The notes under the pieces were generated by a model. It had not been told where the DNA came from and did no database searches. It worked only from the letters and a program-made list of their open reading frames with translations. Position numbers and translations under genes: made by a program. This document shows, one piece after another, positions 1 to 64,000 of a stretch of 64,000 nucleotides of DNA (its first letter is position 1; each line of letters opens with the position of its first letter). The DNA is taken from assembly GCF_900129785.1 (NCBI RefSeq), contig NZ_FSRC01000001.1, positions 930,001 through 994,000 on the forward strand. The letters are read 5' to 3'. Source of the stretch: Algoriphagus halophilus. Its GTDB lineage: Bacteria > Bacteroidota > Bacteroidia > Cytophagales > Cyclobacteriaceae.

Positions 1-410
1 CTGCGAGAGAAAAATTCTTGGGATTTCTATTTACATGGATTGAAGTTTTGAAAAAAAACCGATCCTACCTGCTTAGCCTTTATGGAAGCAACTCTTCCCA
101 AATTACCTCTTTGCCAAAAGAAGCATCTGAATTTAAAGACAAGTTTAAAGATTTTGCCAACGAGATCATTTTGGAGGGAAAAGAGACGGAGGAAATTGCA
201 AATCGTCCATTTATTTCCGAGAAATATGATGAGGCAATGTGGATTCAACTTTGGTTCGTTTTTCAGTATTGGTTGAAAGATCAGTCACCAAGATTTGAGA
301 AAACAGACGCAGCCATTGAAAAGTCCGTCAATTTAGCTTTTGACCTAATGGGTAAAAGTGCTCTTGACTCCTTTCTTGATTTCGCAAAATTCATGTATCA
401 ATCCAAATAA
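1..410 (+). CDS. TetR-family transcriptional regulator, C-terminal part (cut by left edge)
   Basis: The reading frame is open from the first bases of the window (frame beginning at base 3), so this is the 3' end of a gene whose N-terminal DNA-binding domain lies outside. The visible residues are all-helical. The stretch reading FLFTWIEVLKKNRSYLLSLY resembles the ligand-binding C-terminal domain of TetR-type regulators common in Bacteroidota. It ends three bases before the ATG of the AarF-like kinase, so the two are probably co-transcribed and functionally linked. The helix-turn-helix cannot be checked here, so the TetR assignment rests on the C-terminal pattern and the neighbour. Confidence 0.7.
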   Translation, partial: AREKFLGFLFTWIEVLKKNRSYLLSLYGSNSSQITSLPKEASEFKDKFKDFANEIILEGKETEEIANRPFISEKYDEAMWIQLWFVFQYWLKDQSPRFEKTDAAIEKSVNLAFDLMGKSALDSFLDFAKFMYQSK

Positions 411-413
411 GTC

Positions 414-1733
414 ATGACAGGAAATTTAAACGAACAGGAGTCTATTCCAGTTTCCAAAGTTCAGAGAGCGGCAAAATTCATCTCTACAGGCGCAAAAGTA
501 GGAGGGAATTATGTGAAGCATTATGCAAAAAAGGTAGTGAGACCTGGTTTGGATAAAGAAGAGCTTCATCAGAATAATGCCTCAGATATTTATAATTCTT
601 TGAGTCAATTGAAGGGTTCAGCGTTGAAAGTGGCTCAGATGATGTCCATGGATAAGAATTTATTGCCAAGAGCATATCAAGACAAGTTTACGATGGCTCA
701 GTATTCGGCTCCCCCACTTTCTTATCCTTTGGTGGTAAAAACTTTCCAGAAGTATTTCGGGAAATCTCCTGACCAGATGTACGATACTTTTACCAGGTCA
801 GCGGTCAATGCAGCTTCTATTGGACAGGTTCATCAAGCTACAAAAGATGGCCAAACCTTGGCTGTAAAAATCCAATATCCAGGTATTGCAGATTCGGTAG
901 GTTCAGACTTGAAATTGGTTCGGCCATTTGCGCTTCGATTATTAAACATGAATGAGCGGGAACTGGATCATTACATGGAAGAAGTGGAGGAGAAGCTCTT
1001 GGAGGAAACGGATTATCATTTGGAAGTACAGCGATCGAGAGAAATTTCTTCAGCATGTGCCCATATTCCAAATCTCAAATTCCCTAATTACTATGATGAG
1101 TATAGTTCCGACCGAATTATCACCATGGACTGGATTGAAGGGAAACATTTGAAGGAATGGTTGGAGACAAATCCTTCTCAGGAGGCCAGGAATAAAATTG
1201 GTCAAGCCCTGTGGGATTTTTACCACCACCAAGTCCATAACCTCAAGCAAGTACATGCAGACCCACACCCTGGGAATTTCATTGTCCAGGATTCGGATCA
1301 ATTGGGAATCATTGATTTTGGATGTGTCAAAGTGATACCTGAAGATTTTTATTCAGGATACTTTGCATTGATTAAAAAGGATTTGTTAATAAAACCACAG
1401 GAGTTGGATCAAATCTTTTTTGATCTCGAATTTATTTCTGAAAAGGATACCAAAGAGGAGCAAGCGTATTTTAAAGGAGTCTTTAGAGAGATGATTTCAT
1501 TATTAGGGAAGCCATTTCATGTGGATCGTTTTGACTTTTCAGATGATGGATTCTTTGAACAAATTTTTCAGCTAGGAGATAGAATTTCCAATGATAAGAT
1601 GTTTAAGAAATCCCGTCAGGCAAGAGGATCCAGACATGGGCTCTATATCAACCGCACTTATTTTGGGTTGTATAACCTGTTGAACCAATTGCAAGCAGAA
1701 ATTGATACGACCAAGCCAGATTGGCTGAAATAA
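414..1733 (+). CDS. AarF/UbiB/ABC1-family atypical kinase
   Basis: A 439-residue member of the ABC1/UbiB atypical protein-kinase-like family, whose known members support quinone or lipid metabolism by ATP-dependent activity. Visible landmarks in order: a KxGQ-type motif written KVAQ at residues 72-75, the alanine-rich loop and following SIGQVH at 132-140, the nucleotide-binding lysine in AVKIQYPG near 152, an EETDYHLE helix near 197-204, the catalytic HADPHPGN at 281-288 and DFG at 301-303. The glycine of KxGQ is alanine. No C-terminal membrane helices are obvious, unlike UbiB. It follows the TetR gene by 3 bases and is closed by a strong terminator. The substrate is unknown. Confidence 0.9.
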   Translation: MTGNLNEQESIPVSKVQRAAKFISTGAKVGGNYVKHYAKKVVRPGLDKEELHQNNASDIYNSLSQLKGSALKVAQMMSMDKNLLPRAYQDKFTMAQYSAPPLSYPLVVKTFQKYFGKSPDQMYDTFTRSAVNAASIGQVHQATKDGQTLAVKIQYPGIADSVGSDLKLVRPFALRLLNMNERELDHYMEEVEEKLLEETDYHLEVQRSREISSACAHIPNLKFPNYYDEYSSDRIITMDWIEGKHLKEWLETNPSQEARNKIGQALWDFYHHQVHNLKQVHADPHPGNFIVQDSDQLGIIDFGCVKVIPEDFYSGYFALIKKDLLIKPQELDQIFFDLEFISEKDTKEEQAYFKGVFREMISLLGKPFHVDRFDFSDDGFFEQIFQLGDRISNDKMFKKSRQARGSRHGLYINRTYFGLYNLLNQLQAEIDTTKPDWLK

Positions 1734-1762
1734 AAAAGGGAAGCAATTTGCTTCCCTTTTTG
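1733..1762. terminator. Bidirectional intrinsic terminator
   Basis: A near-perfect inverted repeat: an A-run, GGGAAGC, a short loop, GCTTCCC, then a T-run. It lies between two convergent genes (the AarF-like kinase and the sugar dehydrogenase). The A-run on one side and T-run on the other mean it can stop transcription from both directions. Confidence 0.85.
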
Positions 1763-1764
1763 GT

Positions 1765-2970
1765 TTATTCCGCAGAGTTGTAGGTGACTCTATAAATAAC
1801 TCCCGCCATATCGTCTGAAATCAGCATGCTTCCATCTGGAAGCTCCTGAACATCGACTGGTCTGCCCCAGGCTTCTTGACTGGCCTCATCGAGCCAACCT
1901 TGGATAAAGATTTCCTCTCCAGTTACATTGGAGTTTCCGTCTAATTTCTCCACTGCAACCACATATCCTGATTTTTTGCTTCGGTTCCAAGAACCATGCT
2001 TTGCTACAAATATGGAGTTGTCATAGCTACTAGGAAACATTCCTGCTTCATAAAAACGCATGCCTAGGGGAGCATTGTGGGGTCCCATTAGTGCGGCAGG
2101 AGCGATGTAGTCAGATTGAGCACCTCCGGCATCTCCAAACTCTGGATCTTTGACATCACCTGCATGCCAATAAGGATAACCAAAATGCTGACCAACTGCT
2201 GTGATTTTATTGAGTTCGCAATTGGGAATATCATCGCCCATCATATCCCTTCCATTGTCGGTGAACCACATATTTCCTGTTTGGGGATTCCAGTCAAACC
2301 CTACCGTATTTCTAACTCCATGGGCATAAACTTCCGGCTCTGGATTAGCTGCATTGACATCTAAACGGGTAATACTTGCAAAAATATCCTCTTCTGGGTC
2401 ACAAATATTACATGGAGCACCCACTGGTACATAGAGTTTACCATCAGGCCCGAATGCAATGAATTTCCATCCATGATGTGTTTCTGTTGGGTAACCATCA
2501 TACACCACCTCATAACTTGGATTGCCCAGATTATTTTTGATGTCTTTGAATCTTAAAATTCTACTTACTTCAGCCACATACAAATCCCCATCTTTATAGG
2601 CTACACCATTTGGCATTTGTAAACCTTCTGCCAAGATGAATTTTGAATCAGCTTTGCCATCGCCATTCTCATCAATCACGGCATAAACTTTATCTTCTTG
2701 CCTGTTTCCTACAAACACAATCCCTTCCTCTGTAATGGTCATGGCTCTGGCATTTGGAATATCCGCAGCCCAAACATCGATTTTAAAATTGGGAGGCAGG
2801 GTAAGTTTATCCAATTGTACTTCCGCCGTTGCCTGAGAAATATCTCTTTTATTGGCAGAATTTACAGTTTGTATGGGTTCAATTTTCACTTCCTTCTTTT
2901 GTTCACAGCTCATCGTCATCGAGGCTGTTGTCAAAAGCACAGATAATGTTAATGTTGAAATGGTTTTCAT
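1765..2970 (-). CDS. PQQ-dependent sugar (sorbosone/glucose) dehydrogenase-like lipoprotein
   Basis: A 401-residue secreted protein with a lipoprotein signal (hydrophobic stretch then SMTMSC, lipid Cys at residue 22). The rest fits the six-bladed beta-propeller of soluble quinoprotein glucose/sorbosone dehydrogenases: FKIDVWAADIPNARAM near the start, NGVAYKDGDLYVAEVSRILR, HHGWKFIAFGPDGKLYVPVG, VRNTVGFDWNP, and WNRSKKSGY near the C-terminus. The family oxidises sugars or aldose-type substrates in the periplasm with PQQ. No CxxCH haem site is present, so a separate electron acceptor is needed. It is a monocistronic gene facing the AarF gene. PQQ use is inferred from the family; the substrate cannot be predicted. 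Confidence 0.82.
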   Translation of the reverse strand: MKTISTLTLSVLLTTASMTMSCEQKKEVKIEPIQTVNSANKRDISQATAEVQLDKLTLPPNFKIDVWAADIPNARAMTITEEGIVFVGNRQEDKVYAVIDENGDGKADSKFILAEGLQMPNGVAYKDGDLYVAEVSRILRFKDIKNNLGNPSYEVVYDGYPTETHHGWKFIAFGPDGKLYVPVGAPCNICDPEEDIFASITRLDVNAANPEPEVYAHGVRNTVGFDWNPQTGNMWFTDNGRDMMGDDIPNCELNKITAVGQHFGYPYWHAGDVKDPEFGDAGGAQSDYIAPAALMGPHNAPLGMRFYEAGMFPSSYDNSIFVAKHGSWNRSKKSGYVVAVEKLDGNSNVTGEEIFIQGWLDEASQEAWGRPVDVQELPDGSMLISDDMAGVIYRVTYNSAE

Positions 2971-3052
2971 GATATTTTATTTTCTACAAGTTAAGTAATC
3001 TAAACAATTTCAGAATGTTCAACTTTCAAAGGTATATGAACGGGTTAATCTT

Positions 3053-3060
3053 TATTTTTG
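3053..3060 (+). promoter_or_regulatory. Bacteroidota-type -7 box TATTTTTG
   Basis: Matches the TAnnTTTG -7 consensus of Bacteroidota housekeeping promoters and ends only four bases before the ATG of the ABC-F gene. No clear -33 element was found. If used, transcription would begin at or very near the start codon. Confidence 0.3.
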
Positions 3061-3064
3061 GGGC

Positions 3065-4987
3065 ATGTTATCGATTAGTAATCTCTCTTATTTCATAGGC
3101 GGACGTCCTTTATACGAAAATGCCAACCTTCATATCAAGCCAAAAGATAAAATTGGACTGGTAGGACAGAATGGTACAGGTAAATCTACTCTCTTGAAAA
3201 TTATTTCCGGAGACTATCAACCTACATCAGGAGAAGTCCAAAAAGCCAAAGATTGTTCCATTGGGTTTTTAAATCAGGATCTGCTTTCTTATCAATCGGA
3301 TGAAAGTATTTTAAATGTGGCCTTGGCAGCATTTAAAGAGACCTTGGATCTTCAAGATGAAATTGATCAAGTTCTCAAAGAAATGGAAACCGATTATTCG
3401 GAAGAAATCATGAATCGGTTGGCAACCTTGCAGGACCGCTTTGAGGCAAACGAAGGGTATACCATCAAAGCAAAGGCAGAGGAGGTATTGGAGGGAATTG
3501 GTTTTAAGACCTCGGATCTTCAAAAGCCACTTCGAACATTTTCCGGAGGTTGGAGAATGCGGGTCATGCTAGCCAAACTTCTATTGGAAAAGCCATCTCT
3601 ATTGATGCTAGATGAGCCAACAAACCACTTGGATTTACCATCCATTCAATGGGTAGAGAACTACCTGAAGACTTATGAAGGTGCAGTGGTAGTGGTTTCT
3701 CACGACCAAACCTTTTTGGACAACTGTATCACCAGTACGGTTGAAGTAGCCAATCATACGTTGACGCTTTACTCTGGGAATTACTCTTTCTATAAAGAGG
3801 AGAAGAAAGAGCGGATGGAGATTCAACAGAATGCGTATGAAAATCAGCAGCAAATGATCAAACAAACGGAAAAGTTCATTGAACGATTCCGTGCAAAAGC
3901 CACCAAATCCAATCAGGTCCAATCTAGGATCAAGGCGCTGGATCGGATGGAACGTGTGCATGAAGTAGTCAATGACGAAGTGTCTGTAAACTTTAAGTTT
4001 AAATTTTCAAAGCAATCGGGAAGGGACGTCGTAACCTTGGATAACATCTCAAAAGCCTATGGAGATAATGTTATTTTGAAAAATACTTCAGCGCGAATTG
4101 AGAGAGGGGATAAGATTGCTCTGATTGGAGCGAATGGGAAAGGAAAGTCAACCTTACTAAGAATCATAGATGGCTCAGAAAAGGGAATTACCGGAAGGAC
4201 TGAAGGCTATAATGTCATCAAGTCATTTTTTGCTCAGCATCAACTAGAAGCCCTGACTTTAGACAATGAGATCATTCAGGAAATGTCCCAGGCAGGTAGC
4301 GCAAAAACTGAAATGGAACTTCGAGGGGTTTTAGGCTGCTTTTTGTTTTCCAATGAGGAGGTGTTTAAGAAAATCAAAGTCCTTTCCGGAGGGGAGAAGT
4401 CCAGGGTGGCTTTGGCCAAAACACTGATTTCAGAAGCGAACTTTTTGCTGTTGGATGAACCTACCAATCACCTGGACTTTCAGTCTGTCAATATCTTAAT
4501 CCAAGCACTGCAGCAATACGAGGGTACTTTTGTCACTGTTTCTCACGATCGGCATTTTATTAAAGGGGTGGCGAATAAGATTTGGTATATTGAAAATTAT
4601 GAGATTAAAGAGTACCCTGGAACCTATGAGGAATATGAGTTTTGGAAATCTCAGCAAGTAGAGGAGAAAGAAGCTGATACTCCCAAACCAGCCAAGAAAG
4701 AGAAACCTGCTCCCACACAAAGCCAAAATGAAATAAATCAGGCCAAAAAAGAGTTGAAGAAGTTGGAGGAAAATCTATCTAGGGTTGAAAAGGAAATAGA
4801 AAAGCTGGAGTCTCAGAAAACGGATGTGGAGCTGAAAATGGCTGATCCTGCATTGTATGCCAATGAAGATGAGTTGAAAAAAGTGCAGGATCTTCATCAG
4901 TCTATTCATCGAAAAATGGATGATTTGAATTCAGAATGGGAGGTATTGGTAGATGAAATATCGGCTCTTCAAGAAGTCCTGGCTTAA
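3065..4987 (+). CDS. ABC-F family ATPase (ribosome-associated, Uup/EttA-like)
   Basis: A 640-residue protein with two ABC cassettes and no membrane segments, the hallmark of ABC-F translation factors that act at the ribosomal E-site. First cassette: Walker A GQNGTGKST at 34-42, signature FSGGWRMR, Walker B LLMLDEPTNHLD. Second: GANGKGKST near 354-362, LSGGEKSRVALAKTL, LLLDEPTNHLD. Between them is the charged P-site tRNA interaction linker (AKATKSNQVQSRIKALDRME). The C-terminus is a Lys/Glu-rich coiled coil of about 80 residues, as in Uup/YheS-type members. Such proteins resolve stalled ribosomes or give antibiotic protection; a specific resistance role is not implied by the sequence. Confidence 0.92.
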   Translation: MLSISNLSYFIGGRPLYENANLHIKPKDKIGLVGQNGTGKSTLLKIISGDYQPTSGEVQKAKDCSIGFLNQDLLSYQSDESILNVALAAFKETLDLQDEIDQVLKEMETDYSEEIMNRLATLQDRFEANEGYTIKAKAEEVLEGIGFKTSDLQKPLRTFSGGWRMRVMLAKLLLEKPSLLMLDEPTNHLDLPSIQWVENYLKTYEGAVVVVSHDQTFLDNCITSTVEVANHTLTLYSGNYSFYKEEKKERMEIQQNAYENQQQMIKQTEKFIERFRAKATKSNQVQSRIKALDRMERVHEVVNDEVSVNFKFKFSKQSGRDVVTLDNISKAYGDNVILKNTSARIERGDKIALIGANGKGKSTLLRIIDGSEKGITGRTEGYNVIKSFFAQHQLEALTLDNEIIQEMSQAGSAKTEMELRGVLGCFLFSNEEVFKKIKVLSGGEKSRVALAKTLISEANFLLLDEPTNHLDFQSVNILIQALQQYEGTFVTVSHDRHFIKGVANKIWYIENYEIKEYPGTYEEYEFWKSQQVEEKEADTPKPAKKEKPAPTQSQNEINQAKKELKKLEENLSRVEKEIEKLESQKTDVELKMADPALYANEDELKKVQDLHQSIHRKMDDLNSEWEVLVDEISALQEVLA

Positions 4988-5019
4988 CAATTAATAATTA
5001 CATACCAAAAAGGAAAAAC

Positions 5020-6291
5020 ATGAAGTATGTCCCTGTTTTATTTTTAGCGATTTTATTGGTTTTTAGTACCTATGTGGATGCCCAAGTGGAGGATAAGGTA
5101 TATAAAGACCATATTCAATCTGTAAGAATATTTCCTTTGGGGCCGACTACTGGGAGCCAATTGGATGCACCTGTTGTTTCAATTTTGGGAGGAAAACAAC
5201 TTGTTCTGTTATTTGATGATTTGGCTTATGATCCTGAATTGTATTCAGCAACTTTGATTCATTGTGATGCAGATTGGAAACAGTCAGATTTAAAAAACAA
5301 TGACTTTCTGGTTCCTTTTAATGAATTTAATATTCAAGATTATGATTATTCGATAAACACCCGAATACCCTATATCCATTACAAGTTTCTCATTCCCCAA
5401 GTGACCAAATCGGGGAATTATGTGGTCAAAGTTTATCGCAGAAGAGATCCGGATGATGTGATCCTAACCAAGCGATTCATGGTTTATGAGGATTTGTTGA
5501 CAGTAGGGGCGGGGATAGTACCTCCATCTCAAACAGCCAATATCCGGGGGCAGCAGCAAATCAACACAGTGGTAAATTATTCAAAGGTGGAGGTTATGAA
5601 CCCCGAATCACAGGTTAAAGTGATTATTAGGCAAAATCAGCGCTGGGACAATGCCAAATACCTGACTAAGCCTACTTTTATCAACCAGAGCTCAAAAACG
5701 CTCCGATACGAGGATTTTGATGGCGGGAATGCATTTGATGCCAGTAATGAGTTTCGATTTGTGGATCTCAGGTTTATGAGAGCCACTGGACAGAATGTTG
5801 GTGCCATGAGAGTAGAGGAGGATGCAGTTTTTGGCGAATCCTTGGCAAATAAACCAAGGCGGAATGAGGCTTACTCCCAATATTTGGACTTGAATGGCCA
5901 GTATATTGTGGATACAAATGATCGGCCAGGGGGAGACCCAGAACTGGAAAGTCAATATGTTTACATGACTTTTAATGTAGATGTTCCCAAAGGAACTGAG
6001 CCCATCTATTTGTTAGGATCTTTGACCAATTGGGGGAAAGCTCCAGAAGCTAAATTTGAGTGGGATGAGAAGTTTCAGATCTATAGAACCTCCTTATTGC
6101 TCAAACAAGGTTGGTACGATTATCAGTTAGGTTACCTGAAGAATGGCGTATTTGTAACGGAATCATTCGAGGGGTCTCATTTTGAAACTGAAAACGTATA
6201 TGAGGTCTTTGTGTACCTCAGAGCATTAGGATCAAGATATGATCAATTGGTAGGCTATTCAGTATTGCAGCCTAATCGAAGGAGGTTATAA
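5020..6291 (+). CDS. DUF5103 / type IX secretion system plug protein family
   Basis: A 423-residue exported protein with a signal peptide (residues 1-21, cleavage after VDA). The N-terminal half (DHIQSVRIFPLG, LLFDDL, LIHCDADWKQSDL, RIPYIHYKFLIPQ, SGNYVVKVYR) matches the DUF5103 domain, whose members include the plug of the SprA translocon of the type IX secretion system. The C-terminal part (DVPKGTEPIYLLGSLTNWG, WYDYQLGYL) looks like an immunoglobulin/CBM-like beta-sandwich. It sits alone after the ABC-F gene with about 30 bases between. No other type IX genes are in the window, so the secretion role is taken from the family. Confidence 0.85.
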   Translation: MKYVPVLFLAILLVFSTYVDAQVEDKVYKDHIQSVRIFPLGPTTGSQLDAPVVSILGGKQLVLLFDDLAYDPELYSATLIHCDADWKQSDLKNNDFLVPFNEFNIQDYDYSINTRIPYIHYKFLIPQVTKSGNYVVKVYRRRDPDDVILTKRFMVYEDLLTVGAGIVPPSQTANIRGQQQINTVVNYSKVEVMNPESQVKVIIRQNQRWDNAKYLTKPTFINQSSKTLRYEDFDGGNAFDASNEFRFVDLRFMRATGQNVGAMRVEEDAVFGESLANKPRRNEAYSQYLDLNGQYIVDTNDRPGGDPELESQYVYMTFNVDVPKGTEPIYLLGSLTNWGKAPEAKFEWDEKFQIYRTSLLLKQGWYDYQLGYLKNGVFVTESFEGSHFETENVYEVFVYLRALGSRYDQLVGYSVLQPNRRRL

Positions 6292-6316
6292 AAAAAGCTC
6301 CCAGGTTTTGGGAGCT
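6290..6316 (-). terminator. Intrinsic terminator of the cas6-like gene
   Basis: Stem AGCTCCCA/TGGGAGCT with a five-base loop. The + strand has an A-run on its left, so on the minus strand the hairpin is followed by a T-run. It lies between two convergent genes; the + side lacks a clear T-run. Confidence 0.7.
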
Positions 6317-6324
6317 ATAGTATA

Positions 6325-7215
6325 TTAATCTTCAGATTCAGTTTCCGAATCATTCTCTTCTGCTGGAGGTGCTACATTTTGCCTTACTCGCTCATTTGGC
6401 TTATAAGGGACGAAGCCTTCTCTTTTAAATTTGTAAGTTTTTGTTCTTGCTCCAGGAGGATGAGTCGCCAAATCCAACATGCCAAAACCTTTATGGGTAA
6501 AGGCACCAAGACCACATTTGAAGACGAAATCCTGTACCTCAGGAGCTGCATATAAAGTAAATGGTAGGGTGTAACCACGTACTTCATATTTTACATCCAT
6601 GTCGTACACTGCATAGATTCTTGCAAATTTCTTCTGCTGTTCTTTCAGTTTATTCACATAAACCATATCAGGAACCACTTGAAATTTGAAGAAAGACTCC
6701 ATTTGTTCCGGAGTATACCAACCAGAACGCTCCATACGAGTCAATGTAGATTCGTACAATAGGTCAGAGAACTCATCACTGTCTGGACTGATAAATCGTT
6801 TACCAGCTTCTTCATTGAATGCTGGGATGATCAGTACCAAAGGTGAAATACAAACAAACTTATTCGAAGTCTCCAATTCTGGTTCAACTTCAATTTCAGT
6901 ATACTCAGGGACTAAGATTAAGTTTCCAAGCTCTACTTTTGGAGTAGCAAAAACTTGCTCTAATAGATAGTCCATGAAATCCTCACTTTGCGAAGATAGT
7001 ACAAGAGTGACAAGACTGGAATAATAGTGAAGACCGCTTCTGCTTACTTTGGTCTGTCCTTTTAGTCCAGAAAAGTTAAAGAAGTTGTAATTGTAAAATT
7101 CTTCTCGTCCACCTTTTACGATCAGTCCCTTTAGGAATTGGGCAAGGATATACTGATGATGGAAAGGCAAATAGGAGCCTTTGTTTTTTAGGGAAAATAT
7201 AAGTCTAACTCTCAC
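6325..7215 (-). CDS. cas6: Solitary Cas6-family CRISPR endoribonuclease (RAMP)
   Basis: A 296-residue protein with the plan of Cas6, the metal-independent endonuclease that cuts pre-crRNA repeats. Seen in order: a first RAMP beta strand (MRVRLIFSL), the LP-x-HH-x-Y stretch with His19/His20, the FNFSGLKG strand, ISPLVLIIP near 123-131, RGYTLPFTLYAAPEVQDF, and the glycine-rich loop GLGAFTHKGFGMLDL at 235-249, the most diagnostic Cas6 signature. His19/20 or His63 could serve as catalytic residues. The last 30 residues are an acidic tail (PPAEENDSETESED). There is no CRISPR array and no other cas gene anywhere in the window; neighbours are housekeeping. It has its own candidate promoter and terminator, so it is probably expressed alone. 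A role in trans for a distant array, or a non-CRISPR RNA-processing role, are both possible. Confidence 0.82.
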   Translation of the reverse strand: MRVRLIFSLKNKGSYLPFHHQYILAQFLKGLIVKGGREEFYNYNFFNFSGLKGQTKVSRSGLHYYSSLVTLVLSSQSEDFMDYLLEQVFATPKVELGNLILVPEYTEIEVEPELETSNKFVCISPLVLIIPAFNEEAGKRFISPDSDEFSDLLYESTLTRMERSGWYTPEQMESFFKFQVVPDMVYVNKLKEQQKKFARIYAVYDMDVKYEVRGYTLPFTLYAAPEVQDFVFKCGLGAFTHKGFGMLDLATHPPGARTKTYKFKREGFVPYKPNERVRQNVAPPAEENDSETESED

Positions 7216-7282
7216 GGTGATTTAAAAATAAATTGAGACAATAGATAAATTAAAATATTTACGTTTTTGGGTGATTAAGAGG

Positions 7283-7290
7283 CAAAATTA
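7283..7290 (-). promoter_or_regulatory. -7 box TAATTTTG upstream of cas6-like gene
   Basis: On the minus strand this matches TAnnTTTG and lies about 68 bases before the cas6-like ATG, in the gap after ychF. It suggests that cas6 is transcribed separately from ychF. No good -33 element at the usual spacing was seen. Confidence 0.35.
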
Positions 7291-7310
7291 CAATTTTTTT
7301 CAAGAAAATG

Positions 7311-8408
7311 TTAAACATTGAATCTAAAATGCATGATATCGCCATCTTTGACCACATATTCTTTTCCTTCTATGGAAATTTTTCCATTTTCACGGCACCC
7401 TGCTTCTGTTTTGAATTGTTGATAATCAGCTAGTTTAATGACTTCAGCTTTAATAAAACCTCTTTCAAAATCCGTATGGATTACCCCTGCGGCTTGTGGG
7501 GCTTTCCAACCTTTGACAATTGTCCATGCCCTCACTTCTTGAACACCGGCAGTAAAGTAGGTGATTAGGTTCAATAACGAATAAGCGGCAGCTATTAGTT
7601 TATTGAGTCCACTTTCTTCTAAACCATATTCACCTAAAAACAGTTCTTTTTCTTCCAAATCTTCAAATTCTGCAATCTGAGATTCAATAGCTGCACAAAG
7701 AACGATTACTTCCGCATTTTCTTCTTTTACATTTTCTCTTAACTGATCCACGTATTTGTTACCAGTGAGAATGCTGTTTTCATCCACATTGGCTACATAC
7801 AATACAGGCTTGATAGTCAATAAATGTAGATCTTTAACTGCCTCTAAGTCTTCTTTCTCTACTTCTACTGAACGTGCATTTTTACCAGAGGTTAAGGCTT
7901 CTTTGAAAAGTGTCAGGGTTTCTAACTCTTTTTTAGCTTTGGCATCCCCTGATTTGGCAATTTTCTCAGTCTTTAAGATTTTCTTGTCGATGGATTCCAG
8001 GTCCTTCAACTGAAGCTCCGTGTCGATCACTTCTTTATCAAAAATCGGATCAACACTTCCTGCTACATGGACGATGTTTTCATCCTCAAAACATCTGATA
8101 ACGTGAATGACAGCATCTACTTCACGGATGTTTGCAAGAAATTTATTTCCTAGTCCTTCCCCTTTACTAGCCCCTTTAACAAGGCCAGCTATATCCACAA
8201 ACTCGATAACAGTAGGGAGTACTTTTTGAGGATTGACCAGTTGTTCTAATATTTTAAGTCTATTATCAGGGACTGTGACTACTCCTACATTAGGTTCGAT
8301 GGTACAAAAAGGGAAGTTAGCAGCTTCTGCTTTTGCACTGGAAAGAGCATTAAATAAAGTGGATTTTCCAACGTTTGGAAGTCCTACGATGCCACATTGT
8401 AAGGCCAT
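7311..8408 (-). CDS. ychF: YchF/OLA1-family ribosome-binding ATPase
   Basis: A 365-residue Obg-superfamily P-loop protein of usual family length. Walker A is GLPNVGKST at residues 9-17, followed by [14 protein letters not shown] (switch region) and [22 protein letters not shown] (G3). A coiled-coil insert (residues about 130-200) and the C-terminal TGS domain ([30 protein letters not shown]) are present. The family prefers ATP to GTP and binds ribosomes. It lies 7 bases downstream of an AI-2E-family transporter, probably in one transcript with it. Confidence 0.97.
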
Positions 8409-8415
8409 TAATTAA

Positions 8416-9501
8416 TTATTTAATTTTAAAGATTCTATAGGATTTATACCCTTGATAGAATTCTAAGATAGATACTCTAAAAATGGTATAAACTGGGATG
8501 GCAAAAATCATCCCGGTTACCCCGGCGATTTTTGCACCCGCAAAGATAACAACAAAAATTTCAAGGGGATGCGCTTTTACAGATTTAGAAAAAATCATGG
8601 GTTGTAAGAATACATTGTCTGTCATTTGTACGACCCCAAAAACCGATATAATTTTTAATAAAAGGAAATTCAGTTCATGGTTTTGTGTGTAATCTCCAGT
8701 TGATATCCCTACGATAATTCCAAATGATGCACCGAGGATAGGGCCTGCATAAGGAATAAGATTGGCTACAGCTGCAAATAAGCCTATGGTCAAGGCATAA
8801 TCTACCCCAACTAAAGTAAGTCCAAAACTCGCGATGGAAAAAATAGCCAGCATTTGGAGTAAAAGTCCAGATAAATAATTTGAAAGTAGTTTTTCAACCT
8901 TTGTGAACGTGGCTACAGATAATTCGAAATAGGGATTCGGGATTAAATTGAGCAAGTTTCTTCTTAAAAGCCCATTTTCTAAAAGGAAGAAAAAGGTGAT
9001 AAATAAGACCGCCATCAAACCGATGAATAAACTACTGGTAATGTTTAATACATTGGATATAAAGGCTCCAAAATCAATTCCTTTGATGGTTTCTAATAAT
9101 TGGGACCTTAGTTCTTCAAATAAATAGCCAGGTTGACTTTCGATAAGCTGATATCGGAATAGGAAATTTTCAATTTTTGAAACAGGGCCTCGGACTTCCT
9201 GATAAATAGTATTTAAATCCAGATCACTCAGGATGATTACTTGGTTATTGATAAGGGGTAAAAACAGAAAACTTAACAATACCAATAACAGGACAATGGA
9301 TGAATAGGAAACCAAGATGGCCATCCACCTAGGTATATGTTGACCCAAAAGGTGAAAATCATTCAGTTGGTTCGTCATCGGACGAAGTAGTGCGGCCAGG
9401 ATAAGAGAAATAACCAGGTATAGGGTAATATTTGAAAAATACCATCCAAATAGTAGGAAGATGGCAATAAATAGAATCAGATAAATAAAAAAGCGCTGCA
9501 T
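8416..9501 (-). CDS. AI-2E family transporter (PF01594), first paralogue
   Basis: An integral membrane protein with about seven to eight helices and the family pattern: paired N-terminal helices, a periplasmic segment (residues about 75-140), LFITFFFLLENG, and the conserved block GVDYALTIGLFAAVANLIPYAGPILGA, then FLQPMIFSKSVKAHPLEIFVV. Members range from autoinducer-2 exporters to Na+/H+ antiporters, so the substrate is open. I start it at the ATG at 9501 (MQRFFIYLILF). A TTG 24 bases upstream would place the start codon inside the terminator of the DUF3276 gene. Seven bases separate it from ychF. Confidence 0.88.
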   Translation of the reverse strand: MQRFFIYLILFIAIFLLFGWYFSNITLYLVISLILAALLRPMTNQLNDFHLLGQHIPRWMAILVSYSSIVLLLVLLSFLFLPLINNQVIILSDLDLNTIYQEVRGPVSKIENFLFRYQLIESQPGYLFEELRSQLLETIKGIDFGAFISNVLNITSSLFIGLMAVLFITFFFLLENGLLRRNLLNLIPNPYFELSVATFTKVEKLLSNYLSGLLLQMLAIFSIASFGLTLVGVDYALTIGLFAAVANLIPYAGPILGASFGIIVGISTGDYTQNHELNFLLLKIISVFGVVQMTDNVFLQPMIFSKSVKAHPLEIFVVIFAGAKIAGVTGMIFAIPVYTIFRVSILEFYQGYKSYRIFKIK

Positions 9502-9510
9502 ATCCGGTAA

Positions 9511-9534
9511 ATAAAAAGGAGGCAAAAGCCTCCT
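9511..9534 (-). terminator. Intrinsic terminator after DUF3276 gene
   Basis: Stem AGGAGGC/GCCTCCT around a four-base loop, followed on the minus strand by a T-run. It lies just before the transporter start codon, which also argues against the upstream alternative start of that gene. Confidence 0.7.
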
Positions 9535-9579
9535 CTAATATACTATTTCTGTCCTACAAAAACTTTTGTAAAACAGTTT

Positions 9580-9903
9580 CTATTCCCATTTTAACTCGTT
9601 GGAAGATTCTTCTTCCTCTTTTTCATATTGATCAAAATCAACATCTGGCAGTAGTTCATTTTTAACATGGTCTACTGACTCATTCAATGCTTCAACGAAT
9701 TTGAAAAAATCTTCTTTATAAAGGAAAATTTTATGCTTTTCGTATGAAAAAGAGTCTCCGTTAACTCTTCTTTTACTTTCTGTAATCGTTAGATAATAAT
9801 CGTTAGCACGGGTCGATTTGATATCGAAAAAGTAGGTTCTCTTTCCTGCCTTCACTTTTTTCGAAAAGATTTCTTCCCTGTCGTAACCTCTTTGATCTTC
9901 CAC
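9580..9903 (-). CDS. DUF3276 family PUR-alpha-like nucleic-acid-binding protein
   Basis: A 107-residue protein beginning at a GTG codon. The central KKVKAGKRTYFFDIKSTR, DYYLTITESKRR and KIFLYKEDFFKFVEALNES match DUF3276 (PF11680), a Bacteroidota-wide relative of the eukaryotic PUR-alpha single-stranded DNA/RNA-binding fold. The C-terminus is acidic (DQYEKEEEESS). It is a single gene with its own terminator. The cellular target is not known. Confidence 0.9.
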   Translation of the reverse strand: MEDQRGYDREEIFSKKVKAGKRTYFFDIKSTRANDYYLTITESKRRVNGDSFSYEKHKIFLYKEDFFKFVEALNESVDHVKNELLPDVDFDQYEKEEEESSNELKWE

Positions 9904-10019
9904 AGTTCTTCTATTAATTAATTTTTGATAAAGATAAAATACGACCTAAGATAAGACAATTCAGAGATAGAAATCAAAGCTATTTTGGACTTTTTTTCTA
10001 GAATTGGCCGATTATAGGC

Positions 10020-10073
10020 GTAATAAGTTAAAAATCAGGGCTCAAATTACCCCTTGAAATCCTAACTTATTAC
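10020..10073. repeat. 11-bp inverted repeat with 32-base spacer, 3' of ferredoxin gene
   Basis: GTAATAAGTTA at 10020-10030 is repeated inverted as TAACTTATTAC at 10063-10073. The interior can pair further (TCAGGG with CCCTTGA). It ends one base before the ferredoxin stop codon region and lacks a T-run, so it is not an ordinary intrinsic terminator. It could be an mRNA 3' stability element. Confidence 0.5.
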
Positions 10074-10074
10074 T

Positions 10075-10425
<351 letters not shown>

Positions 10426-10560
10426 TCAAATATTTAAATCCAAAAGTAACAAGCCTGACTTGAAGAGACAATAAAAAAATGATATGGTATGGAATTTATA
10501 TTCATTCTTTCCTGCTCCTTCCTCCTAAAATCGGTAAATTCGCAGTTTTAAAATACCCTT

Positions 10561-11577
10561 ATGATTTTATCCAAGAGAATAGAAGCATTTATCAAATTAG
10601 GACGAACCATTCAGAATTTGGATGAAGAGGCGAAAGAGGAGCTATACTGGAGATCCCAAAATGGGAATAATTGGTTTACTCAAGAATCAGTTTCTTCCTC
10701 CCTGGAAGGAATAGTATTCATGCTTCAAGAAGATAAGCTGAAAAAATGGCTTGGTGAATATGAGATAAAAGAAGAGGTGGAACCAAAATCAGTAGGAGTT
10801 CTGATGGCTGGAAATATTCCGTTAGTAGGTTTTCATGATTTGATGACCGTATTGATTTCAGGGAATAAGGCTTGTGTTAAATTAAGTTCCTCGGATACCA
10901 TATTGATGAATTGGGTGATTAATCAACTTATTCAGATTGAGCCGGAATTCAAGTCCTTCATTTCGGTAGAGGAAATGCTCAAAGGAAAAGATGCTTATAT
11001 CGCAACTGGAAGTGATAATTCAGCAAGGTATTTTAATTATTACTTTGGAAAATACCCTAGTATTATCAGACAAAACCGAACTTCGATCGCGATTCTTTCT
11101 GGAGAAGAGACTCCTGAGGATTTGAAGAATTTGGGGAAAGATATTTTTAAATATTTTGGACTGGGATGTAGGAATGTTTCTAAGATTTTTGTGAAATCTA
11201 AAGAACAACTCGAGGATTTATTGGATGCTTTAGAAGGATATGCTTCCATCGCGAATCATCATAAGTATCACAATAATTATGAGTACAATAAATCCATCTA
11301 CCTGGTCAATAATGAACCTCATTTAGATAATGGTTTTCTGATTCTTAAAGAATCTAAAGAGCTTGTATCACCTATTTCGGTCCTTTATTATGAGATCTAT
11401 GATTCCAAAAATGACCTGTTGAAAAAATTGGAATCTATAAAAGAAAAAATTCAGTGTATTGTCGCAGATTCTTCTTATTGGGGTGGTGGAGTTTTTTTTG
11501 GTTGCGCCCAGCAACCTGAACCTTGGGATTATGCTGATGAGGTGGATACCATGGAGTTTTTAATCGGATTAAATTAG
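10561..11577 (+). CDS. LuxC-like acyl-CoA reductase
   Basis: A 338-residue member of the LuxC acyl-CoA reductase family (PF05893), which reduces fatty acyl-CoA to fatty aldehyde with NADPH. Visible: VGVLMAGNIPLVGFHDLMTVLISG (nucleotide-binding start), IRQNRTSIAILSGEETPEDL, and FGLGCRNVSKIFV containing Cys203, the likely acyl-accepting nucleophile. LuxC proteins from luminous bacteria are about 480 residues; this shorter form is usual in Bacteroidota. No luxAB, luxD or luxE are present, so bioluminescence is not implied. Its end overlaps the convergent sensor kinase gene by four bases. Confidence 0.85.
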   Translation: MILSKRIEAFIKLGRTIQNLDEEAKEELYWRSQNGNNWFTQESVSSSLEGIVFMLQEDKLKKWLGEYEIKEEVEPKSVGVLMAGNIPLVGFHDLMTVLISGNKACVKLSSSDTILMNWVINQLIQIEPEFKSFISVEEMLKGKDAYIATGSDNSARYFNYYFGKYPSIIRQNRTSIAILSGEETPEDLKNLGKDIFKYFGLGCRNVSKIFVKSKEQLEDLLDALEGYASIANHHKYHNNYEYNKSIYLVNNEPHLDNGFLILKESKELVSPISVLYYEIYDSKNDLLKKLESIKEKIQCIVADSSYWGGGVFFGCAQQPEPWDYADEVDTMEFLIGLN

Positions 11578-13340
11578 GAAGGTTTTGTTCCAATAGGGAG
11601 TTGAATGCAAAACGTGGTGCCTTTTCCTAATTCTGACTGAACATCCAAAGAGCCATGGTTTTTGGAAATGTATTCATTCACTAAAATAAGTCCCAACCCA
11701 GTACCTGATTCATTGTGTTGACCTTTGGTTGTGAAAGAGATCCCGTTTCGAAGTTTAGTAAGGTTTTCTTCAGATATTCCTGATCCATTATCCTCGATAC
11801 AGATAGAGACGTGTTGATCTTCGATTTTAGTGGACATCTTTATGATTCCATGAAGGCCTGAAAACTTCACCGCATTGTTGAGCAGATTTCGAATTACCAG
11901 TTCAATCATGTTTTTGTCGGCCAGCACCCAAGCTTCTGATTCTCCTTCCAAGGTGAATTCAAGTTCTTTTTCCTGAGCAATTCTTTCCAATAGATTTTTT
12001 TGCTGAACCAAAACTGGAAGAACATTAAAATCAGATAATTGCAAGAATTCACCGCGGATTTGAGAACTGGTCCATGCCAAGAGGTTTTCAAGGAGTATCG
12101 CCACATTCTCCATGTTTTTTGAAATTTCCGGCATCATGGTCATAAACTCTTCCTGAGAAATTACCCCACTTTGGGTGAGGTGAATTAGCTCTTTAACTCC
12201 AAAAATTGGGCCTTTAAGATCATGGGAAATGATGCTGAAGTATTTGTCTTTGAGGTCGTTTAGCTGCCGTAATTCCTTTGCCTGTGTCTGCAACTTTTCT
12301 TTTGTTAATACTTCTTCACTAATGTCCTCAAAGAGTAAAACGGATCCACTTAAAGATGACTTTCTTTCCAAAATGGGGATGCATTCAATCCTTATCACTT
12401 TCCTTTCATCAAAAGTTTCATCTTGAACCTCAATGGTTTTGGCTTCATTCGATTGAATTAAATCAAGAACAACCTGATAATCTTTTAAAATCAGTTTGAG
12501 ATTTTCTCCTGTCTTTATAGACTCTGGGTTTTTATAAAATGCTTTAAGTGCAGGGTTGAAATCCACTATGTTCAAACTGGAATCGATAACTAACACCCCT
12601 CGTGTAATGGTTTCGATAATTCTTTCTTTTGCAATAGGTTTGATACTAAATAAGTTGAATCGAATGATTGCAAAAGCTAAAATCAAATACGTGAACAAGA
12701 ATGCATATGGGGTCAAATCAATTTCTGAATAAACCCGAATGATGTCCAGCTGGTAAAAAAGGTTAATAATAATTGGAACTATACCAGCTACAAAAATGAA
12801 TTTTGTCTGAGTTTTGTAAAGAGGATCAGCATTTTGAAATCGTGTCCAAAGTATGATCAATCCTATTACAAATGTGGCGTAGGAATAAAAAATGTTCACC
12901 AAATACCAAGGCCCAATAGTAATCTCTAGGACAGGAAAAGGGCCTTGGTCATTAACTGCGGTTTGTGCATAATGTAGATGATGGAAGTCATTGGTTAGTA
13001 ATATCAAGTAAGAAACTGCTGGAATAGCTCCAATTAAAAAGTAGATTAGTTTTAAAAATTTGGATCGCATTCCTGTATATTTCATACAGAAAATCAGCCA
13101 GAAAGCAGGGGTTGATAAAATTCCTAGGTATTCGAATTTTATGAACAATAGCATTGCTTCTTGTGTATTGCTCGATAATTCCAGCCCATAAAATAATCCC
13201 CAAATGGAAACAGAAAGCATGGTCAGAGCGATCCACCTTGTAGAATCCCCTAGTTTAATTGCTATAAATGTGGATAGCATTCCTACTAGAGCCCCTGAGA
13301 AAAGAAGGGTAATCGAAAATGGATTTAGTACAAGTTCCAT
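11574..13340 (-). CDS. Sensor histidine kinase with N-terminal 7TM region and PAS domain
   Basis: A 588-residue membrane kinase. Residues 1-230 hold seven hydrophobic helices of the 7TM histidine-kinase sensor type (FWLIFCMKYTGM is characteristic). A PAS domain follows (GVLVIDSSLNIVDFNPALKAF), then a coiled coil, the phosphoacceptor motif with His373 (SIISHDLKGPIF), and the ATPase domain with N box NLLNNAVKF, G1 DNGSGI and G2 GTGLGL. No receiver is attached and no response regulator is adjacent, so it is an orphan. The ligand is unknown; the 7TM type usually senses small molecules or membrane state. Confidence 0.92.
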   Translation of the reverse strand: MELVLNPFSITLLFSGALVGMLSTFIAIKLGDSTRWIALTMLSVSIWGLFYGLELSSNTQEAMLLFIKFEYLGILSTPAFWLIFCMKYTGMRSKFLKLIYFLIGAIPAVSYLILLTNDFHHLHYAQTAVNDQGPFPVLEITIGPWYLVNIFYSYATFVIGLIILWTRFQNADPLYKTQTKFIFVAGIVPIIINLFYQLDIIRVYSEIDLTPYAFLFTYLILAFAIIRFNLFSIKPIAKERIIETITRGVLVIDSSLNIVDFNPALKAFYKNPESIKTGENLKLILKDYQVVLDLIQSNEAKTIEVQDETFDERKVIRIECIPILERKSSLSGSVLLFEDISEEVLTKEKLQTQAKELRQLNDLKDKYFSIISHDLKGPIFGVKELIHLTQSGVISQEEFMTMMPEISKNMENVAILLENLLAWTSSQIRGEFLQLSDFNVLPVLVQQKNLLERIAQEKELEFTLEGESEAWVLADKNMIELVIRNLLNNAVKFSGLHGIIKMSTKIEDQHVSICIEDNGSGISEENLTKLRNGISFTTKGQHNESGTGLGLILVNEYISKNHGSLDVQSELGKGTTFCIQLPIGTKPS

Positions 13341-13443
13341 CTTGTGAGTCCACTGGAATACCTGTCAGCGGTTTTTTGGGTTTTGGTGGTGATTAATAGA
13401 TAATATTAAGTTTTAAATTTAAACTAAAAAAACAATCTTAAAA

Positions 13444-14751
13444 TTGAATCAACCTAATAAGCGACATATTTTTCCAACTCCCTTTGTTTTGGTTATTGGA
13501 CTGACAATATTTTGTTTTAGTTGGGTAGTAATTTCAGAAGGGGAATCGAATCAGACGTTTGGAGAAAAACTATATTCTGCACTAGATTATTGGCAATCTG
13601 GATTTTTTGGCCTGCTAGGTTTTACAGTTCAAATGATGATGATCTTGGTCTTTGGATATGCCTTGGCCATTGTTGAACCAGTGAATAGATTTTTAAAAGC
13701 AATTGCTTCTATTCCTACAAATTCTACTCAAGCTGTTTTTAGTACTGGTCTGATCACCATGTTAGCAGGTTTATTTAACTGGGGCTTTGGTTTGATTATA
13801 GGAGCTTTGTTGGCTCGCTATATGTCTGTTGGATTAGCTGAAAAAGGATTGAAATCCAATACTGCATTATTGGCCTCCGCAGGATATTTGGGAATGGCAG
13901 TTTGGCATGGGGGACTTTCTGGATCTGCCCCGCTGAAAGTAGCTGAGCCAACCCATTTTTTAGTGGATCAAATTGGGGTAATTGGAATGGATCAAACGGT
14001 GTTAAGCATTTACAACATAGGGGTTACCGCAGGATTGATCATCGTATTCCTTGGAGTGTTATTGGTTTGTGATCAATTTTTTACGGCAAGCCTTGGGAAA
14101 ACCAAGCCTAAGCCCATGATACCCATCAAACCGGGGAAAACGTATCAACTCGGTGGTGTTTTAGGAGGAGTAATGTTATTGGTTTTGGGGATCAATTATT
14201 TTTTAAGTTCTAATCCAGAAAATTCCTCCATCAACTTAAACTTGGTGAATTTTTTCCTTTTTGGATTGACCATGTTGGTATATAAATCATTCAAACAATT
14301 TACCAAAGCAGTGGCCTCCGGATTAAAAGTTTCAGCGGATATTTTTATTCAATTCCCGTTTTATGCGGGGATATTAGGGCTAATGACCCAATCAGGCTTA
14401 TTGGTTCAGTTCTCAAATCAAATTGTTGATTTTTCTAGCTCAGCCAATCTTCCTGTGTTCACTTTTTTTTCGGCCGGATTAGTGAATGCGTTGATTCCAT
14501 CAGGAGGTGGGCAATGGGCGGTTCAAGGGCCGGTGCTCATGGAAGCAGGAAAAGCCCTTGGAGTCTCTTATGAAAAGTTGATTTTGGCCTTTTCTTATGG
14601 AGATCAACTCACGAATTTACTTCAGCCGTTTTGGGCCCTGCCATTGTTGGCTATCACGGGAGTTAAGCCAAAGGAGATGTTTAAATATTGCTTTTTACTA
14701 TGCTTGGTTGGAACTATTTATCTGACTGTTGTCCTTTATATTATTCATTAA
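13444..14751 (+). CDS. Short-chain fatty acid transporter (AtoE family)
   Basis: A 435-residue integral membrane protein with about ten to twelve helices, of the TIGR00366/AtoE short-chain fatty acid uptake family. Conserved features: LGFTVQMMMILVFGYALA, FNWGFGLIIGALLAR, WHGGLSGSAPLKVAEPTH, and the C-terminal IPSGGGQWAVQGPVLMEA and GDQLTNLLQPFWALP. The start is TTG: an in-frame stop lies at 13420-13422 and there is no ATG or GTG between it and the conserved sequence. It sits alone between the divergent sensor kinase and aconitase. Confidence 0.88.
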   Translation: MNQPNKRHIFPTPFVLVIGLTIFCFSWVVISEGESNQTFGEKLYSALDYWQSGFFGLLGFTVQMMMILVFGYALAIVEPVNRFLKAIASIPTNSTQAVFSTGLITMLAGLFNWGFGLIIGALLARYMSVGLAEKGLKSNTALLASAGYLGMAVWHGGLSGSAPLKVAEPTHFLVDQIGVIGMDQTVLSIYNIGVTAGLIIVFLGVLLVCDQFFTASLGKTKPKPMIPIKPGKTYQLGGVLGGVMLLVLGINYFLSSNPENSSINLNLVNFFLFGLTMLVYKSFKQFTKAVASGLKVSADIFIQFPFYAGILGLMTQSGLLVQFSNQIVDFSSSANLPVFTFFSAGLVNALIPSGGGQWAVQGPVLMEAGKALGVSYEKLILAFSYGDQLTNLLQPFWALPLLAITGVKPKEMFKYCFLLCLVGTIYLTVVLYIIH

Positions 14752-14840
14752 TTGAATCAATAAGGTTTATAATGGTTTTAAATTAGGATAAACCCCTGTC
14801 TACAGCTTGTCTGTGGCTACCGATTATTGGGCTATATTTC

Positions 14841-14848
14841 TATATTTG
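14841..14848 (+). promoter_or_regulatory. -7 box TATATTTG upstream of aconitase
   Basis: A match to TAnnTTTG, 48 bases upstream of the ATG at 14897. A transcript starting just after it could not use a more upstream GTG at 14807, which supports the shorter protein start. Confidence 0.4.
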
Positions 14849-14896
14849 CCTTCGATAAAACAGAACCTTTTAATACAACATAAAATACCTTTACAA

Positions 14897-17161
14897 ATGG
14901 CATTTGATATAGAAATGATCAAGGCAGTGTATGCGAAGTATCCTGAGCGTATCGCAGCTGCCAGGAAGGTGGTGGGAAAGCCACTTACTTTAGCTGAGAA
15001 AATACTTTATGCTCACCTTTGGGAAGGAGATGCTACACAAAGCTTTGAAAGAGGGAAGTCGTATGTAGATTTCGCTCCTGATAGAGTTGCCATGCAAGAT
15101 GCAACTGCCCAAATGGCGCTATTGCAGTTTATGCAAGCTGGAAAAGAAAAAGTGGCAGTTCCTTCTACTGCACACTGTGATCACCTGATCTTGGCGCAAA
15201 ATGGAGCGAAAGCTGATTTGAAGAGCTCTCTTACAGCCAGTGGTGAGGTGTTTAACTTTTTGGAGTCAGTTTCCAATAAATATGGAATAGGGTTCTGGAA
15301 GCCAGGAGCAGGTATTATTCACCAAGTGGTATTGGAAAATTATGCATTCCCAGGAGGAATGATGATTGGAACAGATTCACATACTGTAAATGCAGGTGGC
15401 CTTGGAATGGTTGCGATAGGTGTTGGTGGTGCTGATGCAGTGGATGTGATGGCTGGCATGGCTTGGGAGTTGAAATTCCCTAAACTGATTGGTGTGAAGT
15501 TGACTGGAAAAATGAATGGCTGGACTTCTGCCAAAGATGTAATCTTGAAAGTAGCTGGAATCTTGACTGTAAAAGGAGGAACCGGTTGCATCGTAGAATA
15601 CTTCGGAGAAGGTGCAAAATCACTTTCTGCTACTGGTAAAGGTACCATTTGTAACATGGGTGCTGAGATTGGAGCAACTACTTCCACTTTTGGTTATGAT
15701 GAGTCTATGGAGCGTTACTTGAAAGCTACGGATCGTGCAGATGTAGCTGAATTAGCGAATGCGGTAAAAGAACATTTGACTGGAGACGAAGAGGTTTATA
15801 CCCACCCGGAGAAATACTTTGATCAAGTTATTGAAATTGATCTTTCCACTTTGGAGCCACATATCAATGGTCCATTTACTCCAGATAGAGCAACTCCAGT
15901 TTCTCAAATCCGTGCAGAAGCGGAAAAGAACGGATGGCCAACAAAAGTAGAGTGGGGTTTAATCGGTTCTTGTACCAACTCTTCCTATGAAGATTTGTCA
16001 AGAGCTTCTTCCATCGCTCAACAGGCGGTAGATAAAAAATTGAAAACCAAAGCTGAATTTGGAATTAACCCAGGTTCTGAACAAGTAAGATTTACAGCAG
16101 ACCGTGATGGACTATTGAAGATTTTTACTGATTTAGATGCCACGATCTTCACAAATGCTTGTGGACCTTGTATTGGACAATGGGCTAGAGCAGGTGCAGA
16201 TAAAAAAGAGAAGAACACCATTGTTCACTCTTTTAACAGAAACTTCTCAAAACGTGCGGATGGTAATCCTAATACCCATGCATTTGTGACTTCCCCTGAA
16301 ATGGTGGCTGCAATTGCTATTTCTGGTGACTTAGGTTTTAACCCACTTACAGATACACTGGTCAATGCTGACGGGGTAGAGGTGAAATTGGATCCACCAA
16401 AAGGTGATGAACTTCCAGAAAAGGGTTTTGCAGTTGAAGATAATGGATACCAGGCTCCAGCAGAAGATGGAAGTGGGGTTGAAGTAGTGGTGAAGCCTGA
16501 TTCCAATCGTCTACAATTGTTGGAACCATTTGCTCCATGGGATGGAAAGAATATCACTGGTGCCAAATTGTTGATCAAAGCTTTCGGAAAATGTACTACC
16601 GACCATATTTCTATGGCTGGTCCTTGGTTGCGTTTCAGAGGTCACTTAGATAATATTTCAGACAATTGCTTGATCGGTGCTGTCAATGCATTCAATGAGG
16701 CAACCAATTCTGTAAAAAACCAATTGACAGGAGAATATGGTCCTGTACCTGCTACTCAAAGAGCTTACAAAGCAGCTGGTGTTCCAACCATCGTGGTTGG
16801 GGATCACAATTATGGCGAAGGATCTTCTAGAGAGCATGCGGCCATGGAACCAAGACACCTAGGGGTGAAAGCAGTTTTGGTGAAATCTTTTGCGAGAATT
16901 CATGAAACCAATTTGAAGAAGCAAGGTATGCTTGCCTTGACTTTTGCAAATGAATCAGATTATGATAAAGTTCAGGAAGATGATACCATCAACTTCTTAG
17001 ACTTGGATCAATTTGCTCCAGAAAAGCCATTGACCCTTGAGTTTGTTCATGCTGATGGTTCAAAAGACATTATTGTTGCAAACCATAGTTATAATGATGC
17101 TCAGATTGATTGGTTCAAGGCAGGTTCTGCATTAAACTTGATTAAGGCAAAAGCTAAGTAA
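14897..17161 (+). CDS. acnA: Aconitate hydratase (mitochondrial-type)
   Basis: A 754-residue aconitase interconverting citrate and isocitrate in the TCA cycle. The 4Fe-4S ligands are Cys359 ([12 protein letters not shown]), Cys422 and Cys425 (ACGPCIGQW), spaced as in mitochondrial aconitase. Other landmarks are [21 protein letters not shown], and [14 protein letters not shown] in the swivelling C-terminal domain. I choose ATG 14897 ([18 protein letters not shown]) because family homology begins there and a promoter-like box lies between it and an earlier in-frame GTG. The symbol acnA is a generic label; the closest family is the mitochondrial type. Confidence 0.95.
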
Positions 17162-17177
17162 GAGAACTTCTAAAAAT

Positions 17178-17212
17178 CCGAAACCGCAACATATCATGTT
17201 GCGGTTTTTTTG
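17178..17212 (+). terminator. Intrinsic terminator of aconitase
   Basis: A 12-bp stem AAACCGCAACAT/ATGTTGCGGTTT with a three-base loop followed by a T-run, about 20 bases after the stop codon. Confidence 0.9.
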
Positions 17213-17379
17213 TGCTCAATATTTCTTATGAAATTAGTTTTTGCTTGTTCCCTTTCTATTTAAACTAAATTATTTCCATTTATCCTTGAATTTTGGTTTC
17301 AGATTCTGAAATCAAAATTTTTTATGCAAAAAAATGTATTTATAAGACGATTTATTTGTTATGAAATGCAAATTGATGT

Positions 17380-20300
17380 ATGTTTACGACAGATAAGACT
17401 GTAAAAGTCTCAGCTTTGAAAAAAAAGGCATACACCCAAAAAGCGATAAATTATTCAATGCAAGAAAGAGGTATTAATAGCACCTTTAAAAAAATCATTT
17501 ACGAATCTTCGGAAATGGTGTTTCTTGCTGATGATACATTTCCCTATAGTATTTTCTATGCGAATGAATCATTTGAAACGCTAATTGGAGAGTCACTCCA
17601 AGAGAAGACCCTTGCTGGTCTTGGTTTGGACATCAATGCCTATATCTTTAAAGAAGAACTGATTCTTTCCCATGGAGGTAAAGATTATAGCTTCCGGTTA
17701 GAACTTCCACATGAGAATGGTTCTAACTATTTTCTTTTCTACAAAGGAAAAGAGGTAAAGACACACGGATTGCCGAATAACCAAGAAGCGCAACAGTTTT
17801 TTAAATCCAACCTTGATATCATTGCAATCGGTCAACATGATTACTTTACTTATGTGAATGGATCTGTATTACCAGTATTAGGGTATGAGGTGGAAGGATT
17901 GTTAAATACCAGTTTATGCAATTTGATCCATCCTCAAGATTTGGATCTTGTCAAGTCTACTTGGAAAGAAAACGCTGGTCAGGAAGGGAATGCTTTCTTT
18001 GAAGTTAGGGTAAAGAGTAAGCAGGGCCTTTATAAAAGTATTGAATGTTCTGTCCAGTTTACGCCGGACAGATTTTTTATTATAGGCCGGGATATTTCTG
18101 AAAGAGTAAAAGAGGGAGAAGTATTAAGTCAAATCGAGAAATTGAAAATAGCTTCTCCAACCATGGCTCCATCAGGCTCTTGGAGATATAACAAGAGTAC
18201 TCGAATCATTCATCTGGATTTAATAGCCTCCAACTTATTAGGCTTTCCTCAAGTTATTGACTTGAATAGAATAGACCTCCATGAACCCATACAGGAATTC
18301 AAGTCCGTTTGGAGTGCTGTCTTTGATCAACAGGAGCCTGTACAAGGAGAACTGGAATGTGAATTACCAATCAAAAGTCTAGAAGGGAAGCATATTCAAC
18401 TTAAAGGAATACAAGTAAGTGACGATAATGACCAATTTGCAGGTGTTTTATGGGACGATTTTGAAATAATTCAACAAGCAAATCGTACAAAGACGCTGGA
18501 GCAACTTTTGATGGAATCTCCTGAGCCAGCGATGGTCGTCTATCCAGATGGAGAAGTATACTTAGCAAATGCAGAAGTCAATCGACTTTTTGGTATGGAT
18601 AAGGATATTACCCATCTGTCTGACCTAGGAGTTTTGTTTGATGATCCAGAACTTTGGAAAGATTGGATCCAAACAGAAGATAATACCAAACATACCCAAC
18701 GATTCTCTTCCTTGTTGATCAATGGGCAGGGGAAGCAATTGACATTAGAAGTGGCTTCTAAAGTGGTTTTGACTTCCGAAAAAAGTTTGATTAGTCTTTC
18801 TTTTAGAAATATTTCCGAGAAAGTAACACTAGAGAAAAACCTAGAGGAAAGCAGTAACTTCTTGATGAACTTAACAGAGCAAGTTCCTGGTGGATTGTAC
18901 CAGATGTTGCTGGATAAGGAAGGTAAAATGAAGTTTTCATTCCTTTCCAAGGGAATCAGTTCTGTGCTTGGACTGAATCCGGAGGAGATTAAAGACTTTG
19001 AGGATATTTCTTCGGCCATTTCCAGAGTACATCCTATGGATTTGCCACAGGTGATCATGAGTTCTGTAGCCTCAGCACGTAAACAAGAGCCTTGGCAATG
19101 CCAATTTAGGGTCAAAACCAACTCTGAAAACAACGAATATCGTTGGGTGCTAGGAGCTGCCAGGCCCCAGTTGTTATCTAACGGTGATATGGTTTGGTAT
19201 GGATATCTGACCGATATCAGTAATCAAAAGGAATTTGAAGCTAAACTGGATGAAGCGAGGAAGACTGCAGAAAAAGCCAGTCAAATCAAATCTGATTTCT
19301 TGTCCATGATTAGTCATGAGTTAAGAACTCCTTTGAATGCCATTTCAGGTTCCACCTACTCATTACTCCAAGAGCAGCCTACTGATTCCCAAAAAACAGC
19401 TTTAAATACCATAAACTTTGCGGTAGATAATTTGATTATCATGATCAATGATCTACTGGATTTCCAGAAAATTGAAGCTGGTAAACTTACCATTGAGAAA
19501 GCACCTTTCCATTTCGAAAATCTGATCAATCAAATTATTAAGGGATTATCCTTCCATGCACGAGACAGCAAAAATAATTTAAACCTGCACACCTCGGAAG
19601 GATTGGATAAATGGTTGAAAGGGGATAAAACCAGGTTGTCTCAAATTTTGAATAACCTGATTACAAATGCCCTGAAATTCACAAAAGAAGGGGATGTAGA
19701 TGTTTCTGTTTTATTGAGAAGTCAAGATTCAGAAAAAGTAAGAATCTATTTTGAGGTGAAGGATAGTGGGATCGGAATTGCTAAAGAGAATCAAGAAAAG
19801 ATTTTCAATGATTTTGACCAGGTGAAACCTACGTTTAGCACTAAGTATGGAGGGACCGGTCTTGGGCTTTCTATTACTCGTAAATTATTGGGTTTAATGG
19901 GAGGGAAGATCCAATTGGAATCCGAGGAAGGTAAGGGAAGTAGGTTCTTTTTTGAATTAGAATTTGAGGTTTCCGAAGATCAACCTTTATCCCATGTTTC
20001 TGCTAAAGAAGTACAGAAGGATCCCAAAGTATTAAATCTGTTGATGGCAGAGGATAATGATGTAAATGCATTGGTATTAGGTAAAATTATAAAGAAGTGG
20101 GGCTTCACCTATGAACGCGTTTTGAATGGCCAGGAAGCCGTGGATGCTGTCAAGTCGAAAGACTATGATTGTGTACTGATGGATATTCAAATGCCTGTAA
20201 TGGATGGGTTCGATGCAACCACCGCCATCAAATCATTTTCTACTATCCCTGTAATTGCATTAACTGCTGCCGCAAAGCTTGAGATCATGGAAAAGATAGA

Positions 20301-20400
20301 TCACTGTGGCTTTGATGGGTTTGTAGCCAAACCGATCGATGCAGCAGAGCTATTGAAGAAAATAAGAGAAGTCGTTTCCGGCGAGAGTTATAGTGCCTGA
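17380..20400 (+). CDS. Hybrid sensor histidine kinase with several PAS domains and a C-terminal receiver
   Basis: A 1006-residue soluble-looking hybrid kinase with no membrane segment. At least four PAS-like segments precede the kinase core: around residues 40-110 (FLADDTFPYSIFYANESFE), 135-245, 375-490 (MVVYPDGEVYLANAEVNRLFG) and 500-620 (EYRWVLGAARP, a PAC motif). The core has His646 (MISHELRTPLNAISG), N box NNLITNALKF, DSGIGIA and GGTGLGLS. The receiver occupies about residues 880-1000 with Asp935 (LMDIQMPVMDG) and the conserved K of FVAKPID. It carries no Hpt domain, so a separate phosphotransfer protein is required; a REC-Hpt gene lies at 40153-40914. It overlaps the convergent TPR gene by 13 bases. 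Confidence 0.93.
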   Translation: MFTTDKTVKVSALKKKAYTQKAINYSMQERGINSTFKKIIYESSEMVFLADDTFPYSIFYANESFETLIGESLQEKTLAGLGLDINAYIFKEELILSHGGKDYSFRLELPHENGSNYFLFYKGKEVKTHGLPNNQEAQQFFKSNLDIIAIGQHDYFTYVNGSVLPVLGYEVEGLLNTSLCNLIHPQDLDLVKSTWKENAGQEGNAFFEVRVKSKQGLYKSIECSVQFTPDRFFIIGRDISERVKEGEVLSQIEKLKIASPTMAPSGSWRYNKSTRIIHLDLIASNLLGFPQVIDLNRIDLHEPIQEFKSVWSAVFDQQEPVQGELECELPIKSLEGKHIQLKGIQVSDDNDQFAGVLWDDFEIIQQANRTKTLEQLLMESPEPAMVVYPDGEVYLANAEVNRLFGMDKDITHLSDLGVLFDDPELWKDWIQTEDNTKHTQRFSSLLINGQGKQLTLEVASKVVLTSEKSLISLSFRNISEKVTLEKNLEESSNFLMNLTEQVPGGLYQMLLDKEGKMKFSFLSKGISSVLGLNPEEIKDFEDISSAISRVHPMDLPQVIMSSVASARKQEPWQCQFRVKTNSENNEYRWVLGAARPQLLSNGDMVWYGYLTDISNQKEFEAKLDEARKTAEKASQIKSDFLSMISHELRTPLNAISGSTYSLLQEQPTDSQKTALNTINFAVDNLIIMINDLLDFQKIEAGKLTIEKAPFHFENLINQIIKGLSFHARDSKNNLNLHTSEGLDKWLKGDKTRLSQILNNLITNALKFTKEGDVDVSVLLRSQDSEKVRIYFEVKDSGIGIAKENQEKIFNDFDQVKPTFSTKYGGTGLGLSITRKLLGLMGGKIQLESEEGKGSRFFFELEFEVSEDQPLSHVSAKEVQKDPKVLNLLMAEDNDVNALVLGKIIKKWGFTYERVLNGQEAVDAVKSKDYDCVLMDIQMPVMDGFDATTAIKSFSTIPVIALTAAAKLEIMEKIDHCGFDGFVAKPIDAAELLKKIREVVSGESYSA

Positions 20401-21341
20401 GCTTTTTGAATGTATTCCGCTACCAAATCCATGTCTGGATAATTTTGACTTAGCTCAGCCAAAAACTGCATAGCAGTGACTTTATCCCCTTTCATTACAT
20501 AATAGATTCCTTTATTTCTTAGGGCAAATGGATTATTTGAATCCATTTTTAGACTTTGGTTGACCAACTCTAGACCTTCTTCCAATTTCCCCAAATACAT
20601 CAAGTATAGGCCTTTATTGTTGTAATAATAGGCTTGAGAATTATTGATTACAATCGCTTTATCTACTGCATTTAATGCATTTTCGTAATCTCCTTCATCA
20701 AAATAGATCATGGATCTCAAATTGTGAAGATTAGGTTCCATTGGATTTACTAATTCAGCTTGATCCAAGATTTCCATGGCTTCAGCAGACTTATTCTCAT
20801 AATAAAGTAGGGTTGCTTGATTGACCAATAAATCAGAATTCGTAGGGTCTAAGCTTACTGCTTTTTCGAAAGAGGCCAGTGCTTTTGGATAATTGTTCAA
20901 TTTCTCTTCCACCAGGCCAGATAAGAAAAAAGATTTCCAGGATTGATCATCTAAACTGATGAGTTTCTCTGCATCCTCTCTTGCCTTGTAAAACTCTCCA
21001 TTGTCCAAGTATGCCAAGCCTCTTTGGAAATAACCTTCAAAATTGGAAGGATCGATTTTTAGGGCATCATCCAATGCATGAATGGCCAAATCAAGTTGAT
21101 TGATTTTTAAATGAGCCATCGCTTTATTGAAATAAGCGTCAACGTAATTGCTGTCTAGCTTGATGGCTTCTTCGTAGAAAGAGATCGCCGATTTAGGGTC
21201 GTTTTCTTCAATTTTCTCATTCCCTTTCAACAGGAACCTACCTTTTTTATCCTCCACGGTGTCGCAGGAATAAATCCCTAAAAAGGCAATCATCACCATG
21301 GATTTAATCGCTATCCTCTTTTTTACGCTCAATTTTTGCAT
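20388..21341 (-). CDS. TPR-repeat lipoprotein
   Basis: A 317-residue lipoprotein with a positively charged n-region, a hydrophobic stretch and the lipobox LGIYSC (Cys26). The remainder is about eight tetratricopeptide repeats (AISFYEEAIKLDSNYVDAYFNKAMA, AIHALDDALKIDPSNFEGYFQRG, ALASFEKAVSLDP and so on), a scaffold for protein contacts at the membrane. I start at the ATG at 21341; a GTG five codons earlier is possible but adds nothing. It overlaps the 3' end of the upstream AI-2E transporter gene by 38 bases, suggesting translational coupling. Confidence 0.85.
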   Translation of the reverse strand: MQKLSVKKRIAIKSMVMIAFLGIYSCDTVEDKKGRFLLKGNEKIEENDPKSAISFYEEAIKLDSNYVDAYFNKAMAHLKINQLDLAIHALDDALKIDPSNFEGYFQRGLAYLDNGEFYKAREDAEKLISLDDQSWKSFFLSGLVEEKLNNYPKALASFEKAVSLDPTNSDLLVNQATLLYYENKSAEAMEILDQAELVNPMEPNLHNLRSMIYFDEGDYENALNAVDKAIVINNSQAYYYNNKGLYLMYLGKLEEGLELVNQSLKMDSNNPFALRNKGIYYVMKGDKVTAMQFLAELSQNYPDMDLVAEYIQKAQAL

Positions 21342-22398
21342 GATCTTCTTCTTCACCTAATAGTAAGGCAAATGGGCTAGTCTGGTCGCTTAATTCAAAT
21401 ATTTCTCTTAGAATTGCTAAGGTAGGAATAATCAAAACCATTCCGGCAATCCCCCAAATGGAACCACCAATTAATAGTCCTAAGAACGTGATGAAAGGAT
21501 TCAAGTTGACATTTCCGCCCACAATTTTTGGAGTTAAGAAATTACCCTCTATCAGCTGTATTATTTGATAAGAAGCTAATACTGCCAAAGGGTAGAAAAG
21601 ACTATCCTTGGTCAAAAATGAATAAATCATGGGCATCAATGCGCCAATAAAAGGACCTACATAAGGAATGATGTTTAGAAATGCCGCTATTATCCCAAAG
21701 AAAATTGCATGCTTGATACCAAGGGCACTAAATGCAGAAACATTTAGGATCGCCAAGATTCCCATCACCTTTACCACGCCTATAATGTAATTTTGAAGCA
21801 GTTTCCTGAGGCTGGTAATTCTCATTTTTACCAACTGAGGGTCTTTATCCCGGTAGATTCTGATCATCACTTCTGTCAGGTGATCCCTGTAAAGGAGAAA
21901 GAAAAACATGAAAACAGGAATAAGAATTGCGCCGGAAAGGGAGCCAACAGTTCTTAATGCAAATCCAGTAATGTTGGCACCATGTTGTTGTAATAAGGTT
22001 TTAATGTAATCATCACTGGCTTTCTCTTCCAGGTTTTCGTCTATTCCAAAATTACTATAAGTCCAATCATCAATTTCTTTCGCATAATTGGAAAGCTTTT
22101 CAGAAACATTGTCAAAATCATTGGTAAAATTAGAAACCGTGGTGATAATAAATGATAAAAAACCTACGACCATCGCGATATTAACCAATAAGGATAATAT
22201 ACTAGAAACGGTCCTTGGGATTTTTTTCTTTTCAAACCAATTAGACAAGGGAGTAAAAAGGACTGCGAAAAAACCTCCCATAAATAAGGGGACTAGGAGA
22301 CTTTTGCCAACAATAAGAAAAAAGACCAACACAATGATGAAAATCAGCACTGACAGGGCTTTTAAATAAGGGGGTAAAATAAAACCTTTCTCTTTCAT
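21304..22398 (-). CDS. AI-2E family transporter (PF01594), second paralogue
   Basis: A 364-residue integral membrane protein with the same architecture as the transporter at 8416-9501: N-terminal helix pairs (LLVPLFMGGFFAVLFTPLSNWF), a soluble segment at about 95-160, and conserved LGIKHAIFFGIIAAFLNIIPYVGPFIGA, NFLTPKIVGGNVNLNPFITFLGLLIGG split across the C-terminal helices. The C-terminal tail is charged (EEDHAKIERKKEDSD). It shares a transcript with a TPR lipoprotein, unlike the first copy, which sits with ychF. Substrate unknown. Confidence 0.88.
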   Translation of the reverse strand: MKEKGFILPPYLKALSVLIFIIVLVFFLIVGKSLLVPLFMGGFFAVLFTPLSNWFEKKKIPRTVSSILSLLVNIAMVVGFLSFIITTVSNFTNDFDNVSEKLSNYAKEIDDWTYSNFGIDENLEEKASDDYIKTLLQQHGANITGFALRTVGSLSGAILIPVFMFFFLLYRDHLTEVMIRIYRDKDPQLVKMRITSLRKLLQNYIIGVVKVMGILAILNVSAFSALGIKHAIFFGIIAAFLNIIPYVGPFIGALMPMIYSFLTKDSLFYPLAVLASYQIIQLIEGNFLTPKIVGGNVNLNPFITFLGLLIGGSIWGIAGMVLIIPTLAILREIFELSDQTSPFALLLGEEEDHAKIERKKEDSD

Positions 22399-22469
22399 TT
22401 ATGTGACTTTAGTTGTTCCTAATCTCTACTTAATATAGGAGATTTTCAATAATATTTATTCTATCATCA

Positions 22470-24506
22470 TTAGGATTCTATTAAACCAGCCCGCTTTAAT
22501 AAAGCATCTGTTTTAGGCTCTCTTCCTCTGAACCTTTTATAGAGAACAGATGGATGTTCGCTTCCACCTGCTGATAGAATATTCGTTTGGAAAGAAGCCG
22601 CCGTAACCTCGTCAAAAACCCCTTTTTCCAAGAATAAATCAAATGCATCCGCATCTAAAACCTCAGCCCATTTGTAGCTGTAGTAACCTGCTGAATATCC
22701 TCCTTGAAAAATATGAGAGAACGAGGTTGCCATTAAAGTCTCAGGTACTTTAGGAAGTAAGTCAGTCCTTTTCATGGCCTCTTGTTCAAAGGCTGGAATA
22801 TCGGTAATTGTAGATGCAGGAGCACTATGGAATGCCATATCTAGCAATCCAAAGCTAATTTGTCTAACAGTTTGATAACCTTGTTGAAAATTTGCTGCCT
22901 TTTTTAATTTTTCAATCAGGTCCGATGGAATTTTTTCACCTGTTTCATAGTGGTCTGCAAAGAAGTCAAGGCATTCTTTCTCGTAACACCAGTTTTCAAA
23001 AATCTGAGAAGGCAATTCCACAAAATCCCAATAAACACTTGTTCCGGACAGAGATTCATAAGTAGTATTGGCAAGCATCCCGTGAAGCGCATGTCCAAAT
23101 TCATGGAAAAGCGTTGTTACTTCATTGAAGGTTAGTAAACTAGGTTTGGTTTTGGTAGGCTTTGTAAAGTTGCAGACAATGGAGACGTGAGGCCTATTGT
23201 TGATGTCACCTTGCATACTTTGACCACGGTAACTGGTCATCCAGGCACCATTTCTCTTTCCGGGTCTTGGAAAGTAATCTGCATAATATACTGCCAAATG
23301 TTTCCCGGATCTATCTGTTACTTCATAGGCTTTCACATCAGGATGATAAACCGGAATTTCTGGATTCTGTTTAAAATCTATTCCAAATAATTTGTTTGCA
23401 GTTTTGAAAACACCTGAGACAACTTTTTCCAGTTGGAAATAAGGCTTTAGTAATTCATCGTCAATCGCGTATTTCTCTTTTTTTAATAATTCAGAATAGT
23501 AAGCGAAATCCCATTTTTGTAATTCGGATATTCCGTCTAGTTTTTTGGCAAATGCGGTCAACTCTTCTACTTCTTTCTCAGCTTTTGGCCTTGCTTTCTC
23601 CAGAAGCGATTCTAAAAAATTGATTACTTCTTTAGGGCTTTTTGCCATGCGCTCTTCTAAAATAAATTCCGCATGATTTGCATATCCCAATAGCTTTGCC
23701 CTCTTTTCTTTCAGAATCAATATGTCTTTGATGATTTGCTGATTGTCCAATTCATCTCCTTTGGAGCATTTTGTATTGTATGCTAAGAAAAGAAGCTTTC
23801 TCAATTCCCTGTTTTTCGCATAGGTCATCGCAGGAATATAACTTGGATAGTCCAAGGTGAATGCCCATTGGCCGGGCTTATTTTTTTCTTCAGCGATTTG
23901 GGCGGCCGCCTCTTTTATTCCTTCAGGCAGGCCTTCTACGGCACTTTCTTCTGTTTCAAAATGAACAAACTTATTGGTTTCTTCCAGCACATTCTCACCG
24001 TACTTCAGACTTAACTGAGCTAGTTCTTGATCAATATTTCGCAGAATCTCACCTTCTTCAGACGTTAATTTTGCGCCATTTCTCACAAAAGATTTATAGG
24101 TTTTTTCCAAAAGCATATTTTGCTCTGGTGTCAAGGTTAGCGCTGATTTGGAATCAAAAACTGAAGCTACTTTTTGGAATAATACCTGGTCCAACAAAAT
24201 GTCATTAGAATGCTGTGTTAAAAGAGGGGAGATCTCTCTAGCCAGTTTTTGTAATTCAGGGCTAGTTTCTGCAGAATTTAAATTGAAAAATATAGAGCTG
24301 ATAATACCAAGCTTTTTACCGGATCTATCCAATGCTTCTATCGTGTTTTCGAACGTGGGTTGATCCGCCTTCTTGATCTCCTCAATCTCTAATTTGGCTT
24401 CCTCAATGGCTGTTTTAATGGCAGGAAGATAATCTTCTGTTTTAATTTTAGTAAATGGAGCTGTATCGAATGGAGTGGCAAATTGAGCCAATAATGGGTT
24501 TTGCAT
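22470..24506 (-). CDS. M3 family oligopeptidase (peptidyl-dipeptidase/oligopeptidase A type)
   Basis: A 678-residue zinc metallopeptidase of the thimet/Dcp/PrlC family that degrades short peptides in the cytoplasm. The zinc site is HEFGH at residues 468-472 in LFHEFGHALHG, followed by the downstream glutamate motif (SGTSVYWDFVELPSQIFENW) and FQGGYSAGYYSYKWAEVLDADAF near the C-terminus. No signal peptide is seen (it starts MQNPLLAQFATPFDTAPF). A 65-codon frame lies immediately upstream and is probably co-transcribed. Confidence 0.94.
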   Translation of the reverse strand: MQNPLLAQFATPFDTAPFTKIKTEDYLPAIKTAIEEAKLEIEEIKKADQPTFENTIEALDRSGKKLGIISSIFFNLNSAETSPELQKLAREISPLLTQHSNDILLDQVLFQKVASVFDSKSALTLTPEQNMLLEKTYKSFVRNGAKLTSEEGEILRNIDQELAQLSLKYGENVLEETNKFVHFETEESAVEGLPEGIKEAAAQIAEEKNKPGQWAFTLDYPSYIPAMTYAKNRELRKLLFLAYNTKCSKGDELDNQQIIKDILILKEKRAKLLGYANHAEFILEERMAKSPKEVINFLESLLEKARPKAEKEVEELTAFAKKLDGISELQKWDFAYYSELLKKEKYAIDDELLKPYFQLEKVVSGVFKTANKLFGIDFKQNPEIPVYHPDVKAYEVTDRSGKHLAVYYADYFPRPGKRNGAWMTSYRGQSMQGDINNRPHVSIVCNFTKPTKTKPSLLTFNEVTTLFHEFGHALHGMLANTTYESLSGTSVYWDFVELPSQIFENWCYEKECLDFFADHYETGEKIPSDLIEKLKKAANFQQGYQTVRQISFGLLDMAFHSAPASTITDIPAFEQEAMKRTDLLPKVPETLMATSFSHIFQGGYSAGYYSYKWAEVLDADAFDLFLEKGVFDEVTAASFQTNILSAGGSEHPSVLYKRFRGREPKTDALLKRAGLIES

Positions 24507-24517
24507 ATACTTAGAAA

Positions 24518-24715
24518 CTATAGTTTTTGGTTTAGCTGATGGATTTCGGTAGGAACCATCAAATGACCTGACTTTTTCAATTCAGCCTCTAATCTACCAA
24601 TTTGATCTGTAAAGCTCTCTCCGATCCAATAGGGATGTGATATTTTTTGCACTTTAATTTCCCGCAATTTCATTTCAAATGGCTCTATCTCAAACCATTC
24701 GAATTCTTGACGCAT
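24518..24715 (-). CDS. Hypothetical small protein upstream of M3 peptidase
   Basis: A 65-residue frame with an ATG start, 11 bases before the peptidase gene and on the same strand. It is rich in charged and aromatic residues (MRQEFEWFEIEPFEMKLRE) with no signal, membrane segment or known motif. Composition is protein-like and the spacing is operon-like, which supports it as a real gene. A promoter-like TGACTTTG ends two bases before its ATG, which could instead mean that the transcript starts here and the frame is not translated. Confidence 0.5.
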   Translation of the reverse strand: MRQEFEWFEIEPFEMKLREIKVQKISHPYWIGESFTDQIGRLEAELKKSGHLMVPTEIHQLNQKL

Positions 24716-24799
24716 ACAAAGTCACTTAGCGATTTTATAATAGGGAATTTGGGGAATGGGATGGTAAACATGACCTACCAATTCCGATGGCACAAAAAT

Positions 24800-24838
24800 G
24801 AAAAAAGCAGCCTTAACATTTAAAGCTGCTTTTTAAGG
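24800..24838 (-). terminator. Intrinsic terminator after the metzincin protease gene
   Basis: Stem AAAAAGCAGC/GCTGCTTTTT around a 13-base interior, directly downstream of the stop of the minus-strand protease gene. The A-run on the + strand provides the T-run on the minus strand; it may work in both directions. Confidence 0.75.
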
Positions 24839-24858
24839 ATTAGTTAATTCGTATCCTT

Positions 24859-27294
24859 TTAATAATCAAAATCGCAAGACATAGAATCGGAACCAATTGG
24901 AGAACCATCAGGAGCCTTTAACGTTTCCTGAACAGTTAATTCAACTGGTAGTTCTAAAAATGCATTGATTTTTTCAGTGAGGTACTCAGAATGTTGGGAA
25001 AGCAGTCCAGAAGTTACTCTTCCTGAAAGCTTGTTACTTCCGTTGGCTAGCTCATCTAACTGAGCTCTGGTGATAGCTCTTACCGTATTGGAAGCATTTC
25101 CATTCTTGGCTAAAGCAATCATATGATCAACCAATTTTGTTTCAGTCATCAACTTGATTTCTGTTTCCAATCCAGAAGGAATAGTAGATGAGAATACTTG
25201 AGAACTAACTTGATCCAATACAGACTGGTAGCTAGGTAAGCCGTTGTCTTGTAGATTTTGAAGATAAACTCTATTCATTCTAGCATCATCCAACAGGAAG
25301 GAGAAAGTTAGATCAACCACTGTTTCGGCTGGTGCAATTGGGTCGAAAATAGGTCCAGTTCTTGAAACAAAAGTTTCTCTGGTTCTTCCATACCCATAAG
25401 GTCTTGGTGGAATCAAAGCAAGAATATGTGAAGGAACCGCCAATTGGCTTGGGGATACAGTCAACAACAAGGCATCAAGAGCTTCTAATTGCTCTTTGGC
25501 AGGTACCCATTTGTGATTGGGTTGATTGTCTCCCTTCACTTTGTAGTTGTAATCCATGCCACCTACCAATTTGGTGGTAGCTTCCACTTGATACCGATGC
25601 ATTAAGTATAGCGGTACAAGCACCTCCTCCAGCATTGCTTCTGGGGTACCAGTAGGAATCGCATTTAAGCCAAAAGATTGTAATTTATTTGCTCTCAATT
25701 CCAACATTCTTTTCAACTCTTCTGGAGAAGAAGCACCGTTATCCCAAAGGTGGGATCGAGGATGAGCTCCACTTGGGTCTCTGGAATCCGAATCAGTAAT
25801 GAACTCATAGCCTGCTGAATAGGTGTCCTGAAGGGTTTTTTCTAAATATTCTTCTTCGGTCATGCCTGGAGGAACTGTGCCATATCCAAATTTAATCGCC
25901 CACTTATCCCATTCTCCAATTTTTTGATCATAAGCCACAGAAAGATCTAATTCTCCATTGGCATTTTGAGTGATTACAGGATAAGGATAGTCCATCACAG
26001 AAGATCTGTTTTCTGCAGATGTTGCATAGCTATGGGATATTCCCAAGGTATGACCAATTTCATGGGCAGAGAGTTGTCTTAATCGGTCCAATGCTAATTT
26101 CAGCATTTTTGGATCGGGCTCTGTTCCATTTTCATATGGCTGGATTAGTCCTTGAGCAATTAAGTAATCCTGTCTTACACGAAGAGATCCCAAAGAAACA
26201 TGACCTTTGATGATCTCTCCAGTTCGAGGGTCTCTAACGCTGCTACCATAAGACCAGCCTCTGGTAGATCGATGAACCCACTGCACTACATTGTATCGAA
26301 CGTCCATAAGATCCATTCCTTCTGGAGCAAGTTCAACTCTATATGCGTTTTTAAAACCTGCTGCTTCAAAAGCCTGTGCCCAATAATTTCCACCTTCAAT
26401 TAAAGCGGATGCAACAGGCTCAGGTGTGCCTCGATCTAGATAATAAACGATGGGCTCTACCACTTCTGAAACAGCAGCAGTTGGATCTTTTTTCTCTAAC
26501 CGATGTCTGGTGATAAATCGCTTTACAATTGGTTCAGTGATTGGAGTAGTAAAGTCCATATAGGAAATGGCATTAAAACCACCTCTTGGATCAAATTCAC
26601 GCTTTTGATAGTCTAAATCAGGAAGTTCTATAAATGAGTGTCTTTGACGCACTGTTACCGCATCTGAGCCAGGGGTCACCGAGCTTAGCTCTCTACCTGT
26701 AATTTGTCCTGTAAGTGTAATAACCGCTTCTACTTCCGTGTTTTTAGGGAAGTTTTTGATGGTAGGATAATATAAACTAGATCTGCTTGCATCGGTACGG
26801 AAGGTTCCTTGACGGCTCCTGGATAGTCTGCTTCCTACACCATGGGTATCTTCCATGTAGAATTTGGTCGCTTCTACAATGAAACTACCGTCATTTTCCT
26901 GTGCCACCTCAAATCCCCAAAGAGTGGACTCCGCAAAGGCATCGCGGATGGATTTTACTTCGGCAGGGTTTTCTGAATAAGCTCGATAATCATAATTCTT
27001 TTGAACCAAAAAGATTTTATTTCCTGTCTTTCTGAATTCCACAATTCGAGTTTGTCCAAGTTGGCCTCGATCCAAGCCCAGATCGTTGGATCCTACTCCG
27101 GCAGTAAGTGAACTGACATATAGAAATTCCTTTTCTAAATCGTCAATTTCCAAATAGATCTTTCCATTTTCCTCATCTAAATAGAAATCAACAAAGCCCT
27201 CCATTTTATTGAATTTGCTCAGATCCAGATTTTGAGCAAAGACCGATAGGGTGCTTAGGAGTACAATGATAGTTGTATAAAGTGTTTTTCTCAT
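24859..27294 (-). CDS. Secreted zinc-dependent metalloprotease, metzincin type (DUF5117/DUF5118 family)
   Basis: An 811-residue exported protein with a signal peptide (residues 1-20, cleaved before Q). The zinc motif HEIGHTLGISH at 411-421 fits the metzincin HExxHxxGxxH, with the Met-turn in SSVMDYPYP. The surrounding domains match the large Bacteroidota family with DUF5118 at the N-terminus, DUF5117, and a C-terminal DUF4953-like region (GGMDYNYKVKGDN, RETFVSRTGPIFDP). Members are periplasmic or outer-membrane proteases of unknown substrate. It is monocistronic with a terminator. Confidence 0.9.
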   Translation of the reverse strand: MRKTLYTTIIVLLSTLSVFAQNLDLSKFNKMEGFVDFYLDEENGKIYLEIDDLEKEFLYVSSLTAGVGSNDLGLDRGQLGQTRIVEFRKTGNKIFLVQKNYDYRAYSENPAEVKSIRDAFAESTLWGFEVAQENDGSFIVEATKFYMEDTHGVGSRLSRSRQGTFRTDASRSSLYYPTIKNFPKNTEVEAVITLTGQITGRELSSVTPGSDAVTVRQRHSFIELPDLDYQKREFDPRGGFNAISYMDFTTPITEPIVKRFITRHRLEKKDPTAAVSEVVEPIVYYLDRGTPEPVASALIEGGNYWAQAFEAAGFKNAYRVELAPEGMDLMDVRYNVVQWVHRSTRGWSYGSSVRDPRTGEIIKGHVSLGSLRVRQDYLIAQGLIQPYENGTEPDPKMLKLALDRLRQLSAHEIGHTLGISHSYATSAENRSSVMDYPYPVITQNANGELDLSVAYDQKIGEWDKWAIKFGYGTVPPGMTEEEYLEKTLQDTYSAGYEFITDSDSRDPSGAHPRSHLWDNGASSPEELKRMLELRANKLQSFGLNAIPTGTPEAMLEEVLVPLYLMHRYQVEATTKLVGGMDYNYKVKGDNQPNHKWVPAKEQLEALDALLLTVSPSQLAVPSHILALIPPRPYGYGRTRETFVSRTGPIFDPIAPAETVVDLTFSFLLDDARMNRVYLQNLQDNGLPSYQSVLDQVSSQVFSSTIPSGLETEIKLMTETKLVDHMIALAKNGNASNTVRAITRAQLDELANGSNKLSGRVTSGLLSQHSEYLTEKINAFLELPVELTVQETLKAPDGSPIGSDSMSCDFDY

Positions 27295-27986
27295 GGATTA
27301 GTGGTTTGTTGACAAATTATTAAAAAAACTGCCTCAACATTGCACCATTGATGGAAAATTATCGATGTATCCTATAGCTACTTAAAAAGGTACGCTCGGT
27401 TTGATAAGAGAGATTAATAGTTTGAAGTCCAGAGCTGATGTGTTCACGATCAACATCACCGGTTCTGGCAAATCTTAATTAGGCAGATATTCGGGAGTGG
27501 AACTTGTATGGTCCAAGTTTGTAATGTAGCCATCCCTGGCCAGAGAATGCAGGAATGGAAAATGTCCAGCGTACGATGTTCTCATTTGCATACTGTCTAT
27601 TGTAATGGATTTCTATGTTAAATAATACCCCTCTTGCAGTGATTTTACAATGTCTTGTCCATGTTGGAGGTCTTGTAGGATCATAGACCCTTCAAGAAGT
27701 CCTTATGGTTCGACCGCAGCCTCAGCAAAGAGCATGGGATATCGGGTACCTCACTCCAATTTTGTTCAAAGTGGACCAAGTGTCAGGAAGATTAACGTGA
27801 AGGCTTCCCATGCCTTGACTTCTGGCACCATAGGCTTGGGTCAAATGGTCCGTTTGAGGAAAAGCTGTAGAACAAACAAAAACAGCGAAGCAACAAAAAA
27901 CAGCTTCTTCCTTTCTCAAAAACTTAAATGAACCATGAATTAAATAAAATTCATTTGCTTTGAAATGAGAACTAAATATTTTTTTA
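27295..27986. other. 692-base gap holding gene remnants
   Basis: Apart from the recognisable pseudogene N-terminus at 27722-27936, the gap contains a second minus-strand open stretch without start codon (27479-27691, 70 codons, containing WTFSIPAFSGQGWLHYKLGP) that I cannot assign. The remaining sequence near 27295-27470 has stops in all frames and should include the promoter of the protease gene. Confidence 0.5.
27722..27936 (-). pseudogene. Remnant of an outer-membrane PorV/PorQ-like protein gene
   Basis: On the minus strand an ATG at 27936 (MVHLSF) runs into a stop after six codons. In the next frame a signal-peptide-like stretch (AVFCCFAVFVCSTAFPQ) is followed by QAYGARSQGMGSLHVNLPDTWSTLNKIG split across the line. 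That is the classic mature N-terminus of Bacteroidota outer-membrane barrel proteins (GARxxGMG, then a D-x-W-S-x-x-N pattern). Homology stops after about 45 residues and the frame ends at a TGA. A one-base loss in the T-run near 27920 and loss of the rest of the gene explain this best. Confidence 0.6.
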
Positions 27987-29447
27987 TTAGAAAGGTGTTT
28001 TAAAGTTGAAGAAAAAGTTGCCTCCCCCAGTGTTGTTTAGGGAATATTCAAACCTTAATACCGCATCGTAAAAACCAACTAAATCAATGCCGAGTCCATA
28101 CCCAAAGAGGTATTTGTTAGTCAGTCGAGCATTAGCAGGAATTTCATTTCTATCTTTTACAAAGCCATGGTCAAAGTTTGCACTGAGGTATAACCTGACC
28201 GGAATGGTACTGAATTGGTCAAGAGGAACAGTTCTAGATATGTCGAAATCATAGTCAAAAAACTTCCATCTAAAGCTGTTTTTGTGAACATACAACTGTT
28301 GGCCCTCTATGACATTTAATTCATATCCTCTAATGAAGTTTGGATTATATCCTATACCTCTAACCAAGGTATAGGGTTGGTTTTCACTAAGAAACCAGTT
28401 GGCTGTTAATCCAGTGTTAAAATGGAATTTATCGTTGATTTTGAAATACTTATTGGCAGTAAGATTTACCTCTATCTCATCTAGTTCTTTGGTATAGAAG
28501 ACTCCATATTTCGTAGCTGAAAGGACAAGTAATTCTCCATCTGTAGCATAGGCTACATTATCCCTTCGATCATGACGGAATGTATAAGTCAGGTATAAAT
28601 AGCGTAAGGTATTGGAGCCATGCTGGAAGTAATTGGGGTTTTCTTCCAGAACTGATGGGTTTATCCAAGTATGATTGAATGCGAGGGTTACAAAATGGAA
28701 ATTGTAAAAACTCCTTCGGTAGGTATACCTGATTGCGGCAGCAATATTTTTTCTTAAAACATTTTCTTCTGGGGAGGTATAAAAAACCTGTCGGTTGTTT
28801 TCAGATTTAATAGCAAGGGTTTTATTGTTGTAAAAGGTGAATTGAGCAGCCAATCCATGCTTTTGTTTTTTGTCTATATAAGGTTTGCTGTATTGAATAT
28901 CCAATGCTTTTGTAAACCCTAACTGGCCAGCAAACTTCAATTTTTCATTTCTTCCGGCCACATTATTATGGCTCAATCTCATTCCAAAGTTTACTCTGGA
29001 AAAATCTCTACCTTGGTTGGTCCACCATTCTGCAAAGTTTCTGTCTGCCAACTGGAAAATAATGGAAGGAAGAATGTACCACCTTTCTTTGACAGTGATG
29101 ACCACTTCCGCTTCATCTTCTCCAGTTAAAAGTGGCGTGATTTCCACCTCGGTAAATAAGCGAAGGTTATAGATCTTTTTTTGATCTGCCTGGATAATTT
29201 CTATAAATGTATCCCAATCGTAGTAATAGTCTGTGGTGAAGTCCAGCTCCCGAAGGATGATACTCTTTTTGGTTTTTTCATTCCCAATGATAAAGATATT
29301 GTTCACCTTCACTTTTTCCGGAGTTCCTGTATTAGCCGGACTAAATGAGGTGTCTACCTGCGCATAGACACTTTCAGGTCCTAAACCGAAGCTTAGAATC
29401 AGTGTAACTAGCACTACAGGAATGAAATTTATGATCTTATTGGGCAA
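27987..29447 (-). CDS. Omp85/BamA-TamA superfamily outer-membrane protein
   Basis: A 486-residue outer-membrane protein with a signal peptide (cleavage after VYA, residue 29). A single POTRA-like domain follows (VNNIFIIGNEKTKKSIILREL, through VVITVKERWYILP). The rest is a predicted beta barrel of alternating strands ending in FFFNFKTPF, with the RGYE motif near residue 365 typical of loop 6 in the Omp85 family. BamA has five POTRAs, so this is a short, specialised relative rather than BamA. The start is TTG: no ATG or GTG occurs between the upstream in-frame TAG and the signal peptide. Confidence 0.87.
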   Translation of the reverse strand: MPNKIINFIPVVLVTLILSFGLGPESVYAQVDTSFSPANTGTPEKVKVNNIFIIGNEKTKKSIILRELDFTTDYYYDWDTFIEIIQADQKKIYNLRLFTEVEITPLLTGEDEAEVVITVKERWYILPSIIFQLADRNFAEWWTNQGRDFSRVNFGMRLSHNNVAGRNEKLKFAGQLGFTKALDIQYSKPYIDKKQKHGLAAQFTFYNNKTLAIKSENNRQVFYTSPEENVLRKNIAAAIRYTYRRSFYNFHFVTLAFNHTWINPSVLEENPNYFQHGSNTLRYLYLTYTFRHDRRDNVAYATDGELLVLSATKYGVFYTKELDEIEVNLTANKYFKINDKFHFNTGLTANWFLSENQPYTLVRGIGYNPNFIRGYELNVIEGQQLYVHKNSFRWKFFDYDFDISRTVPLDQFSTIPVRLYLSANFDHGFVKDRNEIPANARLTNKYLFGYGLGIDLVGFYDAVLRFEYSLNNTGGGNFFFNFKTPF

Positions 29448-29504
29448 GAGGGAATTCAGATTGAGTAATTTTGGTTTAGTAATTAAATCCTACTGAGTTT
29501 TCAG

Positions 29505-29732
29505 ATGACGTTCAGATTATTAATTCGAAAGATAGCCATATTTCCCGTTTTGGTATACCAATACACAATATCTCCGTTGTTTCCTTCAAGTTGTCGTTAT
29601 ACCCCTACTTGTAGTCAATATACCAAAGAAGCAATTCTTAAATACGGGATCTTCAAGGGAGGTTGGCTTGGATTGAAGAGAATTGCAAGTTGTAATCCCT
29701 GGGGAGGTCACGGGCATGATCCTGTTCCTTAA
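29505..29732 (+). CDS. yidD: Membrane protein insertion efficiency factor YidD
   Basis: A 75-residue protein of the YidD family that assists YidC-dependent membrane insertion. The signature [21 protein letters not shown] and the C-terminal [23 protein letters not shown] match throughout, and length is normal. It overlaps the convergent lgt gene by four bases. The usual neighbours rnpA, rpmH and yidC are not present. Confidence 0.96.
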
Positions 29733-30832
29733 TTTTTTTCAGGTTTGATTCCATTACTTAGGGCACGTACTACAAGTATGATTCCTATAATTACTAAAGG
29801 TATACTTAGGATTTGCCCCATATTTAGCGCCATATTTTCCTCGAAGTCTACCTGAACTGCTTTGAAATATTCCCAAACAAAGCGCATTCCAAATACGGCA
29901 ATCAGAAATAATCCTAGCAGAAGTCCATCCGGTAACCTGGATTTATACTTGTTCCATAATCCCAACAAAATCAAAAAGATGAGGAAGTAGGAAATGGATT
30001 CGTAAATCTGCGTCGGATGTTTTGTTCTGCCATAGGTTTTTACTGTCGCCAAATAATATTCTCCTTTATCAGAAATAGTCAGGTCCAGTGGACTTTCTTC
30101 GGGTTCTGCTAAATACTCTTGAGAGGACTTAAATTGGGTCAAAACATACTTTAAATCCCTTCTTAAAGTGGATTCTAAATCTGTTAGGCTATATCCTCCT
30201 TTATTGATTTCTATATCAAAATTAACGGGGACTATCCCATTATTTTGAAGTTCAGATTCACGATCTGTAGGCTTATAGGCCTCGATGGATTCAATGGGAA
30301 CTCGCATGGTCCCCATGATGTCTTTGGTATCCCAAGCATATACAAAACCATAATCCGTTCCTGTGTCTTTACCGCCGATTTCGGAGTTCATCAAGTTTCC
30401 AAAACGAATCAATGCTCCAGTCATGGCTGTAACAATAACAATCCTGTCAACTACCCAAAGGTAACTTTGACCTGGAGTCCTTTTGGCGTATAACCAAAGG
30501 GCAAATAAGATGGCAATAGCAGCGCCATGACTGGCAAGGCCACCTTCCCAAACTTTAAGGATTTCAATGGGATTGCTGAGGTATTTTTCTGGCTCATAAA
30601 ACAGGACATGTCCCAGTCTAGCTCCAATGATGGTTGCCAACACCATATAGATGGTAAGCTTGTCCACCAACAATTCATTTTGACCTTCTTTCTTGAAAAA
30701 GTAGACCATAAACTGTTGAGATATAATAAAGCCTAAGGCAAATAATAAACTGTACCATCTGAGCCTTTCAAATCCTGAGAAAACAGCAGGGTTCGGGTCC
30801 CAAACGACATAATTCAGCAATGATTCAATCAT
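29729..30832 (-). CDS. lgt: Prolipoprotein diacylglyceryl transferase
   Basis: A 367-residue inner-membrane enzyme that transfers diacylglycerol to the lipobox cysteine. Conserved motifs: [52 protein letters not shown] and [13 protein letters not shown]. About 80 extra residues (roughly 150-240) separate the NSEIGG and HPTQ motifs, making it longer than the usual 260-300 residues. It is immediately downstream of nadE (2 bases). It would process the several lipoproteins encoded in this window. Confidence 0.95.
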
Positions 30833-30834
30833 AT

Positions 30835-32673
30835 TTAAAGTTGATCTAATTGTTCAAGTTCTTCGGCAAATCCTCCAGATAAAATTGGGAAACGATACCA
30901 GGTTTTTGGGTCCACATTGAATTCGTCCAAATGAAAAGAAGGAGCCAAACGTTCCCTTTTCCATTGGTTTCTTGACCACAGTCTAAAGAATTTTTTGATA
31001 TAATCCTTCAAAACGCTGCTTTCAAGTTGAAGTTCTTCATGAAGTATTAAAAAAATGTCCATTGGAGATCGTTTGTCCCGAATGGCCAATTTTTCTATTT
31101 CCACAATGACGGCATAGGGCATCAAATCTTTTTCATCCGTCTGTGTTCTTTCCAAAGGCCTAAGTTCGGCCGTCGGTTGAAGGGAATTGACCAGCTGCAA
31201 ACCTGGCTGTTTTAAGTTTTTTTCAGCCCAATTGAGCCAATGCAAAATGAAATATTTGTCAACCGCTGCGATAGGAGAGATACTTCCACTGGTATCCCCA
31301 TCCATGGTGGCATACCCTACATCACCTTCACTTCGGTTGGAAGTAGAAAGCAACAGTGAATTCTTAATATTTGCCAGCATCCAGATAATAGGGGACCTAG
31401 ATCTAGCTTGAATATTTTGTAAAGTGATATCATCCTGCTCCCAAGTCAGTGGTCTTCCGATGGCTTCCTCTATTTTCTTGGTATAGGAGAATACCTCCTC
31501 GTCGATGCTCCAATGGTAAAACTTTGCCCCAATGCTTTCTGCCAATGTTTTGGCACTTTGAAAGGTATCATTCGAAGAGTTTTTGGTGCCTTGGTATGCA
31601 GTAGTCAATAATTCACCAACCAAAAATTTGTCGGCATTTTCCTCTTTTGGAGGAAGTGGTAAATTTAATTTGTTGCAAAAAAGAACGATACCTAAATCCT
31701 GTATCCCTCGTTTGACCATTTCAGAAACCAGAATAGCAATGGTAGATGAATCTGCTCCTCCACTTAAAGAAAGTACAAACCCTTTACTTTTGCTTTTTCG
31801 GAGGTAGTCAAATAATGCAAGAGAAGCGGCTTGAACAAATTCTTTTTCTTTTTCTAAAATGGGAGCGATGTCCTGTTTTTTGGGCTCTAGGTAAAAACTT
31901 TTTACCTGAAAATCCTGAAAGGATAAGAGTTGATTTCTACCTAGGATTTCACCTGATTTGCCCAACATCATCTCACCATCGAAAATCATTCTTCCTGCCT
32001 CATTTCCAAGCAGGTTTGCATAACAGTAATAGCAGTCAAAGATTTTGCTACTCTCTTGAATTAATTGGTAGCGTTCACGGGTTTTACCCATGGCAAAATG
32101 GCTGGCACTTGGGTTAAATATTAAATCAACATTTCTTTCGGCTAATCTATACCCTGGGCGCATAGTTCCTCTCCAGGCATCTTCACAGATTTCGAATCCA
32201 TATTTTATTCCTTTATGCTCAAAAATCTGATCTCCTAGAGGGTAATTTTCACCTTGAAACTCAAAATCAATCACCTCATTTGCTTGCCAGGGAGTGAACC
32301 ATCTGAATTCGTAATGTACTCCGTCAATGGCAAGGTATTGTTTGGCTACAAAGCCCTTTAATATTGCATTTTCTATGACCGCCACACAATTGTAGACGTT
32401 CTCCTGAATTCGGATAGGTAAACCTACTGCTACGGTGATATCGGTACATTCAGGGATTAATAATTCCAGTTGTTTTAGCGCTTTTTGGGGAAACCAATAG
32501 CTTAAAAACAAATCTTCACTACCATAGCCAGTGATAGCCAATTCAGGTAAGCAAAGAATTTCTGCTTTTTCAGATTTTGCTTCTTTTACTGCACGAATAA
32601 TTCTGTCCAGATTACCTTTCCAATCCAAAGGGGTTTGATTGACGGTACCAGAAGCAATTTTTATGGGGGACAT
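30835..32673 (-). CDS. nadE: Glutamine-dependent NAD+ synthetase
   Basis: A 612-residue two-domain enzyme converting deamido-NAD+ to NAD+ with ammonia from glutamine. The N-terminal nitrilase-type glutaminase has Glu44 (LPELAITGYG) and the nucleophile Cys163 (FEICEDAWRG). The C-terminal synthetase has the pyrophosphate loop SGGADSS beginning at Ser304 and SNRSEGDVGYATMDGDTSG. This is the fused form that does not need free ammonia. It sits upstream of lgt with nearly no gap. Confidence 0.97.
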   Translation of the reverse strand: MSPIKIASGTVNQTPLDWKGNLDRIIRAVKEAKSEKAEILCLPELAITGYGSEDLFLSYWFPQKALKQLELLIPECTDITVAVGLPIRIQENVYNCVAVIENAILKGFVAKQYLAIDGVHYEFRWFTPWQANEVIDFEFQGENYPLGDQIFEHKGIKYGFEICEDAWRGTMRPGYRLAERNVDLIFNPSASHFAMGKTRERYQLIQESSKIFDCYYCYANLLGNEAGRMIFDGEMMLGKSGEILGRNQLLSFQDFQVKSFYLEPKKQDIAPILEKEKEFVQAASLALFDYLRKSKSKGFVLSLSGGADSSTIAILVSEMVKRGIQDLGIVLFCNKLNLPLPPKEENADKFLVGELLTTAYQGTKNSSNDTFQSAKTLAESIGAKFYHWSIDEEVFSYTKKIEEAIGRPLTWEQDDITLQNIQARSRSPIIWMLANIKNSLLLSTSNRSEGDVGYATMDGDTSGSISPIAAVDKYFILHWLNWAEKNLKQPGLQLVNSLQPTAELRPLERTQTDEKDLMPYAVIVEIEKLAIRDKRSPMDIFLILHEELQLESSVLKDYIKKFFRLWSRNQWKRERLAPSFHLDEFNVDPKTWYRFPILSGGFAEELEQLDQL

Positions 32674-32704
32674 GGTAGATTAGAATTGAAAATGAAATTT
32701 ACTT

Positions 32705-33445
32705 CTAATAAGTAATATTAAGCGAGTCACAAGCATTTTTTGAAGCTTCCTGTTCTGCTTTTTTCTTGGTACTTCCTTTACCTTGGGCTACTTCTTCTCC
32801 ATCCACCTCTAGTGCAACGATGAATTCTTTGAATCGCTGGTTCCCATGTACATGAAGTACCTTGTATTCGATTGCCTTATTTTCTTTTTGGGACCATTCG
32901 ATGATTTTACTTTTATAATTGGTGACTGTAGCGATCATTCCCTCCAGGTCAAAATGGAGTAAAATCCTTTTTAGGATAAATTTCTTGGTAAAATGATAAC
33001 CCTTGTCCAAGAAAACTGCACCCAGGAGGGCTTCTAAAACATCTCCGTAGAGGGATTTATTTCCAATGAACGTGCGGTCCCCAATTTCCAGATTGAGTAC
33101 TTTTTTTAATCCAATTTTTATTCCGGTAGAATTTAATGATTCTCGGTTAACAAGTTTGGAACGTGTTTCAGTCAAAAAGCCTTCGTCTCTGTAGGGATAT
33201 TTTTGGAATAAATATTCTGCTACGACTGCTCCTAAAATGGCATCGCCCAAATATTCAAGTCTCTCATTGGAGATTTTGAATCCTTTTTGGGTTTCTTCTG
33301 CCAGTCCGGAAGGAGTTAAGGCCAGTTTATACAGCGCAATGTTAAAAGGCCTGCTGCCCAACATCACTTTGATGGAGGCAGCAAGCCTTTTATCTTTTTT
33401 GCTAAAGAAGAGAGTGTTGATTCCGAGTCTCTGAAGGATTTTCAA
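32705..33445 (-). CDS. rnc: Ribonuclease III
   Basis: A double-strand-specific RNase for rRNA and mRNA processing. The catalytic signature ERLEYLGDAILGAVVAEYLF lies in the N-terminal domain, and a C-terminal double-stranded-RNA-binding domain (VALEVDGEEVAQGKGSTKKKAEQEA) closes the protein. I prefer the TTG at 33445 (MKILQRLGINTLFF), seven bases after the fabF stop, giving 246 residues. Another TTG at 33502 would overlap fabF by 50 bases. It is the third gene of an acpP-fabF-rnc operon. Confidence 0.93.
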   Translation of the reverse strand: MKILQRLGINTLFFSKKDKRLAASIKVMLGSRPFNIALYKLALTPSGLAEETQKGFKISNERLEYLGDAILGAVVAEYLFQKYPYRDEGFLTETRSKLVNRESLNSTGIKIGLKKVLNLEIGDRTFIGNKSLYGDVLEALLGAVFLDKGYHFTKKFILKRILLHFDLEGMIATVTNYKSKIIEWSQKENKAIEYKVLHVHGNQRFKEFIVALEVDGEEVAQGKGSTKKKAEQEASKNACDSLNITY

Positions 33446-33452
33446 ATTCGGT

Positions 33453-34703
33453 TCAATTATATTTTTTGAAAATGACAGAACAGTTATGACCGCCAAATCC
33501 AAAGGTGTTGCTCAACGCGTAATTTATTTCTCTCTTTTGGGCTTTATTGAAAGTTAAATTCAATCCTGGATCAAAACTCTCATCATCCGTAAAGTGATTG
33601 ATCGTAGGAGGAACTATACCATTTCTTATTGCAAGGATCGATGCGATTGCTTCAATAGCTCCTGCAGCACCTAGCAAATGCCCTGTCATAGATTTTGTAC
33701 TGCTGATATTAAGTTTGTAAGCATGATCACCAAAAACAGTTCCTATTGCTTTGGTTTCACCTACATCACCTAATGGAGTAGAGGTTCCATGCACATTGAT
33801 ATAATCAATGGCTTCAGGCTCTAAGCCAGCATCTTCAAGGGCCATTTTCATAACCGAACTAGCACCTAATCCTTCTGGATGTGGAGCAGTGATATGGTAT
33901 GCGTCAGCAGACATACCTCCACCTACTAACTCAGCGTAGATTTTGGCCCCTCTTGCTTTGGCATGTTCGTATTCTTCTAAGATTAAGGCTCCAGCTCCTT
34001 CACCTAATACAAATCCATCTCTGTCCTTGTCAAAAGGTCTGGATGCTGTCTCAGGAGAGTCATTTCTTTGTGAAAGTGCTTTCATTGCGTTAAACCCACC
34101 GATTCCGGCTTCAGTTACCGCAGCTTCAGATCCTCCACTGATAAAAATGTCAGCTTTGCCTAATCGAATGTAATTAAATGCATCAATAAGCGCATTTGTT
34201 GCAGATGCACAAGCAGATACGGTTACAAAGTTTGGTCCTCTGAAACCATATTTAATGGAAATAAATCCTGCGCTGATATCTGCAATCATCTTCGGAATAA
34301 AGAATGGATTGAAGCGGGGAGTACCATCACCTTTGGCAAAATCCGTCACTTCATCTTGAAATGTCTTTAATCCTCCGATCCCTGAACCCCAAATTACACC
34401 AGCACGAGATTTATCTATGGAATCTAAATCGAAACCTGCATCATTCATGGCCTCTTCTACAGAGATCATTGCGTACTGTGTGAAAGGATCCATCTTTCGG
34501 GCCTCTTTTCTGTCAATGAACTGTTCGAGATCAAGATTTTTGACTTCGCAGGCAAATTGAGTTTTGAATAGAGAGGCGTCGAATCTGGTGATCGGTGCAG
34601 CACCGCTCACCCCATTAACCAATCCGGTCCAGAATTCTTCTGCCGTATTGCCTATTGGGGTGAGGGCACCAATACCTGTTACAACAACTCTTTTTAAATT
34701 CAT
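33453..34703 (-). CDS. fabF: Beta-ketoacyl-ACP synthase II
   Basis: A 416-residue thiolase-fold condensing enzyme of fatty acid elongation. The active-site Cys is in VSACASATNALIDA, with histidines in NVHGTSTPLGD and KSMTGHLLGAAG, and the C-terminal NTFGFGGHNCSVIF. Length is standard. The acyl carrier protein gene is 19 bases upstream, the usual arrangement. Confidence 0.97.
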   Translation of the reverse strand: MNLKRVVVTGIGALTPIGNTAEEFWTGLVNGVSGAAPITRFDASLFKTQFACEVKNLDLEQFIDRKEARKMDPFTQYAMISVEEAMNDAGFDLDSIDKSRAGVIWGSGIGGLKTFQDEVTDFAKGDGTPRFNPFFIPKMIADISAGFISIKYGFRGPNFVTVSACASATNALIDAFNYIRLGKADIFISGGSEAAVTEAGIGGFNAMKALSQRNDSPETASRPFDKDRDGFVLGEGAGALILEEYEHAKARGAKIYAELVGGGMSADAYHITAPHPEGLGASSVMKMALEDAGLEPEAIDYINVHGTSTPLGDVGETKAIGTVFGDHAYKLNISSTKSMTGHLLGAAGAIEAIASILAIRNGIVPPTINHFTDDESFDPGLNLTFNKAQKREINYALSNTFGFGGHNCSVIFKKYN

Positions 34704-34722
34704 AAAATGAATTTATGGGTTA

Positions 34723-34959
34723 TTATTTAACGTTAGCCTCAAGATAGGTAACTGCCTGTCCCACCGTACCGATTTGCTCAGCTTGATCATCAGGAATCGA
34801 GATATTGAATTCTTTTTCGAACTCCATGATCAATTCTACGGTGTCCAGAGAATCAGCTCCTAGGTCATTGGTGAAGCTTGCTTCTAAAGTCACTTCAGAC
34901 TCTTCTACGCCAAGTTTGTCAACAATGATGGCTTTTACTTTTTGTGCAATTTCAGACAT
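34723..34959 (-). CDS. acpP: Acyl carrier protein
   Basis: A 78-residue acidic four-helix protein carrying the phosphopantetheine on Ser37 ([11 protein letters not shown]). It delivers acyl intermediates to the adjacent FabF. It is the first gene of the acpP-fabF-rnc operon. Confidence 0.98.
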
Positions 34960-34989
34960 TTTGTGATCAGTTTAGTTAATAACACTTCG

Positions 34990-35021
34990 CAAAGAAATAT
35001 ATTTAATACCTAATTGGCAAA
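34990..35021 (-). promoter_or_regulatory. Candidate promoter of acpP-fabF-rnc
   Basis: On the minus strand, a -33 TTTG (35021-35018) is followed after 20 bases by TTTCTTTG (34997-34990), one base from the TAnnTTTG consensus. The start point would be roughly 25-30 bases before the acpP ATG. Confidence 0.35.
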
Positions 35022-35081
35022 GAAAAGATCCAAGTAAATTTTATTATAAATGACTCTTCTGTTAGGTTGCGTTTAAATTTT

Positions 35082-35089
35082 TAACTTTG
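35082..35089 (+). promoter_or_regulatory. -7 box TAACTTTG of the IPExxxVDY-pyk operon
   Basis: A match to TAnnTTTG located 22 bases before the ATG, with a near -33 element TTCTG (35057-35061) at 20 bases spacing. It is the best promoter candidate in the window. Confidence 0.45.
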
Positions 35090-35111
35090 TCTCCATCTAT
35101 TTTCTTCCTAA

Positions 35112-35540
35112 ATGAAGAAGGCAAAATTACTAATTGAACATACATATGATTTTGAGCTTCTTGGCCTACAGTCTCCTGTAAAAGACTATAAAATGGCCTG
35201 GCTGATCAATCGTGACCTAGATTTAAACTTGGTCCGGAAAGAAGATCTAGAATTAGAGTTTCTTACCGCTCCGAGTCTGAAAATATCACAATATTTCCTT
35301 TCTTTACCACATGGTTACATCCAGCTTTTGAAAAATAAGGCTTTAAATAATGAGCATCAAGTCACCTATCTTATTCCAGAGCTTCGATTTATGGATTATT
35401 TCCTTTTGGTACAAGATGATACCTTTCAGACGAGTATTCATACATTTGTAGATCAATTGGCTAAAAATTCATTTGTTCAAAACGTTGTCAAACTGGATAT
35501 TTCAAAATTAAAATCAAAAGAGAACCTGTTAACTTATTAA
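35112..35540 (+). CDS. IPExxxVDY family protein
   Basis: A 142-residue protein of a Bacteroidota family named after its conserved motif, here IPELRFMDYFLL near residue 88. Other visible features are the KKAKLLIEHTYDFELLG start and an otherwise soluble mixed alpha/beta composition. It lies 7 bases upstream of pyruvate kinase and shares its promoter. Biochemical function is unknown; the conserved link with pyk suggests a role near glycolysis. Confidence 0.88.
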   Translation: MKKAKLLIEHTYDFELLGLQSPVKDYKMAWLINRDLDLNLVRKEDLELEFLTAPSLKISQYFLSLPHGYIQLLKNKALNNEHQVTYLIPELRFMDYFLLVQDDTFQTSIHTFVDQLAKNSFVQNVVKLDISKLKSKENLLTY

Positions 35541-35547
35541 TATTCCA

Positions 35548-36978
35548 ATGAGCTATACTCAATTTAACAAGACCAAAATTCTTGCAACAATCGGCCCTGC
35601 ATCAAATAACTATGAGACTATTTCCAGTCTTGCTGCAGCTGGTGCGAATGTTTTTCGTCTAAATTTTTCTCATGGAAGCCACGAAATCCATAAAGAAGTA
35701 ATTGAAATTATTCGAAAAGTAAATAAAGAAAATAATTTGAACCTGGGTATCCTGCAGGATCTACAAGGGCCTAAAATCAGAGTAGGTGAAGTAGAAAACA
35801 ACGGAGTAGAAATCAAACCAGGAGAAAAAATAACGATTACCAATGATCCTGTAGTGGGTACGAGTACGTTGGTGAGTACCGTTTATCAAAATTTACCAAA
35901 CGATGTGGTTACTGGAGATAGAATTTTAATTGATGACGGTAACCTAGAAGTGGTGGTCAATGATACGGATGGTAAAAATGTAAACTGTACAGTGATCCAC
36001 GGCGGTATTTTGAAATCTAGAAAAGGAATTAACCTGCCAAACACCAAAGTAAGTGCGCCTTCCTTAACAGAGAAAGACATTGAAGATCTTCAGTTTGGTC
36101 TATCTCAAGAAGTGGATTGGATTGCTTTGTCTTTCGTTCGCTCTGCAGAAGATATTGACGATTTGAGAGAAAGAATTCAAGCTGCAGGAAAAGTTTGTAA
36201 AATCGTTGCAAAAATTGAAAAGCCTGAAGCGCTTGAAAATATTGATTCCATCATCGAAGCTACAGATGCAATCATGGTAGCAAGAGGGGATCTTGGAGTG
36301 GAAGTTCCAATGGAAATCGTTCCTCTTTGGCAAAAGAAAATTGTTGAGAAATGTAAATTGGCCTGCAAGCCAGTAATCATTGCTACCCAAATGATGGAGA
36401 GCATGATTGTGAACCCAAGACCTACAAGGGCTGAAACCAATGACGTCGCCAATGCAGTGCTGGATGGTGCTGATGCAGTGATGCTTTCTGCTGAGACTGC
36501 TTCTGGAAAATACCCAGTCAATGCAGTGAAGGCCATGAGTAGTATCATCGGATATCTCGAGGCAAATGCTGAGATCTACCATAACCTGTATAAGATTCCG
36601 GAGGATGATGAGACATTCCTAAGTAATAATTTAATTTTGATGGCTTCCAGACTTTCCCGTAATGTGAAAGCAAAAGCAATTGTGGGGATTACATCTTCTG
36701 GATTCACAGGATTCCGAATTGCTTCCCACAGACCATTAGCCAATATCTTTGTGTTCACTAGCAAAAAATCCCTGATCACCCAAATGTCTTTAGTATGGGG
36801 AGTAAGAGCTTATTATTACGACAAGGTCGTTTCTACGGATGCTACTTTTGAAGACATAGAAAATATTTTGAAAGAAGATGATCACGTGAATACTGATGAC
36901 ATCATCATCAATACGGCAAGTATGCCTTTGAAGGTGGAAGGTAGAACCAACATGTTGAAAATACACGTGGTGCGTTAA
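35548..36978 (+). CDS. pyk: Pyruvate kinase
   Basis: A 476-residue glycolytic enzyme making ATP and pyruvate from phosphoenolpyruvate. Motifs: TKILATIGPASNNYE, RLNFSHGSHEIH, QDLQGPKIRVG, the active-site block IVAKIEKPEALENIDSII, MVARGDLGVEVP, and ATQMMESMIVNPRPTRAE. The C-terminal allosteric domain is present. It follows the IPExxxVDY gene and is closed by an intrinsic terminator. Confidence 0.98.
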   Translation: MSYTQFNKTKILATIGPASNNYETISSLAAAGANVFRLNFSHGSHEIHKEVIEIIRKVNKENNLNLGILQDLQGPKIRVGEVENNGVEIKPGEKITITNDPVVGTSTLVSTVYQNLPNDVVTGDRILIDDGNLEVVVNDTDGKNVNCTVIHGGILKSRKGINLPNTKVSAPSLTEKDIEDLQFGLSQEVDWIALSFVRSAEDIDDLRERIQAAGKVCKIVAKIEKPEALENIDSIIEATDAIMVARGDLGVEVPMEIVPLWQKKIVEKCKLACKPVIIATQMMESMIVNPRPTRAETNDVANAVLDGADAVMLSAETASGKYPVNAVKAMSSIIGYLEANAEIYHNLYKIPEDDETFLSNNLILMASRLSRNVKAKAIVGITSSGFTGFRIASHRPLANIFVFTSKKSLITQMSLVWGVRAYYYDKVVSTDATFEDIENILKEDDHVNTDDIIINTASMPLKVEGRTNMLKIHVVR

Positions 36979-37000
36979 TCTAAATGAAATTATAATTCTT

Positions 37001-37028
37001 AAAGCCCTCCTTGTGAGGGCTTTTTTTG
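37001..37028 (+). terminator. Intrinsic terminator of pyk
   Basis: A nine-base stem AAAGCCCTC/GAGGGCTTT with a five-base loop followed by a run of T. Confidence 0.9.
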
Positions 37029-37160
37029 TCCATATTGAATCGCTTGCTTTCTAAAATTCAAATCTGATATTACACCATTCATCCCTTTAAGAATAAGAAA
37101 AGAGGTGGGTTTGAACTATCATTAATTGTAGCTGTATAGGTTCAAAAAGGAACATCCATA

Positions 37161-38738
37161 TTAAGGAGTTGAAATTTCATCGTCAGGGCCTTTTGGGCTG
37201 ACCATGATTACTTTTTCACGATCCACTTTGACGGAGCCCGCAGGAGATCCCTTAACTTTTCGGACATATTTAGCTTCTGTATAAATCACTGGAGCCAAGG
37301 ATTCATTTTTGTGCTTTGAATAGAATGCAGCCAGTTCGGCTGCTCTTTCCAAAACACCATTTGGAATGGCTGAATGGCCTTTCATTTTGACCACTACATG
37401 TGAACCGGGTACCAGCCTAGCATGCAACCAAATATCGTCTTTATGCACAAAGCCTCTGAGCATTTCGTCATTGTCTTTGGATGATTTACCCACCCATACC
37501 GGAAAGCCTTCCACTTCGAATGATTTAAAAGGAAGGGAAGTGGTGGATTTAAGTAAAGATTTTTCGGGCACGTCCAGCTTTTTGAATGCTTTTAACCCTT
37601 TGAATTCATGGATTTGCTCCAGTTTGGAAATTTGATCTAAAAGTTCTGTCTTTAAGGCTTCTTTATTTTTGATGGTTTTTTCAATCTGCTGCCATTCCAA
37701 TTTTCTGTTTTTATTCTTTCTATACAGTTGGGCTGCATAATCTTGTGGTTTCTGCTGAGGTTTTAACTTCACTTTGACCATTTTACCGGAGTAAAAGTCC
37801 ATCAACTCCACCTCTTGTTTATCAGAGGAAAACTCATGGAGATTTGCCATAATGACATCTGCCAATTGAGAGGGAGGGGGCGAGTTTTTTAACTCATCAA
37901 GTTTGGCAGAGGCCTTAGTTAGATAGGAATTGGTTTTTTTGAGTTGATCATTGAGCTTCTTCAATAGCTCATTTTTCTCCTTTTCAAAATTACCTTTAAC
38001 GATCGCTAGATAAAAAAGCTGATTGACAGCTTCAATGGGATCTGAGTAAAGGTATAATGGGTTTTCTTCAGGCAATAAACTCAGGTGTACTCCATCGGAA
38101 TTTTCCACCAAAGCAAAAAGGGGGGCTTCTAGGATATCAATGATTTCTTCCATCAAAATCCATTTTTTGTCAAGGTCAGCCTCGGGATATCCTCGTTCTT
38201 TGAGCCAAGCTCTGGCGATTTTCCCGAGCGTAGGTAAAAACTGAGATGCATTTCCGTTTAACTCATCAAACCTTGATCTGCTTAGGTCTTGGTGAACAGG
38301 CAGGCTTTTCCAGTCCAATATTTTATCTTCCTGAATCTCATTTCTGAAAACCTTGGTAGGTAATTCCTCTTGATCTTCATAATAGATCACATTACTCCGG
38401 TTTGCATGAAGCTTAAATAGCAACAGTTTACCGGAAGTAAGATTCAAGATAAAAGAACGTTCAAAATCCAATACTTCACAGGAAAGGATGGTTTCTTCCA
38501 ATAGTTCAGGAAAGAGATTGATGCTGTTCCTTTTAGCTCTACGGAATTGATCCGGAAAGCTGAGGTAAATCTGTGGAGTTTTCAGGTGGGCTCTGATCCA
38601 ACATTCTCCTTTTTCACCAAGCGTTTCAATAATTAGCTCATCCTTACTTTGGGAAAAGCAGGACACAATTTTTTGACCTTGAAATCGCTGGTTGAGTGCA
38701 GGGCAAAGGAATTTAAGAAAATGATAATTCAGGTGCAT
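37161..38738 (-). CDS. rqcH: NFACT-family ribosome quality control protein (RqcH/Rqc2 homologue)
   Basis: A 525-residue NFACT protein. Homologues bind 50S subunits carrying stalled nascent chains and direct C-terminal tailing. Visible: the N-terminal NFACT-N region (LIIETLGEKGECWIRAHLKTPQIYLS), a long coiled-coil middle (about 255-390, ending EQIHEFKGLKAFKKL), and the C-terminal NFACT-R domain with DIWLHARLVPGSHVVVKM and KYVRKVKGSPAGSVKV. The start codon overlaps the stop of the MBL hydrolase gene (TAATG). Whether this homologue performs tailing cannot be judged here. Confidence 0.88.
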   Translation of the reverse strand: MHLNYHFLKFLCPALNQRFQGQKIVSCFSQSKDELIIETLGEKGECWIRAHLKTPQIYLSFPDQFRRAKRNSINLFPELLEETILSCEVLDFERSFILNLTSGKLLLFKLHANRSNVIYYEDQEELPTKVFRNEIQEDKILDWKSLPVHQDLSRSRFDELNGNASQFLPTLGKIARAWLKERGYPEADLDKKWILMEEIIDILEAPLFALVENSDGVHLSLLPEENPLYLYSDPIEAVNQLFYLAIVKGNFEKEKNELLKKLNDQLKKTNSYLTKASAKLDELKNSPPPSQLADVIMANLHEFSSDKQEVELMDFYSGKMVKVKLKPQQKPQDYAAQLYRKNKNRKLEWQQIEKTIKNKEALKTELLDQISKLEQIHEFKGLKAFKKLDVPEKSLLKSTTSLPFKSFEVEGFPVWVGKSSKDNDEMLRGFVHKDDIWLHARLVPGSHVVVKMKGHSAIPNGVLERAAELAAFYSKHKNESLAPVIYTEAKYVRKVKGSPAGSVKVDREKVIMVSPKGPDDEISTP

Positions 38739-39502
38739 TAGGGCAAAGTTACCTCAAGACCATCGTAGGCCAAAGCAATTCCCGGAGGTAAATCTTTTTC
38801 TACTTCACTATGTAAGCCCAGTTTATGTGAAATATGGGTGAAATAAGTTTTTTCTGCCCCTAGTTCTTTCGCCATTTCTATAGCTTCATTTAAAGTGAAA
38901 TGTGAAATATGTGACTCTTTCTGAAGCGCATTGAGAACAATGACTTTACTTCCTTTAATAAGTTCTTTGGACTCGTCTGGAATGAAATTGGTGTCCGTGA
39001 TATAAGTAAAGTCCCCAATTCTAAATCCCAATACTGGAAGTTTATAATGTAATACTGGAATAGGAGTGATGGTATGACCTTGAATAGTAAAAGGCTGGTC
39101 GGTTATTTCAACAGGTTCAATTTGAGGAACTCCAGGGTATTTTTTGCTCGAAAACACATAGGCAAATTCTCTTTTGATTTGCTCTAAGACGGGTTTCCTT
39201 GCAAAAATGGGCATGTCTTTCTTTTGCGCAAAATTGAAAGGACGGATGTCATCCAAACCAGCAGTATGATCTTTATGCTCATGGGTGAATAATACGGCGT
39301 CCAAGTGATTAATTCCTGCAGATAAGATTTGACTCCTGAAATCTGGACCCGTATCTACGACCAGACTTAGATCTCCTAAATCAAAATAGATGGATGAACG
39401 GAATCTTTTGTTCCGAAAATCCAATGAATTGCAAACTTCACAAGTACAGCCAATGACAGGGACACCCTGTGAAGTTCCTGTACCTAAGAAAATAGCTTTC
39501 AA
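38738..39502 (-). CDS. MBL-fold metallo-hydrolase (PhnP/RNase Z-like)
   Basis: A 254-residue metallo-beta-lactamase-fold enzyme. The metal motif is THEHKDHTAGLDDIRPF, preceded by FLGTGTSQGVPVIGC with a CxC-type cysteine cluster (CTCEVC) and followed by YITDTNFIP and THISHKLG. This pattern fits the PhnP-like phosphodiesterase branch. It overlaps the upstream small gene by four bases and couples to the NFACT gene downstream. The exact substrate is unknown. Confidence 0.9.
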   Translation of the reverse strand: MKAIFLGTGTSQGVPVIGCTCEVCNSLDFRNKRFRSSIYFDLGDLSLVVDTGPDFRSQILSAGINHLDAVLFTHEHKDHTAGLDDIRPFNFAQKKDMPIFARKPVLEQIKREFAYVFSSKKYPGVPQIEPVEITDQPFTIQGHTITPIPVLHYKLPVLGFRIGDFTYITDTNFIPDESKELIKGSKVIVLNALQKESHISHFTLNEAIEMAKELGAEKTYFTHISHKLGLHSEVEKDLPPGIALAYDGLEVTLP

Positions 39503-39777
39503 AATTTTAATGTGGTTTGCCTTAATTCACGAAGGAAATCTTGATTGCTTTTCTCTGAAAAGTCTTTGGGATTGAAATCAAGTTCTGCAATGATGTCTAT
39601 CAATGCATTGATTTTACCTTCTATTGGGAAATATTTATTGATGATGACGATTTTGGTATCTCTAAGCACACAATATCCAGATTTGAAGTTGCCTTTTTCA
39701 TAGCGAAGCACGTAATCAGATGCTGCAAAAAGGTTTTCTAGTTTATCCAGGTAATGTTTGGTGTACTTGACAGCCAT
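39499..39777 (-). CDS. Conserved-looking unknown protein within the REC/MBL operon
   Basis: A 92-residue soluble protein with no recognised domain. It shows a helical start (YTKHYLDKLENLFAASDYVLRYEKG split by strands), a beta segment (GYCVLRDTKIVIINKYFP) and a C-terminal helix. Its ATG comes after a one-base gap from the response regulator stop, and its own stop overlaps the MBL ATG, so it is embedded in a translationally coupled operon. That packing argues strongly that it is real. Confidence 0.82.
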   Translation of the reverse strand: MAVKYTKHYLDKLENLFAASDYVLRYEKGNFKSGYCVLRDTKIVIINKYFPIEGKINALIDIIAELDFNPKDFSEKSNQDFLRELRQTTLKF

Positions 39778-39778
39778 T

Positions 39779-40156
39779 TTAATTCAAATGTTTTTTTACA
39801 GTTGCAAGAACTTTGTCGAAGTCCAGGGGTTTTTGAATGAAATCATCAAATCCGAATTTGCGTAATTCATCCATGGTGTAATTATGGACATTGCCTGATA
39901 TCGCAATGATTGGGATTTTGGATTTTTTTTCATCCTCCAACTTTCTGATTTCTTGTGTACACAAAGCACCATCCATGACAGGCATACTAATATCCATCAG
40001 TATTAAATCAAAATCTTCCTTGTCCAGCATGTCCAACACCTGCTTGCCATTTCTGGCAGCTTTCATTTGGTAATTTTCAAAAGCAAGAACACTTTTCGTC
40101 AAATTAATAATCACCGAACTGTCTTCTCCGACAAGGATTTTTTTTGTATCGCTCAT
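39779..40156 (-). CDS. Single-domain response regulator
   Basis: A 125-residue CheY-like receiver with the acidic pair in ILVGEDSSVI, the phospho-acceptor Asp in LILMDISMPVMDG, the conserved Thr/Ser position (IAISGN) and Lys in FIQKPLDF. There is no output domain. Its start overlaps the end of the REC-Hpt gene by four bases, so the two are co-translated and probably exchange phosphate. Confidence 0.92.
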   Translation of the reverse strand: MSDTKKILVGEDSSVIINLTKSVLAFENYQMKAARNGKQVLDMLDKEDFDLILMDISMPVMDGALCTQEIRKLEDEKKSKIPIIAISGNVHNYTMDELRKFGFDDFIQKPLDFDKVLATVKKHLN

Positions 40157-40914
40157 GACTCAAAAATAGTTTCTTCATTTAAATATTCTCTGAAAATAAG
40201 AATTTCATTTTGCAACTGTTGAAGAATTTTTTTTGTTTCTCCCCAATTTGAATTTTTAGCGAGCAATTCTCCCTTTTGCGAAAGCTTGAAAATCTTATTA
40301 GCACCCAGAGTTCCGCTGTTACCTTTGATGATATGTAGGTGATCTTCAATAGCTTGTAAATCACTTGTGGAAAAGGAATTTTGAGACTCTTCTACCAATT
40401 TTTCACATTCATTCAAAAAGTCCAAGTATACATTTTTTATAATCTCAGTGCTATTATATTTCATGAGCTGCTTTACCACTTTGACATCTAGGACAAGATC
40501 AGAAAGTGTTTCAGCAATCGGTTCGTCTTTAGTATTTGAAGGGGATGGGTTACGGTTTAAGGCATCTTTAATACTTTCTATGAATTCTCTAGGCCGGATT
40601 GGTTTTACAATGAAATCATCAAATCCTTGATCTAGAAAATTGTTTTTGTCTTCTAATTCCGCGAATGCAGTCACGGCTATGATTGGACTTTCAGAAAGTT
40701 TTGAAACTTTAATTTGTTTCATAGCTGTCATTCCGTCCATTTGAGGCATTTGGATATCCATCAAAATCAAATCAAAATTTTCGACTTTAAGAATGTCTAA
40801 AGCTTCTAAACCATTTTTCACACTTTTAAAACAACATAATTGCCCGATGAGATTCTCAAAAAGTTTACGATTGAGGTCATTATCATCAACAATAAGTACC
40901 CTTTTGCTTTTCAT
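40153..40914 (-). CDS. Response regulator with C-terminal Hpt domain
   Basis: A receiver (VLIVDDNDLNRKLF, LILMDIQMPQMDG, DDFIVKPI) joined by a short linker to a helical histidine phosphotransfer domain with the motif HIIKGNSGTLGANKIF. It begins at the ATG at 40914 (MKSKRVLIVDDND); an upstream frame extension would run into the divergent miaA start. REC-Hpt proteins shuttle phosphate between hybrid kinases and other receivers. The hybrid kinase at 17380-20400 lacks Hpt and is a plausible but unproven partner. Confidence 0.9.
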   Translation of the reverse strand: MKSKRVLIVDDNDLNRKLFENLIGQLCCFKSVKNGLEALDILKVENFDLILMDIQMPQMDGMTAMKQIKVSKLSESPIIAVTAFAELEDKNNFLDQGFDDFIVKPIRPREFIESIKDALNRNPSPSNTKDEPIAETLSDLVLDVKVVKQLMKYNSTEIIKNVYLDFLNECEKLVEESQNSFSTSDLQAIEDHLHIIKGNSGTLGANKIFKLSQKGELLAKNSNWGETKKILQQLQNEILIFREYLNEETIFES

Positions 40915-40958
40915 TTGGTAAGTTTGGATTTTAGATTTCCGCCTAAGCAAAGAAACCA

Positions 40959-41870
40959 TTGGCAACACAAAATTATTTGATACTCATAGTTGGCCCCACT
41001 GCAGTTGGAAAAACTGAATTATGCCTAAATCTAGCCAAAAAATTTAATTCAGAAATCATCTCCTGCGATAGCCGTCAATTTTATAAAGAAACAAATTTGG
41101 GGACTGCTAAACCTTCTAAAAATGAATTAGAACAAGTTCCCCATCATTTTATAAATAGCCTTTCTGTGGAAACATCCTACGATGTCAAAATGTTTGAAAA
41201 GGACGCAATCAATTTGATAGAAAAACTGTTTTTCAAACATCAATTTTTGATTCTGACAGGAGGTTCAGGACTTTTCGCAGATGCGGTGATCAATGGCTTG
41301 GATGAAATGCCAGAGATCGATCCTGAATTTAGGAAGGAAGTTATCGCGGAGTTTGAAGAGAAAGGGTTGGAGTTTTTACAAAATGAAGTTGAAAAAAACG
41401 ATCCGGAATATTTTCAACAAGTGGATATCAATAATCCTCAGCGATTGATGAGAGCAATTGAGGTATTTCGTGGGACAGGTAAACCCTTCAGTACTTTTCG
41501 GGTAAAGAAAAAGGCAGAACGAAACTTCAAAACCATTAAAATTGGTCTTACTAGAGACAGGGAAGAGTTGTATAAGCGAATTGATGACCGAATGGACCTA
41601 ATGATTGAAGCAGGGTTATTCGAGGAGGCAGCAAGCTTATTTGATAAAAGACATTTAAATGCCTTACAGACAGTTGGCTATTCAGAGATCTTCGGATTTT
41701 TAGAAGGGAAATATGACAAAGAAGAAGCGATTCGTCTTCTGAAAAGAAATTCTAGAAGATATGCCAAAAGGCAATTGACATGGTTTCGAAGAGATTCTGA
41801 AATCACCTGGTTTCATCCATCCGAGGAGTCAAACATCATTTCTTATATCAATTCTCAAATAGCAGAATAG
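40959..41870 (+). CDS. miaA: tRNA dimethylallyltransferase
   Basis: A 303-residue enzyme that isopentenylates A37 of tRNAs reading UNN codons. Motifs: P-loop GPTAVGKTE, DSRQFYKETNLGTAKPS, HHFINSL, LTGGSGLFADAV and the C-terminal RRYAKRQLTWFR. The start is TTG: the upstream in-frame stop is at 40944-40946 and no ATG or GTG exists before the P-loop. It is divergent from the REC-Hpt gene with only 44 bases between start codons. Confidence 0.96.
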   Translation: MATQNYLILIVGPTAVGKTELCLNLAKKFNSEIISCDSRQFYKETNLGTAKPSKNELEQVPHHFINSLSVETSYDVKMFEKDAINLIEKLFFKHQFLILTGGSGLFADAVINGLDEMPEIDPEFRKEVIAEFEEKGLEFLQNEVEKNDPEYFQQVDINNPQRLMRAIEVFRGTGKPFSTFRVKKKAERNFKTIKIGLTRDREELYKRIDDRMDLMIEAGLFEEAASLFDKRHLNALQTVGYSEIFGFLEGKYDKEEAIRLLKRNSRRYAKRQLTWFRRDSEITWFHPSEESNIISYINSQIAE

Positions 41871-42190
41871 CCTGAGATTTTGGCAACCCAATTATAGGGT
41901 GCTTTTTTAATCAGCTGGTTGTATTGAAGCTTGTTGATTTTGAGTGCTTTAATTTGTTCTAAAGTTTTCTTTGGAATTTTTTTATCAGCGTGAACTTCCT
42001 TCCATTTTTTGGATATGAGTTCCGGGTCGGCAATTTCGCCAAGAAAAATATCTAATTCCGGATGGTTGATGCCCAATTTTGAAGAAATTTCCCGTTGAAG
42101 ATTTACCTTTCTTTGCAAGGTAGTGCGGACAGTAAGAAAAAATAGGAGGCAAGCGCCTCCCAAAGTCAAGAAGATCGGAATGAACCCCAT
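41855..42190 (-). CDS. Small membrane-anchored protein of unknown function
   Basis: A 111-residue protein with one N-terminal membrane helix (IPIFLTLGGACLLFFLTV) and a charged soluble tail containing KIPKKTLEQIKALKINKLQY. It lies one base after the pfkA stop on the same strand, so it is probably co-transcribed with phosphofructokinase. It overlaps the convergent miaA by 16 bases. No family is recognised. Confidence 0.72.
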   Translation of the reverse strand: MGFIPIFLTLGGACLLFFLTVRTTLQRKVNLQREISSKLGINHPELDIFLGEIADPELISKKWKEVHADKKIPKKTLEQIKALKINKLQYNQLIKKAPYNWVAKISGYSAI

Positions 42191-42191
42191 A

Positions 42192-43166
42192 TTAGATACT
42201 TAAAATTTCCATCAATTTAAGATGCTCATTACTTAACGGCTTTTCTTTTCCGATGCAATCAGCAAAAGGGGTATAAACTATTTGCTGGTTCATCACGCCT
42301 GCCATGCAGTTCATTTTTCCGGCAATCAATCCTTCCACAGCTGCCATCCCGCATAAGCTTCCTAATACTCGGTCCCTGGCTGTAGGGCTACCTCCACGTT
42401 GGATATGGCCCAAAGTAGTTACTTTAAAATCTTTATTTTCGTCTTTGATGCGTTCTTTTACTTTGTTCATAATGACCTCTGCATTGCCTTCCTCATCACC
42501 TTCAGCAACCACCACGATACTGGAAGTTTTGCTTTTTCGAAGGTTTTTCATGCTTTTGACCACTTTGTTTAGATCTGTTTTGGTTTCAGGAACCATCACG
42601 AATTCTGCTCCACCACCTATTCCACAATCTACTGCTATAAATCCAGCATCTCTTCCCATTACTTCTATAAAAAAGATTCGGTCGTGTGCCGCTGCTGTAT
42701 CACGAATCTTATCAATAGCTTCTAAAGCGGTATTGACTGCAGTATCAAAACCGATGGTATAATCTGTTCCATAAAGGTCATTATCGATCGTGCCTGGGCA
42801 ACCTACCGTTGGTATCCCGTATTCTTCCTGAAATATTTTGGCACCTGTAAAAGTCCCGTCTCCACCAATGGCAACAATGCCTTCTATTCCATTGGCTACC
42901 AAGTTTTCATAGGCTTGCTTTCGGCCTTCGGGAGTTTTAAACTCCATGGATCTGGCAGATTTTAAAATTGTTCCACCTCGTTGAATAATATTGCTAACGG
43001 AATGAGAATACATCTTTTTGATATCACCCTCGATCATTCCTTCATATCCTCGATATATTCCGTACACATCCAGTCCCTTGTAAATTGCTGTTCTGACAAC
43101 TGCTCTAACACAGGCATTCATACCAGGACTATCTCCACCAGAAGTAAAAACTGCGATCTTTTTCAT
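42192..43166 (-). CDS. pfkA: 6-phosphofructokinase
   Basis: A 324-residue ATP-dependent phosphofructokinase of usual bacterial length. Motifs: VFTSGGDSPGMNACVR, IGGDGTFTGA, GCPGTIDNDLYGTDYTIG (catalytic Asp), EVMGRDAGFIA and LGHIQRGGSPTARDRVLG. With the pyruvate kinase at 35.5 kb it gives two key glycolytic enzymes in the window. Confidence 0.98.
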   Translation of the reverse strand: MKKIAVFTSGGDSPGMNACVRAVVRTAIYKGLDVYGIYRGYEGMIEGDIKKMYSHSVSNIIQRGGTILKSARSMEFKTPEGRKQAYENLVANGIEGIVAIGGDGTFTGAKIFQEEYGIPTVGCPGTIDNDLYGTDYTIGFDTAVNTALEAIDKIRDTAAAHDRIFFIEVMGRDAGFIAVDCGIGGGAEFVMVPETKTDLNKVVKSMKNLRKSKTSSIVVVAEGDEEGNAEVIMNKVKERIKDENKDFKVTTLGHIQRGGSPTARDRVLGSLCGMAAVEGLIAGKMNCMAGVMNQQIVYTPFADCIGKEKPLSNEHLKLMEILSI

Positions 43167-43295
43167 TTTAATAGGTTTAAGGTTTCAAAAATAGGGATTA
43201 ATGAAGGAATATTTAAAAAGGTTGATTTTAAAAGCAGAAAAAAATAGGCTTTATTACAAAACAAGATATTTAGGTTAAAAACAGGTTAATTTTTT

Positions 43296-44186
43296 ATGAA
43301 AATGATCAAGCTTTCTTCTTCTGAGGTTCAAATTTCTTCAATTGGTTTAGGTTGCATGTCTCTTCCTGAAGATGATGGGTTGAGCCAAAAAATAATAGAT
43401 GCAGCTATTTCAGGGGGAATCAATCTTTTAGACACTGCCGATTTATACCAGAAGGGGCTCAATGAAGAAATGGTGGGTAAGGCTATGAAGGGCAAAAGAA
43501 ATCAAGTGGTTTTGGCCACCAAAGTCGGAAATCAATTGCGTCCCGATGGGAATGGCTGGGATTGGAACCCGAGGAAATCCTACATTTTGGAAGCAGTTGA
43601 AAGAAGTTTGAAAAGGCTACAAACTGATTTTATAGATCTTTACCAGTTGCATGGAGGTACGATTGATGACCCTTGGGAAGAAACTTTGGAAGCGTTTGAA
43701 CTACTAAAAGAACAGGGGAAAATACGTGAGTTCGGTATTTCTTCCATCCGCCCCAATGTGATTCGAAAGGTATTGTCAGACGCAACGCCTGCTACCATCA
43801 TGATGCAATATTCTCCGTTGGATAGGAGGCCTGAGGAAGCTGCTTTTTCTTTAATTTCTACAACTGAAACGAAGGTGTTGGTACGAGGTAGTTTTGCCAA
43901 AGGGATCCTTATCAGCAAGCCTGCAGGGGAATATTTGGATAGGTCGGCAGAAGAAGTAGAAGAAATGAAAGAGTTTATCCATGATTCTGGGTTTTCTCCG
44001 GAAGCCTTTTTAATCAGATTTGGACTGATGCCGGCTGCAGTAGGTTCTTTGATCATAGGGGCAAGTTCCGTGGAGCAAGTTCAAAAAATGTTGAAAGGGT
44101 ATGAAGAAAGTTTGTCTATTCCAGAAAGGATAATTTCTGATTTTAAAGAAAATTTTAGTCCAAATTATTATCAGCAGCATCGATAA
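43296..44186 (+). CDS. Aldo/keto reductase
   Basis: A 296-residue NADPH-dependent oxidoreductase of the AKR superfamily. Visible: IGLGCMSLPEDDG, the catalytic region LLDTADLYQKGLNEEMVGKA (Asp and Tyr), VLATKVG (Lys), YQLHGG (His), and SLIIGASSVEQVQ near the cofactor site. The catalytic tetrad Asp/Tyr/Lys/His is intact. Substrate not predictable. It is monocistronic. Confidence 0.92.
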   Translation: MKMIKLSSSEVQISSIGLGCMSLPEDDGLSQKIIDAAISGGINLLDTADLYQKGLNEEMVGKAMKGKRNQVVLATKVGNQLRPDGNGWDWNPRKSYILEAVERSLKRLQTDFIDLYQLHGGTIDDPWEETLEAFELLKEQGKIREFGISSIRPNVIRKVLSDATPATIMMQYSPLDRRPEEAAFSLISTTETKVLVRGSFAKGILISKPAGEYLDRSAEEVEEMKEFIHDSGFSPEAFLIRFGLMPAAVGSLIIGASSVEQVQKMLKGYEESLSIPERIISDFKENFSPNYYQQHR

Positions 44187-44271
44187 AAATTGAGTTGCCC
44201 ACTGAAAACAAATAGTTTATTTTCGGCAACATGGATAGCTTTCCGTCAAACCACCCAAAATTAAAACACAG

Positions 44272-46458
44272 ATGAAGTTTAGATTACTCTATTTGGCATT
44301 ACCACTATTGGTAGTTGCCTGCCAACCCAAAGAACTGACAGAGCATGAACGCTGGGAGTCCACGGCCGAAAAAGTGGAAATTATCCGAGATGATTTTGGA
44401 GTTCCCCATATTTATGGAGAAACCGATGCTGATGCAGTATTTGGAATGCTATATGCACAGTGTGAGGACGATTTTAGAAGGGTGGAAAGAAATTATGTCT
44501 GGGCTACTGGAAGGTTGGCGGAGTTAGAAGGAGAGCAAGCAATTTATTCAGATTTGCGGGCGAATTTATACATGACGGAAGCTGAAGCCATAGCAGCATA
44601 TGAAGCTGCCCCCGATTGGCTAAAGGAATTATGCATTGCCTTTGCTGATGGAGTGAATTATTATTTAGCAACACATCCAGAAGTCATTCCTCAAGTGATT
44701 ACTCATTATGAGCCATGGATGCCAATGTTTTTCTCCGAGGGTTCCATAGGTGGAGATATCGAGCAGATTCCTACCCGAAGAATAGCTGCTTTTTATGGGG
44801 ATGATCAATCCTTGGCTTTGAATGAATTCGGGAGTGGTTTGGACCCGATTGATTTAACCGAAGAACCTAAAGGTTCCAATGGATTTGCAATTTCCGGAGA
44901 ACTGACTGAATCTGGAAATGCCATGTTATTAATCAACCCGCATACCTCTTTTTACTTTAGACCAGAAATTCATGTGGTCAGTGAAGAAGGCTTAAATGCT
45001 TATGGAGCGGTAACCTGGGGGCAGTTTTTTGTATATCAAGGTTTTAACGAGAAAACCGGATGGATGCATACTTCCACTGGCGTTGACTTCATTGATGAAT
45101 TTGTGGAAGATGTGAGTGAAACTGAGGGGAAATTGACCTATAAGTATGGAGAGGAAACTAAGAATGTATCTGAGCTACCCATCACATTGAAGTATAAAGA
45201 GGGAAATGAATTAAAGGAAAAATCATTTACCATGTACCGTACCCATCATGGTCCGGTAACCCATAAACTGGATGATCAATGGGTGGTGACCAAAATCAAT
45301 TGGGATCCCGTGAATGCTTTGACTCAGAGCTTTACACGAACCAAGTTGAATAACCATGCTGAGTTCAAGGAGATGATGAATATTCGAACCAACTCCTCCA
45401 ATAATACGGTCTTTGCCGATGCGGAAGGGAATATTGCCTATTTCCATGGGAATTTTATTCCTAAACGAAATGAAGAGTTTGATTTCTCAAAGCCAGTAGA
45501 TGGCTCTGATCCCAAAACAGATTGGTTGGGATTACATACCGTAGATGAAAGTATTGTGATCTTGAATCCGGCGAATGGATGGATTCAAAATTGTAATTCG
45601 ACTCCATTTACGGCGGCAGCAGAATATAGTCCTAAGAAAGAGGATTATCCTGCCTATATGGCTCCAGAATCGGAAAATTATAGAGGAGTGCATGCAGTCA
45701 AAGTATTAAGTGATGCCAAAGATCTGACTATTGATAAACTCATTGAGTTGGCCTATGATCCCTATTTGCCGGCATTTGAAAAATTGATTCCTATGCTATT
45801 GAAAGCGTATGATCAAAAAGGAATTGCTGACCCTGAATTGACGGAACCTATGAAAGTTTTAGAGGATTGGGACTATCGAACTAGCAAAGAATCTGTGGCG
45901 ATGTCCCTTGCTCATTTCTTTGGAATGAATTTCATGCGAAACCATGGAAACATCAATAATTTGCTGGAATTCAATGAGGGTAGGGGGACAGTGCCATCTC
46001 CCAATGCTACTGAATTGATAGCAACGTTTAAGACTACTTTGGAGCAAATGAATGCTGATTTTGGAACCTGGAATACTCCATGGTCCGAAATCAATAGATT
46101 TCAGCGCTTAACCGGTGATATAGATTTGAAATTTGATGATAATAAACCTTATGTACCGGTTGGTTTGGCTTCAGGTACTTGGGGAGCATTAGCTGCATTT
46201 GGAGCTAGATCTACTCCAGAAACCAAGCGCTTGTATGGGTATAGAGGAAATAGTTTTGTGGCAGTGGTAGAATTTGGAGAGAAAGTGAAGGCCAAGTCCA
46301 TGTTGGCAGGAGGGCAGAGTTCTGATCCGAATTCTCCTCATTTTGATGACCAAGCCCAGCGATATGCTGATGTGGAATTTAAAGAGGTAGCTTTTTATCG
46401 AGAAGATATTGAGGCCAGAGCGGAGGAGACTTATCAGCCGGGGAAAAGAGGTTTATAG
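44272..46458 (+). CDS. Penicillin acylase-family N-terminal-nucleophile hydrolase (lipoprotein)
   Basis: A 728-residue lipoprotein (LLVVAC, lipid Cys17) of the penicillin/acyl-homoserine-lactone acylase family. The alpha segment starts EIIRDDFGVPHIYGETDADAVFG split over residues 36-58. Ser202 in PKGSNGFAISG is the expected new N-terminus of the beta chain after autocleavage. The beta chain has NPHTSFYFRPEIH, YRTHHGPVTH, NTVFADAEGNIAYFHGN and the C-terminal AGGQSSDPNSPHFDDQ. Members hydrolyse amide bonds in beta-lactams, cyclic lipopeptides or AHL signals. Confidence 0.9.
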   Translation: MKFRLLYLALPLLVVACQPKELTEHERWESTAEKVEIIRDDFGVPHIYGETDADAVFGMLYAQCEDDFRRVERNYVWATGRLAELEGEQAIYSDLRANLYMTEAEAIAAYEAAPDWLKELCIAFADGVNYYLATHPEVIPQVITHYEPWMPMFFSEGSIGGDIEQIPTRRIAAFYGDDQSLALNEFGSGLDPIDLTEEPKGSNGFAISGELTESGNAMLLINPHTSFYFRPEIHVVSEEGLNAYGAVTWGQFFVYQGFNEKTGWMHTSTGVDFIDEFVEDVSETEGKLTYKYGEETKNVSELPITLKYKEGNELKEKSFTMYRTHHGPVTHKLDDQWVVTKINWDPVNALTQSFTRTKLNNHAEFKEMMNIRTNSSNNTVFADAEGNIAYFHGNFIPKRNEEFDFSKPVDGSDPKTDWLGLHTVDESIVILNPANGWIQNCNSTPFTAAAEYSPKKEDYPAYMAPESENYRGVHAVKVLSDAKDLTIDKLIELAYDPYLPAFEKLIPMLLKAYDQKGIADPELTEPMKVLEDWDYRTSKESVAMSLAHFFGMNFMRNHGNINNLLEFNEGRGTVPSPNATELIATFKTTLEQMNADFGTWNTPWSEINRFQRLTGDIDLKFDDNKPYVPVGLASGTWGALAAFGARSTPETKRLYGYRGNSFVAVVEFGEKVKAKSMLAGGQSSDPNSPHFDDQAQRYADVEFKEVAFYREDIEARAEETYQPGKRGL

Positions 46459-46487
46459 TAGGAACTGGTAAGTAGGAAGTATGGTAG

Positions 46488-46655
46488 AACTACTGTTGAA
46501 ATAGGCTCACCCCCTGTGGCGGATCGCAAAATAAATCAAGATAGCCTTTCAGGCAGACATTATTGAAGATAAGGCTAAAGCCTAGATATTTCGCCTTAGG
46601 CGTATTTCAGGAGCGAAGCGACTTTATCTCGCCGCAGGCATATCTTTAGATAAAA
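46488..46655. repeat. Palindrome-rich dispersed repeat, copy A
   Basis: Intergenic sequence made of several small palindromes: GCC-tttca-GGC (46544-46554), CGCC-tta-GGCG (46592-46602), GAGCGAAGCGAC, and TATCTCGCC-gca-GGC (46625-46639). Its first 110 bases align base by base with copy B at 52341 (shared words GAAATA, GCTCAC, GGATC, AAGATAGCC, GGCAGA, AGATATTTC). The whole is not coding. Confidence 0.7.
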
Positions 46656-46658
46656 TCA

Positions 46659-46694
46659 AAAAAACCGGGAAAGATATTCTTTACCCGGTTTTTA
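46659..46694. terminator. Intrinsic terminator (serves ssb, possibly both strands)
   Basis: A-run, ACCGGGAAAGA, three-base loop, TCTTTACCCGGT, T-run. It lies just downstream of the minus-strand ssb gene, and its symmetry allows action in both directions. One bulged base in the stem. Confidence 0.8.
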
Positions 46695-46714
46695 GTTTAA
46701 AACAGAAGTCAATT

Positions 46715-47101
46715 TTAGAATGGCAAATCATCTTCTGTCTCTTCTGAATTGCCGGAAACACTTGATTTTTTATCCCCCATCAACAAAATATTTTGGACGA
46801 TCACCTCGGTCACATATCGCTTGTTGCCTTCCTTGTCTTCATAGGAGCGATTACTGAGTTTGCCTTCGATGGCGATCTCTGAACCCTTATCAGTATACTT
46901 GTCCAATAGTTCTGCTTGCTTTCCCCAGGCAACTAAGTTGTGCCAGGTGGTTTCTTCCACTCGTTCCCCTTTTTGGTTTTTGTAGTATTCATTGGTAGCT
47001 AGGAATACCTTTCCGATGGTTTTGTTTCCATCTAGATTTTTGATTTCTACTTTGGATCCTAGACGTCCGATCAACTGTACTCTGTTTCTTAGCGTGTTCA
47101 T
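46715..47101 (-). CDS. ssb: Single-stranded DNA-binding protein
   Basis: A 128-residue OB-fold protein: NRVQLIGRLGSKVEI, TIGKVFLATNEYY, TTWHNLVAWGKQAELLDKY, GSEIAIEGKLSNRSYEDKEG, and the acidic interaction tail ending DDLPF. It has the length of Bacteroidota SSB proteins that serve as secondary copies or the main SSB. It is adjacent to the light-repair cassette rather than to replication genes. Confidence 0.95.
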   Translation of the reverse strand: MNTLRNRVQLIGRLGSKVEIKNLDGNKTIGKVFLATNEYYKNQKGERVEETTWHNLVAWGKQAELLDKYTDKGSEIAIEGKLSNRSYEDKEGNKRYVTEVIVQNILLMGDKKSSVSGNSEETEDDLPF

Positions 47102-47200
47102 AATGTGTATTGTTTTGTGTGAAAAATTGATTTGTGATTTCGCTAGAGGAAAATCGATAAGCCAAAGTTGGAGGATGGCAGGGAGCGTAGTCGGGAGTTA

Positions 47201-47235
47201 GTCGTTTGTATCCGTTTGTAGTCGTTTGTTGTCGG
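47201..47235. repeat. Three 10-bp direct repeats in the ssb/methyltransferase intergenic region
   Basis: Three consecutive 10-base units read GTCGTTTGTA, TCCGTTTGTA and GTCGTTTGTT, then GTCGG. The period equals about one helical turn. They lie about 100-135 bases upstream of the ssb start and 130 bases upstream of the + strand methyltransferase. Confidence 0.6.
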
Positions 47236-47365
47236 ATAATCAGGTTTTAGAGACTATATGGGCTGATTATTTAATCAAAAAAGTTTAGTAGGTTTAGTGG
47301 GTAAAAAAAAGCTCCTTACATAAAATCGTGAGATAAATTTTTTAAAAAAATACCAATTCCTATCC

Positions 47366-48385
47366 ATGGACATACAAAAAGAAATAATACGAATTACTTC
47401 AGAATATTTTGAAGACAATCTTGATTACCACAAATTATCTATTGCTTCAAAAGAATATAAACTCTTATTAAATAAGATTTGTGGGCGAAATATAGATATT
47501 GAAAAAGGAAGGGATGATATTGGCTTTGATAATGGATGGGCCTTAGGAACTTTTTGGGCGGCTCTTTGTCTTGATGATTTGATTAGAACCAGACAATTTA
47601 TTCGAGGAATAAATAAAGCCATTCAGGAAAAAATTAAAAAGCAAAAGTCTCTTCATATTCTATATGCTGGGACTGGGCCATTTGCAACACTTATTCTTCC
47701 TATAATTTTTAGGTATTCAAAACAAAAAATTAAATACACATTTTTAGAAATAAATCCATTAAGTTTTGAAATTCTTCAAGGTGTAATTTCAAAATTAGGA
47801 TTGAAAGATTATAACATAAAATTAGAAAGGGAAGACGCGACAAAATATCAAATAGATTTTAATGATAAACCTGATATAATCATCAGTGAAACTATGCAAA
47901 ATGCTTTAGCAAAGGAACAGCAGGTTTCAATCTTTTTAAATTTGATGAATCAGGTTAATGAGGGTACAATCTTTATTCCTGAAAAAATTGAACTATCTAT
48001 CGGTCTTAAAAAAGCAGGCATTTCCGAAGAAGAAACTCAAATTAAGCATTATCAAAAAGAGGAAAAAATATTTGATCTGAGTAAAGAAGCAATGTTCCAT
48101 TTAAACCCGATAGAAAGTAAGTTGAATGGAGAAATTTTATTTGATAAGAGACAAACCACTTTGGATGAAAAAAGATTTAGGGGTTTTTCTCAACTCTTAA
48201 TCCTTACTGAAATACAAGTGTATAAGGATGAAAAAATAGGGATTAATAAAAGCGGCTTAACTACTCCAAAAATAATTAAAGATATTCCGAGCGATTTAAA
48301 AGGATCTATTATAATTAATACACAATATAAAATTTCTGCTCAACCAGAACTTGAGTACATCATAACTTTGCCTAACCCTAGGTAA
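47366..48385 (+). CDS. Methyltransferase-like protein (Rossmann SAM-binding fold), AT-rich
   Basis: A 339-residue protein with a SAM-dependent methyltransferase core: motif I LHILYAGTGPFATL near 96-109, motif II FLEINPLSFEIL near 132-143, an acidic motif DATKYQIDF, and DIIISETMQNALAKEQ, which resembles the double-E region of protein arginine methyltransferases. The C-terminal half looks beta-rich (FDKRQTTLDEKRFRGFSQLL). The gene is clearly more AT-rich than its neighbours and uses AAA/ATA/TTA codons heavily, suggesting transfer. The substrate is unknown. No arginine methyltransferase-specific THW loop was found, so the PRMT link is weak. Confidence 0.65.
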   Translation: MDIQKEIIRITSEYFEDNLDYHKLSIASKEYKLLLNKICGRNIDIEKGRDDIGFDNGWALGTFWAALCLDDLIRTRQFIRGINKAIQEKIKKQKSLHILYAGTGPFATLILPIIFRYSKQKIKYTFLEINPLSFEILQGVISKLGLKDYNIKLEREDATKYQIDFNDKPDIIISETMQNALAKEQQVSIFLNLMNQVNEGTIFIPEKIELSIGLKKAGISEEETQIKHYQKEEKIFDLSKEAMFHLNPIESKLNGEILFDKRQTTLDEKRFRGFSQLLILTEIQVYKDEKIGINKSGLTTPKIIKDIPSDLKGSIIINTQYKISAQPELEYIITLPNPR

Positions 48386-48693
48386 AAATTAAAAACCAAG
48401 AGATGAATAATTGTGCATATGGTATAAGTGATTTTTGAATGTCTTACAACTATTTCAATTTACAATAGTCTTAACCATTGCTATTTTTGGAGGCTCTTGG
48501 TCCAAAATTTCTTCCCGATTTGATATGTACTTTAGTCTATCCTAAAAAACTCAAGTCCGCTCTTTTTTGAAGAATTTGCGCCGATAATTTTAATATCCTT
48601 TCAAACATTTTTCAGGCCGATCAGCTTTATCTAAGTAGAAATTAATTCAAAGGAAATAGGTCTTTCCAATTCCAATTTGAAGAAGAATTTTAT
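48386..48693. other. 308-base gap, nothing recognised
   Basis: AT-rich non-coding sequence between the methyltransferase-like gene and the TIGR03643 gene. No RNA gene, repeat or terminator hairpin was seen. It should contain the promoter of the light-repair cassette, but no clear TAnnTTTG box was found. Confidence 0.4.
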
Positions 48694-48957
48694 ATGACCG
48701 ATAGAGAATTAGATCGAATTATAGAAATGGCTTGGGAGGATAGAACTCCCTTTGAAGCCATCGAATCCCAATTTGGACTTTCCGAGTCTCAGGTAATCAA
48801 ACTCATGAGAAGAGAATTGAAAGAAAGTTCTTTTAAAATGTGGAGGAAGCGGGTGAATAGTGGGGTTAGCCAAAAACATTTGAAAAAAAGAAGTGAGGAA
48901 ATCACCCGGTTTAAATGTTCCAGACAAAGAAGTATCTCCCTAAATAAGATTACCTAG
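48694..48957 (+). CDS. TIGR03643 / DUF2805 family small protein
   Basis: An 87-residue basic protein. TDRELDRIIEMAWEDRTPFE, FGLSESQVIKLMRRELK and FKMWRKRVNSG match the TIGR03643 family, a helical protein with a helix-turn-helix-like look that is often found beside photolyase/cryptochrome genes. Its stop TAG overlaps the GTG start of the photolyase gene by one base (TAGTG), so translation is coupled. Function not known; binding to nucleic acid is an inference from composition. Confidence 0.87.
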   Translation: MTDRELDRIIEMAWEDRTPFEAIESQFGLSESQVIKLMRRELKESSFKMWRKRVNSGVSQKHLKKRSEEITRFKCSRQRSISLNKIT

Positions 48958-50069
48958 TGCACTCTTTTCCAACCAAATTAACAGCTATTGAGCAACGGAT
49001 TCAGGAAATTGAACCTGTAAAATATGCGTCCACCCGAAATTTCAAAGATGGAGCAGTCACCCGCTTGAGCCCTTACATTTCCAGAGGAGTAATTTCCACG
49101 AAACAGGTACTGGATCATATTTATTCCCTTCAACTTCCATCTTCTCAAACAGAGAAATTGATACAAGAATTAGCCTGGAGGGATTATTGGCAGCAAATCT
49201 GGATCTCTAAAAGAGAGGTGATTTTCCAGGACTTAAAACAGATTCAAACACCCGTGTCAAATTGGAAAATCCCACAAACCGTTATTCAGGCAAAAACCGG
49301 TATAGAGGCTGTGGACCAAGCTATCCTCGAATTGTATGAAACCGGTTACATGCATAATCATATGCGAATGTATGTGGCTTCTATTTGTTGCAATATTGCC
49401 CAATCTCATTGGCTGGAACCTGCCCGTTGGCTATACAGTCATTTGTTGGATGGGGATTTGGCAAGTAACCATTTAAGTTGGCAATGGGTGGCGGGATCAA
49501 ATTCCAGTAAGAAATACTACGCAAATCAGTCTAATATCAATAAGTACTTCCAAAGTGATCAGGAAGGAACTTTCTTGGATGTGGACTATGCGGATTTTGA
49601 GGGTTTGAAAATTCCTTCTATTCTTAAAGATACCGTGCCTTTTAAAGCAGAATTCAAGTTACCAGAGGTGGGAAATCCTCCATTAGATTCTTCATCCGCC
49701 ACCTTGGTCTATAATTATTACAATTTGGATCCTTATTGGTATCAGGGAGAGAATGTCCAGCGAGTTCTCCTTTTGGAACCTTCCTTTTTCGGAAAATACC
49801 CTATCCAACAAAAATGCTTGGACTTTGCCTTGGGACTCAGTCATAACATTTCGGGAATACAGGTGTTCGTAGGGGAATATGCAGACTTGATGAAACTTGT
49901 AGAGCCTAAAAACCTGATTTTCAAAGAACATCCAACCAACTTGCATTACCAAGGAAAAGAAGAACCAAGAGATTGGATGAGTTCTGTTAAAGGATATTAT
50001 CCTTCCTTTTTTGCCTTCTGGAAGAGATGCAAGAAGGAATTTTCCCGAAACGCTGATTTTGTGAAGTAA
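48957..50069 (+). CDS. Antenna-less (short) photolyase/cryptochrome-family protein
   Basis: A 370-residue protein that starts directly with the FAD-binding catalytic domain of photolyases and lacks the N-terminal antenna (PF00875) domain. Visible FAD-domain motifs: LSPYISRGVISTKQVL (residues 38-53), LAWRDYWQQIW, TGIEAVDQAILELYETGYMH, HNHMRMYVAS, and LLDGDLASNHLSWQWVAG with the conserved Asn and Trp. After residue about 225 comes a second alpha/beta domain (VQRVLLLEPSFFGKYPIQQK, VFVGEYADL) recalling the Rossmann-like domain of DPRP photolyases but placed C-terminally. It starts at GTG, overlapping the previous stop. Likely a DNA photolyase; lesion type unknown. Confidence 0.82.
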   Translation: MHSFPTKLTAIEQRIQEIEPVKYASTRNFKDGAVTRLSPYISRGVISTKQVLDHIYSLQLPSSQTEKLIQELAWRDYWQQIWISKREVIFQDLKQIQTPVSNWKIPQTVIQAKTGIEAVDQAILELYETGYMHNHMRMYVASICCNIAQSHWLEPARWLYSHLLDGDLASNHLSWQWVAGSNSSKKYYANQSNINKYFQSDQEGTFLDVDYADFEGLKIPSILKDTVPFKAEFKLPEVGNPPLDSSSATLVYNYYNLDPYWYQGENVQRVLLLEPSFFGKYPIQQKCLDFALGLSHNISGIQVFVGEYADLMKLVEPKNLIFKEHPTNLHYQGKEEPRDWMSSVKGYYPSFFAFWKRCKKEFSRNADFVK

Positions 50070-50091
50070 TAGCTAATAATACTAAGAAAAC

Positions 50092-50721
50092 ATGCAGTTA
50101 ACTAAAGAAGAACTGGACCAAATGGATCGGAAGTATCGGTTGAACTTGATCAACTCGATTTCCGGGATCAAACCAGCAAACTTAATAGGTACTAAGTCTG
50201 TGGACGATCAAGAAAATGTTGCAATATTTTCCTCAGTGGTTCATTTAGGGTCCAGTCCTGCACAACTGGGGTTTATCATGAGACCTCAAACCGAAATCCC
50301 CAGAGATACTTATCCGAATATCATGGAGACTGGTTATTACACCATCAACCATATTTCGGAATCCTTTATCAAAAAAGCACATTTCACCTCGGCTAAATTA
50401 GGAAGAGGAGAATCGGAATTTGATCGAATGAAGTTGCAGCAAGAGTATATCGGGGATTTTTTCGCCCCCTTCGTCAAGGAAAGTCCCGTGAAAATTGGGA
50501 TGAAACACCTCGAAAGTATCCCATTGCCGAATGGATGCATTTTTGTGATCGGTTTGGTAGAGTTAATTGTAATGCCGGATGAAATCATCAATTCACTGGG
50601 GCAAATGGATTTATCTAGCTATATGGGAGTCGGAATTTCAGGTTTAAATACCTATTACGGGCTGAATATGTTAGATAGCTTCCCTTATGTGCGGGAAAAT
50701 GAGATTCCTGAATTTGAATGA
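50092..50721 (+). CDS. Flavin reductase-like domain protein
   Basis: A 209-residue FMN-binding split-barrel protein. [41 protein letters not shown] and [18 protein letters not shown] fit the flavin reductase-like family that reduces FMN/FAD with NAD(P)H or binds FMN. It is 22 bases after the photolyase gene, and its stop overlaps the ATG of the DUF2256 gene (ATGA). In this setting it could supply reduced flavin to the photolyases; this is inference. Confidence 0.83.
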
Positions 50722-50864
50722 AAAAATCTGATTTGCCTACCAAAATTTGTCCAGTCTGCCAACGATCCTTCTCTTGGAGAAAGAAATGGGAGAAAAACTG
50801 GGGGGAAGTAAACTATTGCAGTGAACGATGTAGAAGAAACAAACACCATGGAAAAAGCCATTAA
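50718..50864 (+). CDS. DUF2256 family mini-protein (zinc-ribbon-like)
   Basis: A 48-codon gene with [18 protein letters not shown] at the start and a WRKKWEKNW core followed by [18 protein letters not shown]. This is the DUF2256 (PF10013) pattern: a CPVC pair, tryptophan-rich basic core and CSERC pair, expected to bind one zinc. Its ATG overlaps the flavin reductase stop, and its last 17 bases overlap the start of the next photolyase gene. DUF2256 genes are commonly next to cryptochrome/photolyase genes. Function not known. Confidence 0.88.
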
Positions 50865-52323
50865 TCTTATTTTTCCCCATCAACTTTTCTCAACGGGTCC
50901 TTTATTGAAAAATGGAAATGAGATTTATCTGATAGAAGAGTTTTTATTTTTTAAGCAATACCGATTCCATCAACAAAAATTGGCATTTCATAGGGCATCC
51001 ATGAAAGCTTACCAAGATTTTTTGGAAAAAGAGGGTTTAACCGTCCATTATATTGAAAGCCATTCCGAACTCTCAGATATCAGGAAATTTAGTAAAGAAA
51101 TTAATGACAAAAAGATAACAAAGATCCATTGTATTGATCCGGTTGACAATTGGTTGGAGAAAAGGGTAGGGGAAATGTCGAGGTCCTGTGAATTAATCCT
51201 TCACGAAAATCCTGCTTTTTTGAATAACAAGGAAGAGCTATCAACGTTTTTCAAGGTGAATAAGAAATCTTTTTTTCAAACTTCTTTTTACAAACAACAG
51301 CGAAAGGATAGAGGAATTCTTTTGGATAAGAATCAAGAGCCGGAAGGTGGAAGTTGGACCTATGACACAGAGAATCGAAAAAAATATCCTAAAGGGAAAA
51401 CTCCGCCATCAATAACGTTTCCAGATGCTACTGAACATTGGAAGGAAGCAATGGATTATACCCAAAAGCATTTTGGAGAGAATCCTGGAAAATTAAGCAA
51501 ACAACCTATTTATCCCATTGACCGAAAACAAGCTGCCGAATGGTTGGATCAGTTCTTGAAAAACAGATTTCACGAGTTTGGGGCTTATGAAGACGCCATT
51601 GTCAAAGAGGAGTCATTTTTGAATCATAGCATGTTATCTCCCTTGATCAACGCAGGTTTATTGGTACCTAATGAAGTTATCGAAAAGAGTCTGGAATTTT
51701 CAAAAAAAGAGAAGGTGCCCATTAACTCAACCGAAGGCTTTGTACGTCAGATTATAGGCTGGAGAGAATTTATTCGGGGGATGTATGAATGCAAGGGAAG
51801 TTATTCCAGAACGAGAAACTTCTGGGGATTTAAACGAAGGATCCCTGCCAGTTTTTATGATGGAACCACAGGCATAGAACCCGTTGATCAAACCATCAAA
51901 AAGGTTTTAAATACTGGGTATTGCCATCATATCGAGCGATTAATGATTTTGGGGAATTTCATGTTGCTTTGTGAATTTGATCCTGATGAGGTATACCGAT
52001 GGTTTATGGAGTTGTTTATTGATGCCTATGATTGGGTCATGGTGCCCAATGTTTATGGAATGAGCCAATTTGCGGACGGGGGACTTTTTGCTACCAAACC
52101 TTATATCGGAGGCTCTAATTATTTGAAAAAAATGAGCGATTATCCCAAAGGGGACTGGGAAAAGGTTTGGGATGGGCTATTCTGGAGATTTATTGATGAA
52201 CATCAAGACTTTTTTAAATCCAATCCACGTATCTCTATGCTTTATTATTCTTGGGAGCGAATGGGCAAGGAAAAGAAAGAAGTACATCTAACAAATGCCG
52301 AGAATTTTTTGGGGAATTTGTAA
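50848..52323 (+). CDS. DPRP-family cryptochrome/photolyase without iron-sulfur ligands
   Basis: A 491-residue protein of the deoxyribodipyrimidine photolyase-related (PhrB/FeS-BCP) family, whose characterised members repair (6-4) photoproducts. The N-terminal domain has LIFPHQLF and [21 protein letters not shown]. The catalytic FAD domain has [50 protein letters not shown] and [17 protein letters not shown]. In 4Fe-4S members MSDY is followed by C-x2-C and a later CP motif; here it reads [18 protein letters not shown], so those cysteines and a connecting loop are missing. I start at ATG 50848, where homology begins, rather than at a GTG nine codons earlier. Confidence 0.9.
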
Positions 52324-52746
52324 AGAAAATACAATTGAATAACTATTGAAATAAGCTCACCGCATTCGGTGGATCACGAAATATTTTAAGATAGCCCTTC
52401 GGGCAGATAAATTTAGGATTAAGCTAATGCCAAGATATTTCATAGAATATCTCTGAATTACTTAGAAATAAAATGGAAATAGACTCCTTTCAGTCGCGAA
52501 ATAATGGTTTCATTTCGGGCAAGTTTTAAAAATAGAGTATTCACCTAGACAAGTATTTGGGAGTTTATTTCGCGAAGCCTATCTCGCCAAATGCGTATCT
52601 CAGCGCAGCTATATCTCGCAAAGCGTATCTTTTAATTAAGATTTTGATAAAAGCACCTTTAATTTTAAATTTAGTTATAAGTGGTAATTAATTTGAAGTT
52701 TAGATGAACTAAATTGTAGGTATTGTTTTATTAAATCTTTTTTGTT
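52324..52746. other. 423-base gap containing repeat copy B
   Basis: The gap between the DPRP photolyase and the membrane protein is mostly the palindromic repeat (52341-52632). The remaining 110 bases before 52747 are AT-rich leader for the membrane protein gene without a clear promoter box. Confidence 0.5.
52341..52632. repeat. Palindrome-rich dispersed repeat, copy B
   Basis: Longer relative of copy A at 46488. Small palindromes include CACCG-catt-CGGTG (52358-52371), GCCC-ttc-GGGC (52394-52404) and, at the 3' end, alternating TATCTCGC (52580, 52612) and GCGTATCT (52593, 52623) words that can pair as CGC-GCG hairpins. The first 110 bases align with copy A in the same orientation; the middle 130 bases are absent from copy A. 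Confidence 0.7.
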
Positions 52747-53415
52747 TTGAATTATTTAACCTTTAAAACACTTTTTAAGAAGGATTCAATCTTTCTATTG
52801 CTCAAAATTTTTGTCCCAGTGATCGCCCTTTTATGGGTAATGTTTTCGGTTGGGAAAATGAATGGGGTCAGTTTTGGATACCTGTCTAGAGATGCCATTC
52901 AAACGCTTTGGCATGAACCTAATGCGGAGGTAGAATTTTATATAGGTCTTTTGTCCAATATTGGAGTGATATTTTGGTGTTTTACAGCAGCTATCCTTTT
53001 CTTTTCAGTAAAACTTGCTAGAGACTATGGAAAACCGAAAAAAGTGATCCAATTTTTCTTTTATTCCGGAATATTATCCGTATTCTTTTTGGTAGATGAT
53101 TTGTTTTTAATGCATGATGTGATCATTCCCTATTTTTTACATATCAGTGAAAAATTTCTCTATCTATTCTACGGTATGAGTGTATTAGCGCTATTATATC
53201 TATTCCGGGAAATCATTGAAGAATCAGATTACTTATTATTCCTTATTGCTTTTATTTCCATGGCAGGATCTGTATTTACAGATGTAATTCTGACGCTTGG
53301 GGTTACTTTAAAAGAGATTTACTTATTTGAGGATGGCTTTAAGTTTATCGGCATCATCAGCTGGTTTATTTACTTCGCCCGTACCTGCTATAATCATTTA
53401 AAAAGTAGGGTTTAA
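52747..53415 (+). CDS. Multi-pass membrane protein of unknown function
   Basis: A 222-residue protein with about six membrane helices. Conserved-looking polar motifs within helices: FFLVDDLFLMHDVIIPYFL near 115-133 and LFEDGFKFIGIISWFIYFAR near the C-terminus. Acidic and histidine residues inside membrane segments suggest an enzyme or ion channel rather than a simple anchor. The start is a TTG; the first ATG is 32 codons in and would remove the first helix. A hairpin terminator follows. No family is recognised. Confidence 0.7.
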   Translation: MNYLTFKTLFKKDSIFLLLKIFVPVIALLWVMFSVGKMNGVSFGYLSRDAIQTLWHEPNAEVEFYIGLLSNIGVIFWCFTAAILFFSVKLARDYGKPKKVIQFFFYSGILSVFFLVDDLFLMHDVIIPYFLHISEKFLYLFYGMSVLALLYLFREIIEESDYLLFLIAFISMAGSVFTDVILTLGVTLKEIYLFEDGFKFIGIISWFIYFARTCYNHLKSRV

Positions 53416-53451
53416 TATTTTTAAGGAAGATTTTTTAATATTCAAAGAGCA

Positions 53452-53479
53452 TAAAAAGGTATTTGAAATACCTTTTTAT
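53452..53479 (+). terminator. Intrinsic terminator after membrane protein gene
   Basis: A nearly perfect palindrome AAAAAGGTATTT/AAATACCTTTTT around a central G, about 37 bases downstream of the stop codon, ending in five T. Confidence 0.7.
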
Positions 53480-53621
53480 GAATAATAAATTCATTAATTG
53501 CTTTTAATTCTATTATTAAATCATTAAGTTTAATTGATTTTTAGGTTAACTTTTTACAATACCAAATGGAAATTCTTTCTTGGAGGAGAGAAATTTCTTT
53601 AAAGAGATTTATTTAAACTTA

Positions 53622-54749
53622 ATGAACAACAGGACCAAATCTCCCGCATTTTCTGTCTTGATTCCAGACGGTGATGAAGCCAACGCCCTCTCTGTCGTCA
53701 GGTGTCTAGCAGAAGTGAAGAATATCCAAGTATTTGTGATATCTGAACACAAATATGCCCCCATACGATTTTCCCGTTATGTAAAGAAGTTTATCCATCT
53801 TCCTTTTGGAGATAATGAAAATTATTTGGCTGGGATAATAGAAGCGATAAAAAAGACAAAGGCGGATGTTTTGCTGCCTGTTGGAGTTCGGGCTGTCCGT
53901 TTAATCATTGAAAAAAAAGAAACATTTGCCAAAGTAATAGCTAACATAAACACACCTGAAATCCACTCATTTGATATAGCAGATGACAAATGGTTACTTT
54001 CTCGATGGCTGAAAGAGAATAATATTGCTCATCCGGAAACCTTACTTTTTAGTCCAGGTGATAACTTGGAAGAGGTTATTTCAAAAATTAGCTTTCCCAT
54101 CATCGTAAAACCAAGAGTGGGATGGGGAGGAAAAGGAATTGAAATTTTTGAAAATAATGATCAATTCGAGGAATGGTATTCCGGGTTTGATCATAAAATG
54201 GACTTGATCGTTCAGGACTACATCAAGGGATATGATATTGACTGTAGTTTATTAGGGAAGCAAGGGGAAATACTTGCATATACCATCCAAAGAAGTATCA
54301 AATATTCAGCAGATTACCCCTGGCCTTATGGATTGGAATTTAAGAACCAGGAAGAGATTTTGGCAATTGTGGAAGATCTGGTCGAAAAATTCAATTGGTC
54401 TGGTATCGTGCACATAGATTTAAGGTATGACGAAGTGGAGAAACGGGCCAACTTAATTGAGATGAACCCTCGGTTTTGGGCCAGTGTAACAGCTTCTATT
54501 TTTGCCGGTGTCAATTTCCCATATCTTGCTTGTTTAACGGCTTTGGGGGAAGAGCTTCCAATCATAAAATTAGAGGATAAAATTGTGGTGAGGTCAGGGC
54601 CAGCAGTTAAAATGACCTGGAAGAGAATAGTTAAAAATCAAAAGAATTTAAACTTCGATAATTCGTTTTTGGAGTTCATTGCGAAGGACCCTTTACCTAC
54701 GATCATTGGTGAGACTTTAGAATATTATCAGAATTTTAGAAATCGGTAA
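53622..54749 (+). CDS. ATP-grasp family ligase
   Basis: A 375-residue carboxylate-amine/thiol ligase-like protein. The N-terminal Rossmann-like pre-ATP-grasp domain (FSVLIPDGDEANALSVVRCL, DVLLPVG) precedes the ATP-grasp fold: IVKPRVGWGGKGIEIF (Lys and glycine loop), VQDYIKGYDIDCSLL, and HIDLRYDEVEKRANLIEMNPRFW (metal-binding Glu and Asn). I start at ATG 53622 (MNNRTKSPAF) rather than a TTG 42 bases upstream. Related proteins join amino acids or modify sugars. It stands 127 bases upstream of a PLP decarboxylase, a possible functional partner. Confidence 0.85.
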   Translation: MNNRTKSPAFSVLIPDGDEANALSVVRCLAEVKNIQVFVISEHKYAPIRFSRYVKKFIHLPFGDNENYLAGIIEAIKKTKADVLLPVGVRAVRLIIEKKETFAKVIANINTPEIHSFDIADDKWLLSRWLKENNIAHPETLLFSPGDNLEEVISKISFPIIVKPRVGWGGKGIEIFENNDQFEEWYSGFDHKMDLIVQDYIKGYDIDCSLLGKQGEILAYTIQRSIKYSADYPWPYGLEFKNQEEILAIVEDLVEKFNWSGIVHIDLRYDEVEKRANLIEMNPRFWASVTASIFAGVNFPYLACLTALGEELPIIKLEDKIVVRSGPAVKMTWKRIVKNQKNLNFDNSFLEFIAKDPLPTIIGETLEYYQNFRNR

Positions 54750-54876
54750 AAGGGAAGTTTGAAATGCGAAGAACGAAGATAAATAGATTCCGTAAGTGCC
54801 ACTGTCTATAACAGTGTGTATTATTAAGGCGATACGCAATATGGACAGGCTTAAGAGCCAACCTAATGAAATATAA

Positions 54877-56280
54877 ATGAACGAAGACAATTCATTGCAG
54901 CATAAAATGTTCCTGGAACTGAAAGATGCTGAGCTCTTTCGTAAAGCGGAATCTTTTGGTATAGAATACCTCGGGAGCATTTTTGACAGGAATGTATATC
55001 CTTCCAAGAGTGATCTCCATGATCTTTCAATATTTGAGGAAGATTTTCCGGAAAATTCCGGAGATCCCCTTGAAACTTTAAATCTTTTAAATAGATATGG
55101 AGCTCCCGGGACAACAGCTCAAATTGGCGGTAGATATTTTGGATTTGTTCATGGTGGAGTTATTCCAGTGGGGCTAGCGGCAAAAAATCTGGCCACATTT
55201 TGGGATCAAAACGCAACAGTATACCAGAGCTCTCCCATCTCCTCAAAATTAGAAACTGTCGTTCAAAAGTGGCTTGTCCAACTACTTGCACTGCCAAATG
55301 AAACCGTAGCTGGATTTGTAAGCGGCACCTCGACTGCCAATTTTTGTGCCTTAGCTGCAGCGCGATACCGGATATTAAAGAATTTGAATTGGGACGTCAC
55401 GAAAAAAGGACTTTTTAATGCCCCAAAAGTTAGGATTGTAGCTGGAAGACAGGTTCATTCCTCCATGCTGCAGGCAATTTCTTTGGCTGGTTTTGGAATT
55501 GATACTATTGAATTTGTGGAGGTTGACGATCAAGGAAGGATTTTGGTAGATAAAATTCCCAAACTTGATCATACCACAATTTTATCTCTACAAGCGGGAA
55601 ACGTAAATACTGGTGCTTTTGACAACTTTGCTTCAATTTGTAAGAAAGCTAAAGAGCAAGGGGCATGGGTTCATATAGATGGTGCCTTTGGACTATGGGC
55701 CGGTGCTACCCAACATTTTAACCATCTTACTACCGGGTACGAATACGCAAGTTCATGGGCAGTTGATGCACATAAGACATTAAACTCACCCTATGATTCC
55801 GGTATTATATTTTGTACCGATGAGGAGGCACTAATTTCAACTTTACATATAAATGCTGCTTATCTGCCAAATGACAATGAAAGAAATGGCATGTATTACG
55901 TACCAGAAATGTCAAGAAGGAGCAGAGTTATTGAACTTTGGGCTATTTTAAGATATCTAGGCCGAACCGGTATAGAAGAACTGATACATAATTTACACAA
56001 GCGTGCCGTTCAATTTGCTGAATTATTGAATTCCGAAAAGGGTTTTCTTGTGCTGAATCAGGTCGTATATAATCAAGTTCTTGTGCAATGTGATACTGAT
56101 TCCTTAACAGATAAAGTTCTTAAAGAAATTCAAGAAATGAGGGAATGCTGGGTGGGTGGTTCCAGTTGGAAAGGACGTAAGGTTATCAGGATTAGTATTT
56201 GTTCCTGGGCAACTACAGAGGAAGATGTAAAAAGATCTGTTGATTCATTTAGGAAAGCCCTTAAGAATATAAAAAATTAA
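54877..56280 (+). CDS. PLP-dependent decarboxylase (group II, aromatic-L-amino-acid/glutamate type)
   Basis: A 467-residue fold-type I PLP enzyme. The PLP lysine is Lys300 in WAVDAHKTLNSPYDSG, the carboxylate pair Asp is in WVHIDGAFGLWAG, and GFVSGTSTANFCALAAAR binds the cofactor phosphate. These fit the pyridoxal-dependent decarboxylase family (PF00282) that makes amines from amino acids. The first 60 residues form the usual dimer-wrapping segment. Substrate not predictable. It is preceded by a small inverted repeat CACTGT/ACAGTG (54800-54816). Confidence 0.88.
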   Translation: MNEDNSLQHKMFLELKDAELFRKAESFGIEYLGSIFDRNVYPSKSDLHDLSIFEEDFPENSGDPLETLNLLNRYGAPGTTAQIGGRYFGFVHGGVIPVGLAAKNLATFWDQNATVYQSSPISSKLETVVQKWLVQLLALPNETVAGFVSGTSTANFCALAAARYRILKNLNWDVTKKGLFNAPKVRIVAGRQVHSSMLQAISLAGFGIDTIEFVEVDDQGRILVDKIPKLDHTTILSLQAGNVNTGAFDNFASICKKAKEQGAWVHIDGAFGLWAGATQHFNHLTTGYEYASSWAVDAHKTLNSPYDSGIIFCTDEEALISTLHINAAYLPNDNERNGMYYVPEMSRRSRVIELWAILRYLGRTGIEELIHNLHKRAVQFAELLNSEKGFLVLNQVVYNQVLVQCDTDSLTDKVLKEIQEMRECWVGGSSWKGRKVIRISICSWATTEEDVKRSVDSFRKALKNIKN

Positions 56281-56654
56281 AGGTCTGCCTTATCAAATCA
56301 TAAGGGGCAAATACACGTCCGATATTACTGGACCCTTACACAGTATTTCCTGATGCGTATATTCGATCGGAATAAACTATATGAGAATAGTTAGATGGAT
56401 GGTCGAACCTGGCTGTTTTAGAATTTAGTGGGAACCATTTTTCAGAATCAGAGCAACTAGAAATTAAGTCTTTGCTACCAACTACAATGGTGATATTTTG
56501 AAATAAACATTCCAAAACAAAGCTCAAAAATGAATTAGTATTCAGCAAAATTTGGCGGAGTCAGCAAATATTTGACTTAGGAGTACAACTATGAGACTTT
56601 CTTAAAGCTGCTAGAGGATTAAAAGCACAGTTTTTTTAACTTAAACAGAAGAAG
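56281..56654. other. 374-base gap with degraded coding remnants
   Basis: The gap has stops in all frames. The only recognisable piece is a short leucine-rich-repeat-like end at 56391-56501 (listed separately). The region before 56655 should include the promoter of the VOC protein gene. Confidence 0.45.
56391..56501 (+). pseudogene. Leucine-rich-repeat protein C-terminal remnant
   Basis: A 36-codon open stretch without a start reads SNLAVLEFSGNHFSESEQ and then LEIKSLLPTTMVIF before a stop. The order L-x-x-L-x-F-S-G-N followed by a helix and LP-x-x-x-V-x-F resembles the last repeat of leucine-rich-repeat proteins. Stops directly upstream break any longer frame. Confidence 0.4.
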
Positions 56655-57020
56655 ATGAAAAGATTTTATAAATGTTCTCCTCAGTTACCCGTAAGAAATT
56701 TGCGGCAAACACTTGACTATTATCGTGATGTGCTAGGCTTTACAGAAGAATGGACATTTGGGGATTTTGATGGGGGGATCCGTAAAGATGACTTACGATT
56801 AATTTTTTCTCAGGATGAGACCTTTACAAACGATATCAATAACAAAAACCATCGACTAGACCTCATGTGGTTTGTAACAAATATTGAGGAAATCTATGCA
56901 GATTTCAAACGACTGGATGTCAATATTATCGACCAGTTACAGGAACAACCCTATGGACTTAAGGAGTTTGCATTTGTTGATATCAATGGATACTGCATCC
57001 GAGTAGCCGAAAGTGTGTAA
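56655..57020 (+). CDS. VOC superfamily (glyoxalase/bleomycin resistance-like) protein
   Basis: A 121-residue protein with the paired beta-alpha-beta-beta-beta units of the vicinal oxygen chelate fold: PQLPVRNLRQTLDYYRDVLGF at residues 9-29, DDLRLIFSQDE, the middle RLDLMWFVTNIEEIYADFK, and AFVDINGYCIRV at the end. Metal-ligand positions are not all obvious, so it may be a binding protein of the bleomycin-resistance type rather than an enzyme. Confidence 0.88.
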   Translation: MKRFYKCSPQLPVRNLRQTLDYYRDVLGFTEEWTFGDFDGGIRKDDLRLIFSQDETFTNDINNKNHRLDLMWFVTNIEEIYADFKRLDVNIIDQLQEQPYGLKEFAFVDINGYCIRVAESV

Positions 57021-57242
57021 AAATCTGAACAACTAGGGTTTATTAGTAGCCTGACCGCTGAGAAGCTTTTTTGTTGAGTAAAAAGGAAATAGTATTGACT
57101 GAATTTGGAGATGTGATTATCAATGAAATCGGAGCAATCCATCGAAAATCCATTCTGGAAAAGTTTTAATCTAATTAGCTTGAGGCCAAAGTAATTTTAA
57201 AAAGAGCTTGGCTACCATAATTGCACTAAGAAATAAATAAAA

Positions 57243-58214
57243 ATGAAAGCAGCGATCACCACCAAAGCCGGAAGTCCTGAGGTTATTGAAATTAAGGAGG
57301 TCTCTACACCCCAAGTAAAACTAGGTTGGGTTTTAATTAAGGTAAAAGCTTTTGGCCTGAATAGGTCTGAGTTATTTACAAGACGTGGTGATTCTCCAGG
57401 AGTTGAATTTCCACGCATTCAAGGAATTGAATGTGTAGGAGTGGTGGAGGAAGATCCTTCAAACACCTTTGAAAAAGGACAGCAAGTGGCAGCAATCATG
57501 GGGGGGATGGGAAGATTTTTTGATGGGGGGTATGCAGAATATACCTTGGCACCAATAGAAATAATTTTTCCTTTTACAAGTAGTTTGGATTGGGGGACCC
57601 TTGGAGCAATTCCAGAAATGTTTCAGACAGTATCTGGATCTCTCCATCAGGCACTTGAAATCCAAAAGGGTGAAACACTTCTAATTCGAGGAGGCACTTC
57701 ATCCATTGGAATGTTAGCCTGCCAACTTGCCAAAGGAAAAGGATTGACAGTGCTATCGACTACTAGAAATTCAGAAAAGAGGCAGGCCCTGCTAGATAAT
57801 GGGGTTGACCATGTTATTTTGGATGATGGAATTGTAAAGTATCAAGTCAGAAAGATTTATCCCAGGGGTGTAGATAAAGTGCTGGAATTGATTGGTACAA
57901 GGACATTAAAAGATTCTTTGAAATGTATTGCGCCTAAAGGAATGGTTTGTATGACTGGAATATTAGGAAATGAATGGACCATGAAAGAGTTTACTCCGAT
58001 GGGGGATATTCCATCACTAGGTAGGCTTACTGTGTATATGGGGGAATCCAATAATCTTTCTAAAAATCTGCTTCAGGAATTTATAAATGATGTGGAAAGG
58101 GGAACTATCCAATTACGGATTGATAGGATGTTTCAATTAGATGAAGTTGTAAAAGCCCATCAATACATGGAAGAAAATAAAGCAAAAGGAAAATTAGTAG
58201 TGAAGGTTGAATAG
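57243..58214 (+). CDS. Quinone oxidoreductase-like medium-chain dehydrogenase
   Basis: A 323-residue MDR-superfamily NADPH oxidoreductase. It begins MKAAITTKAGSPEVIEIKEV, with a GroES-like domain (FGLNRSELFTRRG, GVEFPRIQGIECVGVVE) and a Rossmann domain with ETLLIRGGTSSIGMLACQLAK. The structural and catalytic zinc cysteines of alcohol dehydrogenases are absent, which points to the zinc-free quinone oxidoreductase branch. A 28-codon open stretch upstream (57070-57168) is not convincing as a gene. Confidence 0.9.
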   Translation: MKAAITTKAGSPEVIEIKEVSTPQVKLGWVLIKVKAFGLNRSELFTRRGDSPGVEFPRIQGIECVGVVEEDPSNTFEKGQQVAAIMGGMGRFFDGGYAEYTLAPIEIIFPFTSSLDWGTLGAIPEMFQTVSGSLHQALEIQKGETLLIRGGTSSIGMLACQLAKGKGLTVLSTTRNSEKRQALLDNGVDHVILDDGIVKYQVRKIYPRGVDKVLELIGTRTLKDSLKCIAPKGMVCMTGILGNEWTMKEFTPMGDIPSLGRLTVYMGESNNLSKNLLQEFINDVERGTIQLRIDRMFQLDEVVKAHQYMEENKAKGKLVVKVE

Positions 58215-58401
58215 TGTTAATCCACCGATTTGATCGTTTCTATAAAAGGTGAGTGGCCTCTGCTTTTCGGTAAAAAGGATTCCAGAAGTTGACGTTGAAC
58301 TTAAGTACTAAACTGCCTCTTGCAGCTTCTATTTTGGCTAACGATTCCGTACTTTAATCCTTTCAATTTTTTATTTTAATACCTGCGAAACCAAACAATT
58401 C

Positions 58402-58983
58402 ATGGGGAAACTAAGGGAGATCGTCAATCGGAATGTTTCTGGCAAGAAAGTACTCCTGCTCTTTATTTTAACTAATACGGTTTATGCCATCATGTTATGG
58501 ATTACGATTCCAAAAACAATGGTTTATTCAAATGGGCTGAAACTCCTAGATATGATGCCCTTGGGATATAGTCCCGAATATATCACGAAGCTTTTAGAGA
58601 CCTTAGGAGAGCAGGGAAGACAGATTTATTTGACGACGCAACTTCCAGTGGATATGATTTATCCATTTCTCTTTGGTCTAGGTTATGGGCTGTTAATGGG
58701 GTATTTATTAAAGAAACTGAATAAATTAAATTCCTTTTTTATCTACCTCTGCTACCTACCCATAATTGCAGGATTAGCGGATTATGCAGAGAATTTTGGA
58801 ATCATGATCATGTTGAACAGTTTTCCCAATTTATCTTCAATTTCCATGAAGGTGACCAATGTATGTACGATTGTGAAAAGCATGACAACGACACTCTTTT
58901 TTTCGATACTATTGATTTTGGTATTCGTAGTTGGGATAAAATCTCTTAAAAAGAGAAGCTACACAAATGGTATCTCAGAATAA
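58402..58983 (+). CDS. Membrane protein of unknown function
   Basis: A 193-residue protein with about four membrane helices (VLLLFILTNTVYAIMLWI; PFLFGLGYGLLMGYLL; FIYLCYLPIIAGLADYAEN; TTTLFFSILLILVFVVGI) and basic loops (RNVSGKKV at the start, KSLKKRSYTN at the end). No recognised family. It stands alone, 187 bases after the oxidoreductase gene and convergent with the molybdenum hydroxylase operon. Confidence 0.78.
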   Translation: MGKLREIVNRNVSGKKVLLLFILTNTVYAIMLWITIPKTMVYSNGLKLLDMMPLGYSPEYITKLLETLGEQGRQIYLTTQLPVDMIYPFLFGLGYGLLMGYLLKKLNKLNSFFIYLCYLPIIAGLADYAENFGIMIMLNSFPNLSSISMKVTNVCTIVKSMTTTLFFSILLILVFVVGIKSLKKRSYTNGISE

Positions 58984-59103
58984 ATTGCTGGCAAAGAACC
59001 ACCTTATCAACTGCATAGAAAATTCATATGAACAGGGAAAAATCTATTTATTGGAAATCAATATTTGTGGAAATGGTCTTGGATTCTGAAATAGATTTAA
59101 AGA

Positions 59104-61314
59104 TCAGCTAGGGATCTTCTCAATTCGGATTGGAAGATCGTACACTCGTTTTCCACAAGCTTGGTATACTGCATTGGCAATAGCCGCTCCGGTGGGAGGC
59201 ATGGAAACTTCTCCTCCTCCTTCTGCAGGTAACTCAGGATGGTCAATCATCACTACTTCCACTTCTGGAATTTCATCAAATCGGAAAATTGGATAACTCA
59301 TCCAGTCTTTACTGGTAATTTGATCTCCCTTAAAATTAACCTGTTCCTTTAAGGTCCAACTGGCAGCCTGGATCATTCCACCTTCAAATTGATTGGTGAT
59401 TCCATCTAAGTTGATAATCTGGCCAACGTCTCCCACTGCCCATAATTTTTTGAGTTGGAGAATTCCTGCAGCTGGATCCACTTTTACATGTGCCGCTACA
59501 GCTGCATAAGCAGTATTATTTTTATACCTGGAAAAGGCCATCCCTATTCCTTCTCCAGTATTGACCCTGGCAGCGTTGCATAATTGCTGAAGTTTTTGGA
59601 TTACAGCGATGGCTCTTTCATCATTTAAATGAGTGATCCTAAATGCAAAAGGATTGTTATTGGCTTTTTCTGCAAGTTCATCCATAAAGGATTCAATAGC
59701 GAAAATATTCCCATAGGAGCCTAAGCTTCGCAAGGAGGATACTCTCAAGGGGCCATTAAAAAAATGGGCATTCACCTGCATGTTAGGAAAAGCATAGTAG
59801 GGATCGGCATTACGATGACCTCCTCCTAAATATCCTCTTTGAGTTAAGGGTATGGGACCCTCCAGATATCTGGTGTCCAACAAGGTTGCTGGATCCCGAT
59901 TGGGTCTCATACTGTGGGTATCGGTCCACACCTCAGATTTCCATGCGGTGATTTTCCCTTGATTGTCCAGACTGGCATGCATCTTCATGATCATCGCTGT
60001 ACCATAGGGCTCCCAGGTATGTTCGTCAGTTCTAGACCACTGAACCCGGACATGCTTTCCAGGGTATTCAGTGGCAAGAATGGCTGCATCTGCAGCTGCA
60101 TCATCTGCGGCATTATGTCCAAAACACCCGGCACCAGGGATTCCAGTCACATGAATCTTTGATTGATCCATCTTCAACATGGCGGCAATGGCGCTACGCA
60201 TGGGGTATATTCCCTGACTATGGGACCAGATATGTAAAATGTCACCATCGAACAGTGCGATGCCACAAGCAGGACCAATGGCCCCATGTTGAAAATAGGG
60301 CTTGGTATATTCTGCTTGATAGGTCTGGTTCTCAGCAAAGGCTTTGCTAACATCCCCCTGGTCCCGGATGCTCTCAGGAGGCTCAGCAATGGACTTTAAA
60401 TGCTTGTATAAATTTTCTTCCTCAGGGAAAGCTGTCTCAGAGGTCCATTCCGAATGGTTTTTAAGGTACCGCTCTGCTTTAACTGCTTGATACTCCCGTT
60501 CAGTGATGACTCCAACAAAATTCCCTTTTACCACAGTTTTTAAAACTCCCGATACTTCAGAAGAGAGCCCATCTAGGTCAATGGATGTTAAAGAGGATTG
60601 ATAGCTGGCAGGTCGTAACACACGGGCATGTACCATCCCGGGAAACCGAAGGTCTTGCACATAGATTTCTTCCCCAATGACCATTTTGGGAATATCCTTT
60701 CTGTGGATGGCTTTCCCAATGTATTGGTAAGAGGAGCTATCTTTTATTGGGACTGGTTTGCTTACTTCCATTTCAATTTGAGCCCCATCAAGGATTTCAG
60801 CAAAATTTAATTTTTGGTTTTGATACCCTACATTCCCTTTTGAAAATGAAAGCTTTTCTATTGGTGCATTCAGTTGACTACTAGCAAGCTCCAATAGTTT
60901 TTTTCTTGCAGTCGCTGCGGCATATCGAACAGACATGGCGCTGTTTGGAACTGACCCACTTCCGGCAGTGTATCCTTCGTCTGGCGTAACTCCAGTTTCT
61001 GCCAAATGGACTTCCACTTGGTCTAAATCCAGATCTAATTCTTCCGCTGCTACTTGACAAATCGCCATTCGAATTCCTTGGCCCAATTCAACTTTTCCAG
61101 AATAAATCAATACCCTTCCATCTTCCAATACTTGCAGCCAGGCATTGACTGCACTGGCATTTCTCATACTTCCGGGTAAATCCCCATTGTAATCAATCCG
61201 CTTGGCCATGGTTTTTTCTTGTTCCTCAAAACAAGAACTCAGCAATGGGAAACCCACGCTGATAAATCCAATATTTCTTAAAAATTTCCTTCTTGATGTT
61301 TTGGGGAGCTCCAT
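59104..61314 (-). CDS. Molybdopterin-binding subunit of a xanthine dehydrogenase-family hydroxylase (IorB-like)
   Basis: A 736-residue exported subunit resembling isoquinoline 1-oxidoreductase beta. The N-terminus has a twin-arginine motif (SRRKFLRNIGF, Arg8-Arg9) followed by LLSSC (Cys28), so it may be a Tat-exported lipoprotein. Molybdopterin-domain motifs include GQGIRMAICQVAAEELD, YTAGSGSVPNSAMSVRYAA, GAGCFGHNAADDAAADAA, VSSLRSLGSYGN and EGGGEVSMPPTGAAIANA with the expected catalytic Glu. It lies 8 bases after the 2Fe-2S subunit gene. No FAD subunit, cytochrome partner or Mo-insertion chaperone is nearby. Confidence 0.9.
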   Translation of the reverse strand: MELPKTSRRKFLRNIGFISVGFPLLSSCFEEQEKTMAKRIDYNGDLPGSMRNASAVNAWLQVLEDGRVLIYSGKVELGQGIRMAICQVAAEELDLDLDQVEVHLAETGVTPDEGYTAGSGSVPNSAMSVRYAAATARKKLLELASSQLNAPIEKLSFSKGNVGYQNQKLNFAEILDGAQIEMEVSKPVPIKDSSSYQYIGKAIHRKDIPKMVIGEEIYVQDLRFPGMVHARVLRPASYQSSLTSIDLDGLSSEVSGVLKTVVKGNFVGVITEREYQAVKAERYLKNHSEWTSETAFPEEENLYKHLKSIAEPPESIRDQGDVSKAFAENQTYQAEYTKPYFQHGAIGPACGIALFDGDILHIWSHSQGIYPMRSAIAAMLKMDQSKIHVTGIPGAGCFGHNAADDAAADAAILATEYPGKHVRVQWSRTDEHTWEPYGTAMIMKMHASLDNQGKITAWKSEVWTDTHSMRPNRDPATLLDTRYLEGPIPLTQRGYLGGGHRNADPYYAFPNMQVNAHFFNGPLRVSSLRSLGSYGNIFAIESFMDELAEKANNNPFAFRITHLNDERAIAVIQKLQQLCNAARVNTGEGIGMAFSRYKNNTAYAAVAAHVKVDPAAGILQLKKLWAVGDVGQIINLDGITNQFEGGMIQAASWTLKEQVNFKGDQITSKDWMSYPIFRFDEIPEVEVVMIDHPELPAEGGGEVSMPPTGAAIANAVYQACGKRVYDLPIRIEKIPS

Positions 61315-61322
61315 TTTGATCC

Positions 61323-61787
61323 TTATTGGGTTTTTGCTGCAGTTTTGATGGCCTTAATGATTCTGGAATGAGTGCTACATCTACATAGATTTAACTGCAT
61401 TCCTTCTCTGATTTCTTGGTCATTGGGGTTTGGATTTTGATTCAATAAGCCCACAGATGCCATCACCATTCCATTGAGACAATAACCGCATTGAGCAGCT
61501 TGCTCTTGAACGAAAGCTTGCTGGACTGGGTGAAGTTCTCCGTTTTTCCCTCTTAATCCCTCCAAGGTGATTATTTCAGCATTACCTAAAGAGGATATCG
61601 GTCGCATGCAAGAGGTAGTGGCTTCTCCATCGATTAATACCATACAGGCTCCACATTGGGATAACCCGCATCCAAATTTGGGTCCGTTGAGTTCCAATTC
61701 ATCCCTTAAAACATAAAGAAGAGGGGTGTCTGCATCGGTTTCTACCTCTTTGACTAAGCCGTTGATCCGTAATTTGTACTGGGGCAT
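61323..61787 (-). CDS. 2Fe-2S subunit of the molybdenum hydroxylase (IorA-like)
   Basis: A 154-residue electron-transfer subunit with two 2Fe-2S clusters. The plant-type N-terminal cluster uses FGCGLSQCGACMVLIDGEATTSC over residues about 38-60. The C-terminal helical cluster uses CGYCLNGMVM and LCRCSTHSRI. No signal peptide of its own is seen, so it would travel with the Tat signal of the large subunit. It is the first gene of the two-gene operon. Confidence 0.95.
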   Translation of the reverse strand: MPQYKLRINGLVKEVETDADTPLLYVLRDELELNGPKFGCGLSQCGACMVLIDGEATTSCMRPISSLGNAEIITLEGLRGKNGELHPVQQAFVQEQAAQCGYCLNGMVMASVGLLNQNPNPNDQEIREGMQLNLCRCSTHSRIIKAIKTAAKTQ

Positions 61788-61933
61788 TGCTAACTAGTTT
61801 AATCTTCAAGATAAGTAATTGATTGCTTTATAGAAACAAAAGATATGTTAGCGGGAATAAGGATGTTTATGTTAGAAAATAGAAAGTATTTGTACATTGA
61901 ATGGTATTGACTTAAACCCAATTTTCTTTTTGA

Positions 61934-63727
61934 ATGAACTATCTCAAAAATCAATTTTATCCATTTTTTAGGTTCTTTTGCCTAGTTGGAGTACCTCTTT
62001 TGATATTTTCATCTTGTAAGGAAGAAGAGACCTCGCCAATACCACCCAATATTTTGGTAATCATTTCTGATGATCAGGGATGGGGTGATTTAGGTGTAAA
62101 TGGAAATCCCTCTGTACATACCCCCCGAATTGATGCGATGGCTAAAGCTGGAGTTCAATTTACCCGCTTTTATGTCAGTCCTGTTTGTTCTCCAACCAGA
62201 GCAGAATTATTAACTGGGAGATACCATCCAAGAGGAGGAATATATGATACCTCTTCGGGAGGTGAGCGATTGGATTTAGACGAAACTACGGTTGCTGAGA
62301 TTTTTCAATCTGAAGGGTATAGAACAGGTGCTTTTGGGAAGTGGCATAATGGCACTCAACCTCCCTATCATCCAAACAATCGTGGATTTGAGGAATATTA
62401 TGGCTTCGCTTCCGGGCATTGGGGCAACTATTTCAGTCCCATGCTGGAACGAAATGGAGAAGTAGTTCAAGGAGATGGCTTTATCATTGATGACCTGACC
62501 AATCAAACATTAAAATTTATTGAGGAAGAATCCAATCAACCCTTCTTTGCTTGGTTGGCACTAAATACGCCCCATAGTCCCATGCAGGTGCCGGATCTGT
62601 GGTGGGATCGCTATAAAAATGATTCTATTCCTCCGCATAGGTATCAAGATTCAGAAAGCCCAGATAAAACACGTGCTGCTTGGGCGCTATGCGAAAATAT
62701 CGATTGGAATGTGGGAAGAATTTTAGATCGCCTGGATAGTTTAGGAAAGCTTGAAAACACCATTGTGATTTATATGTCTGATAATGGCCCCAATGGTTGG
62801 AGATGGAATGATGGGTTGAAAGGGATTAAAGGCCATACCGATGAAGGAGGAGTACGCTCCCCATTCATTGTTTTTTGGAAGGATCATTTACAGGCAAAAA
62901 AAATCCATCAAGTGGCTGCCACCATCGACGTACTACCTTCTTTAGTTGATATGGCTGGGATTTCGATGAAGGAAACCAAGAAATTGGATGGGGTCAGTTT
63001 AAAACCTTTGTTGATGGGAGAGGATCAAGATTGGGAACAACGTTTCATCTTTTCTCATTGGAATGGAGCCGTCAGTGTGAGAAACCAAGACTATCTCCTG
63101 GATAAAGAGGATCGGCTGTTTGATTTGAAAAATGACCCTGGGCAATTGGAACCCATCATAAATCCCTCTGATTCCTTGCGCTCTCTATTTGTTGAGGCAA
63201 AGACCAATTGGAAGAAGAACGTATTGAGTGAGTTGGATCGAAATAGAAGAGAAGTATTTCCTATTGGCTATTCAAAAAGTACATTTACGCATTTACCAGC
63301 GAGAGACGGAATAGCCCATGGATCTATCCAACGATCCAATCGCTTTCCAAATTCCTCTTTTTTTACAAATTGGATTTCGGAGTCGGACAGTATCACCTGG
63401 GATGCTGAGGTCTTAACCAGTGGCAATTACAAGGCAACAATTTATTATACCGCAAAGGAATCTGCGGTGGGGTCTATCGTTTCCTTGGAACAGGGAGAAA
63501 ATCAATTGGAAGCTCCTGTTTTGACAGCTCACGATCCTCCATTTGTAGCCGTGGAATATGATCGATATCCTAGGCAAGAGTCTTATGAAAAGAACTTTAG
63601 ACCCCTAGAACTTGGAGTAATTCATTTAGATGAAGGGGGCCATTCAATCGCCTTGAAGTCTAAGAAGATAAATGGACCAGAATTTATGGAGGTCCGATTA
63701 TTGGTTCTTGAAAAACTAGATGAATAG
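61934..63727 (+). CDS. Arylsulfatase-family sulfatase (lipoprotein)
   Basis: A 597-residue lipoprotein (LLIFSSC, lipid Cys28) of the formylglycine-dependent sulfatases. The modification site is Cys85 in PVCSPTRAELLTGR, matching C-x-P-x-R. Metal and active-site motifs include LVIISDDQGWGDLG, GKWHNGTQPPYHPNNRG, LNTPHSPMQVP and YMSDNGPNGW. A C-terminal beta domain of about 120 residues (SITWDAEVLTSGNYKATIYYT) is added. Activity needs a formylglycine-generating enzyme, not in the window. It probably removes sulfate from a polysaccharide. Confidence 0.94.
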   Translation: MNYLKNQFYPFFRFFCLVGVPLLIFSSCKEEETSPIPPNILVIISDDQGWGDLGVNGNPSVHTPRIDAMAKAGVQFTRFYVSPVCSPTRAELLTGRYHPRGGIYDTSSGGERLDLDETTVAEIFQSEGYRTGAFGKWHNGTQPPYHPNNRGFEEYYGFASGHWGNYFSPMLERNGEVVQGDGFIIDDLTNQTLKFIEEESNQPFFAWLALNTPHSPMQVPDLWWDRYKNDSIPPHRYQDSESPDKTRAAWALCENIDWNVGRILDRLDSLGKLENTIVIYMSDNGPNGWRWNDGLKGIKGHTDEGGVRSPFIVFWKDHLQAKKIHQVAATIDVLPSLVDMAGISMKETKKLDGVSLKPLLMGEDQDWEQRFIFSHWNGAVSVRNQDYLLDKEDRLFDLKNDPGQLEPIINPSDSLRSLFVEAKTNWKKNVLSELDRNRREVFPIGYSKSTFTHLPARDGIAHGSIQRSNRFPNSSFFTNWISESDSITWDAEVLTSGNYKATIYYTAKESAVGSIVSLEQGENQLEAPVLTAHDPPFVAVEYDRYPRQESYEKNFRPLELGVIHLDEGGHSIALKSKKINGPEFMEVRLLVLEKLDE

Positions 63728-63729
63728 AA

Positions 63730-64000
63730 ATGAACGTCTTTTTTAAGGTTTGGAGGATGGGTTTTAAAAGTAAGATTATGGAATTTCTTTTTCTAATCAT
63801 GCTTGGAACCGTATCCTCAATTTTTGCTCAAGAAAAGGGCATTCATACACAGGTGGTTCGACTGAATGACGGAAGAGCCATCATCGACAAAGCTTGGTTT
63901 GAACGTCAAGGGATTGCCGGTTCGGATGCGAAGAATATTAATGGAGCCAGTTTGATTAGGATTCCGGATTGGTTGACAAAAAATGAACGTGCAGATCCTT
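63730..64000 (+). CDS. Secreted protein, N-terminal part (cut by right edge)
   Basis: An open frame from ATG 63730 to the window end (90 codons) beginning 3 bases after the sulfatase stop. It has a signal peptide (IMEFLFLIMLGTVSSIFAQ). The mature start, with INGASLIRIPDWL and a K-x-E-R-A-D-P ending, resembles the opening of glycosidase-like five-bladed propeller proteins (GH43/GH117-type), which are frequent sulfatase partners in Bacteroidota polysaccharide loci. The catalytic part is not visible, so this is an inference from a short segment. Confidence 0.6.
   Translation, partial: MNVFFKVWRMGFKSKIMEFLFLIMLGTVSSIFAQEKGIHTQVVRLNDGRAIIDKAWFERQGIAGSDAKNINGASLIRIPDWLTKNERADP

Follow-up and report, generated by a model that had tools for sequence, protein, structure and literature searches.

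A lone Cas6 encoded behind ychF in Algoriphagus halophilus and its relatives, with a probable role outside CRISPR

Gene locus and leader

The window, by which we mean the whole 64,000-nucleotide stretch of the Algoriphagus halophilus genome that was analyzed, holds a gene for a Cas6-family protein (the orphan Cas6) between a ychF-like gene and a DUF5103-like gene (Table 1). A preliminary description of this DNA, made from the sequence alone, had named these two neighbours and had credited cas6 with its own -7 box and terminator, and all four are placed in Table 1. The box TAATTTTG, whose type we take to be -7-like, belongs to the gene's own presumed promoter, and a hairpin with a T run follows the gene.

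Table 1. Features of the cas6 locus, with positions counted from the first base of the window.
Feature	Position	Strand	Remarks
Orphan cas6 gene	6325..7215	-	GTG start, 296 aa, two RRM-like units
His20 codon	7156..7158	-	Invariant (311/311); opens helix alpha1 (20-35); aligned with Pfu His22, not catalytic His46
Shortened loop, residues 34-45	7081..7116	-	Site of the catalytic His in other Cas6; no His46-aligned His in 23/23 clade members
S-G-L-K-G-Q, residues 49-54	7054..7071	-	S49, K52, G53 and Q54 invariant, 315/315 each
K-K-F-A-R, residues 195-199	6619..6633	-	K196 and R199 invariant in 319/319
R-G-Y, residues 213-215	6571..6579	-	Invariant in 319/319
Glycine-rich loop GLGAFTHKGFG	6481..6513	-	Residues 235-245
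Tail, residues 251-296	6328..6465	-	Low confidence towards the end, fast evolving; not conserved as a feature
ychF-like gene	7311..8408	-	Upstream neighbour of cas6, same strand
DUF5103-like gene	5020..6291	+	Convergent, downstream of cas6; name from the preliminary description
-7-like box TAATTTTG	7283..7290	-	Presumed promoter of cas6
Intrinsic-terminator-like hairpin and T run	6290..6316	-	Behind cas6; direct reading of the sequence
Leader block ATTGTCTCAATTTATTTTTAA	7222..7242	-	Conserved in near relatives; one exact genome copy

The AT-rich leader block ATTGTCTCAATTTATTTTTAA lies just ahead of the start codon and was considered as a regulon signal, which was rejected, as beyond its one exact copy it has 6 more matches in the genome at 3 mismatches versus 14 for the reversed control. 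Mean column identity of the leader is 0.66 for cas6 (122 loci), 0.63 for ychF (124 loci) and 0.43 for the DUF5103-like gene (26 loci); the cas6 leader thus barely exceeds the ychF leader in conservation, which argues against a special role. No common hairpin was seen by eye in single-sequence folds of the cas6 leaders (12 printed of 55 kept), and Rfam returned no family at gathering score within the 64-kb window. The GTG start codon is common to 135 of the 145 loci compared below, the start chosen being the one nearest to the match, and it may represent deliberately weak translation.

Protein fold

Assignment of the protein to the Cas6 family is borne out by two curated profiles, PF01881 (75.6 bits, cut-off 23) and TIGR01877 (68.7 bits, cut-off 58.65), and by the presence of two RRM (RAMP) folds, on which the preliminary description had made the family call depend. 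PADLOC, run on the protein itself, returned Cas6 models only. Another Cas6 model, PF10040, has zero matches across the genome and thus misses the orphan Cas6 as well. The glycine-rich loop near the C terminus, also seen earlier, is near-invariant among the related orphan proteins (the clade, described below), with G235 in 318/318, G237 in 315/318, G243 in 317/317 and G245 in 317/318 sequences. The acidic C-terminal tail that had been pointed out does exist, but it is an unconserved, low-confidence, fast-evolving appendage.

The fold is matched by PfuCas6nc (PDB 3ufc) and PH0350 (PDB 3qjj), which share about 20-22% identity with the orphan Cas6 and presumably come from archaea with CRISPR systems. 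Compared with the PfuCas6nc-like class, the orphan Cas6 has the Cas6 fold and lacks the canonical triad. It differs in that the clade keeps H20-Q21 where the printed segments of PH0350 and 3ufc have N-Y or Y-N, and the invariant K-G-Q is the clade's own with respect to both proteins.

Loss of the catalytic triad and invariant residues

Pyrococcus furiosus Cas6 (PDB 3i4h, 3pkm), which we take to be part of a CRISPR system, was used together with the 5yi6 Cas6 as reference for aligning 23 clade members and 24 other Cas6 of the phylum. Its catalytic residues are Tyr31, His46 and Lys52, according to the passages considered from PMC3652601, and this triad is essentially absent from the clade, with Tyr31 in 0/23, His46 in 0/23 and Lys52 in 2/23 members. 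The other Cas6, only some of which are proven to partner a CRISPR system (5/24 loci show a repeat array in the fetched stretch), have Tyr31 in 21/24, His46 in 22/24 and Lys52 in 19/24. All 23 clade members show a gap at His46, and 13 of 189 clade sequences carry a His somewhere between residue 30 and residue 47. Between H20 and S49 lie 21-29 residues in the 311 clade sequences compared, versus 38-42 in 22 of the 24 other Cas6, with 20 and 30 in the remaining two.

The two other Cas6 without His46 are encoded at L157:6045-6860 (-) and L160:5983-6705 (-), and both look solitary. They represent a second, different Cas6-like gene, and of 18 genomes from a single GTDB family, 3 have it at no less than 31% identity (one copy in G616, two each in G712 and G827); no cas gene was found among the 8 neighbours tested, and one neighbour at L160 matches a candidate-defence model.

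Residues invariant wherever present in 319 distinct clade sequences are H20, Q21, F48, S49, K52, G53, Q54, Y186, K196, R199, R213, G214 and Y215 (orphan Cas6 numbering). The column of Pfu His22, to which H20 belongs, holds a His in 23/23 clade members versus 1/24 of the other Cas6. These data would fit either a rebuilt nuclease or an RNA binder without catalysis, and P. furiosus provides a known case of a non-catalytic Cas6 (PMC3652601, in part). A rebuilt nuclease would be a domesticated endoribonuclease in which His20 acts with K52, K196, R199 and Y215 to cleave a hairpin RNA of the cell. The invariance of H20 in 311/311 sequences and its place as first residue of alpha1 are consistent with this, as TtCas6e and PaCas6f also have their catalytic His in helix alpha1 and SsoCas6 cuts without any His (same passages). 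However, the His22 with which H20 aligns is non-catalytic in Pfu Cas6, and the five residues were grouped from sequence as opposed to model coordinates, and we consider a rebuilt cutting site a possible but tentative alternative. Because the counterpart of H20 in Pfu Cas6 is a non-catalytic His, we lean slightly towards a non-catalytic binder.

Distribution, synteny and selection

Comparison across genomes, which goes beyond what the sequence alone could show, makes cas6 a core gene of a large clade. It was found in 169 of the 196 genomes of the GTDB family (154/177 good-quality genomes, 75/84 genera), with best E values of 5.2e-72 or lower among the matches listed. At the order level 143/292 genomes matched, and dropping two weak matches (G614, 4.7e-5; G710, 9.0e-6) left 141 genomes from 13 GTDB families at E 3.3e-50 or lower. 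Across the phylum 52/392 genomes matched. The 9 strong matches all lie in the same GTDB family, and the other 43 are weak, with E values from 1.7e-17 upwards and identity no higher than 28%. Source names of carriers include Algoriphagus, Belliella, Cecembia, Echinicola, Cyclobacterium, Roseivirga, Fulvivirga and Aureibacter. Whole genera and families lack the gene, so the orphan Cas6 is not universally needed. Two contigs from metagenome assemblies titled Spirosoma fluviale (L080, L087) hold an Algoriphagus-like copy at 90-91% identity, and these titles may therefore be wrong.

A tree of 59 rows, made by quick search, places 35 orphan clade members on one side of a branch (SH-aLRT 100, length 2.1), apart from the 24 other Cas6, two of which sit on very long branches. 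The four Cas6 in the tree that come from CRISPR loci of the same GTDB family all fall outside the orphan clade.

The preliminary description had seen a solitary Cas6 in a housekeeping neighbourhood, and this observation is confirmed. Among 145 loci (125 from nearer relatives and 20 picked from distant genomes), ychF lies within 400 bases of cas6 in 136, on the same strand in 136/136, and the two genes are separated by a median of 98 nt (58-281); for the distant loci ychF is kept beside cas6 in 11/20. A wider block made up of a short protein like that at window 9580-9903, ychF, cas6, the DUF5103-like gene and an ABC protein like that at window 3065-4987 is seen in varying subsets in distant relatives (L128, L129, L132, L133, L141, L142, L143 and L145).

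Protein distances of cas6 and ychF correlate with a Mantel r of 0.93 over 57 thinned loci, with 0/999 permutations as high. By Nei-Gojobori counts on non-independent pairs, median dN/dS is 0.018 for cas6, 0.030 for ychF and 0.038 for the DUF5103-like gene (24 pairs, dS < 1.5), and mean pN is 0.071, 0.087 and 0.262, respectively (4560 pairs, 96 loci). Purifying selection on cas6 is thus no weaker than on ychF. At larger distance cas6 evolves faster than ychF, with about 41-57% versus 70-80% identity to the window at distant loci showing both genes or either.

A clear ychF is present in 19 of 20 non-carrier genomes examined, and at these 19 loci neither the clade profile (E up to 1) nor tblastn found a trace of cas6. 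The DUF5103-like gene borders ychF in 7 of the 19, one of them in another GTDB family, suggesting that cas6 either entered between the two ancestrally or was cleanly lost several times. The twentieth genome (G056) also lacks the ychF orthologue, so its missing cas6 may be an assembly gap.

CRISPR content of the genome and of relatives

The preliminary description had offered processing of crRNAs for a distant array as one role for the protein, and held that an intact type I or III cas operon elsewhere in the genome would make it an ordinary trans-acting Cas6. In the genome examined (4,976,387 bases in 8 contigs, with completeness rated at 100%) nothing matched Cas1, RAMP or Cas5, and no Cas3 passed the cut-off, the best cas3_core match reaching 46.6 bits versus 102.45; sub-threshold matches of this kind are found in all 196 family genomes. 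One CRISPR array pattern, paired ATTGAAAS ends, gave 2 single, unclustered matches versus 0 in the control and was rejected as an array; other repeats are possible.

In relatives of the same GTDB family we examined 11 CRISPR loci (L146-L156), which represent 8 of the 15 genomes with RAMPs and 3 of the 33 in which Cas3 passes the cut-off, and all 11 bring their own cas6, which also speaks against service to a distant array. Like the orphan Cas6 these proteins belong to the Cas6 family by profile, but unlike it they sit in cas loci, with a repeat array in the fetched stretch at 9/11. Four are visible to the clade profile (E 7.3e-12 to 6e-18), and the other seven, all in loci that are type III by their RAMPs, are more distant proteins of 221-257 aa. 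That type III loci rely on the orphan Cas6 was considered when the clade profile found nothing in these seven, a zero due to insufficient sensitivity, and was rejected since PADLOC or phmmer gave a dedicated Cas6 in 7/7. PADLOC, given 10 of the 19 ORFs of L146, identified the Cas6 there (9.2e-49), and phmmer was used for the remaining type III loci. L146 comes from a genome of the window's genus (G130), and its type III-D-like locus (L146:4739-19246, +) contains its own Cas6, Cas10d, Cas7 proteins, two CARF-PDDEXK proteins, Cas1, a PrimPol-like protein and Cas2.

These findings bear on a trans-acting Cas6, a standing crRNA processor for class 1 systems as these are gained and lost, which would include any array or system overlooked here. 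Passages of a review state that type III loci mostly borrow Cas6 in trans (PMC12669027), and cas6 can remain fixed during effector exchange (PMC6452270, in part). Above-cut-off Cas3 or RAMPs occur in 41/169 family carriers versus 0/27 non-carriers (Fisher p 0.0016) and Cas1 in 70/169 versus 5/27 (p 0.03), as a class 1 CRISPR link would predict. At the order level the sign is opposite, with type I Cas5 in 5/141 carriers versus 17/151 non-carriers (p 0.014), and the tests at both levels ignore shared descent. In addition, 98/169 family carriers are without Cas1, RAMP and above-cut-off Cas3, every CRISPR locus examined has its own cas6, the clade has lost the catalytic triad and dN/dS is 0.018, and we consider a trans-acting CRISPR role unlikely.

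Still more doubtful is a defence or anti-invader factor outside CRISPR that binds or sequesters phage RNA or CRISPR-like RNA of mobile elements. Typical defence genes are not vertical, syntenic and slowly evolving, as cas6 is, and PADLOC found nothing but Cas6 in the protein. Speaking for it are the Cas ancestry and the recognised tendency of CRISPR components to be exapted (PMC8730458, in part). A decaying relic of a lost CRISPR system, which would agree with the lack of the CRISPR genes tested in this genome, is ruled out by the dN/dS of 0.018 together with order-wide conservation.

Proposed role

Taken as a whole, the observations are probably best explained by an exapted, CRISPR-independent Cas6, and a cellular role independent of CRISPR is in itself quite likely. 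Given such a role, binding would on balance be the main activity, and cutting by a rebuilt site would have close to an even chance. The preliminary description had raised a domesticated RNase; domestication agrees with the order-wide vertical conservation, while the RNase part faces the loss of the canonical catalytic residues.

In the exapted Cas6 as we picture it, an ancestor of a large Cytophagales-type clade would have fixed a single cas6 behind ychF, and the clade would then have inherited it, mainly by vertical descent. Expression presumably starts at a promoter of the gene's own, on a transcript ending at the terminator behind the gene, and the protein would grip RNA via its two RRM-like units, the glycine-rich loop and the invariant basic residues. 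It was probably recruited to handle an RNA of the cell, and the bound transcript would likely offer either a short hairpin or a single-stranded element, of the sort handled by other Cas6. Binding, as a chaperone or regulator, may be its main job, rather than canonical crRNA cutting. That a large lineage has made this Cas6 into a core RNA-binding or RNA-processing factor, one that has a cellular RNA partner of its own and whose RNA site has been rebuilt, is a reading we favour modestly.

Exaptation of CRISPR parts is an established theme (PMC8730458, PMC6452270, both in part), and cas1-solo and other exapted parts are, like the orphan Cas6, Cas proteins outside adaptive immunity (PMC8730458, PMC9939771, in part). 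The portions of these accounts examined describe no lone, vertically inherited Cas6, and a paper on isolated cas loci (PMC5294841), which counts loci with at least 3 cas genes, does not contain the word cas6. Judged from titles, abstract starts and passages, the open-licence literature gave no report that we recognised of a lone Cas6 in this group. Exaptation of CRISPR parts and the non-catalytic P. furiosus Cas6 were thus already known, and no lone, vertical core-gene Cas6 of a bacterial lineage came up in the literature searched.

Many clade proteins are labelled 'CRISPR-associated endoribonuclease Cas6' in public sources, an annotation issue, as the label suggests CRISPR systems where none need exist. 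Cas6 is commonly regarded as a CRISPR-only processing enzyme, and the orphan Cas6 offers a tractable system for finding its RNA. If the exapted role is true, a RAMP protein has become part of the everyday RNA biology of these bacteria, and this would be a CRISPR-derived housekeeping RNA pathway undescribed in the papers searched.
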